The position numbers and the translations under genes are program-made. Shown piece by piece: positions 1 to 61,441 of a stretch of DNA of 61,441 bases. A model generated the notes under the pieces. The model saw nothing but the letters and a program-made list of their open reading frames with translations. It made no database searches and was not told the DNA's origin. Source of the stretch: Nitrosopumilus sp. LS_AOA. GTDB lineage: Archaea; Thermoproteota; Nitrososphaeria; Nitrososphaerales; Nitrosopumilaceae. The DNA lies in contig LFLC01000041.1 of the NCBI GenBank assembly GCA_001543015.1, forward strand, positions 1 through 61,441. The letters are read 5' to 3'. Every line of letters starts with the position of its first letter. Position 1 is the stretch's first letter.

Positions 1-169
1 ATACTACAGTTGTAGTTGACATTAGTTAAAGTAGAGAGAGTTAGATGATAACGTGTAGTTCGTATGAAATGAACAAAAAAGTCTTCTAATACCATGGGGA
101 CATATACAATCAAACCAATAAATGGAAAATTAGCAATATAATACTAAAATATAATTATTGTAAAACAAA

Positions 170-961
170 CTATGCATGAATGCCCAATAGGCCTTCAAGG
201 GATGTATTACTATCTAAAATTCTTGGAAATGATTCATTGTATTTTCTTACATGACGAATCATATCAAGATTTTTTGTAGCCATTGCCATTGCAATTCTAC
301 CAGTCTGCCCTTCCCCAATTCCGCAATTAACATTGATGTGTAGATGTTTGAAAATTTTTGATGCAATAAGTTTTGAGTGAATCTGCGAATTATTATCTGA
401 AACAATTACAAAATTATCCCCTCCAACAAAGAATCCCAATAGCATGTTTTCATAGCAATAGTGAGATATGATTTGATGAGTTGCCTGAACCATCATTGTA
501 ACATCATAAGATGAGGTAGTTTTTTTCATCTCAGTAATTCCCTCAATATCTAAATGGATTAGATGAATACCATCATTTTTGGTATTAGCATCTACTGCGG
601 CACTTATTGTATCAGGACAATTTACTGCCATTTTTGCTGCGTGTGCCTGCTTATTTGCCATAAGGGGTAAGGAGGAATTTGAAATAGCCATGGATATTTC
701 AAAAGGGAAAAGCGTCTGGATTTTTGTTTTAATATCCAAATGATCAGAATAGGATATACCATCACTGATTGCAAAAAATTCATCAAATCGATTTGAAAAG
801 ACCAACCCACCTCTAACTGAAAATAAGTTTTGTAATGTCTCATATAGAGAACATTGATACATCTGGACTTTGTGTTCTCTATCATTTCCTAAAGAATGAG
901 TCCATGAACCATAATTGTCATTTGATAGTATAGTGATTTGCACCATTATTTTATCACTCAT
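170..961 (-). CDS. gch3: GTP cyclohydrolase III (GTP cyclohydrolase IIa)
   Basis: The 263-residue protein resembles the archaeal GTP cyclohydrolase III family. This enzyme opens and hydrolyses GTP to a formamidopyrimidine phosphate, an early step toward riboflavin and deazaflavin (F420) precursors. The sequence shows the family opening (MVQITILSNDNYGSW), the FxxRFDE segment near residue 60, and the GGDNF motif near residue 180 of its cyclase-like fold, followed by N-x-G-I-G. The most upstream start gives MSDKIM; Met6 matches the usual family N-terminus and may be the true start. It lies about 90 bp downstream of arlJ on the same strand and could be read through from it. Identification is by motif recognition. 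Confidence 0.88.
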   Translation of the reverse strand: MSDKIMVQITILSNDNYGSWTHSLGNDREHKVQMYQCSLYETLQNLFSVRGGLVFSNRFDEFFAISDGISYSDHLDIKTKIQTLFPFEISMAISNSSLPLMANKQAHAAKMAVNCPDTISAAVDANTKNDGIHLIHLDIEGITEMKKTTSSYDVTMMVQATHQIISHYCYENMLLGFFVGGDNFVIVSDNNSQIHSKLIASKIFKHLHINVNCGIGEGQTGRIAMAMATKNLDMIRHVRKYNESFPRILDSNTSLEGLLGIHA

Positions 962-1051
962 AAATTTTTGAGTAATTCATCACATCAAACATTAATTGTA
1001 ATTACTTTTTTTCTCTATTAACAAGTGATTTGTTTGAATCAGACAGACAAA

Positions 1052-2533
1052 TTAAATTCCGGGGACAGGTGCAGTAAAAATAATTCCATCTAAGAATTTT
1101 CCCATGAATAAACTAATTGAAAACATTGCGATGCCTCCAATTGTAAGTAATAGTCCAATGTGGAAAAATACTGTCTTATACGTTCCACCTTGAATTACTT
1201 TGATTGCAAATCCGCTAATCACTGATGTCATGATTAGCAGCATAGGCATTAAAGCTGCCATCAATGCTGGATCTATTGGAGTTAACTCAAATGCAGCGTT
1301 TGATATATCGCCTGCAGACATTTCTTGAAAGAGTTCAGTTAGTTTACTCATTAACCCAAAGATACCCAAAGATAAAACATGCAATATTACAACTACTAAT
1401 TGAAACGTTGATGCATTTTGTCCACGTTTTCCTCTCATTTCTGTGACTTTTTTTGTTATATCAGAAATTACGTTTCCTACAATATTCATATTAGCACCCT
1501 TGTATACTGAAACTGAAAAAATATCATTACCATTAGCAATCAGGTGATTTCCTGCATCAATTGAAAACAAGTTAAATGCCAAAATTTGGTCAATTCTATT
1601 TTTGATTCTATTTTTTAGAGCTGTAATATGAGGTTGGATTTCCCCAAAATTACTTCTCATTACTGCTTGAAGTGCTGTACCCATTGAACCAGTTGTAGCG
1701 TATAATTGTCCAAAATGAAGAATAAACATAGGATACCATTCAGTATAAGCTGAAACTCTTGATTCCTCTTTTTTTGCCAGGATTCCAGGGTACAATAATG
1801 GGATTCCAGCCAAACCTACTGCAAGAACTGGTGGAATTAGGCCTGAAATAATTAATACTGCACCAATTCCAATAGCAGGAATTAGTCCCATGTACATTTT
1901 CATGCGGAATTTTTTCTCAATATCCTTATCAGTGAAGGCTAGTTTATCTCGAGAAAATGTGAAAAACATCATTACAACAAAGACTGCCATTCCGCCGCCA
2001 GTCCCAAGCATCGATACAATTAGAATTTGCTCAGCATCTCCAAATCCCATTAACATGCTCATTATAGCATTAGCTGAAATCATAAATGATGCAGTAGACA
2101 TTAGTGTGTAAAACATTTCAGAAAATAATTTTTGGCTTTCTAAATTTGCCTCATATTTTATTGAAAATGTTTGCAATGCATTTTTTAATTCATCTTTGAG
2201 AAACAATCCCAAATCATCACCTAGTCTTACAACTTGGGATAGTTTTACTAGCAGTAGTTTTGTTGGATCATCTGCTTGGTCAGATACTTTACGTGCAATC
2301 ATCTCACAAGATGTAGCAAGTCCATATGACCACCCAACTCCCAATCGATACGTATCCTGAAAAGCCTCTGAATATTTTCCATACTTTGAATCCTTTCCGG
2401 TTTTGAATAGTTCTACAGCTCCAATCTCACCTGTAGAAATGCAATACAAAAATGCAACAAAATAAACAAAGTTTTCATCTACTTTTGAGCCACTATCAAT
2501 AATTGAACTAAGTTTTGGAATTGCAAGTTTCAT
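1052..2533 (-). CDS. arlJ: Archaellum platform protein ArlJ (FlaJ)
   Basis: This 493-residue polytopic membrane protein is the last gene of the archaellum operon. It resembles the TadC/PilC/FlaJ platform family, with two type-II-secretion-F-like cytoplasmic segments separated by hydrophobic clusters near residues 145-195 and 215-250 and a last cluster of helices at 375-490. Known role: membrane platform on which the ArlI hexamer acts during filament assembly and rotation. Its start overlaps the end of arlI by 4 nt (ATGA), so the two are translationally coupled. Confidence 0.9.
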   Translation of the reverse strand: MKLAIPKLSSIIDSGSKVDENFVYFVAFLYCISTGEIGAVELFKTGKDSKYGKYSEAFQDTYRLGVGWSYGLATSCEMIARKVSDQADDPTKLLLVKLSQVVRLGDDLGLFLKDELKNALQTFSIKYEANLESQKLFSEMFYTLMSTASFMISANAIMSMLMGFGDAEQILIVSMLGTGGGMAVFVVMMFFTFSRDKLAFTDKDIEKKFRMKMYMGLIPAIGIGAVLIISGLIPPVLAVGLAGIPLLYPGILAKKEESRVSAYTEWYPMFILHFGQLYATTGSMGTALQAVMRSNFGEIQPHITALKNRIKNRIDQILAFNLFSIDAGNHLIANGNDIFSVSVYKGANMNIVGNVISDITKKVTEMRGKRGQNASTFQLVVVILHVLSLGIFGLMSKLTELFQEMSAGDISNAAFELTPIDPALMAALMPMLLIMTSVISGFAIKVIQGGTYKTVFFHIGLLLTIGGIAMFSISLFMGKFLDGIIFTAPVPGI

Positions 2534-4200
2534 TGCATTTGAAGTTCCTTTAGATATTCGTCCAATCCAATTTCATTGCAATGTGAAATTGCATTAAAGA
2601 CATCATAATAATTGAATATTTTTTTCTCAAGCATTGCCTCTAAAATCTTTGCGCGTAGCTCCATTTCCACATAGAGTTTTCCTTCATCTTTTCTCATCAT
2701 TCCTCGTTTTTCTAAAACTTTGGAGATAAACAAAGCACTACTTCCACGTCCTTTGAATTGTACAGTATCAGTTCCTGCATCCCAAGTAAAGACGGGAATA
2801 AACATTACATTACCGTCATTAGATATTCCAATAATTTCATTAATAGATAATACACGACGGACACGTTTCCCATCAGGATTTAGCACTGCCCCCTGAAACA
2901 AGGCCATATTCAAATTCTCCATATAGGTTTTAGGAATATTGATTGGATCATTTGAGAGTCTCTGGATGAGTGGAACCATTCCTGCTGCGTGAAATGTAGC
3001 CATTACTGGGTGGCCAGTCTGCATTGCAGAAAATGCAACATTGCCTTCAGCACCTCTAATTTCCCCCACAAGGATGTAGTTTGGACGCTGTCTTAATGCT
3101 GCTTTAAGAAGGTCATCCATAGTAACACTTGATGCAGGATTTCCAGTATTCCTAGTTGCTTCTGTAATCCAGTTGTTATGTGGAAGTGTTAATTCAGGAG
3201 TATCCTCAATTGTTACTACCTTCCAGTTTGATGGAATAAAAGCAGTAAGTCCCATCAGAGTAGTAGTTTTTCCTGATGCAGTTTCTCCATTTACAAAAAG
3301 ACTCATTCCAGCTTCGATCATCATCCACAGATATGCAACTTGGGTATAATCCATGACACCTGATGTTAAAATTTGAATAATTGATAATGGAGTACTAGCA
3401 AACTTTCTAATTGTGCAGTTTGTTCCTTTTCTACTGATATCCTTACCAAATACAATATTAATTCTAGAACCATCAGGTAATGTTGCATCAACTACAGGTT
3501 TTGCATGAGATATTGTTTTCCCAAATTGCTCAGAGAGACTAATGATTAATTCATCAATTGCCTCAACACTAAGAAATACTGGAACCTTTAGTGTTCCAAA
3601 TGCTTTGTGAATAATGTACATGTTTCCTGCTCCAATAATTGAGATATCCTCCAAGTTTGGATCATTAAGAAATGGATCAAGTAATCCAGTTCCTGCTCTT
3701 TTTTGTAAAAAATGGTATTTTAAAGCAGGTAGTGCGGATGCAAGTACTGGAATTTTTTCAATTTTAAATGGGTCACCAAGTTTTGTATAATCTACTTTAG
3801 CAGAAGTAGTTTCTAATATTCCATCTAAAAAGTGATCAACCATTGCAAATCTTTCAGTAATTTCTGCTGGAGGATTTAATTTGCCTGCTTTTGCTGCAAA
3901 CACCTTATCTGCAAAGGCCATTAATTCTCTATCAGGTTCATCAGGCTCAATTATGATGTATTCTTTGTATCCATCATCCATTGTAGTGTGAGGGTTAATG
4001 TGAATAAATGTCTCCTCAGATACAGCATAAATCAAATTGGGGTCTTTGAGTTTTTTGTGTTCAGGTTTTAGTTCATCAGAAAAAAGGGGTAAAGGATTTC
4101 CCCTAATTTGATAAGTTTCCAAATATTCTTTCAGGTATAATTTTTCATTTAATGTTTTTACAAAATTTTCATCATTAATTGTAGAGATATCAAAAACCAT
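2530..4200 (-). CDS. arlI: Archaellum motor ATPase ArlI (FlaI)
   Basis: This 556-residue protein is a secretion-superfamily (VirB11/PilT-like) ATPase. The Walker A motif GETASGKTTT lies near residue 305, followed by an Asp-box-type VTIEDTPEL, a Walker B-like region (ILVGEIRGAEG) and a His box (TGHPVMATFHA). Known role: hexameric cytoplasmic ATPase that powers archaellum assembly and rotation with ArlJ and ArlH. It is co-directional with arlH (8 nt gap) and overlaps arlJ by 4 nt. The length is normal for the family. Confidence 0.95.
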   Translation of the reverse strand: MVFDISTINDENFVKTLNEKLYLKEYLETYQIRGNPLPLFSDELKPEHKKLKDPNLIYAVSEETFIHINPHTTMDDGYKEYIIIEPDEPDRELMAFADKVFAAKAGKLNPPAEITERFAMVDHFLDGILETTSAKVDYTKLGDPFKIEKIPVLASALPALKYHFLQKRAGTGLLDPFLNDPNLEDISIIGAGNMYIIHKAFGTLKVPVFLSVEAIDELIISLSEQFGKTISHAKPVVDATLPDGSRINIVFGKDISRKGTNCTIRKFASTPLSIIQILTSGVMDYTQVAYLWMMIEAGMSLFVNGETASGKTTTLMGLTAFIPSNWKVVTIEDTPELTLPHNNWITEATRNTGNPASSVTMDDLLKAALRQRPNYILVGEIRGAEGNVAFSAMQTGHPVMATFHAAGMVPLIQRLSNDPINIPKTYMENLNMALFQGAVLNPDGKRVRRVLSINEIIGISNDGNVMFIPVFTWDAGTDTVQFKGRGSSALFISKVLEKRGMMRKDEGKLYVEMELRAKILEAMLEKKIFNYYDVFNAISHCNEIGLDEYLKELQMQ

Positions 4201-4208
4201 TTTTTCAC

Positions 4209-4910
4209 CTATGCGTTTGCCGTTGACACTGGAACAATCTTTATTCCAAAAATCAAGTCCACCTCAAAAGCAAATCCAGATGCTGGAGTATCTTGTGCAC
4301 CAAGCATCTTAATTGCTTTTAGAGTTTTTACTTCTTTATCACCAACAACTATAGTTCCAAGTTTTAGATACACATCACTTGCACCAATTATAGCAGTATT
4401 GGTAATTTTTGAAAAATCAGAAAAATGACTGGTAATAATTACTGTTTTGCCCTTGCCAACAATTTCTTTGCAAAATGAGAGAAAATTCAAAATGGATTCT
4501 TCACTTGAATTTCGCACCATGGGTGAAATGGAATCAAGTATAACTACATCATATTCATCTGCTTTTTTCATCATGTATGCTTTAATTTCAGCTAGGATTC
4601 GTTCAGAGTTTTTTTCAGACCAATTAGCATCTGGGATATATATTGGAACAAACAATATTTGACTTCGTACAAATGCTCGAGTGAAATTAAAAGTAATTGC
4701 CTTCATTTTTTGAAGATATTGTTTAACAGTATTCTCAATTACACACATTACTCTTTTTTTAGATGAAGTAAGTCCAATCATCATTTGGGCAGCAAGTGCA
4801 CTTTTACCAGTTCCATGTTCTCCTGCAATAAATATAAGTGAGGGAGCAGGCAATCCGCCACCAAATTGTCTATCAATTTCCTCATTTCCAGTAGATATGA
4901 TCTCAAGCAT
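4209..4910 (-). CDS. arlH: Archaellum regulator ATPase ArlH (FlaH)
   Basis: This 233-residue RecA/KaiC-like protein has Walker A GEHGTGKSA at residues 30-38 and a Walker B-like VVILDSISP near residues 120-129. Known role: nucleotide-binding partner of ArlI at the cytoplasmic face of the archaellum motor. It begins the core arlHIJ block. A 36-bp stretch of its 3' part (4281-4316) occurs again without a change at 8535-8570 inside a gene remnant, and the sequence just upstream of its start is duplicated near 8562-8689. Confidence 0.93.
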   Translation of the reverse strand: MLEIISTGNEEIDRQFGGGLPAPSLIFIAGEHGTGKSALAAQMMIGLTSSKKRVMCVIENTVKQYLQKMKAITFNFTRAFVRSQILFVPIYIPDANWSEKNSERILAEIKAYMMKKADEYDVVILDSISPMVRNSSEESILNFLSFCKEIVGKGKTVIITSHFSDFSKITNTAIIGASDVYLKLGTIVVGDKEVKTLKAIKMLGAQDTPASGFAFEVDLIFGIKIVPVSTANA

Positions 4911-4918
4911 AAGTACAC

Positions 4919-5045
4919 CTTAATTGCATCATAATGAAAAGAAGTCAAATTTTGGATTTAAGATAATGTTTGCTTTTTTTGAACAATGCTTAGACTGTTC
5001 TTGTTGCACTGGCAACAACACCATTAGGAGTTGAAACTATCACTA
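4919..5045. repeat. Duplicated arlG-end/arlH-upstream segment, copy A
   Basis: This is the partner of the repeat at 8562-8689. The shared CTTAATTGC at its arlH-proximal edge also occurs inside arlH (4308-4316) and is the probable crossover point for the remnant at 8466-8570. Confidence 0.85.
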
Positions 5046-5370
5046 TTAGATTAGTACTAGATTCTAGGTTATTTTGCACAGTAACGCGAAAATTCATTGT
5101 TTCACCATTATTAAGAATTTCAGGATCTATAACATCAGTAATCCAAGACGATATACACCATTCACCAGGTACAGGCGGACATGATGACACATAGGAAATA
5201 GTTTCAGTATATGTTGTTCCAGTGCTATCATAAGTAACTATAACATCAAAGTTTTCAAAATCCCATAATTTTTCAGAATTAGTATTAGTCATGTTAAAAT
5301 TAAATATAGCATTTGTTCTAGGATCATCTTCAATTACAATAGTAAGATCTTGTTTGAATTGATCAAACAT
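4990..5370 (-). CDS. Truncated, signal-less ArlG-like protein (chimeric)
   Basis: Residues from about 13 to 126 are a close copy of the extracellular beta-domain of the ArlG gene at 8634-9143: LWDFENFDVI, GEWCI, DVIDP, ILNNGE and an identical tail LIVIVSTPNGVVASATRTV. The membrane/class III signal segment is missing. The first dozen residues (MFDQFKQDLTIV) match an internal coiled-coil stretch of the repeat protein encoded at 9631-10986, and the DNA there (5336-5366 against about 10338-10368) differs at about one base. The reading frame is intact, so it is either a recent chimeric gene or a pseudogene that has not yet decayed. It lies just upstream of arlH, where the ancestral arlG would be expected. 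No export signal is visible. Confidence 0.6.
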   Translation of the reverse strand: MFDQFKQDLTIVIEDDPRTNAIFNFNMTNTNSEKLWDFENFDVIVTYDSTGTTYTETISYVSSCPPVPGEWCISSWITDVIDPEILNNGETMNFRVTVQNNLESSTNLIVIVSTPNGVVASATRTV

Positions 5371-5440
5371 AGATAATTTTTAAAAATAGATTATTTATTT
5401 TTAATATTTAGAATATAATTGATTATCATCAGAGTTAAAA

Positions 5441-5581
5441 TCAAAGAGATTTTTCAAGAGATTCAACAATGACATGTGAAAAACTAATATTTTTTGTAGA
5501 ATTTTGAATCATTTTTGCTTGTTTTTTTCTAAGTTTTTTCATTAGTTGATCATCTAAAACAATAGTCACTTTATTACTCAA
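5441..5581 (-). CDS. Small ribbon-helix-helix-like protein (RHH-1)
   Basis: A 46-codon frame starts at TTG and reads (M)SNKVTIVLDDQLMKKLRK..., ending ...SFSHVIVESLEKSL. The layout is that of a ribbon-helix-helix DNA-binding protein: a short N-terminal beta strand (KVTIVLDDQL), a helix, a turn with SFS, and a second helix. A paralogue of the same length class lies at 37480-37623 beside CheY-like genes. It lies in the gap between the LamG fusion and the truncated ArlG, on the same strand. The DNA-binding role is inferred from the pattern; the TTG start is inferred because no ATG is available upstream in frame. Confidence 0.6.
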   Translation of the reverse strand: MSNKVTIVLDDQLMKKLRKKQAKMIQNSTKNISFSHVIVESLEKSL

Positions 5582-5707
5582 GGTTATTTCCAAATATGGT
5601 AATTACTATTTAAAAATTTGTGTTTTTGTCTTACACAATATATAATTAAATATGAAAATATTAATAAAAAATAAAGATTTTGAAAAGATGATTAGACTTG
5701 AATTTAC

Positions 5708-8302
5708 TTAAGATCCTAATACTTCAGCAGCACCTACACTGTAAAATGCATCAGGAGACACTTGATTATTAAATTCTGTAGTTAACCAGTTTCCTGAACG
5801 TGCACTAGAAGAAATTCTAATCTCATCCAATAACCCATCGTAATCTCTATCAAGATTTGAGGGATTATTACCAGCATAGATGCTCCAGTTGTTCTGACGT
5901 ATATCTCCAGAATCTGAAGTAATTGCTACTTGTGTTCCATTTAGAAAAAGTCTCATCCAAGAACCATCATATGTTCCAGTTATCAGATTCCATGATTCAG
6001 ATTTTTGTAGGTTACTAGGGCCAGATAATGATGTAGTAGTACAAAAATCAAAACTACATGTTTTTAGCATAAAATATGGGGTCGCAGAAGTGTCAACAGC
6101 TAAAGCATAAACATGATTGTCTGGCGTGGCAAAGGATGTTCCCTTTGAAAGAATACGAGAAGATTCAGAAAAGCTTTCAAATTTAGCCCATGATTGAATT
6201 GTAATTTCATCGCCAGATACATTCCAAGTTCCTAAATCCAAATGATCAGAACCATCAGACCCCTCAAAGTCTTGAGCATCAGCCATTAAACCTACAACAT
6301 CAACACTTCCAGAATTAGTTGCATCGTGATTATTGCTAGTAGAATCCTCAAAATCATCATTCAAGTGGTAAACTGATTCATAACCATTGGACCATACACC
6401 TGTAGGATTTTCTTGGCTTTCAGTTACACTGTGTCCATAGTACATGTACAGAGTTGTATCAGTCAAAGCATACAGTTGTGGTACTTTAACCCAAGCAACT
6501 AATGTACCATCAGAGTTATCATATTTTTCTATTTCATGATCTAATTGAATTCTACCATTGTATGATGTAAAAACAATATCTCCACCATCAGCTTGTGCAT
6601 TATCTTGTAAATCAGAATCTGTAAAATTAATTAGCACCGGGAAATTTATTTGATATTCTGGAACTTGTGCATTATCAATGGTGATAGTTTTTCGATATGA
6701 CCAAGTAGGGTCATACCAATCTGCAAATTCTTCATTTGGATCAACAGTATAGAATGTGTTTGGGAATCGTTGATTGTTATACTGTGTTAACATCCAATCA
6801 GAACTACGAGCAACATCTGAAATTCTAAACTCATCAATCATGCCATCCCATGTTCTATCGTATTGAGTAATCCTCTCACCAATACCTACAGAAAATCCAT
6901 CATTCAAATCAGCCATAGTTAGACTTTCAGTAGAACTATCTTGTGGCACACCATTGATGAATAATTTCCAATAAGTGCCATCAATAGTCCATGCAATATG
7001 ATACCACACATCAGCGATAGGTACAACATACGATGTGGCTTCAAATTCATCATTACCATTCAAAGAATTCCATGAGCGAAATCCATTGGATAAATCATCT
7101 AACCACAGATACGTACGATCTAGAGAAGAATACCAAAAACTAACAATGGTAGTATCTACAGAAACATTATCAGCATAAATCCATGCCTCGGCAGTCATAG
7201 AATCAAGAGAATTCAAACTGTTGGAAGTTGAAATATCAATTACGGAATTAAATCCATCAAAATCATCAGCTCCGCTAATAAATCCACTCACAGTTTGATC
7301 AACATTTCCACTAACTGTACCATCATTTCCATATTGGGTGGAATCAGTGTGAATTCCAGAAGTTTCATTGAGATGTTGAATCACAATAAAATTATCATCC
7401 CAAACACTTTGAGCATTTTGTTGGTTTGATGCAAAGCTATTTCCATAATACATGTAGATATCAGTATCAACGATAGAAGACAAACTAGGAATATTTACCC
7501 AAGCAACCAGAGTTCCATCAGAGTTATCATATTCTTCAATCTCATGATTTAATTTTGTTATCTTGTCACTGGAAGTAAATAAAATATCATCACCATCAGC
7601 TTGTGCAGTATCTTGCAAATCAGTATCTACAATACTAATCAAAACAGGAAAATTTGTCAGATTACCTGTAACTTGATCATGATTTATTCTAATTATTTCT
7701 CTAGAAAGCCAATTGGGACTATACCATGCACATTCTGAATTGCCAGTATCAAAACTGGTGGTTTGCATTTGTCCCACAGCACTTACAAACGTCAATGAAA
7801 TAGTTGATGTTTCATTATACAAAGGATAACTTAATTGTGTAAAAATTTCTGCTTTTTCATTGGAGTTAATCAAACCGGGGTCTATCCCATCTCCAATGAT
7901 TTGACTTATTGTCCAGTTTCCAGAAGGGATTTCTCCACTAGTACTTCCATCACATTCTATCGAAATATTTGAACTAGAATAATAGGATGGTGTTTCAGTT
8001 ACACTAGTTCTGACTCCATTAATTAATGCATCATAAGTGACAAATACGTTTGAATCCTCATAATTCCATAATTTTTCTAAACCAGTATTTTCTAACACAA
8101 AACTAAACCCAGATAAACCACTTTCTGCAGATGTACTATCAAATACAAAACTAGTTTTCTCATATTTGTTAGATGATTGGAAACTATCATGCATACTTTC
8201 TTCCACCTCATAGCCATTAGAAATCATCATCATTGTTGCAACACTCATAGTAACAATAACTGTCAGGATAATACCACCACTAATGGCAATCCCAAGTCCC
8301 AT
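5708..8302 (-). CDS. ArlG-like membrane protein fused to two DUF2341-LamG modules
   Basis: This 864-residue protein starts like ArlG (MGLGIAISGGIIL followed by a hydrophobic segment to about residue 28), with an ArlG-type beta-domain at about 45-190 (EKLWNYED, GDGIDPGLINSNEKAE). Two tandem units follow. Each has a DUF2341-like domain with WYSPNW or WYDPTW, FPVLI, DLQD.AQADG, DHEIE and YMYYG (about 195-300 and 525-640). Each then has a LamG/concanavalin-like domain ending WDGMIDEFRIS or YDGLLDEIRIS (about 310-515 and 650-855). Known family role: LamG/DUF2341 modules bind glycans or act as adhesins in surface proteins. Inferred: an envelope-anchored adhesin derived from an archaellum stator protein. 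It lies inside the archaellum locus and is far longer than ArlG (about 170 residues). Confidence 0.8.
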   Translation of the reverse strand: MGLGIAISGGIILTVIVTMSVATMMMISNGYEVEESMHDSFQSSNKYEKTSFVFDSTSAESGLSGFSFVLENTGLEKLWNYEDSNVFVTYDALINGVRTSVTETPSYYSSSNISIECDGSTSGEIPSGNWTISQIIGDGIDPGLINSNEKAEIFTQLSYPLYNETSTISLTFVSAVGQMQTTSFDTGNSECAWYSPNWLSREIIRINHDQVTGNLTNFPVLISIVDTDLQDTAQADGDDILFTSSDKITKLNHEIEEYDNSDGTLVAWVNIPSLSSIVDTDIYMYYGNSFASNQQNAQSVWDDNFIVIQHLNETSGIHTDSTQYGNDGTVSGNVDQTVSGFISGADDFDGFNSVIDISTSNSLNSLDSMTAEAWIYADNVSVDTTIVSFWYSSLDRTYLWLDDLSNGFRSWNSLNGNDEFEATSYVVPIADVWYHIAWTIDGTYWKLFINGVPQDSSTESLTMADLNDGFSVGIGERITQYDRTWDGMIDEFRISDVARSSDWMLTQYNNQRFPNTFYTVDPNEEFADWYDPTWSYRKTITIDNAQVPEYQINFPVLINFTDSDLQDNAQADGGDIVFTSYNGRIQLDHEIEKYDNSDGTLVAWVKVPQLYALTDTTLYMYYGHSVTESQENPTGVWSNGYESVYHLNDDFEDSTSNNHDATNSGSVDVVGLMADAQDFEGSDGSDHLDLGTWNVSGDEITIQSWAKFESFSESSRILSKGTSFATPDNHVYALAVDTSATPYFMLKTCSFDFCTTTSLSGPSNLQKSESWNLITGTYDGSWMRLFLNGTQVAITSDSGDIRQNNWSIYAGNNPSNLDRDYDGLLDEIRISSSARSGNWLTTEFNNQVSPDAFYSVGAAEVLGS

Positions 8303-8465
8303 AATAGTTAAAAAATTTCAGAGAATATCAGTAGCTGTTTTTTTTTACAGATAAACAGCATTTCAGGAAAAAAGGATATCCTAATATCCGTTTTTCATAA
8401 ATTTGAATAAATAGTAATTTTTGAAAAAATGAAAAAGAAGAAAATGGCTAAACCAGTATTATTGG

Positions 8466-8561
8466 TTAACCTAAGTCGACTACTGCATCAACAATATTAG
8501 GTACTTGACGTTCTACAGTTAGTGCAGCTCCGGTTGCTGGAGTATCTTGTGCACCAAGCAT
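8466..8561 (-). pseudogene. Remnant fusing arlH internal sequence to an archaellin C-terminus
   Basis: Read on the minus strand, a 31-codon open frame begins MLGAQDTPA, which is internal ArlH sequence, and continues in frame as TGAALTVERQVPNIVDAVVDLG without its own start, which is the archaellin C-terminus (compare the tails of the archaellins ending at 10987 and 12743). The ArlH part extends to 8570 and is identical to 4281-4316 (36 bp). No signal peptide, domain or promoter is visible. It is best read as debris of a rearrangement rather than a working gene. The rest of the gap from 8303 to 8465 shows nothing recognisable. Confidence 0.75.
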
Positions 8562-8689
8562 CTTAATTGCATTATAATGAAAAGAAGTCAAATTTTAGAT
8601 TTAAGATAATGTTTGCTTTTTTTTGAACAAGGCTTAGACTGTTCTTGTTGCACTAGCAACAACACCATTAGGAGTTGAAACTATCACTA
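8562..8689. repeat. Duplicated arlG-end/arlH-upstream segment, copy B
   Basis: This stretch repeats 4919-5045 with only a handful of differences, including one extra T in a T tract. It covers the intergenic DNA found upstream of arlH and the last codons of the ArlG-type genes. Copy A sits between arlH and the truncated ArlG; copy B sits between the arlH/archaellin remnant and the full ArlG. Confidence 0.85.
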
Positions 8690-9143
8690 TCAAGGTAGTA
8701 CTACTTTGCAAAGAATTTGCAATCTCAGTTGTAATTGTAATGATCTCACCATTGTTTAGTATTTGAGGATCAATTACATCGTCAGTCCATGAAGCAATAC
8801 ACCATTCTCCAGATACAGGAGGGCATGCAGTATCAAATGTTTGAGTTACAGTATGAGTATTACCACTGCTATCATAAGTAATTATTACATCAAAATTTTC
8901 AAAATCCCAAAGTTTTTCCAAGTTTGAATTTGTAATATCAAAATTAAAAGTAGTGTCGGTTCCAGGAGAAGATTCAATTGATACACTGATAGATGTTTTT
9001 ATTAATTTACTTTCCAAATCAGAAGTTTGAGAACTAACATCAGAAAAAGATGCGGCAGTATCAGTAATCCCCATAAATGTAAAAATCACATAAGTTATTC
9101 CAAAGAGAATAATTCCACCACTAAGTGCATTACTTAGACCCAT
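8634..9143 (-). CDS. arlG: Archaellum stator protein ArlG (FlaG)
   Basis: This 169-residue protein has an N-terminal hydrophobic helix (MGLSNALSGGIILFGITYVIF) and a beta-rich extracytoplasmic domain. Known role: ArlG forms a small filament capped by ArlF that anchors the motor to the S-layer. The N-terminus is shared with the fusion at 5708-8302 and the C-terminal domain with the truncated copy at 4990-5370, so this is probably the parental, working copy. It follows arlF by 11 nt in the same operon. Confidence 0.85.
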   Translation of the reverse strand: MGLSNALSGGIILFGITYVIFTFMGITDTAASFSDVSSQTSDLESKLIKTSISVSIESSPGTDTTFNFDITNSNLEKLWDFENFDVIITYDSSGNTHTVTQTFDTACPPVSGEWCIASWTDDVIDPQILNNGEIITITTEIANSLQSSTTLIVIVSTPNGVVASATRTV

Positions 9144-9154
9144 AGAAAATCACC

Positions 9155-9631
9155 TCAAGATACTGAGAAAACATACTCATCAGATACTCCATTTGATATG
9201 ACAAATTGAACCAGATATGATTCACTACTAGTTATTGCAATACTATCTTGTATTGCAATTTGAATTGTTTGACCCTGAGACCATACAGAACTAGTAGTGG
9301 TACCATTGAAAACCCATTGAGGTGTAGTACCAATAGCATATCCCACATTGCCCGCCGCGTTAATCGGCCCAAAATACGCATCCATCATGTCTAATTTAGT
9401 AATGGGACCAAGTCCAGTATTTTTTACCCAGACATTTACTGAAGTGCTATTAATTTGACTGACATGAATTATCTCAAATTTACTTAGCATTTTTTCTTTT
9501 TGAGCTTCAGTTGTTGCAGTGTAAATCCCTTCAAATGTTCCAACTTTAGAGATAACAATTCCAGTAATCATTCCAGCAATAATGACTGATGCAATAATTA
9601 AAACACCTTCACTAATTACACCTGATGCCAT
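9155..9631 (-). CDS. arlF: Archaellum stator protein ArlF (FlaF)
   Basis: This 158-residue protein has an archaellin-like hydrophobic N-terminus (GVISEGVLIIASVIIAGMI) and a small extracytoplasmic beta domain containing VWVKNTGLGPI. Known role: ArlF binds the S-layer and works with ArlG as the archaellum stator. Its ATG overlaps the TAA stop of the upstream gene by one base (TAATG), and arlG follows after 11 nt, so the three genes are likely one translationally coupled unit. Confidence 0.83.
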   Translation of the reverse strand: MASGVISEGVLIIASVIIAGMITGIVISKVGTFEGIYTATTEAQKEKMLSKFEIIHVSQINSTSVNVWVKNTGLGPITKLDMMDAYFGPINAAGNVGYAIGTTPQWVFNGTTTSSVWSQGQTIQIAIQDSIAITSSESYLVQFVISNGVSDEYVFSVS

Positions 9632-10986
9632 TATGGCACCTCATTAACTATAGAATCAGAGTTAGATCCTTCGGATTTTTTTTGTAATGAATCAGAATTA
9701 TTTTTTTTATCAAGATAAGATAAAAGTTGATTTTCATCTAATGTAATTTTACAAGTTTTGCAATGAACTTTAATTAATTCTAATACTTGTTCAGATTCAA
9801 AGTCATTTGATAGTTCATCAATTAGTGATATAATTTCTTCAGATAAATTTGAAGTATCTACTTCCATAACATCTGGATTGATTAATTCAGGAGCTGATGG
9901 TGTTAGTTCAGGAGCTGATGGTGTTAGTTCAGGAGCTGATGGTGTTAGTTCAGGAGCTGATGGTGTTAGTTCAGGAGCTGATGGTGTTAGTTCAGGAGCT
10001 GATGGTGTTAGTTCAGGAGCTGATGGTGTTGGTTCAGGAGCTGATGGTGTTGGTTCAGGAGCTGATGGTGTTGGTTCAAGAGCTGATGGTGTTGGTTCAG
10101 GAGCTGATGGTGTTGGTTCAGGAGCTGATGGTGTTGGTTCAGGAGCTGATGGTGTTGGTTCAGGAGCTGATGGTGTTGAGGAAGGAGCAATTAGTTCATC
10201 GACATTAATTTGTTGAATGTTTTTCTTAAATGAATCTTCTTTCATAAAATTTAGTGGATTATTTGCATCAGTTGTGAGTAATTTAATGTCAGTTAGAGTA
10301 GTCTCAAATGAGGAAGAAAGTATTTCTACTTCTTCTTTTACAATAGTAAGATCTTGCTTGAATTGATCAAAATCAGTTTTAATTGTTTGAATATCATTTT
10401 CTACAGGCTCCATTTTTTCCATAATTAGTAAACTTGCATCCTCCATAGTACTCTCAGTATTAGGAGAAGAGGTATTGGCATCTGCTAATAATGCATCAAT
10501 TTCGGATAAATCACCTTCAGACTTTTCAGCTCCTGCAATTAGTGCATCAATATCGGATAATTCACCTTCAGGCTTTTCAGCTCCTGCAATTAGTGCATCA
10601 ATATCTGATGAACCACCTTCAGGCTTTTCAGCTCCTGCAATTAGTGCATCAATATCTGATAATTCACTTTTTTGTGGTTCTGAATCAGAAACCAAAGAAT
10701 CAATGGAATTAGAAGTTTTAGATGTACCACCTGATTTTTTAACTGAGATATTTTTTAATGATAAATTTTTTAGTTTCAATTTTTTAATGTTTAGACCAAC
10801 TAAAATTCCAGCTAAAGGAATTCCCAAAGTAAACAAGGCAATGTCTCCATCAAAAATGAATTGAGGAAACATCTCATAGAGTACAAGAAAATACATTGCA
10901 AATCCAGCTAGAATAATAATTTTGAGATTGCTTTGGCTAATTTTGAGTTTAGAAAAAATAGTTGATGGGAGGGGCAAAAAAAGCAC
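9631..10986 (-). CDS. Repeat-rich membrane protein in the ArlC/D/E/X position
   Basis: This 451-residue protein has two hydrophobic segments (about 20-40 and 46-66). A 17-residue tandem repeat follows at about 93-170, with four good copies of S-[DE]-I-D-A-L-[IL]-A and one degenerate first copy (NSIDSLV). Next come a predicted coiled coil (about 180-235), 14 copies of a 7-residue Pro-rich repeat (about 272-370) and a C-terminal helical segment (about 378-430) with CKTC. The start is GTG, directly after the archaellin TAG stop. The position and layout (membrane anchor plus coiled coil) fit the ArlC/D/E or ArlX ring proteins, but homology cannot be shown by eye. The IDAL motif resembles the CheY-binding peptide of bacterial FliM. 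Confidence 0.65.
   Translation of the reverse strand: MLFLPLPSTIFSKLKISQSNLKIIILAGFAMYFLVLYEMFPQFIFDGDIALFTLGIPLAGILVGLNIKKLKLKNLSLKNISVKKSGGTSKTSNSIDSLVSDSEPQKSELSDIDALIAGAEKPEGGSSDIDALIAGAEKPEGELSDIDALIAGAEKSEGDLSEIDALLADANTSSPNTESTMEDASLLIMEKMEPVENDIQTIKTDFDQFKQDLTIVKEEVEILSSSFETTLTDIKLLTTDANNPLNFMKEDSFKKNIQQINVDELIAPSSTPSAPEPTPSAPEPTPSAPEPTPSAPEPTPSALEPTPSAPEPTPSAPEPTPSAPELTPSAPELTPSAPELTPSAPELTPSAPELTPSAPELTPSAPELINPDVMEVDTSNLSEEIISLIDELSNDFESEQVLELIKVHCKTCKITLDENQLLSYLDKKNNSDSLQKKSEGSNSDSIVNEVP
9890..10178. repeat. 21-bp tandem repeat encoding Ser-Ala-Pro-Glu-Pro/Leu-Thr-Pro
   Basis: About 14 copies of a 21-bp unit (core TCAGGAGCTGATGGTGTT on the plus strand) lie in the coding region of the gene at 9631-10986. 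The seven copies nearer the protein N-terminus encode PEP and the seven nearer the C-terminus encode PEL, from one base change, so the array grew by block duplication. The length is a multiple of three, so gain or loss of units keeps the frame. Long frames on the other strand here are artefacts of the repeat. Confidence 0.95.
10487..10690. repeat. 51-bp tandem repeat encoding the IDAL motif
   Basis: Four 51-bp units, plus a fifth diverged one toward 10710, encode the 17-residue S-D-I-D-A-L-I-A-G-A-E-K repeat in the gene at 9631-10986. Units are near-identical at DNA level, which points to recent amplification. Confidence 0.85.
10976..10982 (-). terminator. T7 tract just after archaellin B1 stop
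   Basis: On the minus strand a run of seven T follows the archaellin stop codon by a few bases and lies inside the first codons (GTG CTT TTT TTG) of the next gene. Archaeal transcription termination is promoted by T tracts. Inferred: partial termination here would let archaellin transcripts exceed those of the motor genes. Confidence 0.35.
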
Positions 10987-11712
10987 CTAACCCAAATCTA
11001 CTATTGCATTGGTGATTGATGGAACTTGTCTTTCTACTGTCAAGGCTGCGCCAGATGGAACAATTAGTTCTATTTTGATTTTATCGAGTGCTACAGGTCT
11101 TTCTGAGACTTTGTAGACTACTGCCAAAACAGCTGTTTCACCTTGTTCTAGAATATCATTTGGAGCACTTTGATCGGACTGACTAAAGTAAATGAATGCT
11201 GCAGTATCTGCAACTGTTTCATCACTAAATGGATCATTTGCTAACAAATCCCAATCTTCTCCAGTATCAGTGTTCTCAGAATTGCTTGCAGCTCTTGCTA
11301 CAGCAGTTGCTAGACTTTTGTATTCTGCACTAGATATAAGACCTGCATAGATATTGTCGTAATTTAGAGAATTACTGACATATTTTATTGCTGTAGTCTC
11401 TGGATCAAGATTGATGTTATCTCCACCGGATGCTATCTTAATTGGAAATGCGGTTACATTTAGTGTACCGCCACCAGCTGCGTTAACATATCCTGAACCT
11501 ATCACTTTACCAGCAACTTGCATACTGCTACTTGCTTCGCTCAAACTAGAGATGATAGAAGTTTTTGCCTTTTGTGAAGTAGTGAATCCCATGTTAAGTA
11601 CAACAAATGCTAAGGCTGCAGCAACGATTACAAATGCAATCATGACTATTGCAGACTCTACACCGATGACTCCACGATGAGACTGTCGCGTTCCTTTTCG
11701 TTGTAATTTCAT
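10987..11712 (-). CDS. arlB: Archaellin (archaellum filament subunit) B1
   Basis: This 241-residue preprotein has a class III signal peptide: a charged MKLQRKGTRQSHRG leader, the cleavage site RG|VIGVE, and a hydrophobic helix (SAIVMIAFVIVAAALAFVV). The C-terminus reads GAALTVERQVP...VDLG. Known role: processed by the ArlK peptidase and polymerised into the archaellum filament. It shares the leader, helix and promoter with the paralogue at 12743-13453. No peptidase gene is in this window. Confidence 0.94.
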   Translation of the reverse strand: MKLQRKGTRQSHRGVIGVESAIVMIAFVIVAAALAFVVLNMGFTTSQKAKTSIISSLSEASSSMQVAGKVIGSGYVNAAGGGTLNVTAFPIKIASGGDNINLDPETTAIKYVSNSLNYDNIYAGLISSAEYKSLATAVARAASNSENTDTGEDWDLLANDPFSDETVADTAAFIYFSQSDQSAPNDILEQGETAVLAVVYKVSERPVALDKIKIELIVPSGAALTVERQVPSITNAIVDLG

Positions 11713-11735
11713 TGATTATTAAAATGAGAATAGTG

Positions 11736-11744
11736 GTATATCAT
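11736..11744 (-). promoter_or_regulatory. TATA-like box of archaellin B1
   Basis: On the minus strand ATGATATAC lies 24-32 nt before the ATG, the spacing expected for a leaderless archaeal transcript. About 45 bp around it (11713-11757) match the same region upstream of archaellin B2 with few changes. Confidence 0.55.
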
Positions 11745-11750
11745 GGCGTG

Positions 11751-11769
11751 TGTTTGAGCTGATCAAACA
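11751..11769. promoter_or_regulatory. Inverted repeat upstream of archaellin B1
   Basis: TGTTTGA-GCTGA-TCAAACA is a perfect 7-bp inverted repeat located just upstream of the TATA-like box of archaellin B1. It also lies downstream of the cupredoxin gene, but no T tract follows it on the minus strand, so an operator is favoured over a terminator. Archaellin B2 has only an imperfect counterpart near 13491-13512. Confidence 0.45.
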
Positions 11770-11788
11770 TGATTTGTAAAAAATAGAG

Positions 11789-12658
11789 TCATTTAAGATT
11801 TTGAAGAAAATTCACAGCATCAAAGTATTCTTGCTCTACAATTAATCCACTACCATACCAACATATTGATTGGGAATACCAAAAAGGTAGTAAAATGTCA
11901 TTAAAAGTAAAACTAGAATCAAGTATAAAATTATCACAGAGAACTAATGCATCAGATTTTAAATTATAATCAAAATTATTAATTGGCATATTTAATGAAA
12001 GATTAGTTGATTCACTTGGAACCCCATAAACCAATTTTAAAAGATAATTTTCATCATGTTTCCAAATAGAACTTGAAATATCTATAGATACATCAAATGT
12101 AGAATCAGATTCAAATGAATAAAGTTTATGAAAAATCAGCTGGTTTTTACTATCATATATCAAAATTTCATACTCAGTATTTCCAAGGTCAGACTCTACT
12201 AATCCATTAATTATCAATATTTCAGAATCTGTTACATCATATGAAATATCTAATGTTGATTGATATATTCCAGGTCTATCTTCATAAAAAATTTTACCAG
12301 TAAACCATGGATGAATTTCACAAAAATAATAGTATCCAGCAAATCCTGGATTTTCTAAAGAAACAGAAAAACTATCACCAGGGGGTAAAATATCAGTGGA
12401 AAAGAATTCTCCAGAATAATCAGGATGTGCAGCAATTCCACTTGTAATTTTATGAGTAACAGAATCTTGATTAATCCAAGTTACAGTGTCACCTGATGAA
12501 ATTGGTAGTTCAAGCGGAGAAAACAATTCATCTTTTTGAATACCTTCATGAGGGTTCAAAAATATGCTCCAAGTGTTTTCACCATACACAGATGAAACAC
12601 CAAGAGGTAAAATCAAAATAAATCCCAACAATATCACAATACTTACAAATATCATCAA
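11789..12658 (-). CDS. Secreted cupredoxin with C-terminal WxxG-type domain
   Basis: This 289-residue protein has a signal peptide (about 1-25) and a blue-copper (plastocyanin/amicyanin-like) domain at about 28-125. The likely copper ligands are His69, Cys113 and His116 (FCEIHPW). Residue 119, where the axial Met normally lies, is Phe. The C-terminal end (LPFWYSQSICWYGSGLI...FDAVNFL) resembles the Trp-rich repeat found in secreted thaumarchaeal proteins such as the metalloprotease at 52796-54232. Likely role: extracytoplasmic electron transfer or copper binding. It lies between two archaellin genes on the same strand. Function in motility is not shown. Confidence 0.82.
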   Translation of the reverse strand: MMIFVSIVILLGFILILPLGVSSVYGENTWSIFLNPHEGIQKDELFSPLELPISSGDTVTWINQDSVTHKITSGIAAHPDYSGEFFSTDILPPGDSFSVSLENPGFAGYYYFCEIHPWFTGKIFYEDRPGIYQSTLDISYDVTDSEILIINGLVESDLGNTEYEILIYDSKNQLIFHKLYSFESDSTFDVSIDISSSIWKHDENYLLKLVYGVPSESTNLSLNMPINNFDYNLKSDALVLCDNFILDSSFTFNDILLPFWYSQSICWYGSGLIVEQEYFDAVNFLQNLK

Positions 12659-12691
12659 AGTGAATTCAAAACTTACAAATTATAAGAGTTG

Positions 12692-12710
12692 TTTGTTTGA
12701 TATGAACAAA
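12692..12710. promoter_or_regulatory. Inverted repeat upstream of cupredoxin gene
   Basis: TTTGTT-N7-AACAAA is a perfect 6-bp inverted repeat about 35-52 bp upstream of the cupredoxin start at 12658. The same arms and spacing, with small changes, occur at 19612-19628 and 19638-19656. Confidence 0.4.
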
Positions 12711-12742
12711 ATAAAAAGTTAGATTCTTGATTAATTTTGAGA

Positions 12743-13453
12743 TTAACCAAGGTCTACTATCACAGATGATATGTTTGGAACAGTTCTCTCCATTGTTAAT
12801 GGTGAACCATTTGGAAGAATTACCTCAGCTCGAATTATATCAAGTGACTGTGGTCTTTCATCAACACCATTTACATTATTTTGTCCAAATACAATTGCAA
12901 ACATTCCATGCTCACCTTGGTCCAAGATAAAGTTGTCATTTCTATTTACGTTAAAATAGAATATAGCTTTTGTGTCAGTAGGACCAGCACCAGTATTATT
13001 TACTGGATTGATACTGATATCTATAGCAGAATCAGTAATTGCGGCTTGCATTGCACTAGCCAAAGTATCATGAATACCAGATGATAATGCACCAGCATAG
13101 ATATTTCCATGCTCTATAGTATCACCAATATATCGAATAGCAGCATTTGATGGATTAAGATTAATTGATGCTCCTCCAGATACAATTTTGACAGGTATTG
13201 CAGTTGCGTTAAGTTTACCTGCACTCACATCACCTGAACCGGTGACTTTACCTGCAATTTCTAAAGCACTACTAGCTTCAGCAGTACTAGAGACTATGGC
13301 TTGTTTTGTCTTTTGTGTAGTAGAGAATCCCATGTTAAGTACAACAAATGCTAAGGCTGCAGCAACGATTACAAATGCAATCATAACTATTGCAGACTCT
13401 ACACCGATGACTCCTCGATGAGAATGTTGCATTCCCTTTCGTTGTAATTTCAT
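12743..13453 (-). CDS. arlB: Archaellin (archaellum filament subunit) B2
   Basis: This 236-residue preprotein has the leader MKLQRKGMQHSHRG, the class III cleavage site RG|VIGVE and the same hydrophobic helix as archaellin B1. Its C-terminal tail (VERTVPNISSVIVDLG) is also like B1. The two differ mostly in the outer beta domain, so the filament could be built from two subunits. It heads the archaellum block and is divergent from the TrmB-family regulator at 13677. Confidence 0.94.
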   Translation of the reverse strand: MKLQRKGMQHSHRGVIGVESAIVMIAFVIVAAALAFVVLNMGFSTTQKTKQAIVSSTAEASSALEIAGKVTGSGDVSAGKLNATAIPVKIVSGGASINLNPSNAAIRYIGDTIEHGNIYAGALSSGIHDTLASAMQAAITDSAIDISINPVNNTGAGPTDTKAIFYFNVNRNDNFILDQGEHGMFAIVFGQNNVNGVDERPQSLDIIRAEVILPNGSPLTMERTVPNISSVIVDLG

Positions 13454-13476
13454 TGATTACTAAAATAAGAATAGCA

Positions 13477-13485
13477 GTATATCAT
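13477..13485 (-). promoter_or_regulatory. TATA-like box of archaellin B2
   Basis: On the minus strand ATGATATAC lies 24-32 nt before the ATG, in a block (13454-13495) conserved with the archaellin B1 promoter. The 223-bp gap to 13676 is shared with the divergent TrmB-family gene. Confidence 0.55.
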
Positions 13486-13676
13486 GGCGTGTGTTTACTG
13501 TGATCGTACAACATTAGATCAAAGACTTTGTGTTCGTTTACAAAAAACATACAGAGCCTAATTATAACTAATTTTTAGATAAAGTAGATGACAAATATAA
13601 TGAAATGTCAATCGAGTACATTTTTTGTACAAGTAAAGTCAGTAATAAATAATACCAAAATACAGAGTGAGGTAAT

Positions 13677-14486
13677 ATGTTAAGTAAAGAAGAAATTTTC
13701 TCATCTTTGATTCATTTTGGTTTAGAAGAAATTGATGCAAAAATCTATGTGGGATTACTTCAAATGGGTTCAGTCACAGTTGGTACAATGGCCCAAAAAT
13801 TAGATGTAGACAGAGGTAAGGCATATAGATCACTAAACAAGCTAAGAAACATGGGTGTAGTTTCTACAACCTTTTCAAATCCTACAATTGTTAATGCTAT
13901 TGAACCATCAGAAGCACTAACAAGTGTGATTCAAAAAAAGGAAGATGAAATTATAATGTTACAAAAATTAGCAAGACCGCTAGTTGATAACCTAAAGAAC
14001 TTTGAAAAAGAAACAGTCCCAACAGACTTGTCATCTTTTTCAATTGTGCAAGGAAGATCAAATATCTATACTAGAATTGGAAAATTGATTCAAGAATCAA
14101 CTGAGAAAATATTCCTAGTTACAACTTCGGATGACTTGATGCGAATGTATCATACATCAATCCCAGATAAAATCCATGAACGAGTGCAAGGTGGTGGAAA
14201 TGTAAGAATTATCACCAATACATGCGATGTAAAAACTATGGAAATTATCGAGCAATTAGGTGCATCTGAGGTCAAAATTGGAAAACTTCCATCAAAAAGT
14301 AGAATGATCATTGAAAATAAACGTCAACTGATAATGTCAGGTGCAATGAAAGAATCAATGGATCTCAATGATGAAGTGGATTCAATCATGTATACAAATT
14401 CTACAGAAATGGTAGAAAACATGTTTAGTCTTTGTACACACCTATGGAAAAAAGCAAAACTCATGCAAGCAATTCCTTCAAACTAA
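13677..14486 (+). CDS. TrmB-family transcriptional regulator
   Basis: This 269-residue protein has an N-terminal winged helix (FGLEEIDAKIYVGLLQMGSVTVGTMAQ..., with VDRGKAYRSLNKL as recognition region, about 5-75). A helical linker and a C-terminal phospholipase-D-like/TrmB effector domain (about 115-260) follow. A GAGGT Shine-Dalgarno-like sequence precedes the ATG by three bases. It is transcribed away from archaellin B2 and shares its promoter region. Inferred: a candidate regulator of the archaellum locus; known TrmB proteins mostly respond to sugars, and no ligand can be predicted here. Confidence 0.85.
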   Translation: MLSKEEIFSSLIHFGLEEIDAKIYVGLLQMGSVTVGTMAQKLDVDRGKAYRSLNKLRNMGVVSTTFSNPTIVNAIEPSEALTSVIQKKEDEIIMLQKLARPLVDNLKNFEKETVPTDLSSFSIVQGRSNIYTRIGKLIQESTEKIFLVTTSDDLMRMYHTSIPDKIHERVQGGGNVRIITNTCDVKTMEIIEQLGASEVKIGKLPSKSRMIIENKRQLIMSGAMKESMDLNDEVDSIMYTNSTEMVENMFSLCTHLWKKAKLMQAIPSN

Positions 14487-14515
14487 CTTTTTATTTTCTT
14501 TTATTTTTTTTTCTT

Positions 14516-16315
14516 TTATTTTATTAATTCCTGAAATTCAGATGTTTCAGAAATACTTTCAAATATTATTTCATTTAATGCCATAAGTTTGTAAAGATCA
14601 TTTAATTTTGTAATTTTGGATAAAATCTCAAGTGATTGTTTTGTATTTCCTTGTATCATTTGAATTTTTGATTTTTGGTATTGTGCAAAATTATAGAGTT
14701 TGTCAGTTTCTGAAATTTGTTCTAAACAAAGAATAGACAAGTCATATTTTTTTTGAGAAAAGTAGGCAAGCGATTTTTTATAAATTACCTGTGAATCACG
14801 CGGTTTATTCTTTAATGCATGTTCAAAGAAATTAATGGCTTTATCATAATTATTCAAAATTAAATGGATTTTTCCTAATTGAAATAATATAGATGCATTA
14901 GTTTTATCTGATTGTAATAATTTCATCCAAATTTGCCCCGATTCTTCATGACGCCCAAGAATTGATAATAATTGAGATTTTTGCTCCAAAAGAGGTTTAG
15001 ATTCAGAGTCTTGAGATAATAGTTGATCAGTTAAAGACAAAGCGTTTTCATAATTTCCAGTTTTTAGGGAAAGTTCAGAGGCACACTCCAAAGCATCAAT
15101 ATTTTTAGGATCTAATTTGAGAAGAACATCTACACATAGTAACGCCTCTTGGAATTCTTGTTTTTTGGTAAATATTTTTGCTTTGTATAATAGTGCTACA
15201 TTATTGATCTTTGTTTGTTCTAAAATTTCATTAATAACAATCAAAGAATCACCGAGTTTGTCACTGTTAAAGAGTAAAATCGCTTTTTTGAGAATTTGAT
15301 CAGTAGGATTAGGAAGAGATTCAGCAAGAGTATCGCAACATTCTACCGCATCATCGAATTTCCCAGTTTTCTCCAATAATGAAATTTTGTAATTCATTGC
15401 ATCCAGATGATTTGGAGAAATTTCTAAAATATTCTCAAAATTAGATAATGCCTCATTGAAATTATCAATATCCATGTGTGTTTTTCCTAAAAGAAGATGA
15501 GCGTCAATGTGGTTAGGTGAAAGATTCAAAATTGCCTCAAATTGCAAAATTGCGTCATTTGGATTATTGTTTGCAATATGAGATGTTCCCAAAAGTAAAT
15601 GTGCTTCAATATGATTAGGTGAAATTTCTAATAGTTTATCCAAATATGTTAGAGATTTTTTAAAATCATTTTCTTGTGTAAAAATTTGCCCCAACAATAA
15701 CAGTGAATCGATATGATCATGAATAGATACAATAGACTCCAAAGTACTAATAGAGTCCTCCAGATTTCCAGATTTCAATAACGCTTTACCCAAATAATAT
15801 TTTGTTTCTAGATTTTCGGGTTCCAATTCCAAGGTATTTTGGAATTGTGTAATGGCCTCAGTGAATTTTTGTTGTACTATGAAGATTTTTCCTTTAATAA
15901 AAAATGCCTCAGGAATATTCTTGTATGTAGTTAAGGCATCATCGTAACATAATAGCGCATCATCTAATTTTAAGAGTTTAAAAAGACACAAACCCTTGTT
16001 GCATAATGCAGTGTAAGATCGAGGGTTTTTTGCAAGTGCACTTTCATAATATTTTAAAGATTCAGAGAATTGTCCACATGCAAGATAATAATTTGCCAAA
16101 TTAAGATCATCTGTGAAATCATCAAAGTCATCCTCACCCATATCAGCCTTAATTCGCGCTCTAGAATCCAATAATTTCTCAATTTTTGAGCGTGTATCAA
16201 TGTCAACTTCAGGTAATTTTGGGAAAAGCGACGTTACTGAAATTTCATGATCATCTAAAATACTTCCAATCAGACCATTTATCATCTTTAATTTAACTAA
16301 TCCAGAATTAGGCAT
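14516..16315 (-). CDS. Tetratricopeptide-repeat protein
   Basis: This 599-residue protein has no signal peptide and is mostly TPR units from about residue 70 to the end. They include repeats such as AIxxFQNTLELEPENLETKYYLGKAL and near-identical pairs around residues 205-300 (SPNHIEAHLLLGTSH, SPNHIDAHLLLGKTH), which suggest internal duplication. Likely a cytoplasmic protein-protein scaffold; no enzyme domain is visible. It is divergent from the surface protein at 16453 and convergent with the TrmB-family gene. Confidence 0.85.
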   Translation of the reverse strand: MPNSGLVKLKMINGLIGSILDDHEISVTSLFPKLPEVDIDTRSKIEKLLDSRARIKADMGEDDFDDFTDDLNLANYYLACGQFSESLKYYESALAKNPRSYTALCNKGLCLFKLLKLDDALLCYDDALTTYKNIPEAFFIKGKIFIVQQKFTEAITQFQNTLELEPENLETKYYLGKALLKSGNLEDSISTLESIVSIHDHIDSLLLLGQIFTQENDFKKSLTYLDKLLEISPNHIEAHLLLGTSHIANNNPNDAILQFEAILNLSPNHIDAHLLLGKTHMDIDNFNEALSNFENILEISPNHLDAMNYKISLLEKTGKFDDAVECCDTLAESLPNPTDQILKKAILLFNSDKLGDSLIVINEILEQTKINNVALLYKAKIFTKKQEFQEALLCVDVLLKLDPKNIDALECASELSLKTGNYENALSLTDQLLSQDSESKPLLEQKSQLLSILGRHEESGQIWMKLLQSDKTNASILFQLGKIHLILNNYDKAINFFEHALKNKPRDSQVIYKKSLAYFSQKKYDLSILCLEQISETDKLYNFAQYQKSKIQMIQGNTKQSLEILSKITKLNDLYKLMALNEIIFESISETSEFQELIK

Positions 16316-16354
16316 TTACAATAATCGGGTTCCTAATCTAATAGCATTCTGTGC

Positions 16355-16417
16355 GTTCAAATTGCTTGAACTCAGGAATGTTCATTTGATACATTTGTAC
16401 GTTCAGTTTACTTGAAC
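16355..16417. promoter_or_regulatory. Paired GTTCAA/TTGAAC inverted repeats
   Basis: GTTCAA-ATTGC-TTGAAC at 16355-16371 and GTTCAGTTTACTTGAAC at 16401-16417 are two copies of GTTC-N9-GAAC, with a third GTTCA half-site at 16380. They lie between the divergent TPR gene and the surface-protein gene at 16453, directly upstream of the latter's TATA-like box (AATTATATC, 16422-16430). They look like operator sites. Confidence 0.5.
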
Positions 16418-16452
16418 TGGAAATTATATCACTTGTTTTACTTGTTTATATA

Positions 16453-18786
16453 TTGAAATTATTATTATTGACATTATTTGTACTAGTTTTTCTTGTAAAT
16501 ATTGATAAATCATTTGCATTAGAAAGTGATTTTGAATTAGAATACAACATCCTGCCTGAAAAAATACACGCTGATGATACAATATTACTTGAGGTGTATA
16601 TGATTAATAATGGAAAAGTGATTTTAGATAAAATTCAAGATCTAAAAATAGAGTCATTAGATACATCAATTATCGAAGTAATTAATTTCGAAGAAACTCA
16701 TGAATATAAAATTCTAATCGAGCTTAAAGCAATTACAGAAGGCGAAACAAGTCTGTATGTATTTACAGAAGGAACTCAAGCAGTGGAAATTCCAATTACA
16801 ATTAATGGAAATAATATTCCAAAAGGTGTGTCACTAGACATTTTTCCTGACACTTTTGAATTAGATAAAAACAATCAGGGAATATTATCAGTTTTCCTAA
16901 TAGATGTAAACGGGGATATAACGAGGGCAGATAAAGATTATCAAATCAATATCAGTACTACAAAACCAGGAATAATGTCATTAAGTGATTATACAATTAT
17001 AATCCCCAAAGGAGATATTGGGTTCAAGCAAGATTTTACAGTTATCAATAATGGGGACATTACAGTTACAATTAAAACAAATGATATGGAAGATTCAGAA
17101 TTATTAACAGTTGATAAAGCAACCGAAAGAGAGATAGAGTTAACAATAATTCCAGAGGATATTAGTTCAGCAAATACTTCAAGTGGTCACATAATTGCCC
17201 AATTATCATCAGGTGGAAAATTAATTAAAGCAACAAAAGATATGACAGTTTTTTTTGAAATAGAGAGTTCAACTGATGCTGAAACAGTAAATACTAGTTT
17301 ACCCAGCAACGCAATCAACCCCACAGGACATTTCCAAATCAAAAAAGGGCAAACATATGGACATGCATTATTTTCCATACAAAAAGGAGCTACAGATGAA
17401 TATACAATCACAGCTACATTACAAGACCCCCTAACAATTCTAGAAGCAACCTTTGAAACAATAGATGTGGAATTGTACGGAGATGAACAAATAAAATTTG
17501 AACCAATTTCGGTTTTAGCTGATGGGGAAAAACAGTTAGTAGGGATATTATATCTTGAAGATGTAAATGAACACCCAGTTACTGCAAACAGAGACATTAT
17601 TGTAACGTTTACTGCATCAGACAAATTAATTTCCATCGAAAACTCAATAATTAAAAAAGGATATGAGTCATCTCTAGTGTATGGAAATATGGGATATTTC
17701 ATTCCAGCAGATACAGAGATCATTCCAAATTTTAAAAATTCTGAAGTTGTTGAGCTAGACATTCAAGGTTTTGAGGAAGGAGCAATTACATTAGAAACGC
17801 ATGTGTCTACAGATCATTTTCTAAAGGGGGAAGAATATTGGATTACAATATACATGGATGTATCAGGGGAATTATTTAAAATTCCAGATAACCAATATTT
17901 CAAAATTTCTGAATCAGAAATTTTTCAAGTAGATGAGGATAGAATTGAAGCATATCCGTATTTTATTTTGGTTCCAATTACTGCAATAGATACAGGTGAT
18001 GAGGATTTGATAATTAGTAGCGATACATTTGAGACCAGTATTTCACTTTCAAGTACCATATCAAAACCAAATTCATTAGAGATGAAATATTCAGATAATT
18101 TATTCACAGGAATAAAAGATACTTTCACGATACAAGTACTAGATACTCAAGAATTACCAGTTAAAATAAATGAAGATACAGAAATCAAAATTTTTTCATC
18201 TGATCCATCAATAATTAAGTTCCCAAAAAGTATCACAGTTTCTCAAAAATCGAGTTTCATAACATTAGAGATAATTCCAGAATCACCGGGTGAAGTAGAA
18301 ATTTCACTAGTTTCTGAAGGATTGCCAATAGTTACAGAAGAACTTACAATAAAGGATTTAACTCCAAGTTTACAAATTACTAGTGCAGACATAATTGATC
18401 AAGGTGAGTCATTTTTAGTCTCAATTTTAGCAACACAAAATGGAATTCCACTCAAAAATGCAAAAATCATTTGGGAGTTAGATGGAGGATTCTCTACATT
18501 AATTGAAGAGAAAACGGGTCCAACAGGAGAAGCAATAGCATCAATAATTTCAACATCAGATAGTTCAGTTCAAATTTCAGCTACAATTGATAATGGACCC
18601 TTTCAATCAGCACATGCATCAAAAATAATCAGAGTCAATACATCAAGTATAGAAATTCCAATCGTAGAAGAGGAGAATAAATCATTTAAAAAACCAAGTA
18701 TAGAAGGAATTGATCCCATAATGTTCATAATTCCTGCATTAATTGGAGGGGTTGTGATTTACATGAAAAAGAAAAAATCAAAATAA
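16453..18786 (+). CDS. Large secreted, membrane-anchored Ig-like surface protein
   Basis: This 777-residue protein starts at TTG, 23-31 nt after a TATA-like box, which fits a leaderless transcript. It has a signal peptide (about 1-22), a long beta-rich region that looks like serial Ig-like/invasin-type domains (GxxxVxI, SFLVSIL... patterns) and a C-terminal anchor (DPIMFIIPALIGGVVIYM) followed by KKKKSK. The polarity places the bulk outside the cell. No catalytic motif is visible. It is probably an S-layer-associated or adhesion protein. Confidence 0.75.
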   Translation: MKLLLLTLFVLVFLVNIDKSFALESDFELEYNILPEKIHADDTILLEVYMINNGKVILDKIQDLKIESLDTSIIEVINFEETHEYKILIELKAITEGETSLYVFTEGTQAVEIPITINGNNIPKGVSLDIFPDTFELDKNNQGILSVFLIDVNGDITRADKDYQINISTTKPGIMSLSDYTIIIPKGDIGFKQDFTVINNGDITVTIKTNDMEDSELLTVDKATEREIELTIIPEDISSANTSSGHIIAQLSSGGKLIKATKDMTVFFEIESSTDAETVNTSLPSNAINPTGHFQIKKGQTYGHALFSIQKGATDEYTITATLQDPLTILEATFETIDVELYGDEQIKFEPISVLADGEKQLVGILYLEDVNEHPVTANRDIIVTFTASDKLISIENSIIKKGYESSLVYGNMGYFIPADTEIIPNFKNSEVVELDIQGFEEGAITLETHVSTDHFLKGEEYWITIYMDVSGELFKIPDNQYFKISESEIFQVDEDRIEAYPYFILVPITAIDTGDEDLIISSDTFETSISLSSTISKPNSLEMKYSDNLFTGIKDTFTIQVLDTQELPVKINEDTEIKIFSSDPSIIKFPKSITVSQKSSFITLEIIPESPGEVEISLVSEGLPIVTEELTIKDLTPSLQITSADIIDQGESFLVSILATQNGIPLKNAKIIWELDGGFSTLIEEKTGPTGEAIASIISTSDSSVQISATIDNGPFQSAHASKIIRVNTSSIEIPIVEEENKSFKKPSIEGIDPIMFIIPALIGGVVIYMKKKKSK

Positions 18787-18819
18787 GTATTTTGTAAAAA
18801 ATAACAAGTTTTCAAAAAA

Positions 18820-19575
18820 TTAAATTGTTGCTAATAATTTTAATTTTTTCAAGAATGTATCATTATTTTGAATGAGAAACTCGGGATTGCAATTTAGCAT
18901 GTATCCATTATCAATTTTATAAAATTCCCAATTCTCGCAAGTAGTATCATCAGAAATATCAGAATTATCAAACTTCCAATCAAATCCACTTTTTATATCA
19001 GATTGTGGATATGCAGGACCTCGTAGTAACAACATGGTGTCACCATAATAATCTACGATAACTTTAGAATTAAATGCACCAGGATACAGATGAATCACAT
19101 TAGGATGAGAGTTTATTGCTAAAAATTCATTTTCAGTAACAAATTCATTATGTAGTAAAATAACGGAATCATATTTTTTTAAGATATTTGGATTCATGTC
19201 AATATCAACATCATCAAGTACATCATATCCTAAAAATTCTAAAATTCGAAAGCTTTTGGCACCTACAGAAAAAATTGGGTCATAATATTCATCAATTTTT
19301 ACAACATTACAGGTATCACATCGTCCCAAATAGAAATCATGAATTCCATCCCATTGATAAGCAGACTGAGTTAGAATTGGATAAATAACAACTGAATTTT
19401 GCGGTGCAACAAGTTCTTCATATTGTTCAAAATATCTAGTCTCAGGTAGTTGAGAAATTCTAAATTCATCATCATTTTCAGCAATTGTTGCATTAGATGT
19501 ATCAATAGTAATTACAATAATTGACAATAACATTATAGTCATTAAAAAAATCATGATTTTTTTAGTGATTGGCAT
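18820..19575 (-). CDS. Secreted hypothetical protein
   Basis: This 251-residue protein has an N-terminal signal or anchor (MPITKKIMIFLMTIMLLSIIVIT). The mature part contains a CDTC motif, the segment YDSVILLHNEFVTENEF and later Cys residues. The middle loosely resembles the glutamine-amidotransferase-like folds seen in secreted proteins, but there is no convincing family match. It is divergent from the metalloprotease at 19695, and both share the inverted repeats at 19612-19656. Confidence 0.65.
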   Translation of the reverse strand: MPITKKIMIFLMTIMLLSIIVITIDTSNATIAENDDEFRISQLPETRYFEQYEELVAPQNSVVIYPILTQSAYQWDGIHDFYLGRCDTCNVVKIDEYYDPIFSVGAKSFRILEFLGYDVLDDVDIDMNPNILKKYDSVILLHNEFVTENEFLAINSHPNVIHLYPGAFNSKVIVDYYGDTMLLLRGPAYPQSDIKSGFDWKFDNSDISDDTTCENWEFYKIDNGYMLNCNPEFLIQNNDTFLKKLKLLATI

Positions 19576-19611
19576 GGTGATAGTGATTAAAATTGATACT
19601 AAAGAAGCATT

Positions 19612-19656
19612 TTGTTCAATTTAAACAATAACAAAAGTTTGTTCAGGGTGAACAGA
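19612..19656. promoter_or_regulatory. Two inverted repeats between divergent surface genes
   Basis: TTGTT-N7-AACAA at 19612-19628 and TGTTCA-GGG-TGAACA at 19640-19654 lie in the 119-bp gap between the genes starting at 19575 and 19695. Both fit TGTT-N7-AACA, as does the site upstream of the cupredoxin at 12658. Confidence 0.5.
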
Positions 19657-19694
19657 CTCCAATATATCGACAGATTAAAACTAAATAATTTTAA

Positions 19695-20522
19695 ATGCTC
19701 AAAAAAAAATCAAATCTCAAAAATAACGAATTCTCATCAACTAATGAAACTAATCAAAAACCATCAAGAATAAAAAATAAAAAAATCGTCATAGTACTAC
19801 AAATTGGTGTTTTGTTATTTTTTGGAGCATACTTTACAGGATTACCAACATCATTAGGAGAAGATGCGGAATCACAAAATCCAATTGGGATGTTTAATAG
19901 TGTATTAAGTTCTCAAAATCTCAAAGGCGATATCATTTCACTTAATAAATATTGGAAAATATCAAAAGGTTCAACATTAAATATCAATATTATTAATTCT
20001 GCATCAATTTCTGAACGATCAATTGACGTAATAAAAGATGCAGTAATGTCTACTAAAGCATTAGAAATTGATAATTCATTTTTAAATAATAAACCAAAAA
20101 ATTCAGTATCAACTTACTATATTGGATGGAAAGGGGCATTAGATACTGCAGAAAATACAAAAATTCCAGTTCCCAGAAATTTTAAAATCACAAATTCACC
20201 AAATGTGTATGGAGACATCATTGTAATACTATCAAACATCAAAGATAGATCAGGAAATACAGGATATACTAAAACCGTTTTAGAAGGTGAAGAAATTGTA
20301 AAGGCATTCATAACCATTTACGAGGTAGATTCACTCACAAAAAATGAACTTGGAACAATCATGAGGCATGAATTTGGTCACGCATTAGGATTAGGTCATG
20401 CTACAGATAGTCAAGATTTAATGGCTCCAACAATTGATATGACATACCCATTTATTTCACAATGCAATATTATGGCAATGGCTGATTTGTATAATGAAAA
20501 ATCAGGAAATACTACTTGCTAA
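19695..20522 (+). CDS. Membrane-anchored matrixin-like zinc metalloprotease
   Basis: This 275-residue protein has a basic N-terminus, one transmembrane segment (about 33-52) and a metzincin zinc site HEFGHALGLGH (His225, His229, His235, catalytic Glu226). A Met-turn candidate follows at LMAP (Met243). Known for the family: extracytoplasmic zinc endopeptidase. A second metzincin of different architecture is at 52796-54232. Confidence 0.85.
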   Translation: MLKKKSNLKNNEFSSTNETNQKPSRIKNKKIVIVLQIGVLLFFGAYFTGLPTSLGEDAESQNPIGMFNSVLSSQNLKGDIISLNKYWKISKGSTLNINIINSASISERSIDVIKDAVMSTKALEIDNSFLNNKPKNSVSTYYIGWKGALDTAENTKIPVPRNFKITNSPNVYGDIIVILSNIKDRSGNTGYTKTVLEGEEIVKAFITIYEVDSLTKNELGTIMRHEFGHALGLGHATDSQDLMAPTIDMTYPFISQCNIMAMADLYNEKSGNTTC

Positions 20523-20581
20523 AAGCGAGCTTAGTTTCTACAAACAAGTCTTGATTAGTCAAAAAAAATATTAAAAAGGAA

Positions 20582-21049
20582 ATGATTCTAAATATACTAA
20601 TTGCTGAGGATAACAAGTTTACTGCTATGCAATATAAAAAATACTTGGAGTCAAAAGGCTACAAAGTTACAGTGTTTACTGAAAGTGTAAAATGTCTTGA
20701 AAAATTCAAAAGTGAATTAAGATATAAAAAAATTGTATTAAAAGAGGATGGAGCCCCATACGATTATGTTTTACTTGATCATGACATGCCTAAAATGACG
20801 GGTTCAGAGATTGCAACAAAAATTCGTAAATTAAGTGTAAAACAGAAAATCATTTTCTTATCAGCGTATGGACAAAGTATCATAGAAAGTCAAGAAAGTA
20901 GACAGGATGAATTTCTACAAATCATTCAAAAACCATTTTCTTTAGAATTTCTTTATGAAAAAATAAAACCTAAATCATTTACCACATTAGCTAGATCACA
21001 AGTAAATGACATGTTAACAATCACTCAAAGTTCAGAAACATTCAGATAG
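20582..21049 (+). CDS. Response regulator (receiver domain only)
   Basis: This 155-residue CheY-like receiver has the acidic pair Glu9-Asp10, the phospho-acceptor Asp66 (DxxMP), Ser94 and Lys117 (QKPF). A loop between the second helix and the acceptor strand is longer than usual (SELRYKKIVLKEDGAPYD). No output domain is present. No histidine kinase is in the window, so the partner is unknown. Confidence 0.88.
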   Translation: MILNILIAEDNKFTAMQYKKYLESKGYKVTVFTESVKCLEKFKSELRYKKIVLKEDGAPYDYVLLDHDMPKMTGSEIATKIRKLSVKQKIIFLSAYGQSIIESQESRQDEFLQIIQKPFSLEFLYEKIKPKSFTTLARSQVNDMLTITQSSETFR

Positions 21050-21061
21050 AATTTAAAAAAA

Positions 21062-21445
21062 CTAACGTCGCTCTTCTAGTTTAACTGTCCATTTTTTAGC
21101 ACCAAATCGAGGGGTTTCTAATTCCAAATGCCCAATTATTTTATCGCCTTTGAGTACCTTGGCATAATCGGATTTTCTGCGTCGGATTATTCTTGCATCT
21201 TCTTTATAGCCACCCTCAATAATTTTCACATTAAGTCGTTTTCCAGCTCTTAGAATTAATTTTCTAACAGGAAGAGAGTCATCAGAAAGTAGGAATAGTT
21301 CAAAATCACCAAAACTAGGAGTAGAGAGTAAAGAACCATCTAGTTTGACTTTGAGTTTTAATCCAGTAGAATTTGCTTGCTCATCAATCCAAGATATGAC
21401 TTTCTCACCATGACCTTTTTCTATTCCAAAAACGTACTCTTTCAT
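21062..21445 (-). CDS. Conserved-looking hypothetical protein
   Basis: A 127-residue soluble protein with a mixed alpha/beta pattern and a basic patch (ARIIRRRKSDYAK). No known domain is recognised. It is convergent with the response regulator at 20582 and has a clean start at ATG. Confidence 0.6.
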   Translation of the reverse strand: MKEYVFGIEKGHGEKVISWIDEQANSTGLKLKVKLDGSLLSTPSFGDFELFLLSDDSLPVRKLILRAGKRLNVKIIEGGYKEDARIIRRRKSDYAKVLKGDKIIGHLELETPRFGAKKWTVKLEERR

Positions 21446-21548
21446 ACATTTTTAGAATAATTTTCTATTAATATGATTTTCAATTAATAAAAAATGAAAT
21501 TATTTTCACATACGGACTAGACGCTAATTTTGTATTATTTATTCCAAA

Positions 21549-21839
21549 ATGGCATCGATTTTGGATAAATTTTTCCGTCGTAGGTATAATATTTACAGAG
21601 TGCATATTGATATGTACAAAATATCAATTAGTTTGGGTGTTTGCATAGGAAATAAAATAACAAATTCTACATCATATTGGCAAGTGTTAAATCATTACGG
21701 GGTTACAAGAGAGGATTTAAAAAAACTGGACTTGTCATATGAGGAATTATACAAAGTGTATAAAACCATCCAGCAGCATGAACAGATTCGTGACTTTCTT
21801 AAAGATTTAAAGAAAAAAATTACCTTAGCCAAGAAATAA
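21549..21839 (+). CDS. Small hypothetical protein
   Basis: A 96-residue frame. The part from about Met22 (MYKISISLG...) to the end, with a helical Lys/Glu-rich C-terminus (EELYKVYKTIQQHEQIRDF), looks like a real protein, while the first 20 residues are basic and less convincing. An internal ATG at 21612 is an alternative start. No function can be assigned. Confidence 0.45.
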   Translation: MASILDKFFRRRYNIYRVHIDMYKISISLGVCIGNKITNSTSYWQVLNHYGVTREDLKKLDLSYEELYKVYKTIQQHEQIRDFLKDLKKKITLAKK

Positions 21840-21953
21840 TTTTAAGAATTTTCATTAGAGATTTTTTGAAATTGACACAGCGTGGGTATTTTGTACATAC
21901 AACATCTTTTAGATCAAATAGAGTAATTACTAGTGTCATCAATAACTCTTGAT

Positions 21954-21991
21954 GGGATGTCGCGTCCCTTTCAATTCCCCCCAAGTGGGGG
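21954..21991. other. GC-rich double hairpin in AT-rich intergenic DNA
   Basis: GGGA-N7-TCCC (21954-21968) is followed by CCCCC-AAGT-GGGGG (21978-21991) and then TTTATAATT. This could be a terminator for the gene ending at 21839, a leader structure for the small gene at 22100, or part of an RNA. A long open frame on the minus strand here has no protein-like character and was left out. Confidence 0.4.
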
Positions 21992-22099
21992 TTTATAATT
22001 AAATTCATAATATATGCAATCAATAACCATATTTCTCAAAAAAGTGTTTGTAAATTAGAACAAACCAATCGATATATCATATTTTTTGGAATTAAATAC

Positions 22100-22264
22100 A
22101 TGGTAAAAATTTCATGTAGCAATTATGGTTTTGATTGTGAATTTGAAAGTAATGGAAACAATTCAATAATGATTGAAAAATATCAAAAACATTCAATGGA
22201 TGAGCACGGAATTGAGTATAGTATAGAAGCACTAGAACAATTACTAATTAGAAAAAATTATTAA
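22100..22264 (+). CDS. DUF1059-like small protein
   Basis: A 54-residue protein, MVKISCSNYGFDCEFES... ending HSMDEHGIEYSIEALEQLL... It matches the DUF1059 pattern of a small metal-binding-like fold with two Cys near the N-terminus (SC-x5-DC) and the H-x5-HG-[IM] motif near residue 34. The start is ATG. The function of the family is unknown. The rest of the 21840-22575 gap shows only the hairpins at 21954-21991 and the palindrome at 22554-22566. Confidence 0.7.
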   Translation: MVKISCSNYGFDCEFESNGNNSIMIEKYQKHSMDEHGIEYSIEALEQLLIRKNY

Positions 22265-22553
22265 AATTGCAAATGTGCTTAAGACCAAAAACGATAGGTT
22301 ACTTGGTGACAGCTCAATTGCAACTTATAGAATCAATACACAGCAAAGTCATAAAAGAAATAATTGTTCAACATCATTGACAATACCATGTATCGAATTA
22401 CAGCGATCATATGAGATATTCAATAAATTATGAATTTTTTTGTAAAATTTTGAAAAATATCTAAAAAGTAAAATTTCAAAAATAAAGTTTAAGAAAAAAT
22501 TATCAGTTTTGAAAAATTATGAATGTAATATCGAAGATTAGATTTATTTAGCA

Positions 22554-22566
22554 CAGGCATTGCCTG
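22554..22566. promoter_or_regulatory. Palindrome at the expected start site of the 22576 cupredoxin
   Basis: CAGGCA-T-TGCCTG is a perfect 6-bp palindrome between a TATA-like GATTTATTTA (22541-22550) and the ATG at 22576. It overlaps the predicted transcription start region and would suit a repressor site, possibly for copper or another metal. Confidence 0.45.
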
Positions 22567-22575
22567 AAATTAATT

Positions 22576-23862
22576 ATGGCAGGTATAGACAAAGCATTAA
22601 TTGTAATTGTAGTTGCAATTATGGCTATTGCGTTAGGAGCCACACTCTTTATGGGTGCAGCTCAAGATGCAGGTCCTACAGTCGCCACATCTCCAACTGT
22701 TTCAACTGAAACTTCAGAGTCAGAAACACCAACAAGCTTTGGTGCAGATTTGGCTGCAAAAGTTAGAGAAGAAGCAGGAATGTCAAAGAAAGACACAGTA
22801 AAACCAATGATGTCTGGTTGGGATAGATTAACTTCTGATGTTGATCCAGGAATGGGTCATGAATCACACCAACTTGCAATCATTTTGGCACCAAGTAGTA
22901 ATGTATATTCAGGTACACTCATGTACGATGCATCTGAACCAATTCAACTTGTTGCATTACATGGTCCATTGGCAGAGGGTGAAGACAAAGGACAAGCAAT
23001 TTGGACACCAGATGGTGAAACAAAGTTTGCATTAACATTTGTTAATCCAAATAGCGCAAATGGCGAATGGCAGTTTGCCGGCAATGCTTTAGCAGTACAC
23101 ACAATGAATACCGAACCATTCATAGTTGATTACAAAGTAGACTTTGAAGAAACACCAATGTCAGATACAGTAGTTACTGGAACAATTGACACAGTAACAG
23201 ATCCTGGCGTCGGACATGAATCACACCAACTTGCAGTGCTATTAGCACCATCAAGTGATGTATATTCAGGAATTCTTTCATACACTGCTTCAGAAGATAT
23301 TCAACTAGTTACACTCCGAGGACCAATCGGTGCTGATGAAAAACCAGCAAAGACTTGGACACCAGATGGTGAAACTATCTTTGAATTAACATTTGTTAAT
23401 CCAAAGAATGCAATGGGTTCTTGGGAATTCTCAGGTAATGCTTTAGCAGTTCACACAATGTATACAAATCAAGCAACCATCAGTTATTCTGTAAGTGCAA
23501 CAGTCACACCAGGACAAACAATGGAAGTTGAGGAAACCATGATGGAAGAAACAGCAACACCACAAACACACACAGTTGATGCTCCAGCAGGAACTTCAGT
23601 TCCTGGATGTGAGGAGACAAACTCTTGCTTTACACCAGCAGATATCATAATCAATGCAGGTGATACAGTAGAGTGGAATAACATAGACACAGCAGCACAT
23701 ACTGTAACTAGTGGTAGTCCAGCTGATGGACCATCAGGGGTATTTGATAGTAGCCTACTAATGGCAGATGCAACTTTTGCATTTACATTTGAGGATGCTG
23801 GAGAATATGACTACTTTTGCATGGTTCATCCATGGATGGTAGGCAGCGTTTCAGTGAACTAG
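22576..23862 (+). CDS. Membrane-anchored cupredoxin with two N-terminal repeats
   Basis: This 428-residue protein has an N-terminal membrane segment (about 6-28) and two tandem domains of about 105 residues. Each has GHESHQLA, VYSG and GNALAVHTM (about 70-185 and 195-310). A Glu/Thr-rich linker and a C-terminal blue-copper domain (about 335-428) follow. Copper ligands are His (AAHTV), Cys (YFCMVHPWM), His and the axial Met, all present. Known for the phylum: abundant plastocyanin-like proteins replace cytochromes as electron carriers. The repeated His residues could bind more metal. It is a single-gene unit with a palindrome at its promoter. Confidence 0.88.
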   Translation: MAGIDKALIVIVVAIMAIALGATLFMGAAQDAGPTVATSPTVSTETSESETPTSFGADLAAKVREEAGMSKKDTVKPMMSGWDRLTSDVDPGMGHESHQLAIILAPSSNVYSGTLMYDASEPIQLVALHGPLAEGEDKGQAIWTPDGETKFALTFVNPNSANGEWQFAGNALAVHTMNTEPFIVDYKVDFEETPMSDTVVTGTIDTVTDPGVGHESHQLAVLLAPSSDVYSGILSYTASEDIQLVTLRGPIGADEKPAKTWTPDGETIFELTFVNPKNAMGSWEFSGNALAVHTMYTNQATISYSVSATVTPGQTMEVEETMMEETATPQTHTVDAPAGTSVPGCEETNSCFTPADIIINAGDTVEWNNIDTAAHTVTSGSPADGPSGVFDSSLLMADATFAFTFEDAGEYDYFCMVHPWMVGSVSVN

Positions 23863-23881
23863 CCAAAAAATTCCTTTTTTA

Positions 23882-25468
23882 TTATTTTATTTGATTTTTG
23901 CGTATAGTCCTATTGTATGCAACCCCAAATCTATGAGTTTCATCCCTCACATGTTGTAAGATTTTCAAGGATGGTTTTAGTTTTGAAATAATTATTGGGT
24001 TTTTATTTTTTGGAACATAGATTTCCTCGTTTTCCTTTGCCAAAGAAATACAAGGTAATTTCAATCCAAGTGATTGCAAAGAATTCATTGCAGAACTTAG
24101 TTGTCCCTTCCCACCATCAATTACTATCAAATCAGGTAGTTCAGAATTCGCCTCAAGTAATCTATAGTATCTTCTTTTAATTATTTCACCAATCATTGCA
24201 AAATCATCACGGCCAGTAATTGTTTTGATTCTAAATTTACGATAGCCGGGCTTATCAGGTATACCTGAAACAAATCTTGCCATAGACCCCACTGCAAAAT
24301 CATCACCATGATTTGAAATATCAAAGCATTCAATGATGTTAGGCAGTTTTGGGAGATGTAGTATGTCTCGTAATTCAATTAATCCAGGATCACCACCTTT
24401 AGTATGAATTAATTTTATATTTTTTAAAATTAGTTTAACAATATCTCGTCTCTTCCCCTTTTGTGGAACAAGTATTTTGACTGTGAACCCCGCTTGCTCA
24501 GATAGTAATGATTGCAATAATGTATCATTTTCAGGTAGTTCACTAACAAGAATGAATTTTGGGATTTTGTGTGTAGAATAATATTGGTATAGAAAATTTG
24601 AAAAAGAATTATCCCCAACTAGATCAAAAAAGAATTTATCACTATCTCGAATTACACCATTAATCATTCTAAAATTCATTACAATTGCTGAATGCTCTTG
24701 AATACCAATTCCAAAATACTCTTCATCAGAATTTTCAATGTATTCCATTTTTTGCTTTGTTTGAAGACTATCAAGCCTAATCAAAGTATCACGAATGTCT
24801 TTTGCACGCTCAAATTGTTGTAATTCTGCTGCCTGATGCATTTCTTCTTTTAATTTTTTGGTAAAAATCCTAGTCTGATTTTTACCTTTTAGTACTTCTT
24901 CAAGTGCTGAGACATGTTTTGTGTATCTCACTTGTGCATCTTCAAACTCACATGGTCCTTCACAATTTCCTAAATGATATTCTAAACAAATTTTTTTAGG
25001 TAGAGTTTTACAAATTCTAATTTGAAATGCTTTTCTTAATGCACCAATGGTGAGTAATTTTGAGCTGCCTTGAGTGAATGGTCCAAAAGTTTTCCCCTTT
25101 CCTAAAAATTTTCCATCCCTAGTTCTTCTTGATACAAGTAGTCTAGGGTATTTTTCATCAGAGATTCGAAGGTATGTGTATCTTTGTTGATCTTTTAATT
25201 CAATGTTAAATCTTGGACGATGTTTTTTTATCATATTTGATTCTAGAAGAAAAGCTTCACTTTCATTATCAGTTAAAACAAATTCAATTTCTGAGATATT
25301 TTCTACCAATTTTTGAGTCTTGTAATTTTGGTTTTTGAGAAAATAAGACTTTACACGTTTTTTTAGATTCTTTGCTTTTCCAATATAGATAATTTTATTC
25401 TCAGAGTCCCGCATCAAATAAATTCCAGGATCAGTTGGAATGACAAGTGTAGAAATATCAAAAGTCAT
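23882..25468 (-). CDS. uvrC: Excinuclease ABC subunit C (UvrC)
   Basis: This 528-residue protein has a GIY-YIG nuclease domain (PGIYLMRDSENKIIYIGKAK, about 13-100) and a UVR motif (about 200-235). It also has the RNase H-like endonuclease domain with FDISNHGD and DLIVIDGGKGQL (about 370-500). Known role: makes both incisions around bulky DNA lesions with UvrA and UvrB. It is shorter than typical bacterial UvrC because the C-terminal helix-hairpin-helix region is absent: the protein ends soon after THRFGVAYNR. It overlaps uvrA by 4 nt. Confidence 0.94.
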   Translation of the reverse strand: MTFDISTLVIPTDPGIYLMRDSENKIIYIGKAKNLKKRVKSYFLKNQNYKTQKLVENISEIEFVLTDNESEAFLLESNMIKKHRPRFNIELKDQQRYTYLRISDEKYPRLLVSRRTRDGKFLGKGKTFGPFTQGSSKLLTIGALRKAFQIRICKTLPKKICLEYHLGNCEGPCEFEDAQVRYTKHVSALEEVLKGKNQTRIFTKKLKEEMHQAAELQQFERAKDIRDTLIRLDSLQTKQKMEYIENSDEEYFGIGIQEHSAIVMNFRMINGVIRDSDKFFFDLVGDNSFSNFLYQYYSTHKIPKFILVSELPENDTLLQSLLSEQAGFTVKILVPQKGKRRDIVKLILKNIKLIHTKGGDPGLIELRDILHLPKLPNIIECFDISNHGDDFAVGSMARFVSGIPDKPGYRKFRIKTITGRDDFAMIGEIIKRRYYRLLEANSELPDLIVIDGGKGQLSSAMNSLQSLGLKLPCISLAKENEEIYVPKNKNPIIISKLKPSLKILQHVRDETHRFGVAYNRTIRKNQIK

Positions 25469-28296
25469 TTTTTTAACAATTTTTTCAAATATTTTCCAGT
25501 ATAACTTCCAGGAGATTTTGAAACATCTAAAGGAGTTCCAATTGATACAATTCTACCCCCCTCATCTCCACCTTCTGGTCCAAGATCAATTAACCAATCA
25601 GAATTTTTAATCACATCCATGTTATGCTCAATTACTACTACAGTATTTCCCAAGTTTACTAGTCGATTAAGCACATCTAGTAATTTTTGTACATCTGCAA
25701 AATGTAGCCCTGTTGTAGGCTCATCTAAGATATACAAAGTCTTACCAGTACCTCGTTTTGATAATTCAGATGAGAGTTTGACTCGTTGAGCCTCCCCGCC
25801 AGATAAGGTGGTAGAGGATTGTCCGAGTTTGATGTATCCCAACCCGACATCATAAACTGTTTGCAGTTTTCTTTGAATTGATGGAATATTCTCAAAGAAA
25901 TTTAATGCCTCATAAACTGTCATATCTAAAATATCTGAAATATTTTTTCCCTTGTATAACACTGATAGTGTTTCAGAATTGTATCTCTTCCCCTTACATT
26001 CATCACACTTTACATAAACATCAGATAAAAATTGCATTTCAATTTGTTTTACACCATCACCATCACACGCAAAACACCTACCAGTAGGAACATTAAATGA
26101 AAATTGTCCTGGAGCATATCCACGTTCTTTTGATAATGCAGTGTTTGAATATAATTCTCGAATAGGTGTAAATGCACCAATGTATGTTGCAGGGTTTGAG
26201 CGAGGAGTTCTACCAATTGGTGATTGATCAATTGCAATAACTTTATCAATATTATCTAAACCAATAATTTCTTTATGATTTCCGGCTCTAATATTTAATT
26301 TAGAAAAATGATTCATCAAAGCCTTGAGCAAAATATCATTAATCAAAGTAGATTTTCCTGAACCAGATACACCAGTAATTGCTACAAAAAGGCCTAGAGG
26401 AATTTCTACATCAATGTTTTTTAGATTATTTTCAGATGCTTTTTTAATAATTAATGAGCCAGAACGGTTTCGAATTTTATCTTTTAATACAATTAGTGAA
26501 TTGTTTTTTAGGTATTCCCCAGTAACTGATTTTGTACCATTAAGAATTTTATTAATTGTTCCCTCAAAGACTACATTTCCACCATGAATTCCAGCACCAA
26601 CACCTAAATCAATTATCCAGTCTGAATTTCGTATAACTTCTTCGTCATGCTCCACTACAATGACTGTATTTCCTAGATCTCGTAGCTTATTTAGCGTTTT
26701 AATGAGTCGTGAATTATCACGTTGGTGTAATCCAATTGTTGGCTCATCAAGAACATACAAGACACCTGTAAGATTAGAGCCAATCTGAGTAGCTAGTCTA
26801 ATTCGTTGGGATTCACCTCCAGATAAAGTGGAGCTAAGCCGATTTAGTGTAAGATAATCCAATCCAACATTCATCAAAAATTCCAATCGTTCTTTGATTT
26901 CTTTTAAAACGTCTCGTGCAATGTGTTGTTCAGTTTCTGTTAATTTCAAAGTAGAAAAAAAGTCATAGCACTGATTAATTGGTAAATCACAAACAGCCAT
27001 AATTCCCAAATCATTAAGTGTTACACCAAGGGATTCTGGTTTTAGTTTTTTACCATCACAAACATTACAAGGGCTATCTCGCATAAACTGCTTTAACCAT
27101 TCACGTTTTGATTCTGATTCAGTTTCCATAAAGACACGATGTAAATTTCCCAGTACACCCTCAAACGAATTAGTATAATTCCAAGAAGAGTCACCAGACT
27201 TTGAACGATAGTTAAAATCAATTAAATCATCAGTGCCGTGTAAAATAATTTTGAGATGTTTTTGTTTTATTTGGTTAATTGGAGTCATTAAATCAAAACC
27301 AAACTTTTTTCCTACTGCCCTTAATGCTTGTCGTCTAAATGATGAGAATCGTCCACTCCAAGGAACAATTGCACCATCCAAAATAGATTTACTATTATCA
27401 GGGATTACCAAATCAGGATCAAATTCCATTTTAACACCCAATCCATTACATGTTTGACACATTCCAAATGGGGAATTAAATGAAAAAGTTCTAGGTTCTA
27501 GTTCACCAATAGTTAATCCACAATGAGGGCATGCATTATTTTGAGAAAAGATTCTCTCTGATTTTTCTGATGAAATCATTACATCCCCCTTTGATGCATT
27601 AATTGCAGTTTGAATTGCTTCAAAAATTCTTGAGCGTTCAGATTTGTTTGTATTTATTCTATCAACTACAATTTCGATATTATGCCATTTTTGCCTATCA
27701 AGGGGTGGAATTTCCTCATCTAGGCTCAAAATTTCACCATTTAGGCGTATTCTAGAGTATCCATCTTTTTTGATTTGCTCAAATAGTTTCTCATACGTTC
27801 CTTTTTTTCTCTGAATAAGGGGAGATAAGATTAGAATTTTCTTGCCCGAAAAATCTTGTAGTATAGAATCACAAATTCGCTCAATTGACTGAGTTGATAT
27901 TTTTCTATGACAATTTGTACAATGAGGAATTCCAATACGGGCATATAGTAATCGCATGTAATCATAGATTTCAGTAGTAGTTCCCACAGTAGAGCGTGGA
28001 TTTTTACTAGTAGTTTTTTGCTGGATTGCAATTGCAGGGGATAAACCATCAATAGAATCAACGTCTGGTTTATCCATCATTTCTAAAAATTGACGGGCAT
28101 ATGCAGATAATGATTCCACATATCGTCTTTGGCCTTCAGCATAGATGGTATCAAAAGCTAATGTAGATTTTCCAGAACCAGACAATCCACTAATTACTAC
28201 TAGTTTATTTTTTGGAATATCTACATCAATATTTTTTAAATTATGATGACGTGCACCACGAATTTTTAATTTATTTTCTACCATCTCTGAATTCAA
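25465..28296 (-). CDS. uvrA: Excinuclease ABC subunit A (UvrA)
   Basis: This 943-residue ABC ATPase of the UvrA family has two Walker A motifs ([12 protein letters not shown] near 40, [10 protein letters not shown] near 640), ABC signatures (LSGGESQR and LSGGEAQR) and zinc-finger CxxC pairs. Known role: damage recognition and UvrB loading. Met5 (MVENKL, 28284) is a likely alternative start. It overlaps uvrB by about 26 nt and uvrC by 4 nt in a uvrB-uvrA-uvrC operon. Confidence 0.96.
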
Positions 28297-30226
28297 TCTC
28301 CTTTTCTAGTCTTTTTATTCTATCTCTGCACTCAATTGCTCGCTCAAAATCTAATTCTTCAGAAAATATTTTCATTTGTGCCTCTAAATCAATTACATCT
28401 GTTCTAAGATCATGAATTGATTTTAGTTTTGATTCATCTAGTGCTGTAACTTGTTCTGGAACTGTTTTAATTATTGATTTTGGAGTAATGTTGTGTTCTT
28501 TATTATACTGCATTTGTTTTTCTCTACGACGTTCTGTTTCATCAATTGTATGTTTCATTGATTTGGTATGATTATCAGCATACATGATTACAGTGCCATT
28601 AACATTTCTTGCAGCTCGCCCACATGTTTGAATCAAACTAGTAAAATTTCTCAAAAAACCCTCCTTATCTGCATCAAGAATTGCCACCAAAGAAACTTCA
28701 GGAATATCTAATCCCTCCCTCAACAAATTAATCCCAACTAGGACATCAAATTCACCCAGTCTCAGCTGTCGAATTATCTCAGTTCTCTGCAACCCCTCAA
28801 TCTCTGAATGCATGTATCTGACCCTAACTTGTTTTTTTGAGAGATATTCAGCCAAATCCTCAGCCATTCTTTTAGTTAATGTAGTTACTAAAACACGCTC
28901 AGAGTTATCAGCTCTTTTCTTTATTTCAGAAATTAAATTATCTAGTTGGTTTTTTGTTGGTCTAATCTCAATTTTTGGGTCAAGTAGACCAGTTGGCCTA
29001 ACTAGTTGCTCAGCGATTTTTGCTGAAACTTTTCTCTCATAATCTGCAGGAGTTGCAGAAACAAAAATCGTATTTTTGATGTATTCTTCAAATTCTTCAA
29101 ATTTTAATGGCCTATTGTCATATGCACTAGGTAGTCTGAATCCATAAGTTACTAGTTGAGTTTTTCTTGAATAGTCACCCTTGTACATTCCATGAAGTTG
29201 GGGTAGTGTAACATGTGATTCATCAATTACTAGTAAATAGTCATCACCAAAAAAGTCCATCAAACAAAATGCTTTTTCACCTTCTTTTCGTCCATCAAAA
29301 TGTCTAGAATAATTTTCAATTCCAGAACAATAACCCAGCTCCTCAATCATTTCTAAATCATATTTTGTTCTCATCTCTAATCTTTGTTTTTCAAGTTCGT
29401 TTAATTCAGGTAAACGACTTTTCAATTCATCTTTAATTGATGTGACTGCTTTTTTTCTAACATCTTTTGCAATGAGGTAATGTTTTGCAGGATAAATTTT
29501 CATTTGTGAGATTTTTTTCTTTTCTTTTAATGACACATGATCAAGTAAGGCAATTTTTTCAACCTCATCTCCAAACAAAGAGATTCGAACTATATCTTCA
29601 GAATACGCAGGAGTGATATCAATTGTATCACCTTTTACTCTAAAATTTCCAGGTGCTACTTCAGTATCGTTTCGCTCATATCGTGCATCAACTAGTTTTC
29701 GAATAATTTCTGCTCGATTAATTTCATCACCAGCATTTACAGTAATTGCCAAATCATCCCAATCTTGAGGATTACCAAGTGAGTAAATGCATGAGACAGT
29801 TGATACAATAATTGTAGGCTCACCTGAGAGCAACATTGCAGTGGCCTCTAATCGAAGTTTTTCTATTTTTTCATTAATTTGAGTATCTTTTTCAATATAG
29901 GTATCAGTTTGAGGAAGATAACTTTCAGGTTGATAGTAATCATAGTATGATACAAAATATCCAACATTGTTTTTTGGGAAAAATTGTTTTAATTCTGCAT
30001 AAAGTTGTGCTGCAAGTGTTTTATTATGAGAAATAACTAGAGTGTTCTTTCCAGTTCTTTCAATTACATTTGCAATAGAAAAAGTCTTGCCACTCCCAGT
30101 AACTCCAAGTAGGGTTTGAACTGAACCTTTCTTTACCCCCTCAACTAAGGCATCAATTGCCTGTGGTTGATCACCTGTAGGGGAATATTCAGATACTAGT
30201 TTGAATTTAGTGATTTGCTCCAACAT
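28271..30226 (-). CDS. uvrB: Excinuclease ABC subunit B (UvrB)
   Basis: This 651-residue helicase-like protein has Walker A GVTGSGKT near 42, the beta-hairpin segment YYDYYQPESYLPQTDTYIEK (about 95), DESHV (about 340), helicase motifs V and VI (GINLLREGLD, QTCGRAARN) and a C-terminal UVR motif. Known role: damage verification and recruitment of UvrC. It is the first gene of the operon. UvrABC is bacterial in origin; its presence fits acquisition by ancestral Nitrososphaerota. Confidence 0.96.
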   Translation of the reverse strand: MLEQITKFKLVSEYSPTGDQPQAIDALVEGVKKGSVQTLLGVTGSGKTFSIANVIERTGKNTLVISHNKTLAAQLYAELKQFFPKNNVGYFVSYYDYYQPESYLPQTDTYIEKDTQINEKIEKLRLEATAMLLSGEPTIIVSTVSCIYSLGNPQDWDDLAITVNAGDEINRAEIIRKLVDARYERNDTEVAPGNFRVKGDTIDITPAYSEDIVRISLFGDEVEKIALLDHVSLKEKKKISQMKIYPAKHYLIAKDVRKKAVTSIKDELKSRLPELNELEKQRLEMRTKYDLEMIEELGYCSGIENYSRHFDGRKEGEKAFCLMDFFGDDYLLVIDESHVTLPQLHGMYKGDYSRKTQLVTYGFRLPSAYDNRPLKFEEFEEYIKNTIFVSATPADYERKVSAKIAEQLVRPTGLLDPKIEIRPTKNQLDNLISEIKKRADNSERVLVTTLTKRMAEDLAEYLSKKQVRVRYMHSEIEGLQRTEIIRQLRLGEFDVLVGINLLREGLDIPEVSLVAILDADKEGFLRNFTSLIQTCGRAARNVNGTVIMYADNHTKSMKHTIDETERRREKQMQYNKEHNITPKSIIKTVPEQVTALDESKLKSIHDLRTDVIDLEAQMKIFSEELDFERAIECRDRIKRLEKEIEFRDGRK

Positions 30227-30275
30227 ACAGAATTTCTAAAAACTGAATTTAAAGCAATGGTGATGATAGAATAAA

Positions 30276-30908
30276 TCACCACTGTGGTTCATCAATCATA
30301 CTAAGACCATCAGGAGTAATTTCAAATCCCATAATTTTCAAAGTCTCTTGGGCAGTTGCTGAATTTCTTTCTAGAATTTTTTGAGCTAGAATTTTTCTTG
30401 AATCAGAATTGATGTTTTGACCAATTTTGTATTTTCCTCTAATTGATTCTGAAATTATTTTAATTACTGCAACCTCATCTAAAACTAGATCATTATCTTT
30501 TAGAGGTTCATACTTTCCTTCTGGCTGGTATTTTTTCATCAAGCTATTCAAAGCCATAGTTTTTTCTGCATCATCAGTTACAAAAGATGCATTTCCTTTA
30601 ATCACTACGCTAATGTATAGAGTGTCTGCTTGTGATGCATCAGTCGGATGTGAAAAGTATGATGGTAAAAATTCCAACTCCCTGTCAACTTCAAAACCTA
30701 CTTTGGAATTATTTGAAATATTATCTAGTTTTTCACCTTTAGGATACGAGTGCATATAGATTATATTATTTACAAAAGCAAAATTCATAGGAATGATTTG
30801 AGGGAATCCATCATCATCAATACTTGCAATTCGTCCAACATGTTCTTTTTCTAGAAATTCTCTAATTTTTTCATTTGACTTTATTTCTAGTCGTCCTAAT
30901 AATTTCAA
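30276..30908 (-). CDS. PPOX-type (pyridoxamine 5'-phosphate oxidase-like) flavin-binding protein
   Basis: This 210-residue protein has a split beta-barrel start (LEKEHVGRIASIDDDGFPQIIPMNFAFVNNIIYMHSYP, about 19-60) typical of FMN-, F420- or heme-binding PPOX proteins. The substrate is unknown. The C-terminal 60 residues (ESIRGKYKIGQN... PDGLSMIDEPQW) are an extension common in this subgroup. It is upstream of uvrB on the same strand with a 49-nt gap, so co-transcription is possible. Confidence 0.78.
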   Translation of the reverse strand: MKLLGRLEIKSNEKIREFLEKEHVGRIASIDDDGFPQIIPMNFAFVNNIIYMHSYPKGEKLDNISNNSKVGFEVDRELEFLPSYFSHPTDASQADTLYISVVIKGNASFVTDDAEKTMALNSLMKKYQPEGKYEPLKDNDLVLDEVAVIKIISESIRGKYKIGQNINSDSRKILAQKILERNSATAQETLKIMGFEITPDGLSMIDEPQW

Positions 30909-30969
30909 ATCAGTAGGGAGGAGGATAAATGATCTAATAAACTAAATGTAACAGAGTTTGAAAATAATT

Positions 30970-31188
30970 ATGAGAGATCCATACCTTGATGAATTAAAAA
31001 ATGATTTTGAAGGATATTCAAAACAAATAAAAAAATTACAAAAAAAACTCTTAAAGACAGACTCTGCAGATGCACAATCAAAAATCATCAAACAAATTGA
31101 TTCAATAGCAAACAAGATGGAAAATAATCAGAGACAGTCAGTTAAAGTAACAAAATCAAGAATCAAGGAAAGAAAATCAAAGAAATAG
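30970..31188 (+). CDS. Small charged helical protein
   Basis: A 72-residue Lys/Gln-rich protein (MRDPYLDELKNDFEGYSKQIKKLQKK...) predicted to be a coiled coil. An upstream TTG at 30958 would add four residues, but ATG at 30970 gives a natural N-terminus. No function is recognised. Confidence 0.6.
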   Translation: MRDPYLDELKNDFEGYSKQIKKLQKKLLKTDSADAQSKIIKQIDSIANKMENNQRQSVKVTKSRIKERKSKK

Positions 31189-31189
31189 G

Positions 31190-31282
31190 TTAATCTTCTT
31201 CATCTAGTTCTTTGGCCATTGCTTTGATTTCTAATATTCTGCATGCAAGATCTGAGCATTCATTTTTTGATTCAGCACTCAT
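31190..31282 (-). CDS. Possible 30-residue acidic mini-protein
   Basis: An ATG-initiated frame of 30 codons reads MSAESKNECSDLACRILEIK..., ending AKELDEED, with two Cys. It fills the gap between two other small genes, is convergent with 30970-31188, and has an amphipathic helical pattern. It is too short to prove from one sequence. Confidence 0.4.
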   Translation of the reverse strand: MSAESKNECSDLACRILEIKAMAKELDEED

Positions 31283-31357
31283 AGTGAATAATGACAAAAT
31301 TAATCAAAAACCAATTACATTCTAAAATTTGACTTTATTCATCCAAACTTTTCATAA

Positions 31358-31843
31358 ATGAAAATGCTAAATTTAGCATTAATTCCATCCATATTCATGG
31401 ATGATAGAGATGAAGAGTATGAAGATGCCATGAAACAGACCTTGGATGTACTAGAAAAATGGGGTTCTGAATCAAGATTCATCTGGTTTCGAGAATTACA
31501 TAAAATTACGGATATCAATAAGGGATTATTACGAAATATTCTCAATGAGTTAAAAAAATCAAAAGAAGTCAAAGAGCTGCATGGGACAAACAATAGAATA
31601 TTTTTTTGTCTCAAAAGATATTACATAAAATGCAGAGATATTGAATACAGGTTCAAAGGCAAAGTAATAATGCTTAGAGATGGAAGTAAAACAAAAATTA
31701 TTCAAGGAGAAACAAAAGGAAAAGAGCGTTCAAGAAAAAGATTAGAAAAACAAAGAAAGAAACGCAAGGCAAAATTATCTACAAAAATTAAAGCAAAAAC
31801 CAAAACCAAAACCAAAACCAAAACCAAAACCAGTAGACATTAA
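31358..31843 (+). CDS. Winged-helix-like protein with Lys-Thr repeat tail
   Basis: A 161-residue protein. Residues about 18-85 look like a winged helix (DAMKQTLDVLEKWG, LHKITDINKGLLRNILNELKKSKEVKEL). The C-terminal 50 residues are very basic and end in KTKTKTKTKTSRH, encoded by a 6-bp AAAACC tandem repeat. Such tails bind nucleic acid non-specifically. The specific role is unknown. Confidence 0.6.
   Translation: MKMLNLALIPSIFMDDRDEEYEDAMKQTLDVLEKWGSESRFIWFRELHKITDINKGLLRNILNELKKSKEVKELHGTNNRIFFCLKRYYIKCRDIEYRFKGKVIMLRDGSKTKIIQGETKGKERSRKRLEKQRKKRKAKLSTKIKAKTKTKTKTKTKTSRH
31793..31830 (+). repeat. AAAACC hexanucleotide tandem repeat
   Basis: About six units of AAAACC encode the Lys-Thr tail of the protein at 31358-31843. 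Unit loss or gain keeps the frame. Confidence 0.85.
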
Positions 31844-31847
31844 ATTA

Positions 31848-32090
31848 TTAAGAATTATCAGTCAATCTTCGGGCATAGTTTGCTTCAGCACGTTTGAGTT
31901 TTGATGATTCTGCAACATCTTCAGTCATATCATACAGTTGGTGAAGTTCAAGATTAGATGTTAGTTCATCTTCTTTTTCATCTTCTAAATCAAGTTCTAA
32001 ATTTGCCAAAATTTCCACATTCTCTTCTAAAATATCAAGACATTTTTTTACAGATTCCGGAAGATCATCATCCATAAAAAAAATAGACAA
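31848..32090 (-). CDS. Small acidic hypothetical protein
   Basis: An 80-residue acidic helical protein (…DDDLPESVKKCLDILEENVEILANLELDLEDEKEDE…). Met6 (MDDDLPES) is a plausible alternative start. It resembles no family recognised by eye. It is convergent with 31358-31843 with a gap of 4 nt. Confidence 0.6.
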   Translation of the reverse strand: MSIFFMDDDLPESVKKCLDILEENVEILANLELDLEDEKEDELTSNLELHQLYDMTEDVAESSKLKRAEANYARRLTDNS

Positions 32091-32120
32091 CAGTTACGTA
32101 AATGATTTACTATTTTAGAA

Positions 32121-33230
32121 TTAATTATTTTCTTTTTCTGCTATTTCTCTGAGTTTTGGCATTACATGAGTTGCAAATTTATCAATAGAGCCAAAGTAGT
32201 TCTTACCCCAGAATCTAATCACAAAATGGTTAACACCAGCTTTCATGAATTCCTCAAATACCGGAATTATATCTTCAGGAGTACCAAGTGCAATTGAAGA
32301 ACGAGCAACATCATCAGGCATCTGAGTTGCAGCCTCTCTCATCTTTACAATCCAAGATTGATCTGACATTGAATATTCTGTAAAGTATTTGACAAAATCA
32401 AATCCTTCAATTTCTTTTAATTTGTGAACTCTCAAGATTTCAGGTTTAAACAAACTAACTTTTACTGCTTCTTTCATTTTTGCCCAAGATTGTTCTGCAT
32501 CTTCACTAAAGTAAACATCAATATCAAGTGCAAATTGGAAGTTATCTTTTTCTTCTTGTGTTCTATTATTTTCATTCATTGATTTTTCAATTTGTGCTTT
32601 ATGATCTGCAAAGAGTACTGGAGTGTAACCTATTGGTAACCAACCATCACCTAATTTTCCAGTCATTGCAAGTGTTCTTTTTCCACCTGCTGCCATGTAT
32701 GTTGGTGGACGTGGTTTTCTAATTGGTGGTGCTTGGAGACATGCACCTTCTAGTTTGTAATATTTACCATCAAAACTAACTGTGTTATCAGGAGTTGATT
32801 CGTATAATTTATGAATAACTTGAATTTGTTCTTCCCATTTTGAAACTGGTTTTTCAAATGGAATACAGAATTCTTTTAGATTTTGTGCCTCACCTGCACC
32901 AATTCCCAAAATTGCTCTACCTTTAGAAATTCTATCAAGGGAAATTGCAGCTAGTGCAATATTTGATGGATGTCTTCTAATTGCATCAGTGACACAAGTA
33001 CCAACTTCAACATTCTGTGTGACTGCAGCAATTGCAGATAACATAACCCAGGGGTCAAGAACTATTGCATTTTTCCATTGTGGGACATTAGTGTGGTCCA
33101 TGTAAAAAATAGAATCATAACCTGTTTTATCAGCCAAAATACATGCAGTTAAAATTTGATCTTCAGTATATCCAGCTCTTGCAACATTTAGTCCATTTTG
33201 AATACCGAATTTGAGTTTCTTTTCTTCCAA
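32121..33230 (-). CDS. LLM-class (F420-dependent-type) oxidoreductase
   Basis: This 369-residue protein resembles the luciferase-like monooxygenase / methylene-tetrahydromethanopterin reductase family. It has the N-terminal strand LKFGIQNGLN, the FYMDHTNVPQW segment, VEVGTCVTDAIRRHPSNIALAAISLDRISKGRAILGIGAGE, and a C-terminal VNHFVIRFWGKN. Known for the family: TIM-barrel enzymes using F420 or FMN. The substrate cannot be predicted. It is upstream of nothing obvious and follows the semialdehyde reductase gene by about 100 bp on the same strand. Confidence 0.85.
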   Translation of the reverse strand: MEEKKLKFGIQNGLNVARAGYTEDQILTACILADKTGYDSIFYMDHTNVPQWKNAIVLDPWVMLSAIAAVTQNVEVGTCVTDAIRRHPSNIALAAISLDRISKGRAILGIGAGEAQNLKEFCIPFEKPVSKWEEQIQVIHKLYESTPDNTVSFDGKYYKLEGACLQAPPIRKPRPPTYMAAGGKRTLAMTGKLGDGWLPIGYTPVLFADHKAQIEKSMNENNRTQEEKDNFQFALDIDVYFSEDAEQSWAKMKEAVKVSLFKPEILRVHKLKEIEGFDFVKYFTEYSMSDQSWIVKMREAATQMPDDVARSSIALGTPEDIIPVFEEFMKAGVNHFVIRFWGKNYFGSIDKFATHVMPKLREIAEKENN

Positions 33231-33330
33231 TTACATTAAGTCAAAATCATTAGCATAAAAGGTTTAGTCAAGCTGCCAATTTCGCAGTTTATCAATAAAA
33301 TAGAAAAAAAGTAAAAAATTATTGAATTTT

Positions 33331-34275
33331 TTACAAATTACCTGTTTGGATATCTTCAAGACATTTTACAACATCATCTTTTGATATTGGTATTGGATTC
33401 GGATCCAAATGTCCTTTATCAGTCATTACAACATCAGCAGCTTCTGAAACATCAGCTTTGAGTTCTAATTTATCAAATCCTAGTTTCTCCATTGCTTCTT
33501 TGAATTGATCATAGAAGATTGATTTGTTATGCTTGTGTGCAACTGTAGTACAAGATGATAAAGAGTATCCATGAGGTACGCCTTCATTTGAGAATACATA
33601 GGACAAAGCATGTCCAAGTGTAGTTGAGCAATTTCCAAACCCCATTCCAGATAACATTGAACCATATGGATAGTTCTCTGGTTTGTCATTCATAATTGCA
33701 TCATGAAGAATCTCAAATGCTTGTTTACATAGAGTTCTAGTCAAGTCATTACCAAGTTTGCTATCATAGCCCTCAGTAGCTTGTGCACATGCATCACAGA
33801 CAGAATTTTTTAAAACTTGTTCGGGAGTGCCGTTCATAAAATATGAATCAACTACAGCCATATCAGCTAAAAATCTGTCATCGTGTAACAATTTCTTTTT
33901 ACCATCAAATTTTAGAACACAATAAGTAGTCATTTCAGCTCCAGTTCCAAATGTTGTAGGAATTAAGATCTTTCCTTTTTTCATCTCAGGTGCAGCATAT
34001 TTTACTACATCCATTGAACTTCCACCACCTAGTCCAATTAGAACAGATGGGTCTTTGTCTTTGAATTGTGAAATTACTTTATTGACATCATCAATTGATG
34101 GTTCAGGTTTTACTTGGTCATACAACATATAATCCTGAATTCCCATTTTTGCTAACCATTTGTCCGATAGTGCTGGAGGAACGGTTGTGACAACTAGGGC
34201 ATTTTTTGGATATTCTGTTTCGCCAAGTGCATTTTCTCCAAAGTTGATTACTTTAGGAATGCGTATTGATTGCAT
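33331..34275 (-). CDS. Iron-alcohol-dehydrogenase-family semialdehyde reductase
   Basis: This 314-residue protein has the family's NAD(P)-binding GGGSSMDVVKYAA and TFGTGAEMT segments and candidate metal ligands Asp (SVCDACAQ), His (LGHALSY) and His (VPHGYSL). It resembles the Nitrosopumilus maritimus enzyme described as malonic (and succinic) semialdehyde reductase in the 3-hydroxypropionate/4-hydroxybutyrate carbon-fixation cycle. Where most members have DxxxH, this one has DACAQ, so the second His is Gln. It is shorter than the usual 380 residues of the family. The exact substrate is inferred from phylum knowledge. Confidence 0.75.
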   Translation of the reverse strand: MQSIRIPKVINFGENALGETEYPKNALVVTTVPPALSDKWLAKMGIQDYMLYDQVKPEPSIDDVNKVISQFKDKDPSVLIGLGGGSSMDVVKYAAPEMKKGKILIPTTFGTGAEMTTYCVLKFDGKKKLLHDDRFLADMAVVDSYFMNGTPEQVLKNSVCDACAQATEGYDSKLGNDLTRTLCKQAFEILHDAIMNDKPENYPYGSMLSGMGFGNCSTTLGHALSYVFSNEGVPHGYSLSSCTTVAHKHNKSIFYDQFKEAMEKLGFDKLELKADVSEAADVVMTDKGHLDPNPIPISKDDVVKCLEDIQTGNL

Positions 34276-34428
34276 ATTTCAAGGCAGTCATTGATTATTA
34301 TTAAATCATGCAATTGGCATCATACAAAATAAAGTCTAAAATGAAAAATTATGTCAAAATGAAGGTTATGTGATTTTAAAAATTACGTTTACCCAGATTA
34401 TTATATTATACTTCATAGAGAATCAAAT

Positions 34429-35700
34429 ATGATAATACAAAATTTTGAGGACTTGGCAACATCTGACAAAAAAAAGGAATGCCTAGAAATTTTGGAGGCA
34501 GGTCTACAAGCTGCTGACCCAAAAAATATTATCTCAAAGTATGTCACATCTAAAGAAATCAAATTTGGTTCCAAAATATTCAATATTGAAAATTATTCTA
34601 GCATCTACACAGTAGCTTTTGGCAAAGCAGCAGATTCTATGACTAGGGCCCTTAATGTAATAATTCCAATTAAGAGTGGGATAATTGTAATCCCTAAAGG
34701 GACTAAAGCCAAGATAAAGGGGAAAAAATTTCAAATCTTCAACCCCAGACATCCAAAACCTGATCAAACCAGTGTAAAGGCTGCAAAAGAAGTAATGAAG
34801 TATGTTCAAAATAAAAAGAGTGGAGAATTAATTATTTTTCTAGTATCAGGTGGTGGCTCTTCACTTTTAGCAATGCCTGATGACATTACACTTGAGGATA
34901 AAATTCATGTCACAAATTTATTATTAAAATCAGGAGTTACAATTCAAGAAGTTAATTGTGTTAGAAAGCATCTCTCAAAAATCAAAGGTGGGAAGCTAGT
35001 TGAGGATATGAAATGCGATGGCATTAGTCTTGTAATGTCTGATGTTGAGGGTGATGACTTGTCATCTATTGCATCAGGAACTACATACATGGATGATACA
35101 ACATATGCTGATGCATTAGAGGTTTTAAAAAAATACAAACTAAGATGGAGAATGCCTAGTGAAGTGTTACAAGTTTTAGAAAACGGATTAGAAAATGAAA
35201 AGCCTTTAAAAAAATCAAAGATTCCAAATCACATCATTGCAAATAATAATGACTGTTTAAAAATAATGCAAAAAACTGCTGAAAAAAAAGGTTACAAGGT
35301 AATTAAAATTCAATTATTTGGAGATATCAAAGAGGCCGTAACTAAAATTCTTGAAAATATTTCAGAGAGTCAAAAAACATGTCTAATTTTTGGTGGAGAA
35401 ACTACAGTCAAAGTTCTCGGAAAGGGAATGGGTGGACGAAACCAGGAAATTGTTTTAAGAATTTTGAAAAATACTCAAAAATTTAAAAAAATCACCATAG
35501 CATCAATGGGGACTGATGGGATTGATGGAAATTCAGTTTTTGCAGGTGCAATAACTGAGAATATTAGAATAGATTTGAGCACCATGAAAGAATTTCTTAA
35601 AAACAATGATTCAGGACGATTTTTTCAAAAACAAAAAGGCAACATTGTGACTAATTTTACCCACACAAATCTTATGGACATAGGCGTAGTTTTACGATAA
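34429..35700 (+). CDS. Glycerate 2-kinase (MOFRL/GckA family)
   Basis: This 423-residue protein has the N-terminal glycerate kinase domain (VSGGGSSLLAMPD near 145) and the C-terminal MOFRL-type segment (FGGETTVKVLGKGMGGRNQE near 325, TDGIDGNS near 365). Known reaction: phosphorylation of D-glycerate by ATP to 2-phosphoglycerate. It is divergent from the semialdehyde reductase gene, with a 153-bp gap. Confidence 0.9.
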   Translation: MIIQNFEDLATSDKKKECLEILEAGLQAADPKNIISKYVTSKEIKFGSKIFNIENYSSIYTVAFGKAADSMTRALNVIIPIKSGIIVIPKGTKAKIKGKKFQIFNPRHPKPDQTSVKAAKEVMKYVQNKKSGELIIFLVSGGGSSLLAMPDDITLEDKIHVTNLLLKSGVTIQEVNCVRKHLSKIKGGKLVEDMKCDGISLVMSDVEGDDLSSIASGTTYMDDTTYADALEVLKKYKLRWRMPSEVLQVLENGLENEKPLKKSKIPNHIIANNNDCLKIMQKTAEKKGYKVIKIQLFGDIKEAVTKILENISESQKTCLIFGGETTVKVLGKGMGGRNQEIVLRILKNTQKFKKITIASMGTDGIDGNSVFAGAITENIRIDLSTMKEFLKNNDSGRFFQKQKGNIVTNFTHTNLMDIGVVLR

Positions 35701-35712
35701 ACTAGTATTTTC

Positions 35713-35799
35713 CTAATAATCAGTTCCACATGTAGAGCATTTGTTATTTCCATCAGAATAGGTACTGTTCTTACAAGTATAACACCAATTTTGTGACAT
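35713..35799 (-). CDS. 28-residue zinc-ribbon mini-protein
   Basis: An ATG-initiated frame, MSQNWCYTCKNSTYSDG..., ends CSTCGTDY. Two CxxC knuckles (WCYTC and KCSTC) are spaced as in a zinc ribbon, a pattern unlikely by chance in AT-rich non-coding DNA. The function is unknown. It is convergent with the glycerate kinase gene. Confidence 0.65.
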   Translation of the reverse strand: MSQNWCYTCKNSTYSDGNNKCSTCGTDY

Positions 35800-35943
35800 G
35801 TATTGTACAGCACTAACAGCTATATTGTTTCATGTATGTTTTTTCTGAGAACACAAATCAGAAAAATAAAATTTTCTTAATAATATAATCGGTATTATCA
35901 ACATTCAATAATATAATACAGTATGAAATAATGATAATCATAA

Positions 35944-36069
35944 ATGGATAATGAATTAGATGTAATAATAGATTTTAACAAATATCTAAAATGCCCAAAG
36001 TGCATTGAATCAGGATTATACTGTAAACCACATAGACTAGAGGTAGAAAATATTCTAAATCAAAATTAG
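35944..36069 (+). CDS. 41-residue zinc-binding-like mini-protein
   Basis: An ATG-initiated frame, MDNELDVIIDFNKYLKCPKC..., has CPKC followed by YCKPHR, giving a C-x2-C-x7-C-x2-H arrangement. This suits a single zinc site. The function is unknown. It sits 200 bp upstream of a CheY-like gene on the same strand. Confidence 0.6.
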   Translation: MDNELDVIIDFNKYLKCPKCIESGLYCKPHRLEVENILNQN

Positions 36070-36268
36070 TTATCCATTCAATTTTCATCATTCCTGAAAT
36101 TTTTATTATTTCGTAATATTACATAGGATTATGAATTAATCTTTGGTAGAGTAATTGTAAAATCATACAAAAATATTGTAAAAACATATGAAACTAATAG
36201 AATATGATCATATTTTTCGAACTCACAGTTACTTATTATCATATTTTTACAAGAAATTAAGATCATAA

Positions 36269-36670
36269 TTGAATCCACTACGTTTTAGTAAAATTCTCAT
36301 AGTAGATGATGCTCAATTTTTTAGATATTCAATTAAAAAAATGCTTATGGAGGCACAAATTGGCAGCATATACTATGAAGCAAAAGATGGAAAAGAAGCA
36401 ATTACACTATACATCAAGAAAAGACCGAATCTTGTGATAATGGATATTGTTATGCCAAATATTGATGGAGTTAAAGCTACTCAAGCAATTATTCAACATG
36501 ATCCTAAAGCAAAAATAATTATCATTTCTGCAAAAGAGAACAAAGAAATTGTAACTAATGCAATTAAAAGTGGAGCAAAAGACTATGTGCTCAAACCATT
36601 TGCTTCGGGTCAAGTTATAATGGCAGTATCAAAACAACTAGTTACAAACAGGTTACAAAATAGAATTTAG
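36269..36670 (+). CDS. CheY-like response regulator 1
   Basis: This 133-residue single receiver domain has Asp13-Asp14, phospho-acceptor Asp59 (MDIVMP), Ser87 and Lys109 (LKPF). The start is TTG; no in-frame ATG precedes the first beta strand (KILIVDDAQFFRY). Likely a chemotaxis or signalling relay. No kinase or CheA is in the window. It is convergent with a second receiver gene. Confidence 0.88.
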   Translation: MNPLRFSKILIVDDAQFFRYSIKKMLMEAQIGSIYYEAKDGKEAITLYIKKRPNLVIMDIVMPNIDGVKATQAIIQHDPKAKIIIISAKENKEIVTNAIKSGAKDYVLKPFASGQVIMAVSKQLVTNRLQNRI

Positions 36671-36711
36671 AAATAATATTATTCCTAAAATTTACGTAAT
36701 CATCCTAAAGA

Positions 36712-37080
36712 TTACGCATATTCATCAAGAATTTTCTTGACTTTGGAAATGACTTCAATTTTATTAAATGGTTTTTTGATATACCCCTTAGCTCCAGAAT
36801 TCATTGCATTATTCATCACGTGTTTTTGATCTATTCCAGATATCATGAGAACTTTAGCTTGAGGATTTATTTTCAGAATATCTTTCATACAGGAAATTCC
36901 ATCAGCCCCAGGTAAGTTAACATCCATAGTTACCAAATCAGGTTTCTCTTTTTTGTACATCTCTATTGCAGAACTACTATCATTAGCCTCTAGAATATTT
37001 ACACATGGTATAGATACTAAAGTGTCTTTTAGCATCATTCTCATAAATCGTCCATCATCTACAACTAAAACTGAAGTCAA
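36712..37080 (-). CDS. CheY-like response regulator 2
   Basis: The open frame extends to 37137, but the TTG at 37080 starts directly before the first strand (TSVLVVDDGRFMRMM) and lies a short distance after a TATA-like ATTATATGATTTTATA. From this start the protein has 122 residues with Asp8-Asp9, acceptor Asp53 (MDVNLP), Ser81 and Lys103 (KKPF). It is tail-to-tail with response regulator 1, with a 41-bp gap. Confidence 0.87.
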   Translation of the reverse strand: MTSVLVVDDGRFMRMMLKDTLVSIPCVNILEANDSSSAIEMYKKEKPDLVTMDVNLPGADGISCMKDILKINPQAKVLMISGIDQKHVMNNAMNSGAKGYIKKPFNKIEVISKVKKILDEYA

Positions 37081-37479
37081 TGATATAAAATCATATAATA
37101 TGAATATATCATAATGGTTGTTTATTATGATCACCATTAAATATCATATTAACGTACACTAAATAACGAGAAACCGTTGTTCTGCGTTGTAGAATAATTG
37201 GAATGGAAAATAATTCATGTTAAGGATACGTCCTGAGTTCAAAAATATTTTCCATGTACTCTCGTTGATTTAATTAAAAAAGGGTATCAAAAATTTCAAA
37301 GTATCATCATCTTGAATCACAACACAAATGCGTAATCTCTATAATGATTATGAAAATATAGACAGTGCATATGATGAATTAAATCAAAACATATCATACG
37401 CCTAAAAAAATATAGTCATATCATATTATTTCCAAATTTGGCAGGATCTATTTAATTAGAAAAATGACGTATACAGCAT
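37081..37479. other. Intergenic region with no convincing gene
   Basis: This 400-bp gap holds the promoter of response regulator 2, a 25-codon ATG frame at 37328-37405 (MRNLYNDYENID...) that is too short to support, and TATA-like sequence upstream of the RHH gene at 37480. Nothing else is recognised. Confidence 0.5.
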
Positions 37480-37623
37480 ATGTCAAAGAGAGTTACAGTC
37501 ATGATTGATGATGATTTGGAAAAGAAACTAAGATTACTTCAAGCAAAAGAAATCACAAAAACTGTACAATCAGTAAGCTTTTCTCAAACTTTGAATGATA
37601 TTTTACGTAAGAGTCTAAAGTAA
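37480..37623 (+). CDS. Small ribbon-helix-helix-like protein (RHH-2)
   Basis: A 47-residue protein, MSKRVTVMIDDDLEKKLRLL..., ending SFSQTLNDILRKSLK. It has the RHH pattern: a beta strand with alternating residues (RVTVMIDDDL), two helices and the SFS turn. It aligns over its full length with the protein at 5441-5581 (shared S-[KN]-[KR]-V-T, DD-x-L, KKLR, SFS). Likely a dimeric DNA-binding protein. No toxin-like partner gene is adjacent. Confidence 0.7.
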   Translation: MSKRVTVMIDDDLEKKLRLLQAKEITKTVQSVSFSQTLNDILRKSLK

Positions 37624-38035
37624 TTGTAGAAAAAGCTCATCAAAAATTTTAAGAATACTAAACATAGTACGATTCACAAAATTTACGTAATTTACCTAAC
37701 GAGGATGCAACAATACAAGTAACAAATATACACGAAATTATACGATAATACAAACTAGTAGAAAGTACAGGAATACACCATTACGAAATGGTACTAACTA
37801 TGATTTTGTACTTGTTGTACTATTGTAATTCATAGGTATACTGTATACAAATACTAGTGTGGAATTGCAGCTAATTCATCATAATCTTTGACATGAAAAA
37901 AAGACATGAATTTATTCAAATGATACAGATATGTTTTCCGAGTTGCTGGCGACTTTATCGTGTTTTCAAAGATGAGAATGCTTCTCTGCATGTTGTTTTA
38001 ATATGATTATGACATATTTAACCCAGAGATCCCCC
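37624..38035. other. Intergenic region rich in inverted repeats
   Basis: No gene is seen in this 410-bp gap. It contains ACCATT-ACGA-AATGGT (37777-37792), GTATAC-T-GTATAC (37836-37848) and a 24-bp sequence (37678-37701, AAAATTTACGTAAT...) that resembles 36687-36710 with about four differences. The palindromes could be binding sites for the adjacent RHH protein. Confidence 0.5.
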
Positions 38036-38272
38036 ATGTTAGAAAAACAATTCAATCCAGATTTACTGTATAATAGAGTAGTTCATTTCTATATTGACAA
38101 AAAGGGATATTCAAAACAAAAAGCAAATGAAATTGCTCAATCAGTAGTACAAAAAGAAGCTCAAAGAAGAATATGTAAAAATGAAAATTGTAAACACTTT
38201 TCTCATGATCATATTAGGAATGCTGAAACGTGTCTAGTTAATAATTGTCAGTGTAATGAATTCACAAAGTAA
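38036..38272 (+). CDS. Small Cys/His-rich protein
   Basis: From ATG at 38036 the protein has 78 residues (MLEKQFNPDLLYNRVV...), with a helical N-terminal half and a C-terminal cluster CKNENCKHFSHDH...CLVNNCQC that would suit a zinc site. A TATA-like CATATTTAAC lies about 20 nt upstream. The frame remains open to 38003, but the extra residues are not protein-like. Confidence 0.65.
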   Translation: MLEKQFNPDLLYNRVVHFYIDKKGYSKQKANEIAQSVVQKEAQRRICKNENCKHFSHDHIRNAETCLVNNCQCNEFTK

Positions 38273-39245
38273 AATCATCCAAAGTATTTTCAACTAAGGG
38301 TTGAGAGTTAATTCCAATTTTTCTCAAGTGTTCTGAAAATTCATTTACAAAACCATGTATGGTGTAAACTTTTTCTGCACCAGATTGAATTACCATATCA
38401 ACTAGCTCATTAAAATCACAATGATCACTCATTGGAATTGAATAATCAGTTCTTCGTCCAAAAGAAAACTTTGTTGATTGTGCCCATCCACTAAATCCAA
38501 TGGTTACTGCACCATATTTTGATTTCATTTCCTGAATGAATTTATTTTTACTTGACATCATTGGAGCTACCATTAACCAAGGCTTTTTTTCAAGTAAACC
38601 ACTTTTTTCAGCCTCAGAATGTCCAATTCCATCAGGTAAAGAAATACCAAATTTTTGATGAAGTAAATTCATTTCTTTTACAGAATCATGAAGGTATAGT
38701 GGACCCCAATGGCCAAAAAGTTGAGTAATTGTTTGGGCCTTTCCTAACTGATAGCCCATTAAAATTACAGGTACTCCTTTACCATAAAGTCCTGAAATTA
38801 ATTCATTGACTTGTTTTTTAATTTCATCAATACTAGGAAAGATAAATTCTGAAAGACCAAATGTACATTCAGTTATCAAAGTTTTACATTTTGGAATTTT
38901 AGCACCTAAAAGAAATCCTCTATTTCGAGTGCAAATATCACCAGTATAGAAAATATCATCAAAGAGTAATCCTCTAGCACCAAGGATATGACCACTATCA
39001 ATTAATGAAAAATTCTCAAGGGATTCTACATTATTTTCCATTGTAAAACCACGAAGTTCAGCTATTTCACTAGTCTCAATTGAGGACAATATTGTTCCAC
39101 CGTTTTTTGATGGCAAATGATCAATGTGGGCGTGTGAAACAAAATTAATCCCAAGTGAATCAGATTTTTTTGGATCCAAATTGACACGTGTCTTGTCATT
39201 AACACATAGGATTCCATTTTTTGTCATCCTGACTGAGAAAGTCAA
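38262..39245 (-). CDS. MBL-fold (beta-CASP-like) exonuclease
   Basis: This 327-residue metallo-beta-lactamase-fold protein has HAHIDHLP (about 37-44), DSGHILGARGLLF and GDI metal-ligand segments, and a C-terminal YSIPMSDHCDF...VYTIHGF. It resembles archaeal proteins annotated as mRNA 3'-end processing or ligase-associated exonucleases. DNA against RNA as substrate cannot be told. Met8 is an alternative start. Its end overlaps the convergent Cys-rich gene by 11 nt. Confidence 0.8.
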   Translation of the reverse strand: MTFSVRMTKNGILCVNDKTRVNLDPKKSDSLGINFVSHAHIDHLPSKNGGTILSSIETSEIAELRGFTMENNVESLENFSLIDSGHILGARGLLFDDIFYTGDICTRNRGFLLGAKIPKCKTLITECTFGLSEFIFPSIDEIKKQVNELISGLYGKGVPVILMGYQLGKAQTITQLFGHWGPLYLHDSVKEMNLLHQKFGISLPDGIGHSEAEKSGLLEKKPWLMVAPMMSSKNKFIQEMKSKYGAVTIGFSGWAQSTKFSFGRRTDYSIPMSDHCDFNELVDMVIQSGAEKVYTIHGFVNEFSEHLRKIGINSQPLVENTLDDFTL

Positions 39246-39411
39246 TGAGAATGAAAATAATTAGATTTGATATAAATTGCAGGTTTGAACAATGCGAACC
39301 GTAGATTAAACACATTTTCAATACAAAGTACTATTAATCCATAGTAAGATTATGAAGAAATATTTTCTGCAAGATTGGACATTTATAGAATAAAACATAC
39401 AAACAAAATAA

Positions 39412-40092
39412 TTGCAAGACAAAACACTTCCAAAAGACTATGACGTATACTTGCCTGGCAGATTTGAGGAGGGTAATACAGAGCCAAGTCCAGCACCAAG
39501 TCCTAAACCAAAAAGCAGAGGAATTGTTATAGCAATAGTACTTTTTGCAGTAATATCAGCAGGATTCTTTTCATACTATTTTATCAATCAAACAGAAATC
39601 GACTCACAAATTATTCAAAGTACACTCAGGATGACCCCTGAACAAGTTCTGGCAAACAAATACAGTATAGGGGAATTTGGGAGTGATCATAGTCATGCTG
39701 CAATTGTAGTTATTACTAATGGGAAGCAGGTAAACTTTGGTCAAGAACAGTTTCAACTAACAAGCAAATACATCCACTTTGAGAGTCAAAACCCATATCT
39801 TATTCACAAGCATGCAACTGGCGTTCCTTTAGAGATGCTCTTTGCGTCATTTGAAATGAATATTGATAACTGTATGTTAAATGAAACAGAGTCCTGTAAA
39901 GACATAGTAGTTTATCTTAATGGAGAGAAATACCATTCAGACATCTCCCAGTATGAGATAAATCACAATGATAGAATACTGATATCTTCAGATGAACAAT
40001 CAATCTTAAAACATCTAGCATATTTGGAATCATTGGAGATTTTTGAGGTTCCAAAAAAAACAGTTAACATTGGAAATGACATATTTATCTAA
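39412..40092 (+). CDS. Single-pass membrane protein with extracytoplasmic domain
   Basis: This 226-residue protein, from a TTG start, has a Pro-rich cytoplasmic N-terminus (about 22-34), one transmembrane segment (about 37-58) and an extracytoplasmic domain. That domain has HSHAAIVVITNGKQVNF, HFESQNPYLIHKHATGV and two Cys (NCMLNETESC). Related thaumarchaeal proteins are sometimes labelled protein-disulfide isomerase, but no CxxC active site is visible here. The His-rich segments could bind metal. Confidence 0.65.
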   Translation: MQDKTLPKDYDVYLPGRFEEGNTEPSPAPSPKPKSRGIVIAIVLFAVISAGFFSYYFINQTEIDSQIIQSTLRMTPEQVLANKYSIGEFGSDHSHAAIVVITNGKQVNFGQEQFQLTSKYIHFESQNPYLIHKHATGVPLEMLFASFEMNIDNCMLNETESCKDIVVYLNGEKYHSDISQYEINHNDRILISSDEQSILKHLAYLESLEIFEVPKKTVNIGNDIFI

Positions 40093-40180
40093 AATCTTTG
40101 CGTTATCTAACTACAGATTATGAAATTAATTAAAAAGAAAAAAAGAGTAAACCTAAATAATTTATAAAATAAAATATCAC

Positions 40181-40549
40181 ATGCTAAACTTAGAAGAAAT
40201 AGAATCAAGAAAATATATCTCGCTTGAAACTTTTAAAAAAAATAATCAACTAGTTAGAACTCCCGTATGGTTTGTAATAAAAAATAATTTGATTTATGTC
40301 GTAACTAGAGAAAAAACAGGAAAAATAAAACGACTCAAAAATAATCAGCAGGTAAAAATGGCCACATGTACCATCAAAGGAAAAATTATAGGTCAATGGT
40401 TTTCAGGTAATGCCAAATTTTTGTCAGAAGAAGAAAATAGAAAGGCAATAGAAATGAGAGATAAGAAATATGGAATCATGGCTAAAATTGCTAAATTTTT
40501 AAGTAAAGGTAAAGGAGATCTTGTGGCATTCTCAATTAAACCAGATTAA
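40181..40549 (+). CDS. PPOX-class F420/FMN-dependent oxidoreductase-like protein
   Basis: This 122-residue split-barrel protein (RTPVWFVIKNNLIYVVTREKTGKIKRLKNNQQV, about 26-58) matches small PPOX proteins that bind F420 or FMN. The substrate is unknown. It is a stand-alone gene. Confidence 0.8.
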   Translation: MLNLEEIESRKYISLETFKKNNQLVRTPVWFVIKNNLIYVVTREKTGKIKRLKNNQQVKMATCTIKGKIIGQWFSGNAKFLSEEENRKAIEMRDKKYGIMAKIAKFLSKGKGDLVAFSIKPD

Positions 40550-40610
40550 CTATCATCGTATTTTTATGAAATAAACCATAATCCACACTCTCTACTAAGA
40601 TTATGAAAAA

Positions 40611-41525
40611 TTAAAGACTAGAGATTTCATCGAGTATGGTATTTGCGAATCTTCGTTCTGCAGAGTCAGTTGTTTTTGCAATTTTTACTAAATATGGGCG
40701 TAATTCTTTATCATCAAAACAAAGTTTCAACAGATGATAGTATTCCAAGACCACAGAATCACTATCTTCAGAAATTATTTTTTCAATGATGTTTTCTATT
40801 CTTGATATCTTATCTTCAAGTGGGAGTTGAGTTATTCCATACTGTACAAAGATTTTTACGATTTCTTTGTGTCTCTCCCCAATAGATACTGCTAGTCTGA
40901 ATTTTGACATTTTATTAAATTCAGCATTTATCTGTAAAAGGGCATTATCATATTTCATATGATACCTTTGCATTAATGGAGTAATCTGACGTAGTAGTAT
41001 TTCGTCAAATTCATAATCTTTTGAAAGATTTCTCTCAGCATCTATTACAAGTTCAATTATTACAAATACAAATCTCAAAGGATCTCGGATTTCTATTTTT
41101 TTGTATTCTACAGGATATTTTATAAAAAAATTGTTTAGTATATTGATACCATGAGCTGATAACAAACCCCGTTTTTTATCGGCATTGAGAGTTTTAATAA
41201 TTTTAAGAAGAGTGACTGAAAATAATGAATAATTTTTTGCAGAGGCTCCATTTTTCTCAAGGCATTGAAATTCAAAATTATTTGCAAACTCATCTAAAAT
41301 TCTTGGGATTTGTTCAATTTGCTCTATATTTCTGAAATGAATTACTTTGGGTTTTGTATTATCTGAATCAGGTATTGATAAGAATAGAGGATTTGCTAGC
41401 TTTAATGCACTTTGAATTGATGTTAATTTACTTTTGTTGCCTTTACCGTATTTACTTTTCTGTAAAGTTTGTATTGATTGAATTAATGAATCATGCAACA
41501 AATTATTGCAATCTATCTTTTTCAT
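40611..41525 (-). CDS. Helical hypothetical protein
   Basis: A 304-residue soluble, largely helical protein with no signal peptide. No motif is recognised. The C-terminal half (ISEDSDSVVLEYYHLLKLCFDDKELRPYL…) has a HEAT-like feel, but the match is weak. Confidence 0.6.
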   Translation of the reverse strand: MKKIDCNNLLHDSLIQSIQTLQKSKYGKGNKSKLTSIQSALKLANPLFLSIPDSDNTKPKVIHFRNIEQIEQIPRILDEFANNFEFQCLEKNGASAKNYSLFSVTLLKIIKTLNADKKRGLLSAHGINILNNFFIKYPVEYKKIEIRDPLRFVFVIIELVIDAERNLSKDYEFDEILLRQITPLMQRYHMKYDNALLQINAEFNKMSKFRLAVSIGERHKEIVKIFVQYGITQLPLEDKISRIENIIEKIISEDSDSVVLEYYHLLKLCFDDKELRPYLVKIAKTTDSAERRFANTILDEISSL

Positions 41526-41677
41526 AAATGTGTATTTAATGTAAATAGTGTTTGGATCATTCTAGAATATTATTTTAGAAAAGTGTATGAGAACTTTGCA
41601 TATCATACAGATAGCATTATAGTAATTAGTCTACGATCCACACACATTAATTGTAGGTTTACTTTAGTATTGACTAG

Positions 41678-42295
41678 TTGCTAAATCTAGGAATATTAAT
41701 CTCAGGTCGCGGGAGCAACATGGAATCCATATTAAAATCAATTAAAAGTAAAAAAATTCCAATCAATCCAGCTGTGATCATCTCAAACAAAAAAGATGCA
41801 CGGGGTCTAAAAATTGCAGAAAAATTAGGAGTAAATGTAGAGATTATTGAAAGTAAAGGATTCAAAGGTAGTAGAGCAGATTATGATAAAAAAATCACAA
41901 CTATACTAAGTAAATACGGTGTTACACCAAGAAATGGGCTTGTGTGTCTAGCTGGATTTATGAGGATTATTAGTCCAGAATTTGTAAAAAAATACAAAAA
42001 CAGAATTATCAATATTCATCCAGCATTACTTCCATCTTTTCCAGGATTAGATTCACAAAAACAAGCAATAGAGCATGGTGCAAAATTTTCAGGATGTACA
42101 GTTCATTTTGTAGATGCTGAGATGGATTCAGGTCCAATAATAATTCAAGCAGTAGTCAAAATAAAAGAAAATGATACTATAGAGTCATTATCAAAAAGAA
42201 TTCTAAAAGAAGAGCATAAAATTTATCCTGAAGCAGTTAATCTCTTTGCAAGAAAAAAAATCAAAGTAATCAAAGGAAAAACAATCATCAGTTAA
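41678..42295 (+). CDS. purN: Phosphoribosylglycinamide formyltransferase (PurN)
   Basis: This 205-residue protein has the N-terminal nucleotide-binding GILISGRGSNMESIL, the catalytic NIHPALLPSFPG (about 109-120) and GCTVHFVDAEMDSGPII (about 135-151). Known reaction: transfer of formyl from 10-formyl-tetrahydrofolate to GAR in purine synthesis. The start is TTG at 41678. folD, the cyclo-ligase gene and purD lie close by, a folate/purine cluster. It overlaps the convergent cupin gene by 4 nt. Confidence 0.93.
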   Translation: MLNLGILISGRGSNMESILKSIKSKKIPINPAVIISNKKDARGLKIAEKLGVNVEIIESKGFKGSRADYDKKITTILSKYGVTPRNGLVCLAGFMRIISPEFVKKYKNRIINIHPALLPSFPGLDSQKQAIEHGAKFSGCTVHFVDAEMDSGPIIIQAVVKIKENDTIESLSKRILKEEHKIYPEAVNLFARKKIKVIKGKTIIS

Positions 42296-42612
42296 TCATC
42301 AGAGCCACCAAAAAAATACAAAACTTTGAGTTCCTTTGTATTGCCATGAAAAAAATGCTCAACATTTTTTGCAACAAAAAATAATTTATCTTTAGAAATT
42401 TTGTAATCTTTATTTTTAATTTTTAAAAAACCATCACCTGAAATTATAAAATATACCTCATCACTTTGATGGGGCTCTTGAGTATCTTGTTCTCCAGGTT
42501 GAAGAACTAAAACCCCAGCAGCTAAACTATCTCGATTGATAAAAGTATGAAAATAATTATCACTTTTTTTGATTTTGCCAAGATAGGTGGATAAATCAAA
42601 GTCTAGTTTCAA
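42292..42612 (-). CDS. Cupin-domain protein
   Basis: A 106-residue single cupin with the first motif region GEQDTQEPHQSDEVYFIISGDGFLKI (about 38-65) and a second KLFFVAKNVEHFF (about 75-90). Metal ligands His and Glu are present. The substrate is unknown. It is co-directional with the monooxygenase-like gene at 42614, one base apart. Confidence 0.8.
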   Translation of the reverse strand: MKLDFDLSTYLGKIKKSDNYFHTFINRDSLAAGVLVLQPGEQDTQEPHQSDEVYFIISGDGFLKIKNKDYKISKDKLFFVAKNVEHFFHGNTKELKVLYFFGGSDD

Positions 42613-42613
42613 T

Positions 42614-42898
42614 TTATTCAGCAGCTAAGGTGAATGTTTTTCTTACAGGTTCAGCACTCATGAAAGAATGTCCCTTTGGGTGAACTTTTTCATGTTCAGG
42701 ACTTTGATGCATTTTGATAAATGTCTCTTTACTTTCATGCTCCACTAATATCCTATAACTGCCATCACCAGATTTGAGGAATTTTCTAGAGATAAATCCA
42801 GGAGAGTTACACAAAACTTTGTTTGATTCTGAAAACCAAGCCTTGAAATCATCTTCAGTGCCTTCTTTGAGCTGAATGTCTGCCATCATTACGAACAT
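42614..42898 (-). CDS. Antibiotic-biosynthesis-monooxygenase (ABM)-fold protein
   Basis: From ATG at 42898 (MFVMMADIQLKEGTEDDFKAWF) the protein has 94 residues and the ABM dimeric alpha/beta-barrel pattern (SPGFISRKFL, ILVEHESKETFIKMHQSPEH). The frame is open to 42922. Known members degrade heme or oxidise polyketides; no specific role can be assigned. It forms a pair with the cupin gene. Confidence 0.75.
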   Translation of the reverse strand: MFVMMADIQLKEGTEDDFKAWFSESNKVLCNSPGFISRKFLKSGDGSYRILVEHESKETFIKMHQSPEHEKVHPKGHSFMSAEPVRKTFTLAAE

Positions 42899-42990
42899 AC
42901 TATGACTAGAAAAATGCCACATAATTTCCTTTCTAAGATAATCAATTAAAAAAATCTAAGAATTAAATATCTTCAAACCAAAATCACTCC

Positions 42991-43854
42991 ATGACAGGTG
43001 TTAAAATTGATGGAAGAATCATCGCTCAAACAGTCAAAGATAGAGTCAAAAAAGCAGTTGAGGAGTTAAAATCTCAAGGAATCAATCCATGTCTTGCAAC
43101 TATACTTGTTGGAGATGATACTGCATCAGCCACATATGTTAAAAATAAACACAAAGCTTGCGAAGAAGTTGGAATTATCACACGGGATCATAAATTAGAT
43201 GTAAATACAACTCAAACGCAACTCAACGATATCATTGAGAATTTGAATAAAGATACAACAACTCACGGCATTTTAGTTCAATTACCATTACCTAAACAAT
43301 TAGATGAATTTACAACTACATCAAGAATATCGCCACTAAAAGATGTGGATGGATTAACACCACATAATGTTGGTTTACTTGCAATGAAAAAAGCAGCACT
43401 TGTTGCATGTACACCATCAGGAATAATAGAAATGTTTGAATTTCATAAAATTAATCTAGAAGGAAAAAATGTTGTGTTAATTAATAGAGGTAACCTTGTT
43501 GGAAAACCACTATATCATTTACTATTAGAAAAAAATGCAACTGTAATTACATGTCATTCCAGAACTAGAAATTTGACAGAGCTTTGTCAATTAGCTGATA
43601 TAATAATTTCAGCAGTTGGGAATAGAGCCAAGTTTACTTTAACATCAGATATGATAAAAGAGGGTGCAATAGTTATCGATGTTGCAATTTCAAGATATCA
43701 AGACAAGTTAGTGGGGGATACAGATTTTGAGGACATAATACAAAAGGCATCATTTGCAACACCAGTACCTGGAGGAGTTGGTCCAATGACTGTTGCGATG
43801 CTATTAAAAAATACAATTACTGCAGCATCATTGAGTGATCAAATTGGAAGATAG
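42991..43854 (+). CDS. folD: Methylenetetrahydrofolate dehydrogenase/cyclohydrolase (FolD)
   Basis: This 287-residue protein has YVKNKHKACEEVGI (catalytic Lys region, about 52), QLPLP, KDVDGLTPHN, ACTPSGIIEMF and PVPGGVGPMTVAMLL. Known reactions: oxidation of 5,10-methylene-THF and hydrolysis to 10-formyl-THF, which feeds PurN. It overlaps the next gene by 20 nt, so the two are coupled. Confidence 0.95.
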   Translation: MTGVKIDGRIIAQTVKDRVKKAVEELKSQGINPCLATILVGDDTASATYVKNKHKACEEVGIITRDHKLDVNTTQTQLNDIIENLNKDTTTHGILVQLPLPKQLDEFTTTSRISPLKDVDGLTPHNVGLLAMKKAALVACTPSGIIEMFEFHKINLEGKNVVLINRGNLVGKPLYHLLLEKNATVITCHSRTRNLTELCQLADIIISAVGNRAKFTLTSDMIKEGAIVIDVAISRYQDKLVGDTDFEDIIQKASFATPVPGGVGPMTVAMLLKNTITAASLSDQIGR

Positions 43855-44401
43855 TTCAGATAAAAAATCACTTAGAAAACGTCTCTTAGAGCAGCGAGAC
43901 AATACATCACATGATTTGTTGGGAATTTCTAGTGAAAAAATACAAAAAAAGTTGAGAAAGATTTTTTCATTTAAGAATGCTCAAAAAATTGGAGTGTACT
44001 ATCCAATTGGAAGTGAAATTTTTACTCAAGATATTATTCAAGAATTACTTAGTCAGAATAAGGATGTATTTTTACCAAAAGTAGTTGATGAAAATATAGA
44101 ATTTAGAAAAATTAAAGATTTTTCGAGCCTAGAAACAGGTAGTTTTGATATTTTAGAGCCCAAAGATGATTGTCCAGTGGATAATAATCTAGATGTGATT
44201 CTAGTTCCCACAGTAGGTATTTCACAAACAGGGGTTAGACTAGGATACGGTCATGGGTTTTATGATAGATTTCTAGCAGAACACAAGACTATAACAATTT
44301 CATTAACACTAGAAAAACAAATTATAAAAAATATTCCAAAATCACCACACGATGTAATAATGAATTGGATAGTTACAGAAGAAAGTGCAACAAAGATTTA
44401 G
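43835..44401 (+). CDS. 5-formyltetrahydrofolate cyclo-ligase
   Basis: This 188-residue protein has SLRKRLLEQRD, KIGVYYPIGSEI, LVPTVGISQTGVRLGYGHGFYDRFL and a C-terminal DVIMNWIVTE. Known reaction: ATP-dependent conversion of 5-formyl-THF to 5,10-methenyl-THF. The GTG at 43835 overlaps folD; TTG at 43844 is an alternative start. It overlaps the convergent purD by 4 nt. Confidence 0.9.
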   Translation: MIKLEDSSDKKSLRKRLLEQRDNTSHDLLGISSEKIQKKLRKIFSFKNAQKIGVYYPIGSEIFTQDIIQELLSQNKDVFLPKVVDENIEFRKIKDFSSLETGSFDILEPKDDCPVDNNLDVILVPTVGISQTGVRLGYGHGFYDRFLAEHKTITISLTLEKQIIKNIPKSPHDVIMNWIVTEESATKI

Positions 44402-45663
44402 AGAAAGTCTAGTCCCTTTTTTCCAATATCAGTTCTGCAATATTTACTTGGCCAAGAAATTTTCTCTACTGCAGCATATGCATTAGAAATTGCTGATTCT
44501 AAAGAATCACCTAATGCAGTAACACCTAAGACACGTCCACCATTTGAAAGAATTTGTCCATCTGATTTTTTTGTACCAGCATGAAAAACAAATGCATCAT
44601 TTGAAATAGTATTAAATCCTGAAATTATTTCATCTTTTGGATATGATTCAGGATAACCTTTTGATGCCAAAACAACACATACTGCAAATTTTTTATTCCA
44701 AGTGATTGGAGGCATTGAGGATAATGTACCATCTACACTTGCAACAAAATAATCATACAAATCAAAATCCATCCTCATTGTAATTGGTTGACATTCAGGA
44801 TCACCCATACGAACATTATATTCTAAAACATATGGTTTGCCATCTCGAAGCATAATTCCTGCATACAAAAATCCTTTGAATGTAATTCCTTCATTTTTCA
44901 TTGATTGAATTGTTTTATCAATTACATTTTCTTGAATTTTTTTGGCAAGGGTATCATCAATTATTGGCGTAGGAGAGTATGCACCCATCCCTCCAGTATT
45001 TGGACCTTTATCATCATCAAAAATTCTCTTATGATCTTGGCTTGATGCCATAGGAATTGCAACCTCACCATCAGATATTGCAATAAAGGAGGCCTCAATT
45101 CCATCAATTCGCTCCTCAATAATTATTCTATTCCCAGCATCACCAAATGTTTTTTTGATTAAAATTGTATCAATGGCTGATTCTGCCTCAGCAGTACTAT
45201 TACAAACAATGACGCCCTTTCCTGCAGCAAGACCATCAGCCTTTACTACAACATTGTAATCAAGGGATTGTACATACTTTTGAGCCTTATTTGCATCATC
45301 AAAAATTTCAAATCGAGCAGTCGGAATGTCATTTCGTTTCATGAAATTTTTGGCCCAAATCTTACTTGATTCAAGTTGTGCTGCCATTTTTGAGGGACCA
45401 AAGACTTTGAGGTTTTTTTGATTAAATTTATCAACTATACCTTCAGCTAGAGGTACTTCAGGTCCAACTACAGTAAAACAATTATTTTTTTGAGCAAAAT
45501 CAATCAATCCATCAATATCATTGACATCTATGGGTACATTATTTTCAGTCCCTCCATTTCCCGGAGCAGTAAAAACAGTTTCAACTTTACTGCTTTGAGA
45601 TAGTTTCCAAGATAATGCATGTTCTCTGCCACCAGAACCAATTACCAAAATATTTACCAACAA
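44398..45663 (-). CDS. purD: Phosphoribosylamine-glycine ligase (PurD)
   Basis: This 421-residue ATP-grasp enzyme has GSGGREHALSWKL, the ATP-grasp VKADGLAAGKGVIVC, the GPNTGGMGAYSPTP motif (about 220) and YNVRMGDPECQ. Known role: second step of purine synthesis, whose product GAR is used by PurN. Met3-Leu-Val spacing suggests the start may vary by a few codons. Confidence 0.95.
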   Translation of the reverse strand: MLVNILVIGSGGREHALSWKLSQSSKVETVFTAPGNGGTENNVPIDVNDIDGLIDFAQKNNCFTVVGPEVPLAEGIVDKFNQKNLKVFGPSKMAAQLESSKIWAKNFMKRNDIPTARFEIFDDANKAQKYVQSLDYNVVVKADGLAAGKGVIVCNSTAEAESAIDTILIKKTFGDAGNRIIIEERIDGIEASFIAISDGEVAIPMASSQDHKRIFDDDKGPNTGGMGAYSPTPIIDDTLAKKIQENVIDKTIQSMKNEGITFKGFLYAGIMLRDGKPYVLEYNVRMGDPECQPITMRMDFDLYDYFVASVDGTLSSMPPITWNKKFAVCVVLASKGYPESYPKDEIISGFNTISNDAFVFHAGTKKSDGQILSNGGRVLGVTALGDSLESAISNAYAAVEKISWPSKYCRTDIGKKGLDFL

Positions 45664-45746
45664 GAATTATTCTTTGCCCAATTATATATTCCAAGTCTAA
45701 AAAAAGTAATTTAGCTTTATAATGGCACATGCATACCAAAATCCAG

Positions 45747-48700
45747 ATGGAACTCTCAACAAAGTTTGATGCAAAGAAAATTGAATCTCAAGTAAAAGAA
45801 TACATCAAATCAATTGATTTAGAAAAACAAATTTTTGAATCAGACAAACCTGAAAGAATCAGATTCATTGAAGGACCACCAACAATGAATGGAATTCCAC
45901 ATGCAGGGCACCTAAGAGGTAGAATCATCAAAGATTTGTGGTATAGATTCAACACACTGCAAGGGAAAAAAATTGAATTTAATGGTGGATGGGATACTCA
46001 AGGACTCCCAGTAGAATTACAAGTTGAAAAAGAGTTAGGAGTTACGGGTGGAAAAACTGAGGCAATAAAGCAATTCGGAATAGAGAAAATTGTATCAGAG
46101 TGTAAAAAAATTGTTAAAAAATACAACAAGGCATGGGTAGAAGTAGATGAGTTACTTGGAATGTCATTTAATCATGAGAAAGCATATTGGACATTTAGAG
46201 ATGAATTTATTGAAAGAGAGTGGCAAGTTCTAAAAAAAGCATATGAGAATGGAATACTAGAAGAGGATTTTACAGTAATCGCTTATTGTCCAAGTTGCCA
46301 AACATCACTTAGTCATGCTGAAGTAAATCAAGGATATGAAGAAGTTAAAGATCCATCACTATACTACAAAGTAAAACTAGTTGATGAAGATGCATTTTTG
46401 ATTGTCTGGACTACAATGCCATTTACTTTAGTTACAGATGCAATGGTAGGCTTTCAACCAAAAGAAGATTATGCATACGTCAAAGTAGAAAATGAGACTT
46501 GGGTAATTGGGAAAACACGATTAGAAGAATTTATGACAGAAGTAAAAATTGAGGATTATAAAATTGAAAAAACTTCAAAGGGTTCAGAATTTGAAGGAAA
46601 AAAGTACATTCATCCATTATTAGATTTGATTCCAGAATTAAAGGAATTATCAAAATTAGATAACCATCATGTTGCAGTTTCAGAGCCATTTGTTGATGCA
46701 AGTACTGGTAGTGGTCTTGTGCACCTATCTCCTGCAAATGGTGAGGAGGATATCAAAATTGCAAATAAACGTAAAGTGAAAATTTTCAGTCCCATTGATG
46801 ATGAGGTAAAATTCACAGAACATGCAGGAAAGTATCAAGGAATGTTTGTCCGAGATGCAGATAGATCAATTGTTGAGGATCTTAGAGATTGCAACGCACT
46901 AGTAAAAATTGGAAAAATAAAGCACAAGTATCCACTATGCTGGAGATCTCACCATCCAATTGTGTATCTTGCAAGAAGAGGATGGTTTTACAAATTAGAC
47001 AGACTAGATAACAAAGCAATTGATGCAGCCAATAGTGTAGAGTATTTTTTTGAGCAACCAAAAAATAGATTTCTTGGAATAATCAAAGAAAGACATCCAT
47101 GGTGTATTTCACGAGAACGAATTTGGGGATGTCCACTTCCAGTTTGGAATTGTGAAGAGTGTAATGAAAAGAATTGGTTTTTTACAAGAAAAGAAATTGT
47201 TGATGCTGCAGAAAATTTACCGGATGGTCCAGACTTTGAATTACACAGACCATGGATTGATAACATTACAATAAAATGTAAAAAATGTGGCAGTACAAAA
47301 ACAAAAAGAGAAGAGTACGTATTAGATACATGGCACAATAGTGGTGCTGCACCATATGCATCACTAACTGATGATGAATATTCAAAAGAGATTCCAGCAC
47401 CATTCTTTACTGAAGGGATTGATCAAACTAGAGGATGGGCATATACACTATTAATTGAAAATGTAATTTTAAATAATGCAGCAACTCCCCCCTACAAATC
47501 ATTCTTGTTTCAAGGCCATGTGCTTGATGAGAATGGTGGTAAGATGAGTAAAAGTAAAGGAAATGTTTTGGATGGAGCAGAATTATTACAAAAATACCCC
47601 ATAGATCTAATACGATTCTATTTCATGTGGAAGGCAAGCCCAATTGAGCCACTGAGTTTTAGCACGGATGAATTAATGTCAAGACCGTATCAGGTTATAA
47701 ACACACTATTCAATCTTCACCTCTACTTTAAACAAAATAGTGAATATGATAATTTTGAGAAATCAAATAATATCAAATGGGCAAAGCAAAATAATCTACT
47801 CACATCACCAGACATTTGGTTATTATCAAAACTACAAAAATTAATTCAAACAATGACTGAAAAGAATCAGTCTTGTAAATTCCATGAATGTGCCAAAGCA
47901 ATTGATGATTTCATAATTAACAATCTAAGTCAAGTGTACATTCCAATTACACGAGGAGAGTTATGGGATGAGGATGAGAAAAAGAAAAACAGAAGACTTG
48001 CAATTTATGCAGTGTTAAATAACGTTCTCAAAACTTTAGATATTTTGATTCATCCATTTTGCCCATTTACAAGTGAATATCTATACCAATCAGTCTTTGA
48101 TGGAGAGCAAAGTATTCTACTTGACAAGTGGCCACAGTTCCAAGAATCACTAGTCAATGAAGAGATTGAAGAATCATTTGATATTATGAAAGATGTTGTA
48201 TCAGTGTCATCAGCTGCAAGAATGAAAGGAAAGTTAAAGCGAAGATGGCCACTTAATGAAGCACAAATCTGTGTTAAGAAAGGTAACAAAATAAAACTAG
48301 AATCATTATCAGAATTATTACAATCACAACTAAATGTAGAAAAGTTTTCAGTTTCTGAAACTGAAAAAGAATCAGGGATGAAACAATTTTTAGAATTAAA
48401 ACAATTAGGATTACCTGTAAAACCTACAATTGAATTAGAAAGAAAAAGAATTGGTCCTAAAGCAAAACAACACATGGGGAAACTAGTTGCAAAATTTTCT
48501 GAAACAAATCCTGAAGAAATTATTTCATCATTACAAAAAGAACAGAAATTTGATTTTGAAATTGATGGGGAGATAATCTCATTAGATAATGAGGATTTTA
48601 TTATTAATTTTGATGCTAGTGAAAACTTTGCAGTGGCTAAAAGAGAGGACTATTCTGTATTTATCTCAACATCAAGAAACAAAGAGATGATGGCAAAAGG

Positions 48701-48944
48701 ATTGGTAAAAGATATTGCAAGAAGACTACAAACCCTAAGAAAAGAAAAAGGATACAATCCAACTGATGTACTAAATGTTGCATCAATCCTTGATTTAGAA
48801 GAAGAATCACTTGAAATGATTAAAGAAAAAGCAAAAGAATTGGCATTTTTAGTTAGAGTAAAACAAGTAACCTTTACTGATTCTTGCAAAGAATACAAAG
48901 ATGATGATATTGATGGTCAAAAAATCAGAATAGCAGTAGAATAA
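45747..48944 (+). CDS. ileS: Isoleucyl-tRNA synthetase
   Basis: From ATG at 45747 (MELSTKFDAKKIE) the enzyme has 1065 residues; the frame is open to 45729. It has the HIGH-type GIPHAGHLRGR, the CP1 editing domain with TTMPFTLVTDAMV, zinc-finger Cys pairs (CEECN, CKKC), GGKMSKSKGN, and a long C-terminal anticodon-binding region. The layout is the archaeal/eukaryotic type. Known role: charges tRNA-Ile. It is a stand-alone gene. Confidence 0.95.
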   Translation: MELSTKFDAKKIESQVKEYIKSIDLEKQIFESDKPERIRFIEGPPTMNGIPHAGHLRGRIIKDLWYRFNTLQGKKIEFNGGWDTQGLPVELQVEKELGVTGGKTEAIKQFGIEKIVSECKKIVKKYNKAWVEVDELLGMSFNHEKAYWTFRDEFIEREWQVLKKAYENGILEEDFTVIAYCPSCQTSLSHAEVNQGYEEVKDPSLYYKVKLVDEDAFLIVWTTMPFTLVTDAMVGFQPKEDYAYVKVENETWVIGKTRLEEFMTEVKIEDYKIEKTSKGSEFEGKKYIHPLLDLIPELKELSKLDNHHVAVSEPFVDASTGSGLVHLSPANGEEDIKIANKRKVKIFSPIDDEVKFTEHAGKYQGMFVRDADRSIVEDLRDCNALVKIGKIKHKYPLCWRSHHPIVYLARRGWFYKLDRLDNKAIDAANSVEYFFEQPKNRFLGIIKERHPWCISRERIWGCPLPVWNCEECNEKNWFFTRKEIVDAAENLPDGPDFELHRPWIDNITIKCKKCGSTKTKREEYVLDTWHNSGAAPYASLTDDEYSKEIPAPFFTEGIDQTRGWAYTLLIENVILNNAATPPYKSFLFQGHVLDENGGKMSKSKGNVLDGAELLQKYPIDLIRFYFMWKASPIEPLSFSTDELMSRPYQVINTLFNLHLYFKQNSEYDNFEKSNNIKWAKQNNLLTSPDIWLLSKLQKLIQTMTEKNQSCKFHECAKAIDDFIINNLSQVYIPITRGELWDEDEKKKNRRLAIYAVLNNVLKTLDILIHPFCPFTSEYLYQSVFDGEQSILLDKWPQFQESLVNEEIEESFDIMKDVVSVSSAARMKGKLKRRWPLNEAQICVKKGNKIKLESLSELLQSQLNVEKFSVSETEKESGMKQFLELKQLGLPVKPTIELERKRIGPKAKQHMGKLVAKFSETNPEEIISSLQKEQKFDFEIDGEIISLDNEDFIINFDASENFAVAKREDYSVFISTSRNKEMMAKGLVKDIARRLQTLRKEKGYNPTDVLNVASILDLEEESLEMIKEKAKELAFLVRVKQVTFTDSCKEYKDDDIDGQKIRIAVE

Positions 48945-48993
48945 GTTTTGAATAATGAAATATTTTTATTACAACTATAATTTGCAAAAGTAA

Positions 48994-49581
48994 ATGTCTG
49001 AATCAAATACACCAAATGTTGTTGGAATTAACATTCTAAAACAAAATGGCCTCGATGTTGATGAGTTGTTAAAGCAGTTAATCACAAATGCTGCAGTTGA
49101 GTTTACTGCATACTACTACTTTACCAATCTCAGAGCACATTGTACAGGCTTGGATGGAGAGGCACTCAAAGGAATTATCGAAGATGCAAGACTAGAAGAT
49201 CTTAGTCACTTTGAATCATGTCTTGAGAGAATTTACCAATTAGGTGGAATACTCCCAAATGACGCAACAGAATTTATCAAAATGTCTGGTTGTGAATTCC
49301 TACAACTTCCAACAAATCCAACAGATCACAAAGCAATTCTAGAAAAATGTCTCAAAGCAGAACAAGGTGCAATTGTTAACTGGGATAAAATTTGTAAAAT
49401 GACGCACGGGAAAGATCCTGTAACATACGATATTGCAAAAGATATTCTAGCAGAAGAGATAGAGCATGAGTCTTGGTTCTTAGAGTTAATCTATGGACGA
49501 CCATCAGGGCACATGAGAAGAAAGTATGCAGGAGAAAGACCACATACAAGAAAACACTCTAGAGCTTTGGATATGGGATAA
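48994..49581 (+). CDS. Dps-like ferritin-family protein (thioferritin type)
   Basis: This 195-residue four-helix protein has ferroxidase-like residues (AAVEFTAYYYF, EDLSHFESCLERI, EQGAIVNWDKIC, AEEIEHESWFLEL) and a pair of Cys (SGCEFL and EKCLKAEQ). These match the Dps-like archaeal proteins in which a thiol pair lies near the di-iron site. Known role: iron storage and peroxide protection. The basic C-terminal tail (MRRKYAGERPHTRKHSR) could bind DNA. Confidence 0.88.
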   Translation: MSESNTPNVVGINILKQNGLDVDELLKQLITNAAVEFTAYYYFTNLRAHCTGLDGEALKGIIEDARLEDLSHFESCLERIYQLGGILPNDATEFIKMSGCEFLQLPTNPTDHKAILEKCLKAEQGAIVNWDKICKMTHGKDPVTYDIAKDILAEEIEHESWFLELIYGRPSGHMRRKYAGERPHTRKHSRALDMG

Positions 49582-49685
49582 AACCCAAAATCACTTTCTT
49601 TATTCAAATTGTTATTTTAATGACGACTAATAGTGAAAATCAATTGTTTTGTCAGGGTTAAATAGAAAAATCACGTATAGATAAT

Positions 49686-50015
49686 ATGGTCAAACAGATT
49701 AGTCTTGATGCATGGCAGATTCAACAATTAACAGAATTATTAAAAAAAGGTTCAGACATTGTTACAAAGACTAACAAACCAATTGTGTTATTCAGACAAA
49801 CCTTAGAAGAAGAAGAAGAGTCTTACGAAGAAATTGTATGCACACTTACCAAAGGATATGTGATTGAACAAATGGTCACATCAGGAGGTATACTAGTTCC
49901 AAGTTTTCAACAACAGTTTGTATTTACAATTGAAGAATATCCTCAAGAATTATTGAGAAAAAGTAAGGATCGCTTTTTAGAAATGGTTGATTTTCTTTCA
50001 GAGCAGCTAAAATAA
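49686..50015 (+). CDS. Hypothetical protein
   Basis: A 109-residue soluble alpha/beta protein (MVKQISLDAWQIQQLTELLKKG...) with an acidic stretch EEEEESYEEI. No family is recognised. It is 40 bp upstream of sucC on the same strand. Confidence 0.65.
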   Translation: MVKQISLDAWQIQQLTELLKKGSDIVTKTNKPIVLFRQTLEEEEESYEEIVCTLTKGYVIEQMVTSGGILVPSFQQQFVFTIEEYPQELLRKSKDRFLEMVDFLSEQLK

Positions 50016-50055
50016 TATCATAATTAATAAGGACCGTAAAATTCAAGAATTTTGC

Positions 50056-51162
50056 ATGCAGTTACTAGAGTTTCAAGCAAAAGAATTGTTTCGAGAATAT
50101 GGAATTAATCTACTTGATAGTAAATCATCTACAAATATTGAAGAAGGTAGAAAACATGCAAAAGAGATAGGATATCCATTTGTAATTAAAATTCAGGTCC
50201 CAGTAGGTGGCAGAGGAAAGGCTGGAGGCATTCAAAAATGCCAAAATGATGATGAATTTGAGCTAAAATATCCACAAGTGATGGATTTGACAATAAAAGG
50301 TGAAAAAGCAAGGGCAATTTTACTTGAAAAAATGGCTGACATCAAAAAAGAGTTGTATCTATCAATATTTCTAAATCGTTCAAAAAGATGTTACACAATT
50401 ATTGCATCAGCTGAAGGCGGAGTTGAAATTGAATCAGTCAAAAATCAAATTATCAAAGAAGTGGGACTAGGAGATGTTTCAGAAGAACTTGCAAAAGAGG
50501 TCGCAAAAGAAATGGGATTGGAGGGAAAAACTGCAGACCAATTTGTAGACACTTTGAAAAAATTATCAAAATTAACTATAGAAAAAGAAGCAGAACTTGT
50601 AGAAATTAATCCACTTGCAATCATGCAAGATGATTCAGTCATTGCATTAGATGGTAAATTTGTTACAGATGACAATAGTAATTTCAGACATGATGAATTA
50701 CAAAAATACCAAGAAAAATCAGAGATTGAAGAGCAAGCAGAAAAAAGTGGATTCTCTTTAATAGAATTAGATGGAGACATTGCAGTAGTCGGAAATGGTG
50801 CAGGTCTTGTAATGTCAACACTTGACATGTTATCAGATAATGGAGGAAAAGCAGCTTGCTTTTTAGATGTAGGTGGCGGTGCAACTACTGAATCAGTTTA
50901 TGAAGCATTGACTTTGATTAGCAAGTTAGATAAAGTAAAAGGAATTTTAGTGAATCTTTATGGAGGAATTGTAAAAACTACGGTAGTAGCTGAAGCATTT
51001 CTTAAAGCATATGAAAATAATTTAATTGACTTACCAGTATTTTCAAGATTGAAAGGTACAGAATCAGAAAAAGCAAAAGAAATGCTTCAAGGTTCTAAAA
51101 TCAAAATTTTTGATACAATAGAGGAGGCAATTAACGCAGCAGTAATGGGAGTTAAAAAATGA
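50056..51162 (+). CDS. sucC: Succinyl-CoA synthetase beta subunit
   Basis: This 368-residue ATP-grasp protein has MQLLEFQAKELFREYGI, VPVGGRGKAGGIQ, LVEINPLAIM...ALDGKFV and GNGAGLVMSTLDM...FLDVGGGA. Known reaction: reversible succinate + CoA + NTP to succinyl-CoA. It overlaps sucD by 4 nt (ATGA). In autotrophic Nitrososphaerota it links the carbon-fixation cycle and a partial TCA cycle. Confidence 0.94.
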   Translation: MQLLEFQAKELFREYGINLLDSKSSTNIEEGRKHAKEIGYPFVIKIQVPVGGRGKAGGIQKCQNDDEFELKYPQVMDLTIKGEKARAILLEKMADIKKELYLSIFLNRSKRCYTIIASAEGGVEIESVKNQIIKEVGLGDVSEELAKEVAKEMGLEGKTADQFVDTLKKLSKLTIEKEAELVEINPLAIMQDDSVIALDGKFVTDDNSNFRHDELQKYQEKSEIEEQAEKSGFSLIELDGDIAVVGNGAGLVMSTLDMLSDNGGKAACFLDVGGGATTESVYEALTLISKLDKVKGILVNLYGGIVKTTVVAEAFLKAYENNLIDLPVFSRLKGTESEKAKEMLQGSKIKIFDTIEEAINAAVMGVKK

Positions 51163-52076
51163 CTGACATTTTTGAATTACTAAAGGGTAAACCAGGAGAT
51201 TCAGATTATGAGAAAAAAGGAGTGATTGTTCAAGGAATTACAGGCTCATATGGTTCACTACATTCAAGAAACATGATATCATATGGAACAAATATCGTAG
51301 CTGGTGTAACACCAAATAAAGGAGGTCAAAAATTTGATGACAATATTCCAATTTACAATACAATGCAAGAAGCAGTTGATGCTACAAATGCAAAAATTTC
51401 AATTCTTTTTGTACCAGCAAAATTCTTTCTTAGTGCTGCAAAAGATGCACTAAATGCAGGAATCAAACTACTAGTTGCAATTCCAGAACATGTTCCAATT
51501 AGAGACACTATGGAAACAATAGAGTTAGCAAAACAAAAAGGAGCAGTAGTAATTGGTCCCAATACTCCAGGAATTATGATTCCAGAATTAATTAAAATAG
51601 GAATCATGCCTCCAATGCCTTTCAAAGCAGGAAAGATTGCAGTATTATCAAAGAGTGGAACATTACTTTATGAAATTTCAGATGCATTAACTAGTGCAGG
51701 ATTTGGGCAGTCAATTACAATTGGTATTGGTGGTGATCCAGTTAACGGAACAAGACTCATTGATGCTTTTGAAATGGTAAAAGACATTCCAGATTTGGAG
51801 GGATTAGTAGTAGTTGGAGAGATAGGCGGGGATTCAGAAGAAATTTTAGCTCAAAGAATAATGGATATTGGATTTAGTAAACCAACTGTAGCATACATTG
51901 CAGGTAGGGCAGCACCCAAAGAAAAGAGAATGGGTCATGCAGGTGCAATTGTAATGGGAACTTATGGTTCTGCTGAATCTAAAATTTCAATGTTTAACAA
52001 AGCAAATATCCCAGTAGCTAAAAGACCTGCAGAAGTTCCAGTTTTACTTGCAGGAAAGATGGAAAAATCCGATTAG
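51159..52076 (+). CDS. sucD: Succinyl-CoA synthetase alpha subunit
   Basis: This 305-residue protein has the CoA-binding Rossmann region (GVIVQGITGSYGSLHSRNMI), GVTPNKGG, GPNTPGI and the phospho-His loop MGHAGAIVMG, with His near residue 267. It pairs with the adjacent beta subunit. Related ADP-forming acyl-CoA synthetases exist in the phylum, but the split alpha/beta layout supports SucCD. Confidence 0.94.
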   Translation: MTDIFELLKGKPGDSDYEKKGVIVQGITGSYGSLHSRNMISYGTNIVAGVTPNKGGQKFDDNIPIYNTMQEAVDATNAKISILFVPAKFFLSAAKDALNAGIKLLVAIPEHVPIRDTMETIELAKQKGAVVIGPNTPGIMIPELIKIGIMPPMPFKAGKIAVLSKSGTLLYEISDALTSAGFGQSITIGIGGDPVNGTRLIDAFEMVKDIPDLEGLVVVGEIGGDSEEILAQRIMDIGFSKPTVAYIAGRAAPKEKRMGHAGAIVMGTYGSAESKISMFNKANIPVAKRPAEVPVLLAGKMEKSD

Positions 52077-52107
52077 AATAAAAGAGAGAGATTTTGGAGA
52101 AATACAA

Positions 52108-52275
52108 ATGCCCATTACAGATCCAGAAAAGAAACGCATTGCACAACAAGCACGTCTTGTAATGAGAATTTGCTTCAAATGTGGAGCTAGAAATGACATC
52201 AGGGCAACAAGATGCAGAAAATGTCGAAATCCATACCTGAGATTAAAGAATAGAAATCTCGGAGTAAAGAAATAG
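52108..52275 (+). CDS. rpl40e: Ribosomal protein L40e
   Basis: From ATG at 52108 the protein has 55 residues (MPITDPEKKRIAQQARLVMR...) with the zinc ribbon CFKCG...CRKCRNP of L40e. The frame is open upstream into sucD, but that extension is not used in the family. Known role: large ribosomal subunit protein in archaea and eukaryotes. It follows sucD by 31 nt. Confidence 0.93.
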   Translation: MPITDPEKKRIAQQARLVMRICFKCGARNDIRATRCRKCRNPYLRLKNRNLGVKK

Positions 52276-52277
52276 AA

Positions 52278-52526
52278 CTAGAAATTCATCAATCTTTCTC
52301 TATATGTTACAATAATTGATTTAATCTGAGTGGAGTATTTGATGATAAAGGATTTTGCAGATTCAGGGCTATCCAATTCTTCTAAATATAGTTGAAGATC
52401 ATCAGGAAATTGTTCATTCATTTGAAATAGAATTCTTGATGCATCAACGTATTGACCAAGATTTTCAGCATACTCAAATTCCAATTGCATTCGATCAATT
52501 AGCATATCAAATTCCTGCAATGACAT
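52278..52526 (-). CDS. Small helical hypothetical protein
   Basis: An 82-residue acidic helical protein (MSLQEFDMLIDRMQLEFEYAENL...). No family is recognised. It is convergent with rpl40e, 2 bp apart. Confidence 0.6.
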   Translation of the reverse strand: MSLQEFDMLIDRMQLEFEYAENLGQYVDASRILFQMNEQFPDDLQLYLEELDSPESAKSFIIKYSTQIKSIIVTYRERLMNF

Positions 52527-52620
52527 GTCAAATGTTTCAGAAATTAGTACAAAAACCCGAGGTAATTACAAAATATCTAAAATCTAAAGACAAAAAAGCT
52601 TGTATTTTTGTAAATCTGTT

Positions 52621-52714
52621 GGACCGGTCGTCTAGTTTGGTTTGGATGACGCACTCACACTGCGTAAGGAAGAAATTCCCGCAAAGGTCGTGGGTTCAAA
52701 TCCCATCCGGTCCA
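52621..52714 (+). tRNA. tRNA-Val (CAC) with a 19-nt non-canonical intron
   Basis: The acceptor stem GGACCGG/CCGGTCC with A73, a D arm with G:U pairs, the anticodon stem-loop ACGCA-CTCACAC-TGCGT (anticodon CAC, 52654-52656) and the T arm GTGGG-TTCAAAT-CCCAT are all present. The variable region is 24 nt instead of 5. Removing 52667-52685 restores a normal AGGTC variable loop and a 75-nt tRNA. CCA is not encoded in full. A long protein frame runs through this region by chance. Confidence 0.93.
52667..52685 (+). other. tRNA-Val intron in the variable loop (position 44/45)
   Basis: The fold shows a bulge-helix-bulge: bulge TAA (52665-52667), central helix TGCG:CGCA, bulge AAG (52684-52686), and an inner hairpin GGAA-GAAA-TTCC. 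Cutting after the second base of each bulge removes exactly 19 nt and leaves a normal tRNA. Position 44/45 differs from the canonical 37/38 site and needs the broad-specificity heteromeric splicing endonuclease known in Nitrososphaerota and Crenarchaeota. Confidence 0.82.
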
Positions 52715-52795
52715 CTTATCATATTAAGAAAAAAATACAAAATATCAGACACACCTAATAGTCCACAGATAGTGATTTGTGGTGGATTACAAATA

Positions 52796-54232
52796 ATGCA
52801 AAATAAAATCATCGTTTTAATAATTTGTATTATAATTATTAGTTCAAATATTCAACCAATATTTGCTGAGATTTTTTTCCCAACTACAAATTTTAGATTA
52901 CAAGGACCTCCGACATATTGCGTGGTCATTCCAAATGATCCTATATCAGAGCAACAAAAAAATCAATGGGTGAATTTGGCAAAAAATGCAGTGTTTGATT
53001 GGGAAGAAAAACTAAAAGAAAAGGAAACGAGTAATGATAATCTTTGGAACGTTAATGTAATAATAGTTTCAGAAGAAGACTATGAAAATTGTGGAATTAC
53101 AATATATTTTAAAGATAAACCAAGTTTAACTGGAACTGTTGCAGGGTATTTCACTTGGCCACCAGGTTCAATTACAATTTATTATTTACAATTAGAAGTA
53201 TGTGGTTTGTTTACATGTTATGATGATGAGACATTCGTTTCTGATGATACGATATATGCTATAGCATTACATGAAATAGGTCATTCCTTTGGATTAGATC
53301 ATTATGTTTCAGATAATGCAGATACAAATTCAAAATGGCAAACAAGTCTCAACACACCACCATCAATTATGATTCCAGCAATTCACAATAACCCATTTTT
53401 ACAAGAAATAACAAATATCGATACCAGTAAAGTTCATGAAATTTATGGCAGTGAGGGATTTTATGCATTTTCATCTCTTCCAATTCCAGAACCTACACCA
53501 GAACCTACACCAGAACCTACACCAGAACCTACACCAGAGATCATTGCACCAATTATTCCAGATAGACCTTTTAGTTCAGTAAGAATTTCAGAAAAAATTA
53601 TTGAGGTACAAGACCAACAACAGCAAATAATCAAAATTTCAGGAAGTGTGTCTGATGATAAATTATTGAGAGGGCATCCAGTAATAATTACTGTACACAA
53701 ACCAGATCAATCAATTCAAATTTTGAAAACAGGTACTGCAAGTAGTGGATATTTTGAAACATTATTAATTTTTGATAAAAATTCAATTCGTGGAAACTAT
53801 CATGTTTCAGTAAGTTATATCGGACATGTCGATAAAGATAAGGATGTATCATTTGAAATAGTAGATAAAATTATCACACCATCTATTATTTTAGATGAAC
53901 AAGATACCGAATCATCAATTGTATCAAATCCAAATGTATCAAATCCAATTGAAACAGACTCAGATGAAATAATTCCTCAATGGGTAAAAAACAGTGCAAG
54001 ATGGTGGTCTGAGGGAAATATTGATGATGAGACATTTGTAGATGGAATAGAATTTCTAATTTCCAAAGAAATTATAGATATTCCAAAACATAACAGTTCT
54101 CAATCAATTCTAGAAATTCCAGATTGGATAAAAAACAATGCAAGATGGTGGTCTGAGGGAAATATTGATGATGAGACATTTGTAGATGGAATAGAATTTC
54201 TAGTTAAAATAGGAATTGTCAAAATGAGTTAA
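52796..54232 (+). CDS. Secreted matrixin-like metalloprotease with Trp-rich C-terminal repeats
   Basis: From ATG at 52796 the protein has 478 residues; the longer upstream frame crosses the tRNA and is rejected. It has a signal peptide (about 1-24), a metzincin domain with HEIGHSFGLDH (His159, Glu160, His163, His169) and a Met-turn in SIMIPAI. A Pro-Glu-Pro-Thr linker (about 228-245) and an Ig-like domain (about 265-360) follow. The end has two nearly identical repeats [DQ]W-[IV]-KN-x-ARWWSEGNIDDETFV ending in GIEFL, at about 395-475. The Trp-rich repeat is widespread in secreted thaumarchaeal proteins. Confidence 0.88.
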   Translation: MQNKIIVLIICIIIISSNIQPIFAEIFFPTTNFRLQGPPTYCVVIPNDPISEQQKNQWVNLAKNAVFDWEEKLKEKETSNDNLWNVNVIIVSEEDYENCGITIYFKDKPSLTGTVAGYFTWPPGSITIYYLQLEVCGLFTCYDDETFVSDDTIYAIALHEIGHSFGLDHYVSDNADTNSKWQTSLNTPPSIMIPAIHNNPFLQEITNIDTSKVHEIYGSEGFYAFSSLPIPEPTPEPTPEPTPEPTPEIIAPIIPDRPFSSVRISEKIIEVQDQQQQIIKISGSVSDDKLLRGHPVIITVHKPDQSIQILKTGTASSGYFETLLIFDKNSIRGNYHVSVSYIGHVDKDKDVSFEIVDKIITPSIILDEQDTESSIVSNPNVSNPIETDSDEIIPQWVKNSARWWSEGNIDDETFVDGIEFLISKEIIDIPKHNSSQSILEIPDWIKNNARWWSEGNIDDETFVDGIEFLVKIGIVKMS

Positions 54233-54319
54233 TTGAAAATGATTTTTGACATCAAATTATATTATTTCAAATAATTCTTCATAGAATTCATATACAGATA
54301 AAATAGTGAAATCAATCAA

Positions 54320-54859
54320 ATGAGTAAGAATTTTTGGCACGATATTGAATCAGGGACAGACATTCCTGAAATCATCAATGTAATTGTAGAAATCCCAAAA
54401 GGTTCTATGAACAAATACGAATATGATAAAAAACACAATATGATAAAACTCGACAGAGTATTATTCTCACCATTTCACTATCCGGGAGATTATGGACTAG
54501 TACCTCAAACATTATCTGAAGACGGAGATCCACTTGATGCAATGGTTCTAGTAACAAATCCAACATATCCAGGAATTCTCATTGAAGCAAGACCAATAGG
54601 ATTACTCCAAATGAAAGATGATGGGGAACCTGATGACAAAATTATTTGTGTCTCAACTAATGATCCCCGATACCTACATACCTCAGATATTTTTGATATT
54701 GAGGATCATTATCGTTCAGAGATTGCTCATTTCTTTCAAGTCTACAAAGAGTTGGAAGGAAAGAAGGTAGAAATCCAAGGATGGAAATCATCAAAAGAAG
54801 CAAAAATTGTAATAATTGATTCAATAAAGAGATACAAAGATACTTTGAAAAAATATTAG
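54320..54859 (+). CDS. ppa: Inorganic pyrophosphatase
   Basis: This 179-residue family I soluble pyrophosphatase has MNKYEYDKKHN, FHYPGDYGLVPQT, the catalytic DGDPLDAMVL and a C-terminal EGKKVEIQGW. Known role: PPi hydrolysis, which drives biosynthesis. It is followed after 4 nt by a ZnF-UBP gene. Confidence 0.95.
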   Translation: MSKNFWHDIESGTDIPEIINVIVEIPKGSMNKYEYDKKHNMIKLDRVLFSPFHYPGDYGLVPQTLSEDGDPLDAMVLVTNPTYPGILIEARPIGLLQMKDDGEPDDKIICVSTNDPRYLHTSDIFDIEDHYRSEIAHFFQVYKELEGKKVEIQGWKSSKEAKIVIIDSIKRYKDTLKKY

Positions 54860-54863
54860 AAGT

Positions 54864-55121
54864 ATGTCAAATGAATGTAATCACTTTGCACAAGAAAAAA
54901 AAGGAATTTCACCAAATACAAAAAACTGTGAAGAGTGTGAAAAAGAACATCTGCCAGTAGTAGCAATTAGAATATGTTTAACATGTGGACATGTTGGTTG
55001 TTGTGATTCATCAATTGGTAAACATGCAACAAAACATTTTCAGGAGACTGGACATCCAGTAATGAAATCAATTCAAGAGAGTTCTCAAAAATGGTGTTAT
55101 GTTCACGAAGAGTATTATTAA
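54864..55121 (+). CDS. UBP-type zinc-finger protein
   Basis: This 85-residue protein has the ZnF-UBP pattern: C...H at the N-terminus, NCEECEKEH, RICLTCGHVGCCDSSIGKHATKHF and TGHPVMKS, ending WCYVHEEYY. In eukaryotes the fold binds ubiquitin C-termini; the archaeal role is unknown. It is in an operon with ppa. Confidence 0.88.
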   Translation: MSNECNHFAQEKKGISPNTKNCEECEKEHLPVVAIRICLTCGHVGCCDSSIGKHATKHFQETGHPVMKSIQESSQKWCYVHEEYY

Positions 55122-55135
55122 AATAATATTTAGTT

Positions 55136-55486
55136 TTAATTTAAATTATTTAATTCCAAAATAGAATTTACTAATCCATCACCTATCTCATCAGGTTCAG
55201 TACTAACCATCAAAAATTTTTTTTTCATTAAATTTATTGTGTACAGTTTGACTTTATCCTTAACTATGAGACAATATCGATTGGAGCCAAGTGAATTAGA
55301 CGCATTATCATCATTCCATCTTTTAATTTGCTGAATAATAGATGATTTCTCATCTTCATCACCAAAATATGATTCAACATCTTTCCGCATCCCCCCTTGA
55401 GTTTTTTCATTATCTTCCCAAATTGCAGCATATCTCACCATAGGAAATACAGAAAAAATATTACTAATCAGAGATGCGTCATCCAT
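55136..55486 (-). CDS. Hypothetical protein, possible roadblock-like fold
   Basis: A 116-residue soluble protein (MDDASLISNIFSVFPMVRYAAIWEDNEK...) with a strand-rich middle (RYCLIVKDKVKLYTINL, KFLMVSTEPDE). It resembles small archaeal proteins with a profilin- or roadblock-like pattern, but no firm family match is claimed. Confidence 0.6.
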   Translation of the reverse strand: MDDASLISNIFSVFPMVRYAAIWEDNEKTQGGMRKDVESYFGDEDEKSSIIQQIKRWNDDNASNSLGSNRYCLIVKDKVKLYTINLMKKKFLMVSTEPDEIGDGLVNSILELNNLN

Positions 55487-55576
55487 TTTGTATTTTAGAT
55501 TAGATGAATCAGTTATTTTTAGTTTCCAATATTCTAGTGTGAATCATTTTTTAATAGTCAAAAATGGGCTCAATTA

Positions 55577-57349
55577 ATGATGAAATATCAACCTGGAATT
55601 TGGGATCTTACAAAACTTGTAAAGGATCCAAAAAGTCCAGCATTTCAAAAACAGATTAAAGAATTAGAAAAAAAAGCAGAAGCATTTGAGAAAATCAAAT
55701 CAAAATTAAATCCCAAAATATCATCTAGTAAATTTAAAAATATTTTACAACAAGTTGAAGAAATTTCTGAAAATATGAGTAGAATTGGAGGATACGCATC
55801 ATTGTCTTATTCATCAAATACTCAATCAGATGAGGCAACATCTCTAATGAGTAGAATGTCAAAATTAGGTTCTGAGATTTCAAATAAAATTTTGTTTTTT
55901 GATTTATGGTGGAAAATACAAGTTGATGACAAAAATGCAAAAAGGCTAATGAAAGATGCAGGTGAGCTTACAGAATATTTAGCACACAAAAGACTATTTG
56001 CAAAATATGCACTCAGTGAACCTGAAGAAAAAATTATCAATACACTAGATGTAACAGGAATTTCTGCACTTGTAAAATTGTATGACAAGATTACAAATTC
56101 ATATGAATACAAAATGAAAATTGGAAGTAAAAATAAAGTATTGACAAGAGAAGAGCTTACAAATTATGTTAGAAGTACAAATCCAAAAATTCGAGAGACA
56201 GCATACAAAACAATTCTTGGTAAATATACTGAAAATAAAGGCGTAATTGGAGAAATTTATCAAAATATTGTTCTTAATTGGAGAGATGAGGGTATCGAAA
56301 TTAGAGGATACAAGAGTCCAATTTCTATGAGAAATATTGGAAATGATGTAGATGATAAAACTATAGAATCACTTCTTGCAGTGTGTAAGAATAATTCTCC
56401 TGTTTTTCAAAAATTCTTTGTACAAAAAGCAAAGATGTTAAAAATGAAAAGGTTGAGAAGATATGACATATACGCACCAGCAACTGCAAACATTAAAGAA
56501 AAAAATTACACATATGATAAATCAGTTAAACTAGTTTTTGAATCACTTGGAAAATTTAGCAGTACATTAGAAGATTATGCAAGAAAAGTTTTCAATGAAA
56601 ATCATGTTGATTCAGAAATAAGAAAAGGTAAAAGAGATGGAGCATTCTGCAGTACACTTTCTCCAAAAACAACACCATTTGTACTAGTTAATTTTACTGG
56701 AAAATCAAGAGACGTGTTTACATTAGCTCATGAATTAGGTCATGCAGTTCACAGTCAAGCAGCACAAGACAGATCTATTCTGGTTCAAGATGCACCATTA
56801 CCATTAGCAGAAACAGCATCAACTTTTTCTGAATTGTTGTTGTATGATAATTTATCTGATAAAATCTCAGATGATGAAAAGAAAATAATGCTTTCAGAAA
56901 AAATTGATGATTTGTATGCGACAATTCTCAGACAATCATTTTTTACAATTTTTGAAGTTGATGCTCATAAACAAATTGGGAATGGAACTACAATTGATGA
57001 AATTTCTAAACTATATCTACAGAATTTAAAAGAACAATTTGGAAATTCAGTAATTCTTTCTGATGACTTTGCAATAGAATGGAGTTGTATTCCACATTTT
57101 TACCACACTCCATTTTACTGCTATGCGTATTCTTTTGGAAATTTGCTTGCATTGTCGTTATTTCAGAGATACAAAAAAGAAGGCAAAGACTTTGTCCCAG
57201 CATACCTCAATATTCTTGCTGCCGGTGGTTCAAAAAAGCCAGAAAAATTGCTATCAGAGTATGGATTTGATATAAGATCTCCAAAATTTTGGCAAGAAGG
57301 ATTTGATTATGTCAAAGAGCAAGTTAGAGCACTTTCATCACTAAACTAG
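55577..57349 (+). CDS. M3-family oligoendopeptidase (PepF-like)
   Basis: This 590-residue protein has the M3 zinc site HELGHAVHSQ near residue 387, with a downstream Glu ligand in LAETASTFSELLL. The family C-terminus is YCYAYSFGNLLALSLFQRY...GGSKKPEKLLSEYGFD. Known role: cytoplasmic cleavage of short peptides. No signal peptide is present. It is a stand-alone gene. Confidence 0.93.
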   Translation: MMKYQPGIWDLTKLVKDPKSPAFQKQIKELEKKAEAFEKIKSKLNPKISSSKFKNILQQVEEISENMSRIGGYASLSYSSNTQSDEATSLMSRMSKLGSEISNKILFFDLWWKIQVDDKNAKRLMKDAGELTEYLAHKRLFAKYALSEPEEKIINTLDVTGISALVKLYDKITNSYEYKMKIGSKNKVLTREELTNYVRSTNPKIRETAYKTILGKYTENKGVIGEIYQNIVLNWRDEGIEIRGYKSPISMRNIGNDVDDKTIESLLAVCKNNSPVFQKFFVQKAKMLKMKRLRRYDIYAPATANIKEKNYTYDKSVKLVFESLGKFSSTLEDYARKVFNENHVDSEIRKGKRDGAFCSTLSPKTTPFVLVNFTGKSRDVFTLAHELGHAVHSQAAQDRSILVQDAPLPLAETASTFSELLLYDNLSDKISDDEKKIMLSEKIDDLYATILRQSFFTIFEVDAHKQIGNGTTIDEISKLYLQNLKEQFGNSVILSDDFAIEWSCIPHFYHTPFYCYAYSFGNLLALSLFQRYKKEGKDFVPAYLNILAAGGSKKPEKLLSEYGFDIRSPKFWQEGFDYVKEQVRALSSLN

Positions 57350-57363
57350 ATTTTATAATAAAT

Positions 57364-57408
57364 GGGGCTGACAGTCCAACGCATGGACTGCCAGCTTGTT
57401 CCCCGAAC
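57364..57408. ncRNA. Candidate structured RNA with competing hairpins
   Basis: A GC-rich island in AT-rich DNA contains GCTG-A-CAGTCCA-ACGCA-TGGACTG-C-CAGC (57367-57395), an 11-bp stem with one mismatch. Flanking GGG/CCC can extend it. A second possible hairpin GTTC-CCC-GAAC (57398-57408) uses the same CCCC and so competes with the extension. It lies downstream of the M3 peptidase and downstream of the convergent membrane-protein gene, so a bidirectional terminator is the main alternative. Confidence 0.4.
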
Positions 57409-57464
57409 GGTTTGAATTCGATGTCAAGTTAAAATAATGAATAATATGATTTAAACGTTTGAAA

Positions 57465-58037
57465 TTATTTTAGGTCCAATTTTTTAGGTTTTATCTTTCT
57501 AAGGGTTCCAGCTAAAATACCAAGTGTAATTCCTAGCTGATAAAGAAAGTAAAGTAATACCTCAAAGGTGCTAGGAGTAAGATCAGTGAATCGACTAATT
57601 CCAGTAAAAACTAACAACAATACACTAAAAAATAAAACAAATGATTTTACAATTCCACTAATATTTGTGAATTTTAATAAAACAAAAGTCATCACAGTAA
57701 CTGAAATAGCCAAAACTGTAAGAAAACCAGTATTCATTCCAAAAATCAAAAAGATTGATGATGCCAATTCACCGGGTCCATTTGCAGATAAATTTGTAAA
57801 ATCAATTTTCTCAGGAGATGAAAAACGTGGAACACTCAAAATAGCATTTATCAAAAATAATACAAATAATGAAATCGATACAGTCTTTAGATGATGTTGT
57901 AAACGTGGAAATCTAGTTAGAATGGCCCGTCCCAAAATAATTCCTTGTAATAATCCAATACACAAAGCACCCAAAACTGCAGTTAATGAAAAAATAGGAT
58001 CTTGAAATACTTCAACAAAGAATGGAATTAACGCCAT
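57465..58037 (-). CDS. Integral membrane protein of unknown function
   Basis: A 190-residue protein with about five hydrophobic segments (around 15-35, 48-68, 88-108, 115-140, 155-178) and a basic C-terminus (RKIKPKKLDLK). No family motif is recognised. Confidence 0.7.
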   Translation of the reverse strand: MALIPFFVEVFQDPIFSLTAVLGALCIGLLQGIILGRAILTRFPRLQHHLKTVSISLFVLFLINAILSVPRFSSPEKIDFTNLSANGPGELASSIFLIFGMNTGFLTVLAISVTVMTFVLLKFTNISGIVKSFVLFFSVLLLVFTGISRFTDLTPSTFEVLLYFLYQLGITLGILAGTLRKIKPKKLDLK

Positions 58038-58177
58038 TATGCAATAATCACATTAATGAGGATATTAGCTAGTCGATAATTTATTTTATAAAAAATTAAA
58101 TAAAATTTAGACTGTTGAATTTCAAAAAAATACAAAATAGGAATAAATTTAATTATTTCATTATTTGAGGGCAAATT

Positions 58178-59332
58178 GTGAAAAAGGTTTTATTTTTTCT
58201 AGGATTAATTGCGCTAGTGGGTATTTCAACAAGTTATGCCTATTCACAAGAAATTAGTCTTGCAACATTTCAAGAAACTGCTCAAATAATTATAGATAAG
58301 AGCATATCTCAAAATGTAACAGCATCAATTACATTACAAAGTACTAGTATTCAAGAAATCAAAATTCCAGCAGAACTAGAACAAAAAATCAGAGATAATA
58401 GTAGAATTGAGGCCATAATTTTGACTAACCAGGCTCAATGTGTTCTAGGAGTAGTGGACCAATCATGCATCATAATTAATGTAGCAAGAGACCCAGAAGT
58501 TAGAGGGATTTTTGCCATTCAAGATGAAACTCAAGAAGTTGCAAATCAGTACATTGATGAAATAAATCAAGTATTTGATACTAAAGCCAAATTCCATTCA
58601 GTTTTTGTCCACACCAATGATGCATCAAATTTAGCGTTAGAAACATCAGGGGTAGTTTCAGGTAGTGGGTCAATTTCAGCAGTATACACAATGCCCATGG
58701 AGGATACAGACTCAATGTATGAGAAAATCTCAGCCATTTTACTTCCAAAAATAATCAGAGATAGTGGAGGATTCTACAATGTTGCTAAAAATTTATCATT
58801 TGAAGAAAACGCAAAGATGACATTCTCAATAATTCCATTAGATACAAAATCACTTTTACAGTTAAAATTATCAGTAGATTATACAAACAAAGCATCAACA
58901 ATTTCTGAAATTAATCCATTAGAATTTCTTAAAGTTGAAAATATTAAAAGATCAGAGTATTTTTCATCAGAGTTTTATCCACTTAACTCCATTATTCAAA
59001 TAGTAATTTTGTCTCCAGAAGATGAAAAAATTTCCAATATCAAAGGAAACATAATTCCAACTCAAATTATAGATAATGAAAAAATTCCAACAGATGTTAC
59101 AAAAGAGGGATGGGTATTTGACCCGCAAGAAGGACAAATGATTCAAGGAAAATATATTTTTGGAGAAGAAACATCAGTGAGTAAAGAAAAATTAAAATTT
59201 TCTCTAGGGGATGGCAAAGTTATTCCATCAGAGGAATCAGAGTTTGATGAATCAATTGTTGTAGTTACTATAATTTCCATAGTTGCAATAGCTGCGGCAT
59301 TATTTTATCTTAAAGGATACACAAGGAAATAG
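58178..59332 (+). CDS. Secreted, C-terminally anchored surface protein
   Basis: This 384-residue protein from a GTG start has a signal peptide (about 1-23), an extracytoplasmic mixed alpha/beta region with one Cys pair (QCVLGVVDQSCII), and a C-terminal transmembrane helix (about 358-378) before GYTRK. No catalytic motif is visible. It is the same architecture class as the protein at 16453. Confidence 0.75.
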   Translation: MKKVLFFLGLIALVGISTSYAYSQEISLATFQETAQIIIDKSISQNVTASITLQSTSIQEIKIPAELEQKIRDNSRIEAIILTNQAQCVLGVVDQSCIIINVARDPEVRGIFAIQDETQEVANQYIDEINQVFDTKAKFHSVFVHTNDASNLALETSGVVSGSGSISAVYTMPMEDTDSMYEKISAILLPKIIRDSGGFYNVAKNLSFEENAKMTFSIIPLDTKSLLQLKLSVDYTNKASTISEINPLEFLKVENIKRSEYFSSEFYPLNSIIQIVILSPEDEKISNIKGNIIPTQIIDNEKIPTDVTKEGWVFDPQEGQMIQGKYIFGEETSVSKEKLKFSLGDGKVIPSEESEFDESIVVVTIISIVAIAAALFYLKGYTRK

Positions 59333-59432
59333 TATTGTATCCTGCCTAAAAATTGGTTAATTGTTATGATATGCATGAAAAACGACACAAAATCATTAAC
59401 CGTTGAGGTGAGTGGGGGTTATCAAATTACCT

Positions 59433-59717
59433 TTAATCTGAATTTCTAAATTTCTCTAATTCCTCAGGAGATATATTTTCAATCCTTTTCTCAAGTTCAT
59501 TTAGTCTCTTTTCCTGATGGTAAGCTTTTGCAAGGCCACTGTGAACTTGTCCTAGATATGCCAAAGAACCAGAAAGTTTAGTTAAATAGTTAACAACCTC
59601 GGGAGACGAATCATCTGCATGTTCTTTTTGATACTCTTTGAATCTCTGCAACAATATCTCATAAATTTCAGATGAGCCTTTGTAGATTTTCTCAGTATCA
59701 TTATCAGAGAGATCCAC
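59433..59717 (-). CDS. Small helical hypothetical protein
   Basis: A 94-residue charged, coiled-coil-like protein (…EIYEILLQRFKEYQKEHADD…, …NELEKRIENISPEELEKF…). No family is recognised; the ATG start is clean. Confidence 0.6.
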   Translation of the reverse strand: MDLSDNDTEKIYKGSSEIYEILLQRFKEYQKEHADDSSPEVVNYLTKLSGSLAYLGQVHSGLAKAYHQEKRLNELEKRIENISPEELEKFRNSD

Positions 59718-59881
59718 AATCTGAGGTTATTTTTTAAGTTAAAGGTATATGGTTTGAAAGTACGGGTACTAAATTTTTAAAATTATACTATACGGTACCT
59801 CAAAAATTAATCCATCACAAGATCAGAATGGTTGTTTGTTCATGGGTCCCATCTACAAATTAGCAATCCTTTTTTTAGATT

Positions 59882-61045
59882 CTACTCTGAATTTACTATC
59901 TTCAGATCAGATGACCAAGATAACACAATACTAGAGTTATCTTTAGTGTCAATACTAAATACATCTGATGTGACAGTACTTGTTCCAGATGTATTGATTG
60001 CATCTATTACGAAATCATATTTCGTGTTGGATTCAAGATAAGGAATTATCGAATTTGTAGATGTAGACATATCGTCATAATGAATCATGTATTTAGAATC
60101 AGATGTTTTTTTGTATCTTATTGTGTAATCAATTATCTCCTCTATTTCTTTGGCAGAAACATCATTTCTTATCAAATATGCTCGTAGTTGTTCTTCGGTG
60201 AAAATAATATCCGTAGAATTCCCTATTGTTGTAGTTCCACCTGAACCTAGATGATCAGCAGGAGGCACTCCCCATTCTTCAACAGGATCACTTTGAGGTT
60301 TTGGATGCATTTTGTAATAGTCATCTTGTAGGTATGTTCTATTAGCAGTTACATAGAGATTATAATAATCTGCTTCATCAAATTGTATGCTTGCCTCACC
60401 TTCTTTTGTTGCTTTTACCTGAGCAACCATTACAAAAGAATCACCCTCTAACAGATCTATGTGTTCGGTATACTGTGTAAAAATACCTCTTTTGGAAATT
60501 TTTTCTTTTGGTAAATCTACAAACTCCAGACCACCTGATAGATAGATTCTATGGTATCCATTATTGTCTTTGAGCAATGTCATTGTAAGGATTACAGTTG
60601 ATGTCTCTCCTATTTTTGGTAGATTTGAAATACTTACTTCATGAGTTGCAAACGGCTCTGCTTGTTCTTCACCATTTCCTCCTCCACTGGATGAGGTTGT
60701 TCTTAGCATTGGAAACTCATACTCAGGAATTATTACTGCCGGAGTTAGTGTTGTTGATATTTCAGTGATTGTAGATGTAGAAATTATTTCCCATCCTGTT
60801 CTTTCTGCAGTTCTCTCAGACACACAAGCAGGATTGCCATTGGTACGAAGCACAAGTACGTGGTTCTCCTTACATTGAACATCTTTTGGTTCTACTCCAT
60901 TTTCTAATTGAACTCTAGGACTAGAGAATTGTAATGGTGTGGCAATTGATTCAGAAAATCCCAAAGGAATAGAACCACTCATTAGAATAACTGCAAATGT
61001 CAGTGCGAACAGTTTTGGTATAATTTTGTCTGTTTGTCTAGTCAT
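59882..61045 (-). CDS. Secreted surface protein with thaumarchaeal Cys mini-domain and C-terminal beta domain
   Basis: This 387-residue protein has a signal peptide (about 1-32). Next is a short motif CKENHVLVLRTNGNPACV...TAERTGW (about 57-88), a variant of a mini-domain that recurs near the N-termini of secreted thaumarchaeal proteins. A central beta-rich region (about 130-260) and a fibronectin-like C-terminal end (YLESNTKYDFVIDAINTSGTS) follow. There is no membrane anchor at the C-terminus. Function unknown; probably surface-associated. Confidence 0.75.
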   Translation of the reverse strand: MTRQTDKIIPKLFALTFAVILMSGSIPLGFSESIATPLQFSSPRVQLENGVEPKDVQCKENHVLVLRTNGNPACVSERTAERTGWEIISTSTITEISTTLTPAVIIPEYEFPMLRTTSSSGGGNGEEQAEPFATHEVSISNLPKIGETSTVILTMTLLKDNNGYHRIYLSGGLEFVDLPKEKISKRGIFTQYTEHIDLLEGDSFVMVAQVKATKEGEASIQFDEADYYNLYVTANRTYLQDDYYKMHPKPQSDPVEEWGVPPADHLGSGGTTTIGNSTDIIFTEEQLRAYLIRNDVSAKEIEEIIDYTIRYKKTSDSKYMIHYDDMSTSTNSIIPYLESNTKYDFVIDAINTSGTSTVTSDVFSIDTKDNSSIVLSWSSDLKIVNSE

Positions 61046-61143
61046 TAATTATTAAAAATAAGAATTATGAACTTAAGAAGAACTCATCTTAAAACATATC
61101 ATAATGAGTTATTGCTATATCTATTTGTCATAATCAAAATAAT

Positions 61144-61290
61144 ATGTCAAGGTATTATTCAAAAATACAAATTTCAGATAATATAAAAATTAAAAATCAT
61201 GAAGTAATACATAAAACAATAGATATTTTGATGCAAGAATTACGTTATCTAGATCACCTTTTGGATGATGTTAAGAAATCAAACAAATAA
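61144..61290 (+). CDS. 48-residue helical mini-protein
   Basis: An ATG-initiated frame, MSRYYSKIQISDNIKIKNHE..., ends in a helix YLDHLLDDVKKSNK. The base composition and amphipathic helix suit a real gene, but there is no family match. Confidence 0.45.
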   Translation: MSRYYSKIQISDNIKIKNHEVIHKTIDILMQELRYLDHLLDDVKKSNK

Positions 61291-61336
61291 TTTAGTTTAA
61301 TATGAATAAAATGATAAGGTGAGTTGTGGAATAATT

Positions 61337-61376
61337 TTAGTACCATGATGGGTAGCGGACCGGACTAGGGTACTAA
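61337..61376. other. Inverted repeat enclosing a GC-rich loop
   Basis: TTAGTACC (61337-61344) and GGTACTAA (61369-61376) form a perfect 8-bp stem around a 24-nt GC-rich loop that begins ATGATGGGTAGCGG. It could be part of a structured RNA that continues past the window or a terminator for the small gene at 61144. Confidence 0.4.
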
Positions 61377-61441
61377 CTTGTCTCTAGAAAAGTTCCAATT
61401 ATGCTTAGAATTTAGCTAATCTAGCAAAGCTGAATAAAATT

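Follow-up and report, generated by a model that had tools for sequence, protein, structure and literature searches.

The archaellum (arl) locus of Nitrosopumilus sp. LS_AOA carries a gene for a modular ArlF paralogue, in which an ArlF-like domain is followed by two DUF2341-LamG modules. Intact ArlF and ArlG genes lie alongside it, comparable proteins recur elsewhere, and the modular form is associated with archaellated genomes. On balance we favour, if only by a modest measure, the interpretation that the product is an accessory stator cap, an extra modular ArlF that would dock at the stator or the envelope and whose modules would bind glycan. The window, by which we mean the whole stretch of DNA analysed (61,441 nucleotides), contains the gene at positions 8302..5708 on the (-) strand, where an ORF with an ATG start runs for 864 codons without an internal stop.

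The ArlF-like domain spans residues 1-183 (7754..8302) and has, in a hydropathy and motif scan, a single N-terminal transmembrane helix and no class III signal peptide, a combination seen in ArlF and ArlG but not in archaellins. Beyond it, DUF2341 (Pfam PF10102) and LamG (PF13385) alternate in two copies each, all above the Pfam cut-off and on the (-) strand: DUF2341 copy 1 (residues 236-312; 7367..7597; E 2.1e-11), LamG copy 1 (residues 353-502; 6797..7246; E 2e-20), DUF2341 copy 2 (residues 572-658; 6329..6589; E 9.7e-13) and LamG copy 2 (residues 683-838; 5789..6256; E 2.6e-19). Across the whole 864-residue protein the LamG match has an E-value of 1.2e-37. The full-length AlphaFold2 model, from shallow alignments, has a mean pLDDT of 57 and is confident in the DUF2341-LamG part only; fold comparison of that part returned laminin-G, CBM and pentraxin folds as well as the lectin pilin PilC. 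A phage origin of the LamG modules was considered and set aside, since phages give weak, partial matches at most.

The stator-type domain belongs, as judged by profile comparison, to the ArlF family and not to ArlG. A profile of 29 canonical ArlF proteins, from which all fusions were left out, matches residues 1-183 with 103.5 bits, whereas an ArlG profile gives 1.2 bits (E 18), a comparison that rules out ArlG; the ArlF profile gives archaellins scores close to zero. The preliminary description, which had spoken of an ArlG stator protein fused to two DUF2341-LamG modules, was thus right about the stator family and about both modules, but not about ArlG. The family profile that includes the fusion among its members (A1) matches the solved FlaF structures 4p94/5tug/6pbk (E 3.7e-9), five of its ten members match the NCBIfam ArlF model, and Pfam FlaF_Ig-like is above cut-off in two related proteins; the fusion itself falls short of the NCBIfam ArlF equivalog model. 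For the family encoded by the next gene upstream, the profile (A2) hits solved FlaG (5tug/5tuh, E 2.3e-19), and all nine members match NCBIfam ArlG. Because AlphaFold2 gave no confident model of the ArlF domain (pLDDT 43.8 for the domain alone, an all-beta pattern only, from shallow alignments), the assignment rests on sequence profiles.

The arl locus of the window is complete, with every gene on the (-) strand, in the order arlB, a cupredoxin gene, arlB, an arlC/X-like gene, ArlG, ArlF, the fusion, a truncated stator gene, arlH, arlI and arlJ; the fusion therefore does sit inside an archaellum locus, as first proposed, between a complete stator gene and arlH. Directly upstream of it lie canonical ArlF (8634..9143; 169 aa, complete; A1 profile match to FlaF as above, Pfam FlaF_Ig-like E 5e-4, below cut-off) and canonical ArlG (9155..9631; 158 aa; A2 profile and NCBIfam ArlG). 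In this lineage arlH is immediately preceded by ArlF and not by ArlG, and the stator gene order is G-F-H, the arl2 order arlG-arlF that has been set against arl1 (PMC12488501); the ArlG label would suit an F-G-H order, and would turn the canonical ArlF into an ArlG. Since complete canonical ArlF and ArlG are also present, the fusion is an additional modular paralogue beside the normal stator and not, as had been suggested, the stator protein itself. Canonical ArlF is about 140-175 aa long and both FlaF and FlaG are described by Makarova et al. as present in one copy per genome (PMC4858521), whereas the fusion is a second copy, has 864 residues and four added domains, and groups with other modular paralogues.

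The remaining genes of the locus are arlH (4209..4910; KaiC ATPase E 1.1e-17 and synteny), arlI (2530..4200; T2SSE, 85-93% identity to other Nitrosopumilus ArlI), arlJ (1052..2533; synteny, 71-97% identity to the ArlJ of relatives), the arlC/X-like gene for a cytoplasmic component with Pro-rich tandem repeats (9631..10986), and two archaellin genes, arlB copy 1 (12743..13453; 77-83% identity to the first archaellin of related loci) and arlB copy 2 (10987..11712; Pfam Arch_flagellin 5.1e-22). The arlC/X-like gene contains 14 copies of a 21-bp repeat rich in Pro, Ser and Ala together with 51-bp repeats (9886-10178 and 10492-10704), and its length varies among relatives. A gene for a secreted cupredoxin-type protein (11789-12658) lies between the archaellin genes and is conserved in related arl loci (L051, L114, L118, L119, L120 and L123).

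The surroundings of the fusion are scarred on both sides. The 331 bases between canonical arlF and the fusion consist of the normal arlF-arlH spacer, followed by a piece of arlH and the last residues of an archaellin; this remnant (8467..8573, (-) strand) joins an arlH 3' fragment in frame to an arlB 3' end, NAIKMLGAQDTPA running into TGAALTVERQVPNIVDAVVDLG and the stop, and by its sequence marks an old event in which the arl locus was duplicated in tandem. On the other side lies a second ArlF copy (4990..5370, (-) strand) with an open frame and no transmembrane segment, whose first 11 or so residues come from the arlC gene (FDQFKQDLTIV); it is probably a remnant of locus duplication and is likely to be decaying although its frame is still open. 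A small ORF of 46 codons with a TTG start, RHH/CopG-like by eye, occupies 5441..5581 (-) between this truncated ArlF and the fusion. Together the scars look like what is left of an arlB-C-G-F duplication, the second copy having decayed on either side of the fusion. In a close relative (G152, ArlI 93% identical) arlC-G-F sets occur at two contig ends, which could reflect either such a duplication or a mixture of strains. Other archaellated members of the genus (G013, G031, G034, G143, G171, G177 and G200) carry a single plain ArlF flanked by ArlG and ArlH, and in none of these seven is the fusion present at that site.

Flanking by remnants of an old duplication lends something to a different interpretation, that the protein is a general surface adhesin on an ArlF-derived membrane anchor, placed in the arl locus by the accident of a decaying arlB-C-G-F duplicate and playing no part in the motor; its position between the remnants could be a chance insertion. 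DUF2341-LamG proteins with Sec-type N-termini and no ArlF domain do occur in non-archaellated relatives. The only close homologue points partly the same way. In Nitrosopumilus sp. HM_N (L065 = G163) the complete fusion, with 56-82% identity depending on the region, lies outside any arl locus, with argS as its neighbour, in a genome (98% complete) in which no arl-type ArlI was detected, so that the link to archaellum loci suggested at the outset holds for the window and not for this second species. The HM_N copy is, however, broken by three frameshifts and one stop in the very genome from which the archaellum ATPase is missing, and this coincidence of archaellum loss and fusion decay fits a joint function without proving it. 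Sequencing errors could explain some of the breaks (the genome is a MAG of about 9x coverage), although the neighbouring genes are intact. The join between the ArlF half and the module half is the same in both species, which does not favour an assembly chimera as the source of the junction. We note that HM_N keeps a lone intact arlF (L116 8326-8835; G163:C17) between TFB-like and cofC-like genes.

The distribution of related proteins argues further against an adhesin without a role in the motor. A search of 250 Nitrosopumilaceae genomes with the ArlF profile found canonical copies of about 165-190 aa and, besides these, a longer set. Modular ArlF is present in 12 of the 49 genomes that encode an arl-type ArlI and in 1 of the 201 that do not, the latter being the broken HM_N copy (Fisher p 1e-8, genomes being counted as independent despite shared ancestry). 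Two genomes (G255 and G256) encode modular ArlF-like proteins of 793 and 733 aa (L104 8623-11004 and L105 8993-11194), precisely in the arlF-arlH interval but on the other strand, and the large inserts of these proteins are unrelated to LamG. A shorter form of about 357 aa is found in G238, G239, G240, G243, G246 and G254, with a broken copy in G247; its insert breaks into the ArlF domain at profile position ~109, and at the same loop the ArlF domain of the fusion carries a 12-residue extension. G143 and G031 encode an ArlF-like protein of 269 aa that has a PKD domain at its C-terminus, and G338, of another family, has an arl-operon ArlF extended by ~145 residues. In G239, G243 and G246 the gene of the ~357-aa form adjoins an orphan archaellin gene, and these pairs, lying away from the main arl locus (L109, L110 and L111), possibly form a mini-locus.

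In a maximum-likelihood tree ten modular ArlF-like domains from three genera, namely those of the fusion, HM_N, G255, G256 and the six ~357-aa proteins, lie on one side of a branch with support 98/94, a grouping to be taken with some caution because of the long branches involved; G338 and the PKD type fall outside it. That the 13 extended ArlF-like proteins all go back to one ancestor is not rejected by the AU test (p 0.27), nor does the tree show it. The idea that a LamG gene was recently joined to the local arlF was rejected: the domain is only ~29% identical to the local ArlF, and the AU test speaks against a recent origin from Nitrosopumilus ArlF (p 0.019, for a group chosen after the tree was seen). 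To judge from these sequence comparisons, the ArlF domain of the fusion was not made here from the local stator gene and groups with the modular ArlF-like proteins of other genera.

Modular ArlF has also arisen independently in Thermoplasmatota. Three genomes (G431, G449 and G460) encode an ArlF-like protein in which DUF2341-LamG is inserted after residue ~60, inside arl operons and beside intact ArlF and ArlG. The arrangement is seen in L067 (JAHJFH010000365.1), where the order is arlF, modular ArlF, arlG, arlH and arlI, and where the modular protein has 465 residues and a C-terminal part that matches the neighbouring ArlF. In G449 and G460, whose modular ArlF is split over contig ends so that the joins are inferred, another arlG follows directly. 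An ArlF match is present in 36 of the 80 genomes of this class and the modular form in three. DUF2341-LamG modules are very common in the order concerned and their supply is therefore large, yet LamG genes do not in general end up repeatedly attached to ArlF inside arl operons. With the Thermoplasmatota copies inside arl operons and the modular form concentrated in archaellated genomes, we regard a general adhesin brought to the locus by accident as unlikely.

The possibility that the protein serves a filament, either the archaellum or a type IV pilus, as a minor subunit or as an adhesin at its tip has to be weighed as well. DUF2341 has been proposed as a pilus-tip adhesin domain in methanococci (PMC4858521), lectin-bearing modular pilins are known in bacteria (PMC9934059), and some related modular ArlF genes adjoin an orphan archaellin gene. 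The DUF2341 proteins of methanococcal pili and the PilY1 adhesins resemble the fusion in that DUF2341 occurs in a type-IV-filament locus, but they are assigned to pili and are not described as ArlF fusions, whereas the fusion lies in an archaellum locus. Lectin-bearing modular pilins offer the nearest analogy: PilC of Streptococcus sanguinis (7oa8) similarly carries a ConA-like lectin module on a moiety of the type-IV-filament family, but it is processed as a pilin and has been modelled at the tip of the pilus. Filament subunits need a class III signal peptide, and a motif scan ahead of the N-terminal helix found none in the fusion or in its modular relatives. A processed filament subunit is for this reason unlikely, and the separate pilus-like fibre that had been envisaged gains no support; since the profile match is also to ArlF, we consider any role as a minor subunit or tip adhesin decidedly improbable. 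It is more doubtful still that the gene is a non-functional by-product of recombination, translated little or not at all, for although the truncated ArlF and the arlH/arlB remnants show that recombination took place alongside and the only close homologue is broken, the 864 codons are open, the ArlF domain is conserved, and comparison with the HM_N copy (dN 0.20, dS 0.59, dN/dS about 0.34) indicates past purifying selection.

The accessory stator cap that we favour would build on what is established for ArlF, which is secreted full length without a class III signal peptide (PMC13319060), caps ArlG filaments and binds the S-layer (PMC8667602; PMC13319060). ArlF (FlaF) of Sulfolobus acidocaldarius (4p94/5tug/6pbk) shares with the fusion an N-terminal transmembrane segment, the lack of a class III signal peptide, the ArlF domain and a gene near arlG and arlH. 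The fusion would stay full length in the membrane through its unprocessed N-terminal helix, and its ArlF part would take an ArlF-like envelope position, either at the terminus of an ArlG filament or on the S-layer. The LamG modules would bind glycan there, and the motor base may in this way gain an additional, replaceable grip on a glycan surface, with a presumed benefit for anchoring. Sequence does not allow the ligands of LamG and DUF2341 to be predicted; glycan of the cell's own S-layer or envelope, giving a stronger stator anchor, and an outside surface, giving attachment via the motor base, seem to us about equally probable.

How ArlF and ArlG are anchored, above all where there is no S-layer, has been posed as an unresolved problem (PMC12448462; PMC13319060 for bacteria), and glycan-module stator caps, occurring in Nitrosopumilaceae and independently in Thermoplasmatota, would offer a concrete and testable answer for some lineages. 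Tentatively, archaella of more than one phylum may have a second type of stator cap in the form of interchangeable modular ArlF proteins, through which the motor would grip a glycan coat, instead of or besides the protein S-layer lattice, or would clamp the swimming cell by its motor base to glycan surfaces. Stator proteins, regarded as small and single-copy, are seen here to diversify like modular pilins, and the recurrence in another phylum suggests that motor anchors can be customized to grip sugars. The open-access literature, to which our search was confined, yielded no description of an ArlF with added domains, in agreement with the initial impression that no archaellum of this architecture has been described. 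A parallel in gene content is found among the Chloroflexota, where arlF duplication is mentioned (PMC12488501) and arl loci resemble the window in having more than one arlF, but no added domains are described. Finally, we note that in Thermoplasmatota arl operons (L197, L199 and L201) arlI is present as two tandem paralogues.
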